Source: Streptomyces afghaniensis 772 (lineage in GTDB: Bacteria; Actinomycetota; Actinomycetes; Streptomycetales; Streptomycetaceae). Taken from it: 33,990 nucleotides of DNA. Shown here piece after piece: positions 1 to 33,990 of the stretch (its first letter is position 1; every line of letters begins with the position of its first letter). Both the position numbers and the translations under genes were made by a program. The stretch covers positions 1-33,990 of the forward strand of contig KE354169.1 in assembly GCA_000415505.1 (NCBI GenBank). The letters are read 5' to 3'. The notes beneath the pieces were generated by a model. It was not told the origin of the DNA, made no database searches, and saw only the letters and a list, made by a program, of their open reading frames with translations.

Positions 1-109
1 GGGGACGTCGGCGAGCGTCCGCCGGGACCGGCAGGATCGTGACCATGGACTCGCCGAGCGCGACGACGTCCACGACTCGGGGGCGGTTGCAGGGTCCGGT
101 GGGGGTCAC
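1..109 (-). CDS. PfkB-family sugar kinase, 5' fragment, apparently frameshifted
   Basis: The minus strand from a GTG at 109 encodes a start ending in DVVALGESMVTILP, the usual N-terminus of PfkB/ribokinase-type kinases of the 2-keto-3-deoxygluconate kinase group. A Shine-Dalgarno-like GAGGAG lies about 10 nt upstream. After ILP the open frame reads VPADARRRP, but the +1 frame reads SRRTLADVP, close to the R-L-A-D-V-P expected at this point in these kinases. A 1-nt insertion or 2-nt deletion near positions 15-28 is therefore likely. Only about 36 codons are inside the window, so whether this is a pseudogene, a sequencing error or a divergent protein cannot be settled here. It is divergent from the D-amino-acid genes and may be co-regulated with them. 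Confidence 0.55.
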   Translation of the reverse strand, partial: MTPTGPCNRPRVVDVVALGESMVTILPVPADARRRP

Positions 110-151
110 GATGCTCGTAGCTCCTCGTCGGATCGGTGGGTGGCGGTTTCA

Positions 152-180
152 TTGACCGGCGGTGGCCGAGATGTTAGACA
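152..180 (+). promoter_or_regulatory. Candidate promoter for the D-amino-acid operon
   Basis: TTGACC at 152-157 and TAGACA at 175-180 are separated by 17 nt and point toward the gene starting at 243. The -35 is good; the -10 is imperfect at its last base. The predicted start near 187 places the inverted repeat at 206-222 inside the leader, as expected for a repressor site. Confidence 0.35.
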
Positions 181-205
181 GCGTTCAGCGACATACGCAA
201 TGAAG

Positions 206-222
206 GTTGCAGCTACTGCAAC
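206..222. promoter_or_regulatory. Perfect inverted repeat, likely operator
   Basis: GTTGCAG and CTGCAAC (206-212 and 216-222) form a perfect 7-bp inverted repeat with a 3-nt centre, just upstream of the AGGAGG ribosome binding site (233-238) of the gene at 243. The size and position suit a dimeric repressor, perhaps of IclR or GntR type, but no regulator gene lies in this part of the window. A small mRNA hairpin is the alternative. Confidence 0.45.
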
Positions 223-242
223 AGTGCTGATCAGGAGGCTCC

Positions 243-1520
243 ATGACAGCCGACAGCCCCGCCGAGTCCCTCGCCCGGCTCGCCGCCGAGCGCGTCGACC
301 ACCGCTTCAAGGGCCTCCCGCCGGACGCCGACGGGCTGACCGTGGGCGAGCTGGCCGCCCAGCGCCGGAACCTGTTCACGGGCGGCTTCGCCACGCCCGT
401 GCTCGCGCTGTCCGCCGAGCGCCTGGAGCACAACCTGAGGCTCATGGAGACCTACGCGGACCGGCACGGCCTGGCCTTCGCGCCGCACGGCAAGACCTCC
501 ATGGCGCCGCAGCTGTTCCAGCGGCAGATCGAGCACGGGGCGTGGGGCATCACGCTGGCGGTGCCGCACCAGGTGCGGGTGGCGCGCGCGTTCGGGACCC
601 GACGCGTCTTCCTGGCGAACGAGCTGGTCGACCCGGCGGCCCTGCGCTGGGTCTCCGCCGAGCTCGACGCCGACCCGGAGTTCCGCTTCGTCGCTTACGT
701 CGACTCGGTGCGCGGGGTGGAACTGATGGACGCCGCGCTGGGTGATGCCCGGCGCCCGCTGGACGTCGTCGTGGAACTGGCCGCCGGGGAGGGCGCCCGG
801 ACCGGTGTGCGGACGGAGGCGGAGTGCGCGGCGGTCGCGGACGCGGTGGCGGGCACCCGGTCCCTGCGGCTGGTCGGCGTCGCGGGCTACGAGGGCGAGG
901 TGCCGAAGGCCGACCCGGAGCGGGTGACGGCGTGGCTGCGGCGGCTCGTCGCGCTGGCCGCCGGCTTCGACGAGGCGGGGCGTTTCACGGACGTGGACGA
1001 GATCGTCGTCAGCGCGGGCGGCAGCGCCTGGTTCGACGCGGTCGCCGACGTCTTCGCGGAGATCCCCGAACTCTCCCGGCCGGTCCTGAAGTTGCTGCGC
1101 TCGGGCGCCTACGTCTCGCACGACGACGGCCACTACCGCAAGCTGACCCCGTTCAACCGGGTGCCCGAGGAGGGCGCCCTGGAGCCGGCGTTCCGGCTGT
1201 GGACGCAGGTGGTGTCACGGCCCTCGGCCGAGCAGGCCTTCGTCAACGCGGGCAAGCGGGACGCGGCCTACGACCTCGACCTGCCCTTCGCCCAGGTGAT
1301 CCGCCGGGACGGCGCCGAGCGCCCGGCCACCGGCGTGTCGGTGACGGCCCTGTCCGACCAGCACGCCTGGCTGAGCACCACGCCGGAGGCGGATCTGGAG
1401 GTGGGCGACTGGGTCGGTCTGGGGCTGTCCCATCCGTGCACGTCGTTCGACAAGTGGCCGCTGATCCCGGTCGCGGAGGCGGACGGCACGGTCGTCGACT
1501 ACGTCCGTACGTTCTTCTAG
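243..1520 (+). CDS. D-serine dehydratase-like / D-threonine aldolase-like PLP enzyme
   Basis: This 425-residue protein belongs to the fold-type III (alanine racemase N-terminal fold) PLP family that includes eukaryotic D-serine dehydratase and D-threonine aldolase. The PLP lysine is K84 in the segment PHGKTSM. Near the C-terminus the H-x-C pair (H397, C399) of LSHPCTSFDKW matches the zinc ligands of chicken D-serine dehydratase, which implies a metal-dependent dehydratase or deaminase rather than a racemase. The ATG at 243 has AGGAGG 5 nt upstream. The next gene starts 12 nt after its stop and is a D-aminoacylase homologue, so together they could release and then deaminate D-amino acids. The exact substrate is not readable. 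Cytoplasmic; no signal peptide. Confidence 0.85.
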   Translation: MTADSPAESLARLAAERVDHRFKGLPPDADGLTVGELAAQRRNLFTGGFATPVLALSAERLEHNLRLMETYADRHGLAFAPHGKTSMAPQLFQRQIEHGAWGITLAVPHQVRVARAFGTRRVFLANELVDPAALRWVSAELDADPEFRFVAYVDSVRGVELMDAALGDARRPLDVVVELAAGEGARTGVRTEAECAAVADAVAGTRSLRLVGVAGYEGEVPKADPERVTAWLRRLVALAAGFDEAGRFTDVDEIVVSAGGSAWFDAVADVFAEIPELSRPVLKLLRSGAYVSHDDGHYRKLTPFNRVPEEGALEPAFRLWTQVVSRPSAEQAFVNAGKRDAAYDLDLPFAQVIRRDGAERPATGVSVTALSDQHAWLSTTPEADLEVGDWVGLGLSHPCTSFDKWPLIPVAEADGTVVDYVRTFF

Positions 1521-1532
1521 GAGGCCGGCGCG

Positions 1533-3143
1533 ATGGAAGAACTCGTCATCCGGGACGCGGACGTCGTGGACGGCTCCGGCGGACCGTCCTACCGGGCCGA
1601 TGTCGTGGTCGACGGCGGCCGGATCGTGTCCATCGTCAAGGAGGCCGCCGCGGCCGGCTGCCAGCGGCCGAAGGCGCGCCGGGAACTGGACGCCGAGGGA
1701 CTCGTCCTCTCCCCCGGCTTCGTCGACATGCACGCCCACAGCGACCTGGCCCTGCTGCGCGACCCCGACCACAGCGCCAAGGCCGCGCAGGGCGTCACGC
1801 TGGAGGTCATCGGCCAGGACGGACTGTCGTACGCGCCGGTCGACGACCGCACGCTCGGCGAGGTGCGCCGGGCGATCGCCGGGTGGAACGGCTACGGCGA
1901 CGACATCGACTTCGACTGGCGGACGGTGGGCGAGTACCTCGACCGCCTCGACCGCGGCATCGCCGTCAACGCGGCCTACCTCGTCCCCCAGGGCACCGTC
2001 CGTGCGCTCGCCGTCGGCTGGGAGGACCGGGAGGCCACCCCGCGGGAGCTGGACCGGATGCGGCAGTTGGTCGCCGAGGGCATGGAGCAGGGCGCCGTCG
2101 GCATGTCGTCGGGGCTGACGTACACGCCCGGCATGTACGCCAAGGACGCCGAACTGACGGAGCTGTGCCGGGTGGTGGCGTCGTACGGCGGCTACTACTG
2201 CCCGCACCACCGCTCCTACGGCGCGGGTGCCCTGGAGGCGTACCGGGAGATGGTCGCGCTGACCCGGGAGGCGGGCTGCTCCCTGCATCTCGCCCACGCC
2301 ACCATGAACTTCGGCGTGAACAAGGGCCGGGCGCCCGAGCTGCTGGCCCTGCTGGACGAGGCGCTGGCGGCCGGGGCGGACATCAGCCTCGACACCTACC
2401 CCTACACCCCGGGCTGTACGACGCTGGCGGCCATGCTGCCGAGCTGGGCGAGCGAGGGCGGGCCCGAGCGGGTCATCGAGCGGCTGGCGGACGAGGAGAC
2501 GGCCGAGCGGATCCGCCACGACCTGGAGGTCACCGGCTCGGACGGCTGCCACGGCGTGCCCATCGAGTGGGACACCATCGAGATCTCGGGCGTGGGCGAC
2601 CCGGCCCTGGCCGATTACGTCGGCCGGACGGTGCAGGAGTCGGCCGACCGGCGGGGCGAGGCCCCCTGGGTGACCGCGCGCGGGCTGCTGCTGGCCGACC
2701 GGCTGGCGCCGACGATCCTGCAGCACGTCGGCCACGAGGAGAACGTCCGGGCGATCATGCGCCACCGCGTGCACACCGGCGGCTCGGACGGCATCCTCCA
2801 GGGCGCCAAACCGCACCCTCGCGCGTACGGCACGTTCCCGCACTACCTCGGGCACTACGTGCGGGAGTTGGGGGTGCTGTCGCTGGAGGAGTGCGTCGCG
2901 CACCTCACCTCGCGCCCGGCGGCCCGGCTCCGGCTGCCGGACCGGGGCCTGGTGCGCGAGGGGTACGTCGCCGACCTGGTGCTTTTCGACCCGGTGACGG
3001 TCGCGGCGGGGTCGAGCTTCGCCGAGCCGCGCGTGCTCCCGACGGGCATCCCGTACGTGCTGGTCGACGGGCGGTTCGTGATCGAGGACGGGCGCCGCAC
3101 GGACGCCCTGGCGGGCCGGGCGGTCCGCAGGACTCCCGCGTGA
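1533..3143 (+). CDS. N-acyl-D-amino-acid deacylase family amidohydrolase
   Basis: This 536-residue amidohydrolase has the metal-binding H67-x-H69 of GFVDMHAHSD, His pairs at 225-226 and 252/255, and D419 in TGGSDG. The late motif HPRAYGTFP and a small C-terminal beta domain are as in N-acyl-D-amino-acid deacylases. Unusually, the GNCG zinc-ligand motif of classical D-aminoacylases is replaced by GQDG, putting Asp at position 96 where the Alcaligenes enzyme has Cys. The active site and possibly the substrate may therefore differ. The ribosome binding site overlaps the stop of the upstream gene (TAGGAGG), so translation is probably coupled. The likely role is hydrolysis of N-acyl-D-amino acids or a related amide to feed the upstream PLP enzyme. 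Cytoplasmic. Confidence 0.8.
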   Translation: MEELVIRDADVVDGSGGPSYRADVVVDGGRIVSIVKEAAAAGCQRPKARRELDAEGLVLSPGFVDMHAHSDLALLRDPDHSAKAAQGVTLEVIGQDGLSYAPVDDRTLGEVRRAIAGWNGYGDDIDFDWRTVGEYLDRLDRGIAVNAAYLVPQGTVRALAVGWEDREATPRELDRMRQLVAEGMEQGAVGMSSGLTYTPGMYAKDAELTELCRVVASYGGYYCPHHRSYGAGALEAYREMVALTREAGCSLHLAHATMNFGVNKGRAPELLALLDEALAAGADISLDTYPYTPGCTTLAAMLPSWASEGGPERVIERLADEETAERIRHDLEVTGSDGCHGVPIEWDTIEISGVGDPALADYVGRTVQESADRRGEAPWVTARGLLLADRLAPTILQHVGHEENVRAIMRHRVHTGGSDGILQGAKPHPRAYGTFPHYLGHYVRELGVLSLEECVAHLTSRPAARLRLPDRGLVREGYVADLVLFDPVTVAAGSSFAEPRVLPTGIPYVLVDGRFVIEDGRRTDALAGRAVRRTPA

Positions 3144-3165
3144 CCGCCCGACCCGGGGACCTCCC

Positions 3166-4092
3166 TTACGGCTTGGGCAGGGTGCAGCCGCTCGCGCTCA
3201 GGTCGAGCTTGTTGTCGATGCCGAAGCAGGACGGGATCTGGTAGGTCTGCTGGGCGTAGTTGATGCCCTTGCGGACGGTCACGTTGCCGCTCTTGTCGAC
3301 CTCACAGGGGTTGTTCACCGTGCAGCGCTCGCCGTCCTCGTTGCCGGTGTTGTTGATGGCGACGACCTTGCCGGTGGCCTGGTCGACGACGGGCGAGCCG
3401 GACGTGCCGCCGATGGTGTTGCAGGCGGAGGTGTAACGGACCGAGTCCTTCCAGGTCCAGTCGCCCTCCTTCAGGCGGTACGCGAACCCGTCGATGTCGC
3501 AGCTGTAGATCCGCTTCCAGTAGCCGGAGGGGATGCTGATGGCGGTGCCGGCGACGGGGTGCGAGTCGTTCAGCGTCAGCGGGCTGATGCCGTAGGAGCT
3601 CTTGATCTGCGCGTAGCTGGTGGTGAGTTGGTAGAACGCGACGTCCGTGTCGGTCATCGTGGCGTACGCGAGCTTGGCGGCGCGCAGGGTCGCCACGCGC
3701 GAGCCGGAGGCGTTGAGCAGGCTGAAGGTGCGGCTGGAGGCCTTGTCGACCTGGACCTCGCCGGGGCCGGGGAAGCCGGACTCCAGGCAGTGGCCGTTGG
3801 TCATCACCAGCGCCGGGTCGCCGGCCTCGGAGTCCGGCATGCGGACGACGGAGCCGGAGCAGTTGCTGAGCGCGACCGTGCCGGCGAAGTTCACGCCCTT
3901 GGGCGCCGGGTTGGTGAGCCCGGACACGGTCTCCGCTGCGGACGTGACCACGTCCGAGACGGCGGACGTGACCGCGCCCGTGTCCGCGACCTTGCCGACG
4001 CCCGTGGGGGCGGCCTCGGCTGCGGTCGCGGGAGCCGCGCCGGCCCCGGCTATCGCCAGGGCGCAGAACGCGGCTGCGAGAGGTTTTCTCAT
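3166..4092 (-). CDS. Secreted trypsin-like serine protease
   Basis: This 308-residue protein has a short signal peptide (MRKPL, hydrophobic residues 4-20, A-x-A near residue 25), an Ala/Val-rich propeptide-like stretch (26-65) and a chymotrypsin-fold catalytic domain. The triad is H101 in MTNGHCL, D150 in DTDVAFY and S231 in GGTSGSPVV. Six or more cysteines suggest disulfides suited to an extracellular enzyme. An ATG at 4092, with GAGGGGA upstream, was preferred over in-frame starts further upstream because it begins the signal peptide. The gene is convergent with the deacylase gene, with only 22 nt between stops. Specificity is not evident; the sequence resembles small Streptomyces S1 proteases rather than the alpha-lytic type with a long propeptide. 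Confidence 0.85.
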   Translation of the reverse strand: MRKPLAAAFCALAIAGAGAAPATAAEAAPTGVGKVADTGAVTSAVSDVVTSAAETVSGLTNPAPKGVNFAGTVALSNCSGSVVRMPDSEAGDPALVMTNGHCLESGFPGPGEVQVDKASSRTFSLLNASGSRVATLRAAKLAYATMTDTDVAFYQLTTSYAQIKSSYGISPLTLNDSHPVAGTAISIPSGYWKRIYSCDIDGFAYRLKEGDWTWKDSVRYTSACNTIGGTSGSPVVDQATGKVVAINNTGNEDGERCTVNNPCEVDKSGNVTVRKGINYAQQTYQIPSCFGIDNKLDLSASGCTLPKP

Positions 4093-4115
4093 GGGGGGTC
4101 CCCTCTTGCGACGGA

Positions 4116-4140
4116 GGCGGCCGGAAATCTTCCGGCCGCC
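4116..4140 (-). terminator. Strong hairpin in the leader of the protease / after the MerR gene
   Basis: GGCGGCCGGAA and TTCCGGCCGCC form a perfect 11-bp stem with a 3-nt loop. It lies after the MerR gene on the same strand, so it may be that operon's terminator, but it also sits only 24 nt before the protease ATG. If the protease promoter is upstream (a CACAAT hexamer on the minus strand near 4160 is possible), the hairpin would be in its 5' leader. Confidence 0.6.
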
Positions 4141-4229
4141 CGCACTGTTGTCATGCGCATTGTGATCGTCGCAAGGCGGGTGGGGCAAGGAGTTGTTCCG
4201 CGCGGGGGACCTGCGCGTCCGGCCCGACC

Positions 4230-4652
4230 CTACTCAACGGCCTTGCAGGCCGGATTACTTGGGGTCCTGGGTACCGCCGGCACCTTTTCCGGGCTGCGGC
4301 GCAGGTCGGACAGCCGGTCGAGGAGCTGCTCGCGGACGGCGACGAGGCCATTGATGCGCTGCTGGAGAAGGGCGAGGCGGTGCTCGAAAACGTCGATCTT
4401 GGGAGTCGGGTCGGCGCAGGCATGGTCCCCGACCAGCTCGTCACGCAGGCAGTCGTCGAGGAGACGCAGGTCGTCCGTGGTCAGGCCGGCGGCCAGGAAC
4501 AGCCGGATGTTCTCGACGACGCGTACGGCGCTGTCCGGGTAGCTGCGGTAGCCGTTGGCGGAACGGTCGGGTCGCAGCAGGCCCTGTTCCTCGTAGTAGC
4601 GAAGCGCCCGGGTCGTGACACCGGTGACACGGGCGAGTTCCCCGATGCGCAT
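4230..4652 (-). CDS. MerR-family transcriptional regulator
   Basis: This 140-residue protein has an N-terminal winged-helix MerR DNA-binding domain (MRIGELARVTGVTTRALRYY, then the wing NGYRSYP), a middle helix and a C-terminal coiled coil (about residues 75-120) for dimerisation. Only two cysteines are present (ACAD and PACK), without the Cys spacing of metal or SoxR-type sensors, so a small-molecule or drug ligand is more likely. The ATG at 4652 follows GGAGGGAGG; an upstream in-frame start would run through the operator at 4693-4716. The gene lies 120 nt behind an MFS exporter on the same strand, and both promoters carry the same palindrome. This suggests autoregulation and control of the exporter. 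Confidence 0.85.
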   Translation of the reverse strand: MRIGELARVTGVTTRALRYYEEQGLLRPDRSANGYRSYPDSAVRVVENIRLFLAAGLTTDDLRLLDDCLRDELVGDHACADPTPKIDVFEHRLALLQQRINGLVAVREQLLDRLSDLRRSPEKVPAVPRTPSNPACKAVE

Positions 4653-4686
4653 CCTGCCTCCCTCCTTGATCCACGCGGTCAGGGGG

Positions 4687-4718
4687 AGCGTAGACCTTGC
4701 CGTCGACGTGAAGGTCAA
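4687..4718 (-). promoter_or_regulatory. MerR-type promoter with operator 1
   Basis: On the minus strand TTGACC (4718-4713) and TACGCT (4692-4687) are separated by 20 nt, the over-long spacing typical of MerR-activated promoters. The spacer and the end of the -35 are filled by an imperfect 24-bp palindrome at 4693-4716 with outer arms GACCTT and AAGGTC and a CGTCGACG core. The predicted start is about 28 nt before the MerR ATG. Confidence 0.7.
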
Positions 4719-4772
4719 TCCGGAGCGGTGAGCGGCGCCGACGCCTCGTCAGGGGAAGGAGATCGAACGGGT

Positions 4773-6044
4773 TCATGCCGAAGCTCCACTCGTCGCGTCG
4801 GAGCGCCGCGGGGCGTCCTGCCCGGTGTCGCCGATCGCTTCCCCTCGTCGGCTGCCGCGGTGTTCGGCACAGACGACGACCAGTGCCAGGACTGCGATCA
4901 GCCCGCCGACGAGAGGAAGCCGGCGCAGGTCCCCGCCGCCGGCGATGGCTTCTCCGCCCGCCCAGCCGCCCGCGGCGATGCCGAGGTTGAACGCGGAGCT
5001 CTGCACGGTCAGGGCCAGAGTCCGTGCCCGGCGCGAAGCCACGTTCAGCATGCGGGTGTTCACCGCCGGGATGACGGCGTAGTAGGCGGCGCCGAAGAGG
5101 AAGAGGAACAGTACGGCGAGCGGCTTGATGGTGACCGTCGCTCCCAGGAGCAGCAGGGAGCCTGCGAGCGCCGCCACGGCCAGGCACGCCGCCCGGGTCG
5201 CGGACCGGTCGGTGAGCTTGCCGCCGAGGAGGTTGCCGACCGTGCCGCCGATCCCGAAGAGCAGCAGCAGGATCGTCACGCCGGAAGGAGTGAAGCCCAC
5301 GGCGCTGGTGAGCAGGGGCGTGATGTAGGTGTATGCGGTGAATGCGGCGGCAGCGGTCAGCGTGGTGACCACGACGACTGCCTGGACGCGGCGTTCGGCG
5401 AGCACTCGGATCTCCGCCCTGCGGTTCGCCGCTGCGCCGGGCTCCTCGGCGGCAGGCGTCCCCTTGGCCAGGGTGAGTACCGGACCGGTGGCGGCGAGGG
5501 CGAGCAGGGCCACGGCGGCGAAGGGGGCCCGCCAGGAGAGCCACTGGCCCAGCGCCGTCCCGATCGGCAGGCCCACGAGCATGGCGAGGCTGAGCCCCAG
5601 GGACACCCGGGCCACCGCGGTGCCGCGCTTGTGGGCAGGCACCGCGTCGGCTGCGAGGCCGAAGAACAGCGGCATCAGGGCCGAGTGTGCGAGGGCAGCC
5701 GCGATCCTCCCCGTGGTCATGACGGCAAACGACGAGGTCAGCGCGGACAGGGCAGTGCCCAGCACGAACAGCGACAGCAGCACGCCCAGCAGTCGGCTGC
5801 GGCGCGCGGTCGTCGTGGTCAGAGCCAGTACCGGGCCTCCCACGACCACGGTCAGCGCGAACATGCTGACGAGCAGGCCGGCGGTGGACAACGAGACGTC
5901 GGCGGCCGCCGCGAGGTCCGGCAGTATTCCGGCGATCATGATCTCGCCGGTACCGAGCGTGAACGCGCACAAGGTCAGGATGGTCAGCGCCCACGCCGAT
6001 CCGCTGCGTGCGGGACGGCCGGCGTCGTGTTCCGAAACGTTCAT
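4773..6044 (-). CDS. MFS drug-type exporter (DHA1/AraJ-Cmx-like)
   Basis: This 423-residue integral membrane protein has about 12 hydrophobic segments and the cytoplasmic-loop signature of DHA1 major facilitator exporters (LTLCAFTLGTGEIMIAGILP in TM1, GRIAAALAHS in TM4). It resembles the chloramphenicol/arabinose-efflux subgroup. An ATG at 6044 was chosen over an in-frame GTG at 6065 because the GTG lies inside a palindromic operator and has no ribosome binding site, whereas GAGGG precedes the ATG by 7 nt. A MerR gene follows, and both have the same operator, so the protein is probably an inducible efflux pump. The exported compound is unknown. The basic C-terminal tail is low complexity. Confidence 0.85.
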   Translation of the reverse strand: MNVSEHDAGRPARSGSAWALTILTLCAFTLGTGEIMIAGILPDLAAAADVSLSTAGLLVSMFALTVVVGGPVLALTTTTARRSRLLGVLLSLFVLGTALSALTSSFAVMTTGRIAAALAHSALMPLFFGLAADAVPAHKRGTAVARVSLGLSLAMLVGLPIGTALGQWLSWRAPFAAVALLALAATGPVLTLAKGTPAAEEPGAAANRRAEIRVLAERRVQAVVVVTTLTAAAAFTAYTYITPLLTSAVGFTPSGVTILLLLFGIGGTVGNLLGGKLTDRSATRAACLAVAALAGSLLLLGATVTIKPLAVLFLFLFGAAYYAVIPAVNTRMLNVASRRARTLALTVQSSAFNLGIAAGGWAGGEAIAGGGDLRRLPLVGGLIAVLALVVVCAEHRGSRRGEAIGDTGQDAPRRSDATSGASA

Positions 6045-6056
6045 GGCGCCACCCTC

Positions 6057-6082
6057 GACGTTCACGTCGGCGTGAACGTCAA
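6057..6082 (-). promoter_or_regulatory. MerR-type operator 2 in front of the MFS gene
   Basis: A perfect 10-bp inverted repeat, GACGTTCACG and CGTGAACGTC, with centre TCGG, spans 6057-6080. It matches operator 1 at 19 of 24 positions. On the minus strand TTGACG (6082-6077) overlaps its edge exactly as in operator 1. The hexamer 20 nt downstream is GAGGGT, which is a poor -10 and doubles as a Shine-Dalgarno, so the transcription start is less certain here. Confidence 0.7.
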
Positions 6083-6146
6083 GCCGGCGGCTTCGGCGGA
6101 CAGGAGCGCAGGACCGAAGCCGTGGTGACAGGGCTGTGGAGACCGA

Positions 6147-6887
6147 CTACTTGGGTCCCTTCGTGCCGCCGGGGCCGTGTCCGGGCTTTCCGTCGGTTCG
6201 GCCGGGGGGCGTGGCGGTGACGGCGGGAGCGGAGGTCGTCGGGGTGCCGGCCGTGGGTGTGCCGGCCGAGGGACTCTGGGGGTCCGGCGCCGACTCGGAC
6301 GGGGTGGGGCTCGCCGCCGTGGTCGGGCTCACGGACGCCGGCCCGGACGGCTCGTCACCGTTCGCCGGCCGGCCGACGAGGGGGGTCCCGGTGGTCGGTG
6401 TCCGGTCGGCACCGGTCGAGGGAACGGTCGGCGACTCCCCCGCGGTCGGACCCGTGCGGCCACCGCCACCCTCACGCGTCCCGCCGGAGGGCGCGTCCGG
6501 GAAACCGAGACCGGCTATCAGCGCGGCCGCCGAGACGGCACCCACGGCTCCGGCGGCCACCGCCCAAGGGCGGGCACGCCACGGCCCCAGTACACGCCGG
6601 GAGTGGCGTCCCGCACCGGACCGGCCATGCCCCGGCACCGGCACCGGCACCGGCACCGGCACCGGCGGCAGCTCACGCGTGTCGCCCATGTCTCGCGTGT
6701 CGCCGGTGCCGCGCGCGGCGTCCTGGCCGTCCAGCGGGTCGTACACGTCCTGCCATCCGTGCGCCGCCGCCGGATCGGCGTACGCGTCGTAGGCCGGAGG
6801 CGGATCGGCCTGCGGCAGGTACACGTTCGGCGGCTCCTGGGGGGCACCGCTCGTCGCTCCGTCGGCGTACTCGGATGGCCTGGACAT
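6147..6887 (-). CDS. Proline/threonine-rich single-pass membrane protein
   Basis: I do not recognise this 246-residue protein. Its N-terminal 100 residues are Pro/Asp/Tyr rich (PPNVYLPQADPPPAYDAYADP), followed by a Pro-Val dipeptide run at residues 75-85, a basic stretch, one transmembrane helix at about 108-129, and a Gly/Pro/Thr/Ser-rich tail to the end. The positive-inside rule puts the basic N-terminal half in the cytoplasm and the disordered tail outside. The ATG at 6887 has no clear ribosome binding site but follows the hexamer TAGAAT by 8 nt, so the mRNA may be nearly leaderless. The gene is divergent from alaA. Low-complexity composition prevents a functional call. Confidence 0.7.
   Translation of the reverse strand: MSRPSEYADGATSGAPQEPPNVYLPQADPPPAYDAYADPAAAHGWQDVYDPLDGQDAARGTGDTRDMGDTRELPPVPVPVPVPVPGHGRSGAGRHSRRVLGPWRARPWAVAAGAVGAVSAAALIAGLGFPDAPSGGTREGGGGRTGPTAGESPTVPSTGADRTPTTGTPLVGRPANGDEPSGPASVSPTTAASPTPSESAPDPQSPSAGTPTAGTPTTSAPAVTATPPGRTDGKPGHGPGGTKGPK
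6632..6666. repeat. CCGGCA hexanucleotide tandem repeat inside a gene
   Basis: Five perfect CCGGCA units plus a partial sixth lie in the coding sequence of the Pro-rich membrane protein and encode the Pro-Val run. As the unit is 6 nt, length changes would keep the frame and only alter the number of PV pairs. Confidence 0.85.
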
Positions 6888-6895
6888 GGCGGCGC

Positions 6896-6901
6896 ATTCT
6901 A
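6896..6901 (-). promoter_or_regulatory. -10 hexamer TAGAAT, near-leaderless start
   Basis: TAGAAT on the minus strand ends 8 nt before the ATG at 6887. No Shine-Dalgarno is present, which fits a leaderless or nearly leaderless transcript. The -35 is weak (TGTCCC-like at about 6920-6925). Confidence 0.45.
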
Positions 6902-7000
6902 GGCACCGATGGTGCTGGTGGGACAGCGCGTGGCGATATCCACCCAAAGCGACGCGTCTCACGTGGCGGAAAACACGACCCGTGGCGCATTACCGCGCCG

Positions 7001-7006
7001 TAAGCT
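7001..7006 (+). promoter_or_regulatory. -10 hexamer TAAGCT, leaderless alaA start
   Basis: TAAGCT ends 7 nt before the ATG at 7014, and no Shine-Dalgarno precedes that ATG. Transcription would begin at or within one base of the start codon. The -35 region is poor. Confidence 0.45.
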
Positions 7007-7013
7007 CCCAGAC

Positions 7014-8225
7014 ATGCAGGTGATCCAGTCGACCAAGCTCGCCAACGTCTGTTACGAGATCCGGGGTCCGGTGCTCGAGGAGGCGATGCGGCTGGAAGCG
7101 GCCGGTCACCGCATCCTCAAGCTGAACACCGGCAACCCGGCGGCGTTCGGCTTCGAGTGCCCGCCCGAGATCCTGGAGGACATCCTCCGGAACGTGTCCT
7201 CGGCGCACGGGTACGGAGACGCCAAGGGGCTGCTGGCCGCCCGCCGCGCGGTCGTGATGCACAACCAGACACTCGGCATCGAGACGGACGTCGAGCACGT
7301 CTTCATCGGCAACGGCGTCTCCGAGCTGATCGTGATGGCCATGCAGGGCCTGCTGGACGACGGGGACGAGGTGCTCGTGCCCGCCCCGGACTATCCGCTG
7401 TGGACCGCCGCCGTCTCCCTGTCCGGCGGCACCGCCGTGCACTACCGGTGCGACGAGCAGTCCGACTGGATGCCCGACCTGGCCGACGTCGAGCGCAAGG
7501 TCACCGACCGCACCAAGGCGCTCGTGATCATCAACCCCAACAACCCGACCGGGGCCGTCTACGACGAGGCGATGATCAAGGGGCTCACCGACATCGCCCG
7601 CCGTCACAACCTGCTGATCTGCTCGGACGAGATCTACGACAAGATCCTCTACGACGGTGCCACGCACACCCCGACCGCCGCCGTCGCCCCCGACCTGCTG
7701 ACCCTCACCTTCAACGGCATGTCGAAGGCGTACCGCGTGGCCGGCTACCGGGTCGGCTGGATGTCGATCTCCGGGCCCCGCGCGCACGCCGACTCCTACA
7801 TCGAGGGCCTGACGATCCTGGCGAACATGCGGCTGTGCGCGAACATGCCGGGCCAGCACGGTGTCGTCGCGGCGCTCAGCGGACGCCAGACGATCAACGA
7901 CCTGGTGCTGCCGGGCGGCCGGCTGCACGAGCAGCGGGACGTCGCCTACGAGCTGCTGACCCAGATCCCGGGCGTGAGCTGCGTGAAGCCGAAGGGGGCC
8001 CTGTATCTCTTCCCGCGCCTCGACCCCAAGGTCTTCAAGATCAAGGACGACCGGCGGATGGTCCTGGACCTGCTCCGGCGCGAAAAGATCATGGTCGTCC
8101 AGGGCACCGGGTTCAACTGGCCGGAGCAGGACCACTTCCGGGTGGTGACCCTGCCGACGGTCGGCGACCTGCGGGACGCGGTGGGCCGGATCGGGCACTT
8201 CCTGGACGGCTACAGCCAGGCCTGA
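7014..8225 (+). CDS. alaA: Alanine aminotransferase, AlaA type
   Basis: This 403-residue fold-type I aminotransferase follows the E. coli AlaA sequence closely along its length. Shared segments include LANVCYEIRGPVLEEA at the N-terminus, KLNTGNPAAFGF, VPAPDYPLWTAAVSLS, IINPNNPTGAVY, ICSDEIYDKILYD and VTLPTV near the end. The Schiff-base lysine is K238 in FNGMSKAYRVAGYR, where the downstream arginine contacts the phosphate. It probably interconverts pyruvate and glutamate with alanine and 2-oxoglutarate in the cytoplasm. The ATG at 7014 was chosen by alignment; in-frame codons upstream do not resemble the family. The gene appears monocistronic and divergent from the Pro-rich membrane protein gene. 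Confidence 0.92.
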   Translation: MQVIQSTKLANVCYEIRGPVLEEAMRLEAAGHRILKLNTGNPAAFGFECPPEILEDILRNVSSAHGYGDAKGLLAARRAVVMHNQTLGIETDVEHVFIGNGVSELIVMAMQGLLDDGDEVLVPAPDYPLWTAAVSLSGGTAVHYRCDEQSDWMPDLADVERKVTDRTKALVIINPNNPTGAVYDEAMIKGLTDIARRHNLLICSDEIYDKILYDGATHTPTAAVAPDLLTLTFNGMSKAYRVAGYRVGWMSISGPRAHADSYIEGLTILANMRLCANMPGQHGVVAALSGRQTINDLVLPGGRLHEQRDVAYELLTQIPGVSCVKPKGALYLFPRLDPKVFKIKDDRRMVLDLLRREKIMVVQGTGFNWPEQDHFRVVTLPTVGDLRDAVGRIGHFLDGYSQA

Positions 8226-8283
8226 CCGGTCACCTCGCTCACGGTACGTGTGCAGCCCGTCCGGGTTTGTGAGCAACTCAACT

Positions 8284-8306
8284 TTAGACGAAATCTAAGC
8301 TAGGAT
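8284..8306 (+). promoter_or_regulatory. Promoter with inverted-repeat operator
   Basis: TTAGA (8284-8288) and TCTAA (8294-8298) form an inverted repeat with 5-nt spacing directly upstream of TAGGAT (8301-8306), a good -10. The start would be near 8313, ahead of an AGGAGG (8324-8329) and the ATG at 8337. A repressor bound here would cover the promoter spacer. The AT-rich motif stands out from the surrounding DNA. The regulator is not in the neighbourhood. Confidence 0.5.
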
Positions 8307-8336
8307 GGCTTCCTGAAGCACTCAGGAGGCCCTCCC

Positions 8337-8758
8337 ATGTACGAACCGATCCGCACCAAGTCGGTCCACAGCACGGTGGACGGCCCCGCCCCGACTTTCC
8401 CCACCGTTCCCGCGAGGAAGAGCTGGACATCCAGCTCGCGGGCCATCTCGCCGCCCTGCTCGCCGTCACGGACGAGCTGCGAGCGAGGGAGAGCTCGGCC
8501 GACCTGGACACCGCGGCGGAGCGGCTCGCGGAACAGGTGGGCCGACTGCGGGGAGGGCGTACGCCGGTCCGCGCGCCGATGAGCGGCACCCGGCGCGAGC
8601 GCAGCGCGACAGCCCTGCACCGGCGGGCGCACGCTCTGGCGGGCCGCGCGCTGGTCGTCGCCGCCTCCCGCGCCGACACGGCGGCCGCCATCCTGTCCGC
8701 CGAGCGGATGGACGCGCACGCCGCGGCTCTGGAGCCGCGCGAACTCGCGTCCCGCTGA
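8337..8758 (+). CDS. Small helical protein requiring a -1 frameshift (140 aa)
   Basis: Translation starts at the ATG at 8337, with AGGAGG 7 nt upstream, and reads MYEPIRTKSVHSTVDGPAPT. The open frame then turns into non-protein-like sequence. The -1 frame carries the convincing coding sequence: PHRSREEELDIQLAGHLAAL through to AALEPRELASR and a TGA at 8758, Ala/Leu/Arg rich and predicted to be mostly helical. That frame has no start codon of its own nearby. The switch fits a slip at T-TTC-CCC (8396-8402), where Phe and Pro codons are kept in both frames, giving ...PTFPHRSREEE. A hairpin begins 8 nt later. Either programmed -1 frameshifting or a one-base deletion in the TTTCCCC run explains it. 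I do not recognise the family. Confidence 0.65.
8396..8440 (+). promoter_or_regulatory. Candidate -1 frameshift signal: slippery heptamer plus hairpin
   Basis: The heptamer T TTC CCC in the zero frame allows simultaneous re-pairing to TTT and CCC. After an 8-nt spacer, CGCGAG (8411-8416) can pair with CTCGCG (8435-8440), and inside it CTGG (8423-8426) with CCAG (8431-8434); a competing perfect GAGCTGG/CCAGCTC stem spans 8420-8437. Spacing and geometry fit -1 frameshift stimulators. Coding constraint alone could also create the stem. Confidence 0.4.
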
Positions 8759-8786
8759 GCCCCCGCGGGGGCTCCCCCCGAGCGGC

Positions 8787-8824
8787 CCCGGTCCGCGCGC
8801 TCCCGCAGCGACGCGCGGACCGGG
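8787..8824 (+). terminator. Rho-independent-type terminator
   Basis: CCCGGTCCGCGCG and CGCGCGGACCGGG form a perfect 13-bp stem with a 12-nt loop, 29 nt after the stop of the frameshifted gene. No T tract, as is usual in Streptomyces. It can act on both strands between this gene and the convergent gene ending at 8986. Confidence 0.8.
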
Positions 8825-8895
8825 TGCCACAGCACTGCCTTGGCTTGAGCCGGTTATCGCCGTTGTGGTTTTGGGCTGGGGGTTTGCGCGGGTTG

Positions 8896-8961
8896 AGTGT
8901 GGCTGGTCGCGCCCACGCGGCGGAGCCGCACATCGATACAGCCCCGCGCCCCTAAAGGGCG
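8896..8961. repeat. Streptomyces-type intergenic repeat, copy 1
   Basis: GGCTGGTCGCGC, then a GCGGC/GCCGC hairpin (8917-8929), then CCCCGCGCCCC and a CGCCC/GGGCG hairpin (8947-8961). This arrangement, seen in many Streptomyces intergenic regions, shares its GGCTGGTCGCGC and CCCCGCGCCCCT blocks with the element at 15256-15322. Non-coding; probably a terminator-like dispersed repeat. Confidence 0.6.
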
Positions 8962-8985
8962 TGCCCCCGCCCGGCGTCTCAGTGG

Positions 8986-10719
8986 CTAGCGCCTTACATA
9001 CACCTCGGCCGAGGCCGTTGCGCCCTCGTGCAGGTCGTCGCCCGGCCAGGTGACCGTGTAGGTCACCTCGCGGCGGGTGCGCGGCACGTCGTTGATCGTG
9101 AACGTGCCGTCCGCGGCGACGGTCACCGACGACAGCGTGCCCGTGCCGAGCCGGTCCTCGCGTACGACCTTGAGCACGGCCCGCTCGGGCAGCGCCTTGC
9201 CCCGGGCGGTGAACGTGCCGGTGATCTCGATGCCGCCGGACATGCTCGCCTCCTCGGGTGCGGCGAGCGCGATCGAGGTGGGCGCCTTGCCGACCGTCAC
9301 GGTGTGGGTGACGTCGGTGGCCGGACGGTGGGTCAGATCACCGAGGTACGACACCGTGTACGTGGCCTCGCCGACCAGGCCGGGCTCGTCGAGGACGGTG
9401 AAGGTGCCGTCGGCCTTGACGGTGGCGGTGCCGAGGTCGTGGGTGCCGTCGGCGTCCGTGCGGGTCGCCTTGACCTTCAGCGGCTCGGCGGGCGCGGGCC
9501 CGTCCTGCTCCAGCCTGCCGCGCACGGCCAGCGGCTCGCCCGCCACGGCCTGAGCGGGGCTGTGGGTGAGACCGCCGGTGAAGCGGGTGTCGTACTGGAC
9601 GGCGGGCGGCTTGATGACGTGCAGCCAGTACTGGCCGCCGGTCGCGTTGGTGGTGACCGCGAACAGCCGGGAGCCGTCCGCCGACCACTCCATGCCGCGC
9701 GGCACCACCCGGTCGCCGTCGAGGCTGCCCTCGAAGACGAACTCCAGCGGGGTGGTGGAGTCGCCCGGGTCGGCCGGCTGCACCAGCAGGTCGGGGACGG
9801 CACCGGTGGCGGCGGATCCGCGGGCGATGTACTTGCCGTCGCCGCTGAAGGCGACCGCGCTGGCGGTGGCACCTTCGGGCAGGGCCTGGTAGCCGGTCGC
9901 CGCGTCCGACAGGTCGCCGGTGTTCAGCAGCCGGGTGCCGGCGGTGGCGTCGGCGACGGCGACCTTGCTGCCGTCGGCGGACAGCGCCAGATCCTTGAGG
10001 TTCAGGGCGCCGTTGCCCGCGCCGTCGGCGAAGCGGCGCGCGGCGTTACGGACCAGGGCGCCGTTGCCGGTGTCGTACACGGCGAGGAAGGGGTCGGCCG
10101 CCTTCGCGTTGAGCGGCTGGCCCATGAGCATGCGGTCCCCGGCGCCGGACTCCAGCAGCAGATCGCCGTAGTCGTTCCAGCCCGTGTACGTGTACGCGCC
10201 GTTCACGACCCCCGCGAGGTGGGTCTCGGACGTGGCGCACTGGGAGACCGAGGACGCGTACGGCGCCGTGAAGTAGAGCTGGCCGCTGGACTGGGCGACC
10301 TCGCGGCCGCAGTAGTCGGTGCCGACGGAGGCGACGGTGGTGCGCTGGTAGGTGACGGTGTCGTAGGCCTCGATGCGGTCGCGCAGACCCGCGTACAGCT
10401 TGCTGCCGTCGGCGCTGACCGCGAGGCCCGAGACGTGGGCCTGGTTGGTGGTGAGGGTCGTCAGGCGCTCGCCCTCGAAGTTGTAGACGGCGATGGTGCC
10501 GGAGTTGAGGTAGTAGCCGACGTTGCTGTCCGCCACGAAGACACGCTGGTGGACGTTGTCGACGGCCAGTGCCGAGTACGACGAGATCGGCAGCTTGGCC
10601 ACGGCGTCGGAGGCCGCCGCGTGCGCCGCGGGCGCGGCGGCGACGGTGAGCCCGGTCCCGGCGAGGATCGCGGCGGACAACGTGGCCGCGAGCCGTCTGG
10701 AACGGTGTGCAGTATTCAA
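8986..10719 (-). CDS. Secreted beta-propeller protein with Ig-like C-terminal repeats
   Basis: This 577-residue protein has a signal peptide (HRSRR, hydrophobic 11-28, cleavage near AHA-A at about 35). Residues 40-365 contain repeated blade-like motifs (LAVSADGSKLYAG, LALSADGSKVAVAD, VAFSGDGKYIARG, MEWSADGSRLFAV) as in WD40/YVTN propellers. Two tandem Ig-like domains follow (about 370-470 and 475-577), each ending in an ADGTFT...V...R/Y-TYTV pattern ending in a D-L-H/T motif. It is probably exported and surface or matrix associated; there is no membrane anchor or LPXTG motif. The start is a TTG at 10719 preceded by GGGGGG; a start further upstream would run through non-protein-like sequence. 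No enzymatic motif is visible. Cell-surface binding is an inference. Confidence 0.75.
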   Translation of the reverse strand: MNTAHRSRRLAATLSAAILAGTGLTVAAAPAAHAAASDAVAKLPISSYSALAVDNVHQRVFVADSNVGYYLNSGTIAVYNFEGERLTTLTTNQAHVSGLAVSADGSKLYAGLRDRIEAYDTVTYQRTTVASVGTDYCGREVAQSSGQLYFTAPYASSVSQCATSETHLAGVVNGAYTYTGWNDYGDLLLESGAGDRMLMGQPLNAKAADPFLAVYDTGNGALVRNAARRFADGAGNGALNLKDLALSADGSKVAVADATAGTRLLNTGDLSDAATGYQALPEGATASAVAFSGDGKYIARGSAATGAVPDLLVQPADPGDSTTPLEFVFEGSLDGDRVVPRGMEWSADGSRLFAVTTNATGGQYWLHVIKPPAVQYDTRFTGGLTHSPAQAVAGEPLAVRGRLEQDGPAPAEPLKVKATRTDADGTHDLGTATVKADGTFTVLDEPGLVGEATYTVSYLGDLTHRPATDVTHTVTVGKAPTSIALAAPEEASMSGGIEITGTFTARGKALPERAVLKVVREDRLGTGTLSSVTVAADGTFTINDVPRTRREVTYTVTWPGDDLHEGATASAEVYVRR

Positions 10720-10744
10720 CTGTGCCCCCCACAGGCTGGCTTGG

Positions 10745-10766
10745 GTCTCACCGGGACCGGCGAGAC
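10745..10766. promoter_or_regulatory. Near-perfect palindrome upstream of the propeller gene
   Basis: GTCTCACCGG and CCGGCGAGAC (10745-10754, 10757-10766) are inverted copies with one mismatch and a 2-nt centre, 26 nt upstream of the TTG start. It could be an operator or a leader hairpin. No convincing -10 was found next to it. Confidence 0.4.
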
Positions 10767-10832
10767 ACCTGTAGAGAGCATGAAACAGGCGTGAAGATCC
10801 TGTGAGCAAGGGGGCGCGACGTAAGCAGTGAA

Positions 10833-10870
10833 AGGCAGGGGCCCGCACGCCGTTGTGCGAACCCCTGCCT
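10833..10870 (-). terminator. Terminator of pckG
   Basis: AGGCAGGGG and CCCCTGCCT form a 9-bp outer stem around an inner CGCAC/GTGCG stem. Read in the pckG direction it is followed by TTTC. It lies about 90 nt after the pckG stop. Confidence 0.8.
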
Positions 10871-10958
10871 CCTGTGGTGCTGTCACCGCGGCCGGCCGTG
10901 ACGATGTTGCTGGTCAGGGCACGATCGGAGCCGGCCGCGGCGTCGGTGGAGGGCCGTC

Positions 10959-12788
10959 TCAGCCCAGGCGCTGCACCAGCGCGCGGTACTCGTCCCACAG
11001 TTCCTCGGGCGTGTGCTCGCCGAAGGTGTTGAGGTGCTCGGGGACCAGGGCGGCCTCCTCGCGCCAGACCTCCTTGTCGACCCTGAGCAGGAACTCCAGA
11101 TCGGAGTCGGCCAGCTCCAGGCCGTTGGTGTCGAGGGCATCCTTGGTCGGCAGGACGCCGATCGGCGTCTCGACGCCCTCGGCCGTGCCCTCCAGGCGCT
11201 CCACGATCCACTTCAGGACGCGGGAGTTCTCACCGAAGCCGGGCCAGACGAACTTGCCGTCGTCGTCCTTGCGGAACCAGTTGACGTAGTAGATCTTCGG
11301 CAGCTTGGACTGGTCCTTGTCCTTGGCCACGTCGATCCAGTGGGCCATGTAGTCGCCCATGTTGTAGCCGCAGAACGGCAGCATCGCGAAGGGGTCGCGG
11401 CGCAGTTCGCCGACCTTGCCCTCGGCGGCGGCGGTCTTCTCGGAGGCCACGTTGGCGCCGAGGAAGACGCCGTGGTTCCAGTCGAAGGACTCCGTCACCA
11501 GCGGTACGGCGGTGGCCCGGCGCCCGCCGAAGAGGATCGCCGAGATCGGCACGCCCTTGGGGTCCTCCCACTCGGGCGCGATGATCGGGCACTGGGCGGC
11601 GGGGACGGTGAAGCGGGCGTTGGGGTGGGCGGCCGGGGTCTCGGACTCGGGCGTCCAGTCATTGCCCTTCCAGTCGGTGAGGTGGGCCGGGGCCTCCTCG
11701 GTCATGCCCTCCCACCAGACGTCACCGTCGTCCGTCAGCGCGACGTTGGTGAAGACCGCGTTGCCCCACAGCGTCTTCATCGCGTTGGCGTTGGTGTGCT
11801 CGCCGGTGCCGGGCGCGACACCGAAGAAGCCCGCCTCGGGGTTGATGGCGTAGAGCCGGCCGTCCTCGCCGAAGCGCATCCAGGCGATGTCGTCGCCGAT
11901 GGTCTCGACCGTCCAGCCGGGGATGGTCGGCTCCAGCATGGCGAGGTTGGTCTTGCCGCAGGCGCTCGGGAAGGCGGCGGCGACGTACTTGGCCTCGCCG
12001 CGCGGCGGGGTCAGCTTCAGCACGAGCATGTGCTCGGCCAGCCAGCCCTCGTCACGCGCCATCACGGAGGCGATGCGCAGGGCGTAGCACTTCTTGCCGA
12101 GCAGGGCGTTGCCGCCGTAGCCGGAGCCGTAGGACCAGATCTCGCGGTCCTCGGGGAAGTGCGAGATGTACTTGGTCGTGTTGCAGGGCCAGGGGACGTC
12201 CTCCTGGCCGGGCTCCAGCGGGGCGCCCAGGGTGTGCACGGCCTTGACGAAGAAGCCGTCGGAGCCGAGCTCGTCGAGCACCGCCTGGCCCATGCGCGTC
12301 ATCGTGCGCATGGAGACGGCGACGTAGGCCGAGTCGGTGATCTCGACGCCGAGCGCGGACAGCGGGGAGCCGAGCGGGCCCATGCAGAACGGCACGACGT
12401 ACATGGTCCGGCCGCGCATCGAGCCGCGGAACAGGCCGCCCTGGCCCTCGGAGCCCTGGAAGATCTCCCGCATCTCGGCGGGGGCCTTCCAGTGGTTGGT
12501 CGGGCCCGCGTCCGCCTCCTTCTCGGAGCAGATGAACGTCCGGTCCTCCACGCGGGCGACGTCGGTGGGGTCGGAGGCCGCGTAGTAGGAGTGGGGGCGC
12601 TTGATCGGGTCGAGTTTGCGGAAGGTGCCCTTCTGGACGAGCTCCTCGCACAGTCGCTCGTACTCGGCTTCGGATCCGTCGCACCAGACCACGTTGTCCG
12701 GCTGGGTCAGCTCGGCGATCTCGTTCACCCACGAGATCAGGCCCTTATGGGTGGTGGGGACGGTGGGAGCCGCGATGTCGCGCGCCAC
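10959..12788 (-). CDS. pckG: Phosphoenolpyruvate carboxykinase (GTP)
   Basis: This 609-residue enzyme converts oxaloacetate and GTP to phosphoenolpyruvate, GDP and CO2, the first committed step of gluconeogenesis. Diagnostic GTP-class motifs are present: FPSACGKTN (kinase-1a P-loop with the reactive cysteine, about residue 275), [10 protein letters not shown] (metal-binding kinase-2), [16 protein letters not shown], and [11 protein letters not shown]. Length matches actinobacterial and animal GTP-type enzymes rather than the ATP type. The GTG at 12788 has AGGAG 5-6 nt upstream and gives [17 protein letters not shown], as in related proteins; an ATG at 12875 in frame would add an implausible 29 residues. 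Cytoplasmic and transcribed alone, with its own terminator. Confidence 0.97.
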
Positions 12789-13114
12789 GATTGCTCCTAA
12801 ATGAGGGATTTTTTTGATGTGGAGGCCCCGTGGGGGCTGCGACCCGGATGCTTCACGGTGAAACTTGGCGCTCATCCGGTGCCGACCGCACTCATTTGAT
12901 CATCCGACGCGTGCGCCCATCTGTCCAGAGGAGCGCACAGGTGAGCAACGTGAGGATCGCCACGGTTTCTCGCGCCCCTTTACATGCACGTTGGGTTCAC
13001 CTGACCGTTCGTTTGCGTAACCATCGTTCGGCCAGGATGAGAGGATGGCCACTCTTCATCGGCCAATCGACCCGACTGATGGGTCACTTACGGTTCCGTA
13101 GCTACCATTCGGCC
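12789..13114. other. 326-bp intergenic region between pckG and the hemolysin III gene
   Basis: This divergent control region contains a GC hairpin (GCCCCCAC/GGGGC, about 12826-12840 on the minus strand) and an A7 run in the pckG leader (plus-strand T run near 12809-12816). It also has an 11-bp palindrome TTCACGGTGAA (12852-12862), and a GTTCACCTGAC block (12995-13005) that only weakly resembles a PhoP box. A frame in phase with the hemolysin III gene runs back through it, but it contains TTA codons and poor composition, so I do not count it as coding. Confidence 0.5.
13103..13108 (+). promoter_or_regulatory. -10 hexamer TACCAT, leaderless start
   Basis: TACCAT ends 6 nt before the ATG at 13115, and there is no ribosome binding site, so a leaderless transcript is likely. 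No convincing -35 was seen. Confidence 0.4.
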
Positions 13115-13828
13115 ATGACTGCGTTCGCCCCCGACGCGCCTACGGACACGCCGGCCGACGGCCGTGGTCCGACGGCGCTCTCCCTGCCGCACCCGGTCAA
13201 GCCCAAACTGCGCGGCTGGCTGCACCTCGGCATGTTCCCGGCGGTTCTCGTCGCGGGACTGGTGCTGACCGCCCTCGCCGACTCGACCAGAGGGCGCATA
13301 GCCTGCGGGATCTTCGCACTGACGGCATGCCTGCTGTTCGGTGTGAGCGCGCTGTACCACCGGGGCGACTGGAGTCCGCGCATGGACGGCGTGCTGCGCC
13401 GCCTGGATCACGCCAACATCTTCCTGATCATCGCGGGCACCTACACTCCGCTGGCCATGCTGCTCCTGCCTGGCGCCAAGGGCGAGTGGCTGTTGTGGGG
13501 CATCTGGGCCGCGGCGGCGGCCGGCATCCTCTTCCGCGTCTTCTGGGTCGGCGCCCCGCGCTGGCTGTACACGCCGTGCTACATCGCGATGGGCTGGGCG
13601 GCCGTCTTCTACCTGCCGGACTTCATGCGGACCGGCGGCATCGCCGTCCTGGTCCTCGTCATCGTCGGCGGCGTGCTCTACAGCGCGGGCGGCGTGATCT
13701 ACGGGATCAAGCGACCCAACCCGTCACCGCGCTGGTTCGGCTTCCACGAGGTGTTCCACTCCTTCACCCTGGCGGCCTTCATCGCGCACTACGTGGGGAT
13801 CTCGCTGGTGGCCTACCAGCACGGGTAG
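13115..13828 (+). CDS. Hemolysin III / PAQR-family membrane protein
   Basis: This 237-residue protein has seven hydrophobic helices after a 34-residue polar N-terminus. It carries the hallmark residues of the hemolysin III (YqfA/PAQR-like) family: S78-ALYH82 in TM2-3, D98-H99 in RRLDHANIFLIIAGTYTP, and the C-terminal H211-x3-H215 and H225 (HEVFHSFTLAAFIAHY). In related receptors these polar residues bind a metal inside the membrane and have been linked to hydrolase activity. The name reflects historical hemolysis assays; a role in membrane lipid homeostasis is more likely. The start at 13115 was chosen from the -10 spacing. The downstream TetR gene follows after 36 nt, with its promoter overlapping this stop. 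Confidence 0.85.
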   Translation: MTAFAPDAPTDTPADGRGPTALSLPHPVKPKLRGWLHLGMFPAVLVAGLVLTALADSTRGRIACGIFALTACLLFGVSALYHRGDWSPRMDGVLRRLDHANIFLIIAGTYTPLAMLLLPGAKGEWLLWGIWAAAAAGILFRVFWVGAPRWLYTPCYIAMGWAAVFYLPDFMRTGGIAVLVLVIVGGVLYSAGGVIYGIKRPNPSPRWFGFHEVFHSFTLAAFIAHYVGISLVAYQHG

Positions 13829-13843
13829 TGACAGTGGGTAGTG

Positions 13844-13862
13844 ATTGACAGTTACTGTCGAT
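13844..13862. promoter_or_regulatory. TetR operator palindrome at a leaderless promoter
   Basis: ATTGACAGT and ACTGTCGAT flank a single central T, with one mismatch in 9-bp arms, giving a 19-bp palindrome. It contains TACTGT (13853-13858), whose end is 6 nt before the ATG at 13865. A further GACAGT occurs 17 nt upstream (13830-13835). The TetR protein encoded downstream probably binds here and represses itself. Confidence 0.6.
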
Positions 13863-13864
13863 TC

Positions 13865-14485
13865 ATGGCTGACGTCACGCCCGCCGACCGGCCCCCACTG
13901 GGACTCCGGGAGCGGAAGAAGATCAAGACCCGCCAGGCGATCCGCGCCGCGACCTACGCGCTGATCGAGGAGCAGGGTTACGACGCCACGACGGTCGAGC
14001 AGATCGCCGACCGGGCCGAGGTGTCGCCTTCGACCGTCTTCCGGTACTTCCCGACCAAGGAGGACATCGTCATCACCGACGAGTGGGACCCGGTGATACT
14101 GGCGGAGCTGCGGGCCCGGCCGGAGGACGAGTCGTGGGCCGACGTCCTGCGGCACGTGATGCGCACGGCCCTCGACCTGAGCCTCGCCGAGGAACCCGAG
14201 GTGACCCGGCTGCGGAGCCGGCTCGGGGTCGAGGTCCCCGCCGTCCGCGCCCGCATGACGGAGAGCATGGCGGCGACCGGCCGGCTGCTCCGCGAGGCCC
14301 TCGCCGAGCGCTCCGGGCTGGACCCCGACAGCCTGGAGCTCCGCGTCTTCGCCATGTCCGTGATGGGCGGGCTGCTGGAGGTCTCCCACTACTGGGCCGA
14401 GACCGGCCACCGGGACGACGTCCGGGAACTCGTCGACCGTGCCCTGGACGTCCTGGAACACGGCCTGACGACCGGAAAAGCCTGA
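13865..14485 (+). CDS. TetR-family transcriptional regulator
   Basis: This 206-residue protein has a typical TetR N-terminal helix-turn-helix: RERKKIKTRQAIRAATYALI, then EQIADRAEVSPSTVFRYFPTKEDIV (about residues 40-66). The alpha-helical C-terminal ligand domain (about 75-200) is of the MftR/AcyR-like type seen in many actinobacterial paralogues. The ATG at 13865 follows a -10-like hexamer by 6 nt without a Shine-Dalgarno; a GTG at 13841 lies within the operator and is less likely. The palindrome over the start indicates autoregulation. Its other targets may be the hemolysin III gene upstream or the Mut7-C gene 33 nt downstream. The ligand is unknown. Confidence 0.88.
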   Translation: MADVTPADRPPLGLRERKKIKTRQAIRAATYALIEEQGYDATTVEQIADRAEVSPSTVFRYFPTKEDIVITDEWDPVILAELRARPEDESWADVLRHVMRTALDLSLAEEPEVTRLRSRLGVEVPAVRARMTESMAATGRLLREALAERSGLDPDSLELRVFAMSVMGGLLEVSHYWAETGHRDDVRELVDRALDVLEHGLTTGKA

Positions 14486-14518
14486 GGCCGGCGCCCGCCG
14501 CCGTGGCATCCTGACCGG

Positions 14519-15250
14519 GTGAACGGTCCCGAGATCCACGTCGAGTTCGCTCCCGAGCTGCAGGTGTTCGTCCCCCAGGCCCGGCGGGTGGGCACCCTGC
14601 GGGCCACCACGGACGGCCTCTCCAGTCTGGGCCATGTCGTCGAGTCGCTGGGTGTGCCGCTGACCGAGGTGGGCGCCCTGGTCGTGGACGGCCGCGAGGT
14701 GCCCGTCTCGCACGTCCCGGCGGCCGGAGAGTCGGTGACCGTTCGGACCGTCGCCCGACCCCAGCGGGTGCCGGGCGCGCCCCTGCGCTTCCTCCTCGAC
14801 GTACACCTCGGCACACTGGCCCGCCGGCTGCGGCTGCTCGGCGTGGACACGGCCTACGAGTCGACCGACATCGGCGACCCCGCCCTCGCGGCGCGTTCGG
14901 CGGCCGAGCGGCGGGTCATGCTGAGCCGCGACCGGGGGTTGCTGCGGCGGCGCGAGCTGTGGGCGGGGGCGTTCGTGTACAGCACCCGGCCGGAGGAGCA
15001 GCTTCGGGACGTCCTGGAGCGCTTCCAGCCCGAGTTGCTCCCCTGGACGCGGTGCACGGCCTGCAACGGGGTGCTCCGCAAGGCGACCAAGGACGAGGTC
15101 GCCGATCAGCTGAAGCACGGGACGCATGCGATGTACGACGTGTTCGCGCAGTGCACCGCGTGCGGCCGGGCGTACTGGAAGGGTGCGCATCACGAGCAGC
15201 TCGAAGCGATCGTGGAGCGGGCGATGGCGCTTCGGTCGGAGCGCCGTTGA
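14519..15250 (+). CDS. Mut7-C RNase-domain protein with ubiquitin-like N-terminus
   Basis: This 243-residue protein has three parts. Residues 1-85 form a beta-grasp, ubiquitin-like domain (IHVEFAPELQVFV at the start, ALVVDGREVPVSHVPAAGESVTV at the end). Residues 88-170 are a PIN-like Mut7-C nuclease domain with acidic D94 in RFLLDVHLGTLARRLRLLG and D138 in MLSRDRGLL. The third part is a zinc ribbon with C179-x2-C182 and C212-x2-C215. The same architecture occurs in the bacterial Mut7-C/DUF82 family, predicted to act in RNA processing or decay. The start is a GTG at 14519 without a ribosome binding site. The gene ends in a strong bidirectional hairpin. RNA cleavage is inferred from the family only. 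Confidence 0.85.
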   Translation: MNGPEIHVEFAPELQVFVPQARRVGTLRATTDGLSSLGHVVESLGVPLTEVGALVVDGREVPVSHVPAAGESVTVRTVARPQRVPGAPLRFLLDVHLGTLARRLRLLGVDTAYESTDIGDPALAARSAAERRVMLSRDRGLLRRRELWAGAFVYSTRPEEQLRDVLERFQPELLPWTRCTACNGVLRKATKDEVADQLKHGTHAMYDVFAQCTACGRAYWKGAHHEQLEAIVERAMALRSERR

Positions 15251-15255
15251 CAGTT

Positions 15256-15322
15256 GGGCGCCGCGGGGAACTGCGGGCCGTCGGTGGCTGGTCGCGCAGT
15301 TCCCCGCGCCCCTTGGAGGGCG
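15256..15322. terminator. Bidirectional terminator / intergenic repeat copy 2
   Basis: GCGGGGAACTGCG (15263-15275) and CGCAGTTCCCCGC (15295-15307) form a perfect 13-bp stem around GGCTGGTCGCG, then CCCCTTGGAGGGCG. It sits between convergent genes ending at 15250 and 15324. Its GGCTGGTCGCGC and CCCCGCGCCCCT blocks are shared with the element at 8896-8961. Confidence 0.8.
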
Positions 15323-15323
15323 T

Positions 15324-17729
15324 CTAACGCCTGGTCAGGTCCTTCTTGCCGCAGGCGATGCCGTCCCTGTCGCGGTCCAGCCCGAGCGGATCGTCCCTGC
15401 CGTTGACCTTCAGGCGGCCGTAGTCGTTCGCCTTGAGCCACGCACAGCGGGACGCCGTCGTCTTCTTCACCTCCGCCGGGAAGTCGGTCGGCACGCAGAC
15501 GTTGATCGAGCCGTAGTGCCGGTCGCAGCCGGAGATCGTCGGGCTGACCTTCTGTGCCACCCGCTTCTTGCCGGGGCCCGTGACCTTGCCCTCGGGCGCG
15601 TCCGCGAAGTCGTGGACATGGGCCGAGGCGTCCGTCGCCTTGAGCGCCTGCGGGCCCTGGAGGTGCACCCACTTCGCCACCGACGGCACCCCGTTCGCGT
15701 CCACCGCGAAGAGCATGTACCAGCCGGGCGGAGCCAGGTTGGGGTTGCTCGTCACGTTCAGGTCGACGTTGTCGCCGTCGACGGACAGTGGCAGGTCAAC
15801 GAACCGCTGGTTCGGGTCGGAGGAGTGCGTGACGGCGGCCGGACGGATCAGCTCGGCCTTGGCGATGGGCCGGTCGACGGTGATCCGCTGGGTGTCGCCG
15901 TAGTTCCACTCGGTGTCGATCACCGAGGTGATCGAGGGGCGCGGGCCCTTGAACAGATAGGGCGGGCTGTAGACCGACACGTCGTGGTTCCAGGAGCCGT
16001 TGCCCGGGTTGTCGCCGGTGGTCATCACCCGGCCGTCAGGGAGCAGGAACGCCGAGGAGTGGTAGCCGCGCGCCTCGGGGTCGACGGCCACCGGGTCGAA
16101 GGTCTCCGACGCGGGGTCGAAGATCGACGTCTCGTAGACCGGGTTGGCGCGGTTGTGCAGCGCGCCGCCCGTCTCCAGCACCTTGCCGTCGGGCAGGAGC
16201 ACGGCGGAGACGTACATCTTGCCCTGGTTCCCGGTCTGCGGCACCGGGCCGTTGCCCAGGTCGACCGTGCCCTGTGGGATCGGCGGCCCGGCCATGTACG
16301 CGGGGCTGGGCTGCTTGAGGTCGATGATGTCGGTCAGGCGGTTCGCCTCCGGGTTGGAGTCGATGTTGCCGCCTCCGAGGGTGAGGACCTTCTGGTCCTG
16401 TGCCGGGGGCAGCAGCACGCTGGCCGACTGGTCGCGCTCGTCCTTCTTCTGGAGGCCGGGGACCTGGGTGATGGTGTTGGCGCCGTAGTCGTAGATCGCC
16501 GAGCCGGTGCCGGGGATGTTGTTGCCGAAGACGTGGCTGCCCGAGTAGAAGAGGCGGCCGTCCTGCATGAGGATCATCGACGGGTACAGGCCCCAGTACG
16601 ACCAGGTCTGGTTGACCTTCCACAGCGGCTGCCACTGCTGCTCGGCCTCGGAGAACAGCTCGGCGGTGACCGAGCCGCTGGAGTCCTCGCGCAGGCCGCC
16701 GAAGGAGATGACGTCACCGTTGCCGAGGATCGTGGCCGACGGGTACCAGTGGCCGTCGTTCATGTCGTTGGTCTTCGTGTAGGCCTCGGTCTCCGGGTCG
16801 AAGATGTACGAGTCCTTGTAGCCCTGGTAGCCGACGCGGCCGTCCGCCGTCGGGTAGCCCTTGTTGCCGCTCATCACCAGCACGCGCCCGTCCTGGAGCT
16901 GCACATGGCCGGCGCAGAACATGTCCTTCGGTGTGGGGATGACCTTGTAGGAGCCGTTCGCCGGGTCGTAGACGGCCGAGGTGAAGGTGCCGGCCTTGAA
17001 CATCGACTCGTCGTTGCCGGAGCCCGCGATGAGCAGCACCTTGCCGTTGTGGAGGACGACGGAGTGCATGGAGCGGACCGGGTTCTTCGTGGGCAGCACG
17101 TCCCACGTGCCGTTGGCGCACTGCTCGGCCGTGCCGGTGCAGTCCGGCGGCGGGACCGGGGCGGCGACCTGCTCCATCGTGTAGTCGTCGGTGGTGGCCG
17201 AGCCGGTGCCGTAGACGGAGACGCCCCAGGAGATGCGGTCGGTGCCGGCCGGGACCTCGGGGGTGCGGACGGTGGCCTCGGTCCAGGTGCCGGCCATGTC
17301 CAGCGTCTTGAGGTCGGTCCAGTACTGCCAGCCGGCCGTCTTGTCGTGCCGGAAGAGGGTGACCGAGGCGTCCGGGGTGGTCGTCTTGTACCAGAGCCCG
17401 AGGTCGTACTGCCTGCCCGGCGTCACCACCGGCGCGCACTCGGCGGACTCGGTGATCAGGGCCTTGCGGTCGCCGTCGACACGGCGGGTCAGCTCGACCT
17501 TCATGGCCTTGGAGCCGGTGTGCGCGTCGGCCGTGGCGGTGAAGGTGAAGTCGTTGTCGCCCCAGCCGGACTTCTCCCAGCAGTACGGCATGTCGCCGGT
17601 GCCGGCGGTCTCGAAGCCGGGGTTCCTGATGAGGTTGGCGGCGGAGGCGGGCTGGGGTGCGGTCAGCAGGAGGCCGGCCGTGAGGGCGCCCACGCCGACG
17701 AGTGCGGTTCTTCTCCGGTACTTGTTCAC
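15324..17729 (-). CDS. Secreted copper-radical oxidase (GlxA/galactose oxidase family) with Excalibur-like tail
   Basis: This 801-residue protein starts at a GTG (17729, AAGGAGAG upstream) with a signal peptide (KYRRR, hydrophobic 8-24, ASA near 30). Residues 31-190 are a carbohydrate-binding-like beta sandwich, 205-590 a seven-bladed kelch domain, and 595-690 the galactose-oxidase C-terminal (DUF1929) domain. All copper-radical ligands are visible: C272 (MFCAGH) and Y329 (HWYPS) for the Tyr-Cys cofactor, Y556-H557 (RGYHSS), and H635 (VTHSSD). Residues 735-796 add cysteines and DRDRDGIAC, an Excalibur-type calcium motif not present in classical GlxA as I recall it. It probably oxidises an alcohol or aldehyde on an extracellular glycan to produce H2O2. 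Its GTGA overlap couples it to a glycosyltransferase gene. Confidence 0.9.
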   Translation of the reverse strand: MNKYRRRTALVGVGALTAGLLLTAPQPASAANLIRNPGFETAGTGDMPYCWEKSGWGDNDFTFTATADAHTGSKAMKVELTRRVDGDRKALITESAECAPVVTPGRQYDLGLWYKTTTPDASVTLFRHDKTAGWQYWTDLKTLDMAGTWTEATVRTPEVPAGTDRISWGVSVYGTGSATTDDYTMEQVAAPVPPPDCTGTAEQCANGTWDVLPTKNPVRSMHSVVLHNGKVLLIAGSGNDESMFKAGTFTSAVYDPANGSYKVIPTPKDMFCAGHVQLQDGRVLVMSGNKGYPTADGRVGYQGYKDSYIFDPETEAYTKTNDMNDGHWYPSATILGNGDVISFGGLREDSSGSVTAELFSEAEQQWQPLWKVNQTWSYWGLYPSMILMQDGRLFYSGSHVFGNNIPGTGSAIYDYGANTITQVPGLQKKDERDQSASVLLPPAQDQKVLTLGGGNIDSNPEANRLTDIIDLKQPSPAYMAGPPIPQGTVDLGNGPVPQTGNQGKMYVSAVLLPDGKVLETGGALHNRANPVYETSIFDPASETFDPVAVDPEARGYHSSAFLLPDGRVMTTGDNPGNGSWNHDVSVYSPPYLFKGPRPSITSVIDTEWNYGDTQRITVDRPIAKAELIRPAAVTHSSDPNQRFVDLPLSVDGDNVDLNVTSNPNLAPPGWYMLFAVDANGVPSVAKWVHLQGPQALKATDASAHVHDFADAPEGKVTGPGKKRVAQKVSPTISGCDRHYGSINVCVPTDFPAEVKKTTASRCAWLKANDYGRLKVNGRDDPLGLDRDRDGIACGKKDLTRR

Positions 17730-18919
17730 ACGGCTCTCCTTGCGGTGCGGCCGTCGCGCACGGGCTTCTCACCGGCCCGGCGCGGCAGGTAGACCAGCGC
17801 TTCGGTCGCCACGAAGCGCAGGACGAAAGTCGTCACCAGCGCGAGCGCGGTGGCGGACAGCACGCCCAGGTGCAACTGGTGCACGAACAGGGCGATCAGC
17901 GGGATACGCAGCACCAGATCGGCGTTGGCGAGCAGCGCGAACCGGCCCGCCCGGTCCCACCAGCGCCGGTGCCGGCGCCGCTCGCGGAACAGCAGGTGCT
18001 CGATGAGCACGAAGTTCCAGGCGACGCCGAGCTGGTTGGCGAGGATCTCCGCCGGTACGTAGTGCATGCCGGCGGCGGTCAGCGCCCACAGGCCGAGCAG
18101 GTTCGGCAGGAAGCCGGTGAGCCCGATCAGGCCGAAGCCGACCATGCGCGCGACCGGCGAGGCGGCGCGCAGCCCGGCCAGGTGGCGCAGGAACCGCAGG
18201 CCCTCCTGCGCGGTCGACTTGGACTCCCCGGCGAACCGGTCCTGGAAGACGAAGGGCACCTCGGTGACCTTGCGCGGGCGGCTGCGGACGGCGAGTTCGA
18301 GGAGGATCTTGTAACCGAGCGGCTGGAGCACCTCGGCGGTGACCGCGCTGCGGCGGATCGCGAAGAAGCCGCTCATCGGGTCGCTGATGCCGTGCAGCCG
18401 GCGCGGGAACAGTGCCTTGGTCAGCCAGGTCGCCCCGCGCGAGACGGCCACCCGGTAGCTGCCCGCGAGCCCGGCCCGGCTGCCGCCCTTGATGTACCGG
18501 GAGGCGACGACGAGCCCGGCGTTCGCCCGCTCGCCCGTGGCGACCAGGTCGGGCACCAGGGACGGCGGGTGCTGGCAGTCGCCGTCCATGACGACGATCC
18601 AGTCGGACGTGGCGGCCTTCAGTCCCTCGACGACCGCGCCGCCGAGCCCGCCCACCGGTTCCTGCCGGTGCAGGACGGTCACCGGGAAGGGGCAGTCCTG
18701 CGCCGCCTTCTCGATGACCTCGGGCGTGTCGTCGGTGGAGTCGTCCACGAAGAGGACTTCGCAGGGCAGCCGGGCGGGTACGGCCTCGGTGATCTGGTGC
18801 AGCAACTGCCGTACGTTCGCCGACTCGTTGAACGTCGGTACGACGATGGTGACGGCGCCCGGCTCGGGGATCTCGGCGGTCTCGACGACCTCTCCGGGGA
18901 CGGTGGACTCCTGGCTCAT
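17726..18919 (-). CDS. Polyprenyl-phosphate sugar synthase (GT2) fused to GtrA domain
   Basis: This 397-residue protein has an N-terminal dolichol-phosphate-mannose-synthase-like GT2 domain (about 20-245). VPTFNESANV binds nucleotide, D59-D60 is the first aspartate pair, and D112-G-D114 in VMDGDCQHPP is the metal-binding DxD. The C-terminal part (about 255-375) has four hydrophobic helices typical of GtrA, often linked to flipping or transfer of lipid-linked sugars. It should transfer a sugar from a nucleotide donor (mannose or glucose) to polyprenyl phosphate at the inner membrane. The ATG at 18919 overlaps the previous stop as ATGA, and its own stop overlaps the oxidase start as GTGA. The obvious acceptor of its product is the GT39-like enzyme encoded just upstream. 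Confidence 0.88.
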   Translation of the reverse strand: MSQESTVPGEVVETAEIPEPGAVTIVVPTFNESANVRQLLHQITEAVPARLPCEVLFVDDSTDDTPEVIEKAAQDCPFPVTVLHRQEPVGGLGGAVVEGLKAATSDWIVVMDGDCQHPPSLVPDLVATGERANAGLVVASRYIKGGSRAGLAGSYRVAVSRGATWLTKALFPRRLHGISDPMSGFFAIRRSAVTAEVLQPLGYKILLELAVRSRPRKVTEVPFVFQDRFAGESKSTAQEGLRFLRHLAGLRAASPVARMVGFGLIGLTGFLPNLLGLWALTAAGMHYVPAEILANQLGVAWNFVLIEHLLFRERRRHRRWWDRAGRFALLANADLVLRIPLIALFVHQLHLGVLSATALALVTTFVLRFVATEALVYLPRRAGEKPVRDGRTARRAV

Positions 18920-20565
18920 CGCGCGCCTCCGGCGGACGTCTGGATCTGGCGGATCTCGATGCGGTCCTCGCCGGTGCCGAAGGTGGCGACCGGGTCCGAG
19001 TGCTCCATGGCGGCCTTGACGTTGGGCAGGTCGGCCGCGTCGCGCCGCACGGTCGGCGAGGCGACGACGTAGTCCAGGTCCTTCCAGCCGCGCGGCATCG
19101 TCTTCGTCACCGCCGGGTCGAGGTCGGCCTTGTAGAACCAGATGACGCCGAGGCCCGGCCGGTAGCCCTGGTGCACCAGGTCCAGCCAGAGGGCGTCGTC
19201 GACCAGGACGCGGGTGCGCTCCGGGTGCTCGACCTCGGTGGCCAGCCACTTGGACGCGGCCTTGTAGGGGGCGTTGGCGTCGGTGGTGACGGCGGTGCGG
19301 GCGCCGTCGTACCAGTGCGGTACGACGTAGGCGCCGGCGGCGAGGGCGAGGACCGTGGCGAGCGCGTACCGGCCCACGCTGACGTACCGTTTCTCCGCCT
19401 CGGAGCGCCAGCGGCTCAGCACCGCGTGGGCGACGGAGGCGGTTCCTCCGGCGAGGACCAGGGCGAGGAACGGCAGGGCCTGGATGACGTACATCGCGGG
19501 CAGGTAGCCGTTGGGGCGCAGGGCCAGGGCGGCGAAGATCGCGACGGCCAGGGCGGGTCCGGCCAGGGCGCGCGCGGTGACGGACCAGCGCCAGGTGACG
19601 AGGAGCAGGAGGGCGCCCGCGAGGCCGCCGAGGGGCAGGATCCTGTCGTAGTACAGCCACGACTGGAGTACGCCCCAGGAGCCGGAGCCCTGGTCCAGGA
19701 TGAAGCCCGAACCGGGCCTGGTCATCTGGTACTTGACGCCGTCCCAGAGGGAGACGTGCCCGGCGCCCGGCAGCAGCTCGCCCTTGAGCAGGGCGAACAG
19801 CGGATACGAGAAGCCGATCAGGGCGCAGGCCGTGACGGCTCCGGTGAGGGCGAACTTGCGGGTGTCCTTGTGGCTGTGCCGCCACATGGTGAGGAACAGG
19901 GCCGGCAGGACGATGAGCATCGTCTCTTTGGTGAGGACGGCCGTGGCGGCCGCGATCCCGGCCCCGAAGTGGTGCCAGAGGTGGCGGCTCGGGGAGGCGG
20001 CCAGGGTGAAGGCCAGCAGCGTCCACATCACCGCGAGGTTGTCGAGGAAGATCTCCCGCTGGAGGACGACGGCCAGCGGCGAGAGGCCGAAGAACACCAT
20101 GCCGAGCGCGGCCGCCCAGCGGGGCAGGGCGAGGCGGCGGCCCAGGACGTAGACGAGGACCGCGCTGATGCCGCTGATCACCAGCATCGCGGCCCGCATG
20201 GTGCCGACCGTCATCGACTCGGGGCTGATCAACGCCGGGATCCAGGTCAGCACGGCGATCTGGATCCAGCCCAGCGGCGGGTGGTCGTACCAGTAGGTGT
20301 AGTGGGCCAGGCCGTTGCCCTGCTGGACCGACCAGGCCTGGGCGAGGTAGGTGCCCTCGTCGTCGCTGAGCGCCGGGTAGTCGGCGATGTTCCAGCCCTG
20401 CACGACGAGGATCGCCACGAGGAGGACACCGCACAGCAGCAGGTCGGACCGGGAGGAGCGCAGCCGGCTCGGCGGCTCCGGTCGTCGGTGGGCACCGGTG
20501 CGGGGCGCGGGCTGCCGCTGCGCGGGGACCTTGGCAGTGGTCACCGCGGGAAGGGTGGAGGTCAC
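18916..20565 (-). CDS. GT39/ArnT-like membrane glycosyltransferase
   Basis: This 549-residue integral membrane protein has a 40-residue basic cytoplasmic N-terminus, about 11 transmembrane helices and a C-terminal soluble domain (about 430-549). The acidic pair D69-E70 in LSDDEGTY after TM1 and the YDHPPLGW loop are hallmarks of GT-C protein mannosyltransferase/ArnT/GT83-type enzymes that use polyprenyl-phosphate sugars outside the membrane. The start is a GTG at 20565 overlapping the previous stop (GTGA); in-frame codons upstream lie in the preceding gene. Its donor probably comes from the DPM-synthase-GtrA protein encoded next, and the acceptor may be the glycan made by the first gene or a cell-surface protein. 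Acceptor identity is inference. Confidence 0.88.
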   Translation of the reverse strand: MTSTLPAVTTAKVPAQRQPAPRTGAHRRPEPPSRLRSSRSDLLLCGVLLVAILVVQGWNIADYPALSDDEGTYLAQAWSVQQGNGLAHYTYWYDHPPLGWIQIAVLTWIPALISPESMTVGTMRAAMLVISGISAVLVYVLGRRLALPRWAAALGMVFFGLSPLAVVLQREIFLDNLAVMWTLLAFTLAASPSRHLWHHFGAGIAAATAVLTKETMLIVLPALFLTMWRHSHKDTRKFALTGAVTACALIGFSYPLFALLKGELLPGAGHVSLWDGVKYQMTRPGSGFILDQGSGSWGVLQSWLYYDRILPLGGLAGALLLLVTWRWSVTARALAGPALAVAIFAALALRPNGYLPAMYVIQALPFLALVLAGGTASVAHAVLSRWRSEAEKRYVSVGRYALATVLALAAGAYVVPHWYDGARTAVTTDANAPYKAASKWLATEVEHPERTRVLVDDALWLDLVHQGYRPGLGVIWFYKADLDPAVTKTMPRGWKDLDYVVASPTVRRDAADLPNVKAAMEHSDPVATFGTGEDRIEIRQIQTSAGGAR

Positions 20566-21851
20566 GCGGGAACGTCCTCTCGGGTCACGGGAACGTCCTG
20601 CCGGCTCACGGCCGTCTCGTCGAGATGCGCGCCCACATGGGTCGTCAGCTCCCAGTCGTTGCGGCCGCGCTGCTCGCGCCATACGGCACGGACGGCCGCC
20701 CCGGCGAGCAGGACCTGGTAGAAGGGGCCGCCCAGGACCAGCTTCAGGTAGTGCGCGAACCGCACGCGCAGTCCGTACTGCTTGCCGAAGTCGTGCAGTC
20801 CGACGATCTCGAAGACGAAGGTGACCAGGGCGGTGACGGCCGGCAGGAAGGTGATGAAGGCGATGCCGACCGGTACGTCCAGGAACAGCGCGATCGCCAC
20901 GTTCAGCGGGATGATCAGGCCGGTGAAGGCCTGCATGAACGGTGTCATCAGGGTGTAGCGGGCGAGCAGCCGCTGCCCGAGGGTGGGCAGTTGCTTCCAG
21001 TCCTTCTTCCGGTACACCTGGAGGAACCCCTGGTTCCAGCGGGTGCGCTGCTTCAGCAGGGACATCAGCGAGCCCGGGGTCTCCTCCCGGGTCACCATGT
21101 CGGAGTCGTAGGCGACGACGACCTTCTTGCCGACGCTGGAGAGCCTGACGCCCAGGTCGCAGTCCTCGGCGAGGCAGTTCGGGTCCCAGCCGTCGGCTTC
21201 CCTGAGGACGTCCGTGCGGACGAAGACCGTGTTGCCGCCGAGCGGAATGAAACCTTTCTGCGCGTGCAGGTGGAGCCGCGAGCGGAACCAGAAGAAGTAC
21301 TCCAGGCAGTTGCGCAGGCTGTACCAGCTGGAGTGGAAGTTGATCAGCTGCACCCCGCCCTGGACGACGTCCGCGCCGGTGGTGCGGAAGGCGTGGTCGA
21401 CGTGGGCGAGGAGCTCGGGGTGGACCTGGTCCTCCGCGTCGAAGACGCCGACGACGTCGCCGCGGCAGTGCGGCAGTGCCGTGTTCATGGCCTTCGGCTT
21501 GTTCTTCTTCTCGTGGCGGTCGACGACGACCCGGACCCGTGGATCACGCGCCGCGGCCTGCTCGGCCACGGCGGTGGTCTCCGGGTCGTCGTGTCCGACG
21601 ATCACGATGATCTCGAAGTCGGTGTGGCTCGATTCCAGCAGCCGCTGGATCGTGTGGTCCAGCACCGCCTGTTCGTGCCGTGCGGGCAGCAGCAGCGAGA
21701 ACGAGACGTGCTCGGTCCCGTCCGGACTGCTGAACCGCGTGGAGGCGAGCACTTCCGGCGTACGCCAGGCGTGCATCTGCCACCACAGGGTGAACGCCGC
21801 CATCCAGAACAGGGCCAGTGAAACGGCAGCGATGAAGACAGACGTCAGCAA
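20562..21851 (-). CDS. Processive family 2 glycosyltransferase (cellulose/hyaluronan synthase-like)
   Basis: This 429-residue protein has an N-terminal transmembrane helix (3-25), a cytosolic GT2 domain (about 48-290) and two to three C-terminal hydrophobic segments (about 300-350 and 378-400). The D,D,D,QxxRW pattern of membrane polysaccharide synthases is complete: D138-A-E-D141, E229-D230 in AEDCDLG, and Q268-R-T-R-W272. It should polymerise a beta-linked sugar and feed it through its own channel. No PilZ domain is present, so it differs from c-di-GMP-regulated BcsA. The TTG at 21851 follows GGGGGGA and is the first gene of the four-gene coupled operon. Product (glucan, GlcNAc polymer or other) is not readable from sequence alone. 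Confidence 0.85.
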   Translation of the reverse strand: MLTSVFIAAVSLALFWMAAFTLWWQMHAWRTPEVLASTRFSSPDGTEHVSFSLLLPARHEQAVLDHTIQRLLESSHTDFEIIVIVGHDDPETTAVAEQAAARDPRVRVVVDRHEKKNKPKAMNTALPHCRGDVVGVFDAEDQVHPELLAHVDHAFRTTGADVVQGGVQLINFHSSWYSLRNCLEYFFWFRSRLHLHAQKGFIPLGGNTVFVRTDVLREADGWDPNCLAEDCDLGVRLSSVGKKVVVAYDSDMVTREETPGSLMSLLKQRTRWNQGFLQVYRKKDWKQLPTLGQRLLARYTLMTPFMQAFTGLIIPLNVAIALFLDVPVGIAFITFLPAVTALVTFVFEIVGLHDFGKQYGLRVRFAHYLKLVLGGPFYQVLLAGAAVRAVWREQRGRNDWELTTHVGAHLDETAVSRQDVPVTREDVPA

Positions 21852-21880
21852 ACAGATCCCCCCAGATCCCAGAACCCCCC

Positions 21881-21925
21881 GCCGTGACGGTCTATCTCAG
21901 CCATCACGGCACTGTGCAGAGATTA
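21881..21925 (-). promoter_or_regulatory. Promoter/leader of the glycan operon
   Basis: TAATCT on the minus strand (21925-21920) is a good -10, and would start transcription near 21913. The leader then contains GCCGTGA (minus strand) and its inverted copy TCACGGC (21904-21910 and 21881-21887, 16 nt apart), which can form a hairpin or bind a regulator, before the TTG at 21851. No clear -35 was identified. No terminator separates this from the gene ending at 21989 except the promoter itself. Confidence 0.4.
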
Positions 21926-21988
21926 AGGGGGAACTGTGAAGCCTGGGGGCCGTTCAGATAAAGAGCGTGTTGCCGTTGGTTCCCGACG

Positions 21989-24022
<2,034 letters not shown>

Positions 24023-24249
24023 GGTGTCCATCCTGCCGCAGTACCCCGCCCGGCACGCGTCAGGCGCCGCGCGGGCGCCGCCCGGGGCGCACACCCGACG
24101 GACGCGCGGCGCCTCAACCCGCCCGCGTCTTCACATAATCGGGCCGGGCACGCCCCCTCGCCCCGATGCGCCGTCGGCAGCACACTTGACCAAGGAAACG
24201 ACCAGTACGACGACCTAGGTGCGCCGGTGCCGCCGGAGGGGGACGTGAC

Positions 24250-27200
24250 ATGCGGGACAGTCATCGGGCGGAAGCCGAGCGGCTGTTGGCACAGGCCGTG
24301 GAGGAGGAGGTGCGCCGGACGGGCGGGCGCACGGACGGGAAGGTGCTGCTCGCGCGGGCACGCGGGGCGCTCGACACGATGGCGCAGAGCGCGGCCGAGG
24401 AGTACGAGGCCTACACGCGCGCCCTGGACGAGGCGGCGGCCGGGCAGCTCACCTTCGGGCAGCGCTACGCCCGGGAAGGCGCCGGGACACCGCTGCTGGT
24501 GGCCGGGGTCGCGGCGGTCGCGGCCGTGGTCGCCGACATGGCCCTCGGCACGGACACCGGGACGGCGCTGGGCGCGGGCGTGACCGTGGGTGTCGTGGGC
24601 GCCGCGGCGACCGTCGTGAAGGTGGTCGGCTCACATCTGCCGGCCGCGCACCACCGGGCCGGGGCCGCGAGCCAGCCGGGCGGGCCCGAACAGCTGCGGC
24701 TGCAGTGGCTGACGGCACTGGAGGTGCGGGGCATCCGGCCGTTCCTGGACCAGCAGCGGGTGCTCGCCGCCTCCACGGGGCCGAAGAAGACCGGGCCGCG
24801 GCTGCGGGGCGCCGACAAGAGCGCGGCGGCGCGCGGGCGCAACGTGCTGGAGCAGTCCTTCGCGCAGCTCCCGGAACCGGCGGAGCCGTTCGCGGGGCGC
24901 CGGCACGAGCTGGCGCAGATCCGGCAGTGGGTGCAGGCGGCCCGGGCGAGCACTCAGACCCAGCCGACGGTGGTCGTCCTGCACGGCACGCCCGGCAGCG
25001 GCCGTACGGCCCTCGCGGTGCACGCCACGCACGATCTGAAGGACTACTTCCGCGGGGCCTGCGTCGTCGACCTGCGCGCCGAGGGCCGGGGCGAGTCCCC
25101 GCTGTCCACCCGCGACGCCCTGCTGCACCTGCTCAACCGGCTCGGCGCGCCCCGCGAGCAACTGCTGTTCCGCGAGCGCTCCTCCCCCGACCAGCAGGTC
25201 AAGCGGCTGAGCGAGCTGTACCACCAGCATCTGACCGGCCTGCCGGTCACGGTCGTCCTGGACGACGCCTCGGACGCGGGGCAGGTCCGGGCCCTGGTCC
25301 CGGAGCGGTCCGACAGCCTGGTGCTGGTGACCGCGCGGGGCCCGCTGGAGCTGGGCGAGCTGCCCGCGCGGGTGCACCAGCTGGCGGTGGCGCCGCTGGA
25401 CGCGGCGGGTGCGGAGGAACTGCTGGGCGCGGCGGCCCAGGACCGGTCCGGACCGTACGACGCCGAGTCCGCCGACCGGGTCCGGGAGCTGTGCGGCGGG
25501 CTGCCGCTGGCGCTGCGCATCGCCGGCTCGTGCCTCGGTCCGCGCTCCCCGCGCGCGCTGGCCACGGACCTCGGCGCGTACGGCCCGGTCGATCCCGTCG
25601 AACGCGCCCTGTGGCTGCGCTACACCGACCAGCCCGAGCCCGTACGGCGGCTGCTGCGCCGCCTGGCCCTGGCCGGCCGGGCCTCGCTGGGCGCCGCCGC
25701 GGCCGCCGCCCTGCTGGCCACCGACGAGGCGGAGGCCACACGCCACCTCCAGGCCCTGACCCGGGCGGGCCTGATCGACCACGTGCGGGGCGACCGCTAC
25801 CGGCTGCACGACCTGGTCCGTGCCTTCGCGCAGGCCCGGCTCCTCGACGAGGAGGAACCGGCCGAGCGCACGGCGGCGCAGGAACGGCTGATCGTGAACT
25901 ACGCCGAGCTGGCCGACTCGGTGCTGCGCATGGTCGACGGCAACATGTCGACCCGCACGAACCGCTTCAGCCCGTACGGCTTCCCCTCCCTCGACGAAGC
26001 GCTGCGCTGGCTGGACGACGAGTCGAGCTTCATCACGGCGGCGCTGCGGCACGCCGAGGGCGTGAACCAGGCGTCGGTCCTGAACCTCCTGGGCGCCCTG
26101 TGCGACTACTGCCTGCTGCGCGGCGACCTCTACCGCCTGGGCGAGATCAGCGAGCTGGCCCAGGCGGTGGACGAGGGCCTGCTGGTCCGCTCGGTGCAGT
26201 GGCGCACCGGCATCGCGGCACGGCAGCTCGGCGAACTGGACAAGGCGCGCACGACCCTCGCCTCGGTCGTCGACCTGTACCGGGAGGCCCATCACGACGC
26301 GGGTGCCGCCCGCGCCCTGTGCTCCCTCGGCATCACCCTGCACCACCAGGGCAATCTGACGGAGGCGTCGGCGAAGCTCCGCGAGGCACTCGCCCTGCAG
26401 TCCTCCAACGAGCTGGCGACGGACCGGGCGTGGACGATGCACGCCCTGGCGGCGGTGGAGCGGGACCGGGCCCGGGTGGCGGAGGCGCTGGACCTGCTGA
26501 CCGAGTCGCTGGTGCTGCACCGGCGGGGCGAGTCCGTGCACGGTCAGGCCTGGGCCCACTTCCAGCTCGGCCAGCTCGGCCTGCGCATGGGCGACGTCCC
26601 GCGGGCCGAGGCCGAGCTGCGCGCGGCCCTGGAGCTGTACGGCCGCACCCGTGACGCCCGCGGCGAAGCCTGGGCCTTGACCCAGCTGGCCCGGGCGCTG
26701 CTGGTCGCCGGTGACGCGTCCCCGGCCGTGGAGGAACTGCGCGGGGCCGCCGCCCGGCACCGCGAGAACGAGGACGCGCGCGGCGAGGCGTGGACGCTGT
26801 ACTACCTCGGCCAGGCCCTGGAGGAGACGGGCAACCTGGACCAGGCGGTCCGTGAACTGGAACGCTCCCGCACGATGTTCTCCCGTATGCGGGACGTCTA
26901 CGGCCTGGCCTGCGCCCGCCACCACTCGGCCCGCGTCACCCGCGACCAGCGCGCGGCCCAGACGGGTTCCCTGCGCAACTCCGGCTTCGCCCGCCAGCTC
27001 CTGGTGGACGCCCGCGCCGACTTCCAGCGCATCGGCGTCGCCCACGGCGAGGCGTGGACCTGCCTGGAGCTTGCGGTGGTGGACGCGGGCAACGCCCGCA
27101 CCCAGCAGGCCCTGGCACTGTGCGACGAGGCGGCGGATCTCTTCATGTCGTACGGCGACCGCCGGGGCGAGGACTGGGCCCGCTTCCTGCGCTGCACGCT

Positions 27201-27447
27201 GCTGCCGTACGCGGCTCCCGGCGGTATGGAGGTCGGCACGGCCGTGGCCCAGGAGGAACTGGCCCAGCTGTCCCGCGCGAGCCATCCGCTGCGCGACCAG
27301 AAACTGGACGACTACCTCGACGCGTACGCCCTGCTGCTGGAACGCGGCGTGACCCTGGAGGCGGGCTGGCAGGCCTGGCGCCTGGGCATGGTGCCGAACC
27401 GGCATGCGCGGGAGGTGATGGGCGTGGCCGTGGAGTCGAAGGCGTAG
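24250..27447 (+). CDS. Membrane-anchored STAND (NB-ARC) NTPase with TPR repeats
   Basis: This 1065-residue protein has a helical N-terminus (1-75), two predicted transmembrane segments (about 80-127), an NB-ARC-type core (about 205-480), a winged-helix-like region (about 480-550), and at least eight TPR-like repeats (about 600-1000; for example residues GEAWALTQLARALLVAGDAS). In the core, the P-loop reads GTPGSGRT, with R252 replacing the invariant Walker A lysine; the codon is clearly CGT. Walker B is VVLDDA (D338-D339), with LVLVTAR and the GLPLA box following. No SARP-type DNA-binding domain is present. STAND proteins act as regulated oligomeric switches; this may sense a signal at the membrane. 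The ATG at 24250 has GGAGGGGG upstream. Confidence 0.85.
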   Translation: MRDSHRAEAERLLAQAVEEEVRRTGGRTDGKVLLARARGALDTMAQSAAEEYEAYTRALDEAAAGQLTFGQRYAREGAGTPLLVAGVAAVAAVVADMALGTDTGTALGAGVTVGVVGAAATVVKVVGSHLPAAHHRAGAASQPGGPEQLRLQWLTALEVRGIRPFLDQQRVLAASTGPKKTGPRLRGADKSAAARGRNVLEQSFAQLPEPAEPFAGRRHELAQIRQWVQAARASTQTQPTVVVLHGTPGSGRTALAVHATHDLKDYFRGACVVDLRAEGRGESPLSTRDALLHLLNRLGAPREQLLFRERSSPDQQVKRLSELYHQHLTGLPVTVVLDDASDAGQVRALVPERSDSLVLVTARGPLELGELPARVHQLAVAPLDAAGAEELLGAAAQDRSGPYDAESADRVRELCGGLPLALRIAGSCLGPRSPRALATDLGAYGPVDPVERALWLRYTDQPEPVRRLLRRLALAGRASLGAAAAAALLATDEAEATRHLQALTRAGLIDHVRGDRYRLHDLVRAFAQARLLDEEEPAERTAAQERLIVNYAELADSVLRMVDGNMSTRTNRFSPYGFPSLDEALRWLDDESSFITAALRHAEGVNQASVLNLLGALCDYCLLRGDLYRLGEISELAQAVDEGLLVRSVQWRTGIAARQLGELDKARTTLASVVDLYREAHHDAGAARALCSLGITLHHQGNLTEASAKLREALALQSSNELATDRAWTMHALAAVERDRARVAEALDLLTESLVLHRRGESVHGQAWAHFQLGQLGLRMGDVPRAEAELRAALELYGRTRDARGEAWALTQLARALLVAGDASPAVEELRGAAARHRENEDARGEAWTLYYLGQALEETGNLDQAVRELERSRTMFSRMRDVYGLACARHHSARVTRDQRAAQTGSLRNSGFARQLLVDARADFQRIGVAHGEAWTCLELAVVDAGNARTQQALALCDEAADLFMSYGDRRGEDWARFLRCTLLPYAAPGGMEVGTAVAQEELAQLSRASHPLRDQKLDDYLDAYALLLERGVTLEAGWQAWRLGMVPNRHAREVMGVAVESKA

Positions 27448-27474
27448 GGACGCCCCCCTGGGCGGGCACGCGAC

Positions 27475-27509
27475 GCACCCGTCGGCGGCGGACGGCCACC
27501 GACGGGTGC
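27475..27509 (+). terminator. Terminator of the STAND gene
   Basis: GCACCCGTCGG and CCGACGGGTGC form a perfect 11-bp stem with a 13-nt loop, 27 nt after the stop codon at 27447. Confidence 0.8.
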
Positions 27510-27525
27510 CCCCCGGGGAGAGACG

Positions 27526-27546
27526 GACGCCCCGGGAGGGGGCGTC
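27526..27546 (-). terminator. Terminator of the mca operon overlapping the stop codon
   Basis: GACGCCCC and GGGGCGTC form a perfect 8-bp stem with a 5-nt loop. In the minus-strand direction it begins within the stop codon of the small membrane protein. It lies only 16 nt from the terminator of the convergent STAND gene. Confidence 0.7.
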
Positions 27547-27823
27547 AGCCCTGCTTCTGCTTGCCCTGGCCGGAGGCCTCCGCGTCCGCGGGCTCCGGTT
27601 CAGCCTGCTCGGCCTGCTCGGCCTTGGGGTCGGGAACCTGCGTGAAGTCGACCCTGTTCATGTGCCGGCTCATGGACTTCATCAGGGCCCACACCGCCAG
27701 GGCCATCGCCGCGAAGACGATGAAGCCGAGGACGCCGGGGGTGACCTTGTCCTCGTCGACCTCCTTGGCGAAGGTGACGAGGTGCGTCATTGCCAGGCTT
27801 GCGCTTGCGCTCATGTCAGGCAT
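27545..27823 (-). CDS. Small membrane protein overlapping mca
   Basis: This protein of up to 92 residues has an N-terminal segment ending VDEDKVTPGVLGF, one transmembrane helix (about 31-47, GFIVFAAMALAVWALMK), then KSMSRHMNRVDF and an acidic, Gln/Pro/Ala-rich tail. A small single-pass protein of this type commonly follows mca in actinobacteria. The start is uncertain: ATG at 27823 overlaps the mca stop by 8 nt, and ATG at 27814 lies 1 nt after it (TGACATG); neither has a Shine-Dalgarno, so coupling to mca translation is likely. Function unknown; a membrane partner for mycothiol detoxification is only a suggestion from synteny. Confidence 0.75.
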   Translation of the reverse strand: MPDMSASASLAMTHLVTFAKEVDEDKVTPGVLGFIVFAAMALAVWALMKSMSRHMNRVDFTQVPDPKAEQAEQAEPEPADAEASGQGKQKQG

Positions 27824-28697
27824 TGTCGCGGACGCCCGCGAAGAGGTCGTCCTCGGGGAGGGAGGTATCGACGAGGGACTTCGCCAGCTCGTACTCCTCC
27901 GTCGGCCAGACCTCCTTCTGGATGTCCATCGGCACCTTGAACCAGCCGCCGTCCGGGTCGATCTGCGTGGCGTGCGCGATCAGCGCCTTGTCGCGGATCT
28001 CGTAGAAGTCGCCGCAGGGGACGTGCGTGGTGAGCGTGCGCTCCTTCATCCCGAATTCGTCCCAGCGCTTGAGCCAGTCCCCGTAGGGCGACTCCAGACC
28101 CCGGTCGAGCATCGCCTGGTGCAGCGCCTCGGTGCGGGGGCGGTTGAAGCCCTGGTTGTAGTAGAGCTTCTGCGGCTGGTACGCGGGGCCGTACTCGGCC
28201 TCCGGGTACTTCTCGGTGTCCGCCGCCCCCTCGAACGCCACCATCGAGATCTTGTGGGTCATGATGTGGTCGGGGTGCGGGTAGCCGCCGTTCTCGTCGT
28301 AGGTCGTGATCACCTGCGGACGGAAGGAGCGGATCTTGCGCACCAGCTCACCGGCCGCGTGGTCGACGTCCTGCAGGGCGAAGCAGCCCTCCGGCAGCGG
28401 CGGCAGCGGGTCGCCCTCGGGCAGGCCCGAGTCGACGAAGCCGAGCCACTCCTGCTTGACGCCCAGGATCTCCCGGGCCTCGTCCATCTCCTTCTTGCGT
28501 ACCTCGTGGATGTGCTCCTCGACGTACTTGTCCCCCTGGAGCTTCGGATTGAGGATGGAGCCGCGTTCCCCGCCTGTGCAGGTCACGACCAGCACGTCCA
28601 CCCCCTCGGACACGTACTTGGCCATGGTCGCCGCGCCCTTGCTCGACTCGTCGTCGGGGTGGGCGTGAACGGCCATCAGTCGCAACTGGTCAGTCAA
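27816..28697 (-). CDS. mca: Mycothiol S-conjugate amidase
   Basis: This 293-residue zinc amidase of the LmbE/PIG-L family cleaves mycothiol S-conjugates to mercapturic acids for export and releases GlcN-Ins for recycling. The metal motif H13-P-D-D16 (VHAHPDDES) and H144 of GGYPHPDH are present, and long segments (GFVDSGLPEGDPLPPLP, YYNQGFNRPRTEAL, HATQIDP, WPTEEYELA) agree with mycobacterial Mca rather than MshB. The start is a TTG at 28697 with GAGGAA 7 nt upstream; an ATG 7 nt earlier is out of frame and meets a stop within five codons. It is divergent from the DUF4307 gene and overlaps the small membrane protein gene. It supports a mycothiol-producing actinobacterium. Confidence 0.97.
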   Translation of the reverse strand: MTDQLRLMAVHAHPDDESSKGAATMAKYVSEGVDVLVVTCTGGERGSILNPKLQGDKYVEEHIHEVRKKEMDEAREILGVKQEWLGFVDSGLPEGDPLPPLPEGCFALQDVDHAAGELVRKIRSFRPQVITTYDENGGYPHPDHIMTHKISMVAFEGAADTEKYPEAEYGPAYQPQKLYYNQGFNRPRTEALHQAMLDRGLESPYGDWLKRWDEFGMKERTLTTHVPCGDFYEIRDKALIAHATQIDPDGGWFKVPMDIQKEVWPTEEYELAKSLVDTSLPEDDLFAGVRDNA

Positions 28698-28750
28698 GAC
28701 TCATTCCTCAGTAAGTCGGCGCCCTGTGTGCGTCGGCGCAATCAGCGGCT

Positions 28751-28797
28751 TCTATAGTGACCGAACCGGGGGGCGAATAATTCCGGGCCCCGGTCAC
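28751..28797. promoter_or_regulatory. Shared -10 region and leader stem-loop between mca and DUF4307 gene
   Basis: TATAGT (28753-28758, plus) and TATAGA (28756-28751, minus) are overlapping -10-like hexamers facing the two divergent genes. Next to them CCGGGG (28766-28771) and CCCCGG (28788-28793), extended by GTGA and TCAC across a bulge, form a stem-loop in the DUF4307 leader. The -35 elements are weak on both strands. Confidence 0.35.
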
Positions 28798-28844
28798 GAG
28801 CCCCCTTACGGGACGTTCGTCCCGGCCCTGTCTGGAGGACGATC

Positions 28845-29243
28845 ATGAGTACGGCGACCACGCGACTGCCCGAGGGACGTTACGGCCGTTCCTCGGACGA
28901 GCGCGCCGACCGCACACTCAAGATCGTCGGCGCCGTCCTCGCGGTGGCGCTGCTGGGGCTCGTCGGCTGGTTCGGCTACCACTACGTCGCCCAGAGCGAG
29001 ATCAGCGCCGAGGTGATCAGCTTCGAGCCCGGCAAGGAGTCCGTGCAGGTGCACCTGGAGGTCCGCAAGGACGCCGGTGCCGACGGCTACTGCACCGTGC
29101 GCTCGCAGGCCGAGAACGGTGCCGAGGTCGGCCGGGCCGATTTCCGCTTCGACGGGGACGCCACCCGCATCGACAAGGTCGTCACGCTCCGTACGACCTC
29201 CCCGGGGACGACGGCCGAGCTGCTGGGCTGCCACACCGGCTGA
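28845..29243 (+). CDS. DUF4307 membrane-anchored protein
   Basis: This 132-residue protein has a polar N-terminus (MSTATTRLPEGRYGRSSDERADR), one transmembrane helix (about 25-45, KIVGAVLAVALLGLVGWFGYHYV) and a beta-rich extracytoplasmic domain with C82 and C130 likely to form a disulfide. It matches the actinobacterial DUF4307 family, typically found between mca and greA. The ATG at 28845 follows GGAGGACGATC. Function unknown. It is divergent from mca and is followed, 179 nt later, by greA with its own promoter region. Confidence 0.88.
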   Translation: MSTATTRLPEGRYGRSSDERADRTLKIVGAVLAVALLGLVGWFGYHYVAQSEISAEVISFEPGKESVQVHLEVRKDAGADGYCTVRSQAENGAEVGRADFRFDGDATRIDKVVTLRTTSPGTTAELLGCHTG

Positions 29244-29422
29244 GACCCCGCCCGAGTCACCTGCAATACGTAGCGCCTGACCTGCGTTGACGCGAAACTG
29301 GTGGCTTATGTCCTCCCCCTTCCGCTCCTGAATTGTTAGGCTCGTGGTTTCGCCCATCCGTGAAGGAACATGCTTCTGGGTAGGGCGATGCTTTGTATTC
29401 CCAGTACCTACGAGGAGCACCT

Positions 29423-29920
29423 GTGACCCAGACCAGCGAGAACGTCACCTGGCTGACCCAGGAGGCGTACAACAAGCTCAAGGCTGAGCTTGAGTACCTT
29501 ACTGGTCCCGCGCGGGCTGAGATCTCCGCGAAGATCGCCGCCGCGCGCGAGGAGGGCGACCTGCGTGAGAACGGCGGGTACCACGCAGCCAAGGAGGAGC
29601 AGGGCAAGCAGGAACTCCGTGTGCGCCAGCTCACCCAGCTCCTCGAGAGCGCCAAGGTCGGCGAGGCGCCCGCGGCGGACGGCGCCGTGGCGCCCGGCAT
29701 GGTCGTCACGATCGCCTTCGACGGTGACGAGGACGACACTCTGACGTTCCTGCTCGCCTCGCGCGAGTACGCGAGCACCGACATCGAGACGTACTCACCG
29801 CAGTCCCCGCTGGGCACCGGCGTGATCGGCCACAAGGTCGGCGAGGACGCCGAGTACGAGCTGCCGAACGGCAAGAAGGCATCGGTGAAGATCCTCAAGG
29901 CCGAGCCGTACGAGGGCTGA
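29423..29920 (+). CDS. greA: Transcription elongation factor GreA
   Basis: This 165-residue protein stimulates cleavage of backtracked RNA by RNA polymerase. The N-terminal coiled coil (about 10-78) carries the catalytic tip acids D46 and E49 in GDLRENGGYHAAKEEQ. The C-terminal FKBP-like domain (about 85-160) contains SPLGTGVIGHKVGED. The GTG at 29423 has GAGGAG 6 nt upstream; a TTG at 29393 in frame would add ten residues without a ribosome binding site. The gene is followed by a strong terminator, and the 179-nt upstream gap includes a TAGGCT hexamer (29336-29341) that may be the -10. Confidence 0.96.
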   Translation: MTQTSENVTWLTQEAYNKLKAELEYLTGPARAEISAKIAAAREEGDLRENGGYHAAKEEQGKQELRVRQLTQLLESAKVGEAPAADGAVAPGMVVTIAFDGDEDDTLTFLLASREYASTDIETYSPQSPLGTGVIGHKVGEDAEYELPNGKKASVKILKAEPYEG

Positions 29921-29944
29921 ACCGCCTCGACCGACGTCTTGCCT

Positions 29945-29972
29945 GCCCCCGGCGCCGCGCGGCGCCGGGGGC
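29945..29972. terminator. Bidirectional terminator after greA
   Basis: GCCCCCGGCGCC and GGCGCCGGGGGC form a perfect 12-bp stem with a GCGC loop between convergent greA and the ABC permease gene. Confidence 0.9.
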
Positions 29973-29976
29973 ATCG

Positions 29977-30834
29977 TCATGCCGTCGCGGACCGGTACTT
30001 GCGCACCGCCAGCGTCCGGAAGACGACCAGGATCAGGACCGAGTAGATCAGCGAGGCCCAGACGGGGTGTTGCATGGGCCAGGCGTCCGACGGTGACTGG
30101 CCCGGGTTGGCGAACAGCACTCGGCAGGCCTGGACCGTGGCGCTGAAGGGGTTCCACTCGGCGATGTGGCGCAGCCACGGGGTCATGTGGCTGGTGTCCA
30201 CGAACGCGTTCGAGATGAAGGTGACCGGGAAGAGCCAGATCAGACCGCTGGACGTGGCCGCCTCAGGGGTCCGGACGGACATGCCGATCAGGGCGCCGAT
30301 CCAGGTGAACGCGTACCCGAGCAGGAGCAGCAGGCCGAAGGCCCCGAGCACCTTGCCGAGGTTGGTGTCGCCGTCCGACCCGACGCGCCAGCCGACCAGG
30401 AGGGCGACCACCGCGAGGACGACCAGGGTGAGGGCCGTCTGCACCGAGTCGGCGAGGGTGCGCCCGGTGAGGACCGCGCCGCGTGCCATGGGCAGGGACC
30501 GGAAGCGGTCGATGAGGCCCTTGTGCATGTCGTCGGCGATACCGGCGCCGGAGCTGGCGGTGGCGAACGTGACGGTCTGCGCGAAGATGCCCGCCATCAG
30601 GAAGTTCTTGTAGTCGACGGCGCTGGTGCTGCTGCCGATCTGCATGGAACCGCCGAAGACGTAGGTGAACAGCACCACGAACATGATCGGCTGGATCAGT
30701 CCGTAGATGATCATCTCCGGGATCCTGGACATGCGGATCAGGTTGCGTTGCGCGACGACCATCGAGTCCCGGATGGACTGGCTGACCGGGTTCGTGGCCG
30801 GCGCGACGCGCACGGTGTCGGTGACGGCACTCAC
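29977..30834 (-). CDS. ABC-2 type exporter permease, DrrB-like
   Basis: This 285-residue permease has six predicted helices and the ABC-2 signature region (LLLLGYAFTWIGALIGMSVRTPEAA, then LIWLFPVTFISNAFVDTSHMTPWLR). It resembles DrrB of the daunorubicin exporter. The GTG at 30834 overlaps the TGA of the ATPase gene as GTGA, so the two subunits are translationally coupled. The protein forms the membrane part of an exporter for an unknown hydrophobic drug or lipid. Confidence 0.92.
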   Translation of the reverse strand: MSAVTDTVRVAPATNPVSQSIRDSMVVAQRNLIRMSRIPEMIIYGLIQPIMFVVLFTYVFGGSMQIGSSTSAVDYKNFLMAGIFAQTVTFATASSGAGIADDMHKGLIDRFRSLPMARGAVLTGRTLADSVQTALTLVVLAVVALLVGWRVGSDGDTNLGKVLGAFGLLLLLGYAFTWIGALIGMSVRTPEAATSSGLIWLFPVTFISNAFVDTSHMTPWLRHIAEWNPFSATVQACRVLFANPGQSPSDAWPMQHPVWASLIYSVLILVVFRTLAVRKYRSATA

Positions 30835-31808
30835 TTCACGGCCTCCTCGTCGTTCTCCTCGTTCTTCGCCTCGGCCACGTGTCCCGTCAGCGACAGGAAG
30901 ACGTCGTCGAGGGTCGGCCGGCGCAGGCCGATGTCATCGATCTCGATGCCCCGGGTGTCCAGTTCCCGGATGACCTCCGCCAGGAGCTTGGCGCCGCCGG
31001 TCACGGGCGCGGTGAGCTTGCGCATGTGCTCCTCGACCGTGGTGTCGCCCTTGCCGAAGCCGGCGAGCACCTCGGCGGCGGCCGGGATGTGCTCGCGCTC
31101 GTGCACCACGACCTCGACGCGCTCGCCGCCGGTGCGGGCCTTGAGCTGGTCGGAGGTGCCCTTGGCGATGACCTTGCCGTGGTCGACCACCGCGATGTCG
31201 TGTGCCAGGTGGTCGGCCTCTTCCAGGTACTGCGTGGTCAGCAGCAGCGTCGTGCCGCCGGAGACCAGTTGCTTGATGACCTCCCACAGCTGCTGGCGGT
31301 TGCGGGGGTCGAGGCCGGTCGTCGGCTCGTCCATGAACATCACGGGCGGCGAGACGACCAGGGCCGCCGCGAGGTCGAGCCGGCGGCGCATGCCTCCGGA
31401 GTAGGTCTTGGTGGGGCGGTCGGCCGCGTCCGCGAGGTGGAACTGCTCCAGCAGCTCGGCCGCGCGCTCCTTCGCCGCCTTGGCCTTCATCTGGTAGAGC
31501 CGGCCGACCATCTGCAGGTTCTCGCGGCCGGTCAGGTATTCGTCGACGGCCGCGAACTGGCCGGACAGACCGATGGAGCGGCGGACGGCGTCGGGCTGTT
31601 TGAGCACGTCGATGCCCGCTACGACCGCCCGTCCGCTGTCGGGGCGCAGCAGGGTGGTCAGGCAGCGGACGGTCGTCGTCTTGCCCGCGCCGTTCGGCCC
31701 GAGCAGGCCGAGGACCGTGCCCTCGGGCACGTCGAGGTCGACGCCGTCCAAGGCCCTTACGTCACCGAAGGTCTTGACCAGACCTTCGGCATAGATGGCG
31801 CCTGGCAT
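30831..31808 (-). CDS. ABC exporter ATPase, DrrA-like
   Basis: This 325-residue ATPase has Walker A GLLGPNGAGKTT, Q-loop SGQFAAVDEYLT, signature YSGGMRRRLDLA, Walker B VMFMDEPTTGLDP and, where most ABC proteins have the H-loop histidine, TTQYLEEAD, as is usual for the DrrA group. The C-terminal extension (about 225-325) with TLDDVFLSLTG is also typical. The ATG at 31808 follows GGAG; an in-frame GTG at 31820 would place the ribosome binding site within the gene. The promoter upstream is overlapped by a palindrome, so expression is probably inducible. The partner permease follows by a 4-nt overlap. Confidence 0.94.
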   Translation of the reverse strand: MPGAIYAEGLVKTFGDVRALDGVDLDVPEGTVLGLLGPNGAGKTTTVRCLTTLLRPDSGRAVVAGIDVLKQPDAVRRSIGLSGQFAAVDEYLTGRENLQMVGRLYQMKAKAAKERAAELLEQFHLADAADRPTKTYSGGMRRRLDLAAALVVSPPVMFMDEPTTGLDPRNRQQLWEVIKQLVSGGTTLLLTTQYLEEADHLAHDIAVVDHGKVIAKGTSDQLKARTGGERVEVVVHEREHIPAAAEVLAGFGKGDTTVEEHMRKLTAPVTGGAKLLAEVIRELDTRGIEIDDIGLRRPTLDDVFLSLTGHVAEAKNEENDEEAVK

Positions 31809-31867
31809 AAAAGTCTCCACGTCTTCGGGGATCGCCGGACAGGATGGATCAGGTATCGCACGGACAC

Positions 31868-31896
31868 ACCATAACGCGATGTATCGCGTCTCACAA
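31868..31896 (-). promoter_or_regulatory. Repressed promoter of the ABC exporter operon
   Basis: On the minus strand TTGTGA (31896-31891) and TATGGT (31873-31868) are 17 nt apart. The spacer is filled by a perfect inverted repeat ACGCGAT/ATCGCGT with a 2-nt centre (31874-31889). This is the arrangement of a TetR-type repressor site; no repressor gene is adjacent. Confidence 0.7.
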
Positions 31897-31957
31897 CGAG
31901 GTTTTGCGCGTGGTGCTCGGTGTGACGAAAGGATCTTGAGCCCGGCTCCGGAGGCGG

Positions 31958-33187
31958 TCAGCCCATGACCGTGTAGCCCGCCTCGCGCAGCGCCTGGCCC
32001 ACCTCGGCGCAGTGCGCCGGGCCCTTCGTCTCCAGGTGCAGCTCGACCTCCGCCTCCGTGAGCCCGAGCCGTGGGTCGGTTCGTACGTGGCTCACATCGA
32101 GGACATTAGCGTCGACCACTGACAACACACCCAGAAGTGTGGCCAGAGCTCCGGGCCGGTCCGTCAGCCGCAGCCGGACGGCCAGGTAGCGGCCCTGCGC
32201 GGCCATGCCGTGCCGCAGCACCCGCTGCATCAGCACCGGGTCGACGTTGCCGCCGGACAGCACCGCGACGACCGGCCCCTCGAAGGAGCCGGGCCGGCTC
32301 AGCAGCGCCGCGACCGGGCTCGCCCCGGCCGGCTCCACGACCAGCTTGGCCCGCTCCAGGCACAGCAGCAGCGCGGCGGACAGCTCGTCCTCGCTGACCG
32401 TGCGCACCTCGTCGACCAGCTCGCCGACGATCCCGAACGGCACGTCGCCGGGCCGCCCGACCTTGATGCCGTCGGCCATCGTCGCCGGATTCTCGACCGT
32501 GACGGGCCGGCCCGCCGCCAGCGAGGGCGGATAGGCCGCCGCGCCCTCCGCCTGGACGCCCACGATCCGCAGATCCGGCCGCAGGGCCTTCACCGACACC
32601 GCGATCCCGGCGGCCAGCCCGCCCCCGCCGATACCGACCACGATCGTCCGCGCCTCCGGGCACTGCTCCAGGATCTCCAGGCCGACCGTGCCCTGGCCCG
32701 CGATGATGTCGGGGTGGTCGAAGGGATGGATGAACACCGCGCCCGTCTCGGCCGCGTACTCCTGCGCGGCGGCCAGCGTCTCGTCGACCACCTGGCCGTG
32801 CAGCCGCACCTCGGCACCGTAGTCCCGGGTGGCGCTGACCTTGGGCAGCGGGGCGCCCTTCGGCATGAACACCGTGGAGCGCACGCCGAGCAGCGCGGAC
32901 GCCAGGGCCACGCCCTGCGCGTGGTTGCCGGCGCTCGCGGCGACGACACCGGCGGCGCGTTCCTCGGGCAGCAGTCCGGCGATCCGGACGTAGGCGCCGC
33001 GCAGCTTGAACGAACCCGTCCGCTGGAGGTTCTCGCACTTGAGATGCACCGGCGCGCCGACCAGCTGGGACAGGTGCCTGCTGCCCTCCATCGCGGTCAC
33101 CCGCGCCACGCCCGAGAGCATCTTCTGGGCGCCGCGCACGTCGTCGAGGGTGACGGGCCGCAAGGAGTCAGCCGTGCTGTAGCTCAT
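31958..33187 (-). CDS. ilvA: Threonine ammonia-lyase
   Basis: This 409-residue fold-type II PLP enzyme deaminates L-threonine to 2-oxobutanoate, leading to isoleucine or to catabolism. K61 in RTGSFKLRGAYVR binds PLP; SAGNHAQG and the glycine loop GIGGGGLAAG hold substrate and phosphate. A single ACT-like domain is at the C-terminus (about 330-409), the medium form common in actinobacteria, unlike E. coli IlvA with two regulatory domains. The ATG at 33187 starts the characteristic MSYSTADSLRPVTLDDV. It is divergent from the MarR gene, and its own stop is 150 nt from the ABC operon start. Whether it is biosynthetic or catabolic cannot be told. Confidence 0.94.
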   Translation of the reverse strand: MSYSTADSLRPVTLDDVRGAQKMLSGVARVTAMEGSRHLSQLVGAPVHLKCENLQRTGSFKLRGAYVRIAGLLPEERAAGVVAASAGNHAQGVALASALLGVRSTVFMPKGAPLPKVSATRDYGAEVRLHGQVVDETLAAAQEYAAETGAVFIHPFDHPDIIAGQGTVGLEILEQCPEARTIVVGIGGGGLAAGIAVSVKALRPDLRIVGVQAEGAAAYPPSLAAGRPVTVENPATMADGIKVGRPGDVPFGIVGELVDEVRTVSEDELSAALLLCLERAKLVVEPAGASPVAALLSRPGSFEGPVVAVLSGGNVDPVLMQRVLRHGMAAQGRYLAVRLRLTDRPGALATLLGVLSVVDANVLDVSHVRTDPRLGLTEAEVELHLETKGPAHCAEVGQALREAGYTVMG

Positions 33188-33332
33188 GACTCCAGCATCG
33201 CAGTTCACGAGCGGGAACGGCCGTTGTGACCAACCTCCGAGACCCGCTTTGCGCAGCGCCGGTACGGCCCGCCCCCCGGCCGCGTACCCTGTCCCCCAAT
33301 CAGCCAGCCCTCCACGAAGTGAGCCCCCGGCC

Positions 33333-33857
33333 ATGCCCACAACACCTGAAATGTCGATGGACATGACGACCGTCGGTGACACCGGTCTTCTCGACACCCT
33401 CCAGCACGAGGTGGCGGTGTTCGCACGCCGTGCCGAACAGACCCGGCTCGGCGGGGTCGGGCAGGTGCGCAACTCCATGGACCGCGCCGCGTACCTGCTG
33501 CTCAACCGCCTCGACAAGGAAGGCCCGATGGGCGTCAAGGCCCTCGCCGCGAGCATGGGGATCGACTCCTCGACGGTCACCCGACAGGTGGCTCCGCTCG
33601 TCGACACCGGCCTGGTCAAGCGCACGTCGCACCCCGAGGACGGGCGGGCGGTGGTGCTCCAGCTGTCCCCGCGCGGGCAGTCCCGGCTGGAGGAAGTGCG
33701 CTCGTCCCGGCGGCAGTTGATGGCCGAGCTGACCGAGGACTGGGAGCCGGAGGAGCGCGAGGCGTTCTGCTCGCTCCTCACGCGCTTCAACAGCGCGCTG
33801 TCCGCCCGGATGTCGGTACAGGGGGTGCCGGGGCCGGAGGCGCAGTCGCCGTCCTGA
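33333..33857 (+). CDS. MarR-family transcriptional regulator
   Basis: This 174-residue protein has a winged helix (about residues 55-115: LNRLDKEGPMGVKALAASMGIDSSTVTRQVAPLVDTGLVKRTSHPEDGRAV with the D-x-R wing) flanked by dimerisation helices. The ATG at 33333 is the first plausible start; ATGs at 33351 and 33360 are also in frame and would shorten it by 6 or 9 residues. The ribosome binding site is weak. TACCCT at about 33285-33290 may be the -10. It is divergent from ilvA across a 145-nt gap and may regulate it, though no obvious palindrome shared by both promoters was found. Confidence 0.85.
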   Translation: MPTTPEMSMDMTTVGDTGLLDTLQHEVAVFARRAEQTRLGGVGQVRNSMDRAAYLLLNRLDKEGPMGVKALAASMGIDSSTVTRQVAPLVDTGLVKRTSHPEDGRAVVLQLSPRGQSRLEEVRSSRRQLMAELTEDWEPEEREAFCSLLTRFNSALSARMSVQGVPGPEAQSPS

Positions 33858-33860
33858 CCC

Positions 33861-33874
33861 CCACGCGCGCGTGG
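33861..33874. terminator. Short palindrome after the MarR gene
   Basis: CCACGCGCGCGTGG is a perfect 14-bp palindrome starting 4 nt after the MarR stop. It could contribute to termination, but the lack of a loop makes it weak as an intrinsic terminator. Confidence 0.3.
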
Positions 33875-33990
33875 CCAGTGGAGCGGGCGGGACGCCGACG
33901 CCGTCCGCCGGCGGGCCGCGACGCAGTTGCTGCAGGCGGTCGGCCGGGCCCGGGTGAGGCTCGTGGCCGCGGTGCCGGCCCGCGCCCCGC
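33875..33990. other. Window end, no assignable gene
   Basis: All frames are GC rich. One plus-strand frame, in phase with the MarR gene but after its stop, reads DADAVRRRAATQLLQAVGR without a start codon or ribosome binding site. I see no recognisable protein or RNA here. Confidence 0.3.

Follow-up and report, generated by a model that had tools for sequence, protein, structure and literature searches.

A coupled four-gene operon in Streptomyces pairs a GlxA-type copper-radical oxidase with candidate glycan synthesis and decoration enzymes

Among bacterial copper-radical oxidases, a role at the cell surface is known mainly from the CslA–GlxA system, and the substrate of the oxidase in that system is not settled (PMC11022532). 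The window analysed here, a 33,990-nucleotide stretch of the Streptomyces afghaniensis 772 genome (contig KE354169.1), contains an oxidase of this kind beside three glycan enzymes. These genes may constitute a second actinobacterial glycan system, a dedicated one that would synthesise a polymer, add side sugars to it outside the membrane, and oxidise the product. We regard the odds on such a system as about even.

The coupled unit that the original prediction placed at 15324–21851 is present as described, with all four frames in the sequence and junctions formed by GTGA, ATGA, and GTGA overlaps (Table 1). Among the 103 loci with the same gene order, four-base overlaps are seen at the respective junctions in 101, 98, and 84, and these overlaps suggest that the four genes are co-produced. 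The predicted gene labels also held, as each protein scored above the Pfam cut-off (GT2; PMT; GT2 plus GtrA; GO-like E-set plus Glyoxal_oxid_N), and the genes are real and carry the catalytic residues of their families. Just 5′ of the expected GT2 start, a run of at least four G is found in all 29 aligned loci, and a loose form of the upstream footprint is found in 19 of them; no sigma factor clearly fits this footprint in the alignment.

Table 1 Features of the operon and its oxidase in the window.
Feature	Position	Strand	Remarks
GT2 synthase, QxxRW type (P0001)	20562..21851	-	TTG start, 429 aa
PMT/ArnT-like GT-C transferase (P0002)	18916..20565	-	GTG start, 549 aa
Putative polyprenyl-phosphate sugar synthase fused to GtrA membrane domain (P0003)	17726..18919	-	ATG start, 397 aa
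GtrA part of fusion gene	about 17792-18136	-	
Secreted AA5 copper-radical oxidase, GlxA kind (P0004)	15324..17729	-	GTG start, 801 aa
Upstream region, presumed promoter and leader	21852..21988	-	Conserved footprint in alignment of 29 loci
Signal-peptide-like oxidase start ending in ASA	17640..17729	-	By eye
CBM_4_9-like N-terminal domain of oxidase	17145..17639	-	
GO-like E-set domain of oxidase	15663..15941	-	PF09118, 91-95 bits
Excalibur-like C-terminal domain of oxidase	15327..15527	-	Weak Pfam match

Synteny in relatives was as anticipated, the four-gene order being kept in 103 of the 131 loci examined. Carriers of the operon include S. viridochromogenes DSM 40736 (L084) and S. lincolnensis (L089). 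Across 81 Streptomyces genomes, 31 have an ortholog of the oxidase. All of these have the transferase too, one further genome has only the transferase, and the remaining 49 have neither gene; the oxidase accompanies the transferase in 31 of 32 genomes. In family f18 and genus g116 the same four parts occur in a cyclically permuted order; this clustering is seen in both g116 loci and in eight of the nine f18 loci fetched, the exception lying on a 4.5-kb contig. Family f18 is probably Frankiaceae, because, among other actinobacteria, GlxA-like proteins are reported from Frankia alone (PMC3543389) and because the f18 cslA-glxA genes adjoin sco, as is also reported for Frankia (PMC4736821). A gene for a Sco copper chaperone, absent from the window, adjoins the oxidase gene in all 11 fetched f18 and g116 loci; the three that were scanned match PF02630 at 100–112 bits (cut-off 22.8), with the CxxxC motif as CPDVC in P0005 and P0009, and the others were identified by tblastn. 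Sco is also of importance to the oxidase of the CslA–GlxA system, as GlxA maturation in S. lividans requires it (PMC4736821). A single chromosomal site across relatives holds no operon, the version found in the window, or a rearranged version 59% identical to it, and the tree of the rearranged version conflicts with that of its flanks (AU p 3e-5). The operon genes have thus been inherited, rearranged, lost, and exchanged together. We count several observations against the preferred explanation: G073 has a transferase (59%) without the oxidase type of the operon; the fusion gene is absent genome-wide from Streptomyces G002, G021, and G035, where the best relatives are 31–33% identical; and the fusion gene was not found in 20 kb of locus L215.

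The QxxRW motif predicted for the GT2 is present (Q268, R271, W272), and these residues together with D138, E140, E229, and D230 are invariant in all 23 rows of the alignment, so that the protein fits the QxxRW, ED, and acidic metal motifs of processive synthases throughout. A profile built from 20 orthologs has cellulose synthase BcsA as its best match in the PDB (E 5e-10). Searched as a single sequence, the GT2 instead has 6yv7, a GT2 of another type, as its best PDB match (E 4e-7); this search does not favour a processive enzyme and, like a crude hydropathy scan that finds only about three membrane spans, is counted against the preferred explanation. No NCBIfam model was matched by the GT2.

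The two middle genes point to a lipid-linked sugar pathway. The fusion protein combines Pfam GT2 (PF00535) with GtrA_DPMS_TM (PF04138), is similar to the dolichyl-phosphate mannose synthase of P. furiosus (5mlz, E 1e-53), and has a DxDxQ motif that is invariant in 19 of 19 aligned rows (D112, D114, Q116); given this similarity, mannose is our best guess for the sugar that it would load. The transferase matches Pfam PMT (PF02366) at 33.6 bits (cut-off 22.7) and has an invariant D69-E70 pair (23 of 23 aligned rows). Its sequence has no match in the PDB and its profile only one chance match; its low-confidence model (mean pLDDT 56) has a GT-C fold matching OST, AglB, ArnT, Pmt4, and AftD. Its family and the neighbouring gene suggest that it uses a polyprenyl-phosphate sugar. 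The GtrA/GtrB, ArnC/ArnT, and DPMS/PMT pairs likewise place a GT-C transferase next to a polyprenyl-phosphate sugar synthase that carries a GtrA domain, but in the operon this pair is coupled to a QxxRW GT2 and a copper oxidase.

The copper-site residues of the oxidase (C272, W328, Y329, Y556, H557, and H635) are conserved in 30 of 30 rows, each of which shows the AA5 signature of a Cys-Tyr cofactor, an axial Tyr, and a pair of His ligands to the copper. The cross-linked residue of GlxA is reported as C121 (PMC4736821). The core of the oxidase model (mean pLDDT 62) is recognised as GlxA, and GlxA structures head its fold matches; copper-dependent oxidation of primary alcohols or aldehydes is predicted for the protein. 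An addition to the earlier description is a pair of terminal domains, CBM_4_9-like at the N-terminus and Excalibur-like at the C-terminus. The former matches in the window oxidase with E 0.0019 and 19.0 bits, under the cut-off of 25.9, and 7 of 13 relatives match it with E no higher than 1, the strongest at 2e-5; a slightly shorter slice of the region gives no CBM_4_9 match, and the N-terminal profile finds nothing in the PDB up to E 1. The latter matches with E 0.035 and 14.9 bits (cut-off 22), and in genus g116 it is a separate frame that overlaps the oxidase gene by four bases (L217, L218). Two lineages carry different sugar-binding modules on the oxidase, CBM_4_9-like in one and PA14 in the other (L184).

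In the mechanism that we favour, the GT2 would polymerise an activated sugar and extrude the chain. The fusion protein would load a sugar onto polyprenyl phosphate, its membrane domain helping to present the sugar outside, and the GT-C enzyme would add this lipid-linked sugar to the chain, as it emerges, to form a side group. The oxidase would be exported, anchored to the glycan or the wall through the CBM-like and Excalibur-like domains, and given its copper by a Sco chaperone; it would then turn primary alcohols of the glycan into aldehydes with release of H2O2, and the aldehydes would permit cross-linking. Of the original make-decorate-oxidise reading, the functional linkage of the genes has gained support from the intact rearranged clusters, the Sco gene in some of these, co-occurrence, and presence, absence, or exchange as a block; for the polymer, the donor sugar, the acceptor of the side sugar, the oxidase substrate, and cross-linking, the identities and roles are ones that we infer.

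One alternative is that the oxidase mainly activates the GT2 by serving as its structural partner, with redox chemistry secondary. The CslA–GlxA complex is reported to suffice for cellulose synthesis in vitro, and CslA activity falls when the extracellular part of GlxA is truncated (PMC11022532); given that GlxA serves CslA as a partner, the main role here too may be something other than oxidation, which we count against the preferred explanation. The window oxidase, however, has a signal-peptide-like start and no stretch that reaches the membrane-span threshold in a hydropathy scan, in contrast to the anchored GlxA, and both the invariant copper site and the Sco gene kept beside the oxidase in two other lineages argue against the idea, which we consider unlikely. 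Equally improbable in our view is that the fusion protein and the GT-C enzyme glycosylate another acceptor, such as secreted proteins or wall teichoic acid, on which the oxidase would act while the GT2 makes a separate glycan. Oligosaccharyltransferases and Pmt4 are among the closest structures to the low-confidence transferase model besides ArnT, but the GT2 remains with the other three genes through three arrangements, and locus L200, of which 20 kb were read, has a GT2–transferase pair (43% and 29%) and no oxidase in that span; the pair links the transferase to the GT2 even as we count the locus against the preferred explanation. Copper-radical oxidases make H2O2, and this typical activity would allow the protein, once secreted, to supply H2O2 for signalling, for defence, or to peroxidases, with the glycan genes only anchoring it; we find this very doubtful, as the oxidase is tightly coupled to the three glycan enzymes in every fetched lineage that has this oxidase type and enough flanking sequence.

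The CslA–GlxA(–CslZ) apical cellulose system of Streptomyces likewise couples a GT2 synthase to a GlxA-type AA5 oxidase (PMC11022532, PMC4736821, PMC3543389), and an extra cslA-glxA copy is reported in three species (PMC3543389). That the operon is a diverged duplicate of this locus is nonetheless barely credible and was rejected, even though its oxidase is a GlxA relative. The genome has its own pair on another contig, with CslA on C431, and the GT2 is only 22% identical to this CslA over 316 residues; the oxidase scores 404 bits against the GlxA equivalog NF052501, short of the cut-off of 800, whereas the genome's own GlxA scores 1144. In a 30-row tree, which drew a warning from the program about long branches meeting, the oxidase and GlxA form two clades each supported at 100/99, and both types occur in two families. 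The predicted separateness from cslA and glxA and the pairing of the oxidase with another synthase plus an added lipid-linked sugar pathway were thus borne out: compared with CslA–GlxA, the operon has another GT2 and two extra genes, and its oxidase has the terminal domains, no membrane span found, and a clade of its own. We place at even chances that the operon encodes a self-contained system for a surface glycan, with a GlxA paralogue as its oxidase and other parts unlike those of CslA–GlxA. Chance neighbourhood was rejected on the kept order, co-occurrence, and presence, absence, and exchange as a block.

No described system with these four parts was found in searches of open-access papers, in line with the original prediction. 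In Stigmatella aurantiaca, fbfB is a galactose-oxidase-like gene needed for development that lies next to a glycosyltransferase gene, but the description available is of one divergently transcribed transferase and mentions no lipid-linked sugar genes (PMC3543389). Only one such oxidase is reported for S. coelicolor (PMC3543389). This may be why the operon has been overlooked so far, and it makes the species a clean test host. Through a second independent pairing, in which the synthase differs and a side-sugar pathway is explicit, the target of such oxidases becomes testable.

More tentatively, the operon may be a swappable polysaccharide locus, with its own copper chaperone in some lineages, in which a dedicated oxidase would turn lipid-linked side sugars into aldehydes and so give a self-cross-linking coat. 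Capsule and O-antigen loci are swappable surface-polysaccharide loci, and the operon may be likened to them in its fixed site, its empty, version A, or version B states, and its tree conflict with the flanks. The alternation of versions at a fixed locus suggests that surface glycans vary in this way between species of filamentous actinobacteria; unlike at capsule and O-antigen loci, only two versions of the operon were seen, and they share all four parts.

The four genes named in the original prediction were all found, with each of the three overlaps in place, in the window, a 33,990-base contig (C464) of a 9.85-Mb Streptomyces genome, and the observation is confirmed. In a structure-sequence search, the fusion protein had a far better match (E 1e-53) in the dolichyl-phosphate mannose synthase of Pyrococcus than in ArnC (2e-11), and its residues D112, D114 and Q116 are kept in 19/19 aligned rows. 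The transferase retains D69-E70 in all 23 rows of its alignment; its low-confidence model gave 16 matches at E ≤0.001, to oligosaccharyltransferases, ArnT, Pmt4 and AftD. The top PDB match of the GT2 profile was BcsA, whereas the single sequence favoured 6yv7. The oxidase is predicted on good evidence to be a working copper oxidase, since all 30 aligned oxidases keep six active-site residues (C272, W328, Y329, Y556, H557, H635). It bears a CBM_4_9-like domain; an oxidase from another actinobacterial family (f18, locus L184) bears three PA14 domains instead. One kind of enzyme thus has differing modules, and both plausibly serve to hold a polymer.

Features of the window, with positions, strand and remarks
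Feature	Position	Strand	Remarks
Four-gene operon	21851-15324	minus	gene ends overlapping as GTGA, ATGA, GTGA
GT2 with QxxRW			429 aa
PMT-like GT-C transferase			549 aa
GT2 fused to GtrA domain			397 aa
AA5 oxidase			801 aa
Short repeat at operon 3′ end	15284-15324		matches several other places in locus L219; hairpin-like by eye
Conserved upstream footprint	21852-21988		GAAAC... followed by CTTCACAG, plus CC-rich and TAnT stretches
Predicted protein	8986-10680		beta-propeller-like and Ig-like matches; beside PEPCK
Protein of ~1050 aa	24298-27447		by eye, P-loop ATPase part and repeat-rich C-terminal half
PIG-L type de-N-acetylase	27816-28676		~6 kb upstream of operon

Because of these family matches and modules, we infer a course in which a polymer would be synthesised, a lipid-linked sugar loaded, the polymer decorated outside the membrane and the product oxidised to aldehydes. 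The earlier proposal of a glycan made, decorated outside and oxidised is supported in part; every predicted step fits its enzyme family. A scaffold role for the oxidase is allowed by analogy, as PMC11022532 provides such a precedent for GlxA; the acceptor of the transferase could be protein or teichoic acid. Several points count against the four-step reading: three genomes have no fusion gene anywhere, and there a general polyprenyl-phosphate-sugar synthase might substitute; one genome (G073) has the transferase without an operon-type oxidase; and another (G055, locus L200, 6855-10242) pairs a GT2 (43% identity) with a PMT-like transferase (29%) with no oxidase within the 20 kb read around them. 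A histidine kinase of PAS type and a response regulator of LuxR type follow downstream of this pair.

The operon is not cslA-glxA itself: that pair (668 and 646 aa) is encoded on another contig (C431) of the same genome, the window GT2 and CslA share only 22% identity across 316 residues, and the NCBI GlxA model scores the genome's own GlxA at 1144 and the window oxidase at 404 (cut-off 800). The proposed tree of the oxidase against GlxA agreed. Among its 30 rows (22 operon type; 5 GlxA, namely the genome's own and four f18 copies; 3 others), operon-type oxidases of Streptomyces and f18 form one clade and GlxA a separate one, each at 100/99, although the program flagged long branches coming together at the joins between clades. 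As f18 genomes G117 and G310 hold both types, the split probably predates the divergence of the two families. The three remaining rows (L194, L195, L196) form a third, GlxA-like group from other genera of the class, and the four-gene cluster was absent from the stretches read.

Of 81 Streptomyces genomes, counting the window's own, 31 have an ortholog of the oxidase; it is full-length in 30, at 61-100% identity, and truncated by the end of a contig in G028. The transferase (at least 49% identity) occurs in 32, the same 31 and G073; G055 and G069 have relatives at only 31-32% identity. The resulting table (31/0/1/49) gives a Fisher p of 1e-21, a strength overstated by kinship between genomes. 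In G043, left out of the oxidase count, adjoining GT2 and oxidase fragments (L071, 8001-9499; oxidase 55% identical over 237 residues) seem to be an operon copy in decay.

Conservation of gene order in relatives was borne out by a survey of 131 loci with 124 different oxidase sequences: GT2, transferase, fusion and oxidase genes follow one another on one strand in 103 (99 distinct), including 24 of 31 loci of the genus and 77 of 80 named loci (the best 80 of 319), the other three being short contigs that end inside the operon. The 28 exceptions include eight (L153-L160) with 1.5-kb flanks and nine of f18. Four-base overlaps are kept at the three junctions in 101, 98 and 84 of the 103, and a loose pattern of the upstream footprint in 19 of 29 loci.

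As regards other ARRANGEMENTS, 296 genomes of the class were searched and 13 of them, all of f18, have the operon-type oxidase at 49-58% identity; loci of nine were fetched. Eight read fusion, oxidase, Sco (SCO1/SenC copper chaperone), GT2, transferase on one strand; the ninth, a 4.5-kb contig, shows oxidase and Sco. Within the window's family, 66 genomes from other genera were searched and four have this oxidase: L215, L216 and two of one genus (g116; L217, L218), the last two reading oxidase, Excalibur-like frame, Sco, GT2, transferase, fusion. The Streptomyces, f18 and g116 orders are cyclic permutations of each other. The Excalibur-like part, fused to the oxidase in Streptomyces, has a frame of its own in g116, which shares four bases with the oxidase gene. 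L215 reads GT2, transferase, oxidase, with the fusion gene absent from the 20 kb read.

Sco adjoins the oxidase in 9/9 f18 and 2/2 g116 loci, and also lies near four fetched f18 GlxA-type loci, three with cslA visible; at E 1e-5 it was not found in the window or in any of the 30 loci L042-L071 of Streptomyces, nor is it in view on the 7.5-kb contig of L194, an f18 oxidase of the third group. PMC4736821 places sco beside cslA-glxA in Frankia and at another location in S. lividans, a species in which GlxA maturation requires it. Two f18 contigs have another oxidase copy further upstream (L181, 12865-14954; L185, 14448-16911), whose Excalibur-like part has its own frame; the L181 copy clusters with Streptomyces operon oxidases. 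Upstream of the L184 cluster lies an FAD-linked oxidase with iron-sulphur domains (11176-14199).

The operon is flanked by a thioredoxin-domain gene on one side and a Mut7/TetR/hemolysin-III/PEPCK block on the other. In a relative (G026; outer flanks 91-94% identical, TetR-Mut7 stretch 79%), ~6.7 kb (window 15315-21988) is swapped for ~12 bases, the right-hand edge being approximate as it sits in a short repeat also matching elsewhere in that locus. Of the 50 genomes without an ortholog, 21 were looked at. The distance from the thioredoxin-domain gene to PEPCK, 9.1 kb in the window, is 0.9-4.3 kb in 16 of them, 6.2 kb in one and 23-28 kb in three; in one the two genes are on different contigs. 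A second version, in which the transferase gene is followed on its strand by the oxidase gene while GT2 faces the other way, occupies the site in three Streptomyces genomes (L069, L070, L197) and one genome of another genus (L216); its GtrA gene lies behind GT2 in L069, L070 and L216 and on a separate contig in the genome of L197.

L069 and L070 are 89-90% identical to the window in the flanks and 59% in the operon genes. In the flank tree they sit next to the window (95/95), and a single clade for the second version is rejected (AU p 3.4e-5); the group for this test was picked after the operon was seen, and L216 has data in less than half of the flank alignment. A tree of the operon genes recovers that version as a single clade (100/100), and a grouping of the window and L042 with L069 and L070 is rejected there (AU p 2.5e-6). 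Given this conflict, it appears that one whole operon version has been exchanged for another at a fixed site, which is the pattern of surface-polysaccharide loci. Searches of open-access papers listed no description of the four-gene system, which is no proof of its absence from print. The operon is a variant among systems that join a GT2 to a copper oxidase; it has a branch for a lipid-linked sugar, is linked in some lineages to a copper chaperone, and occupies a swappable locus.
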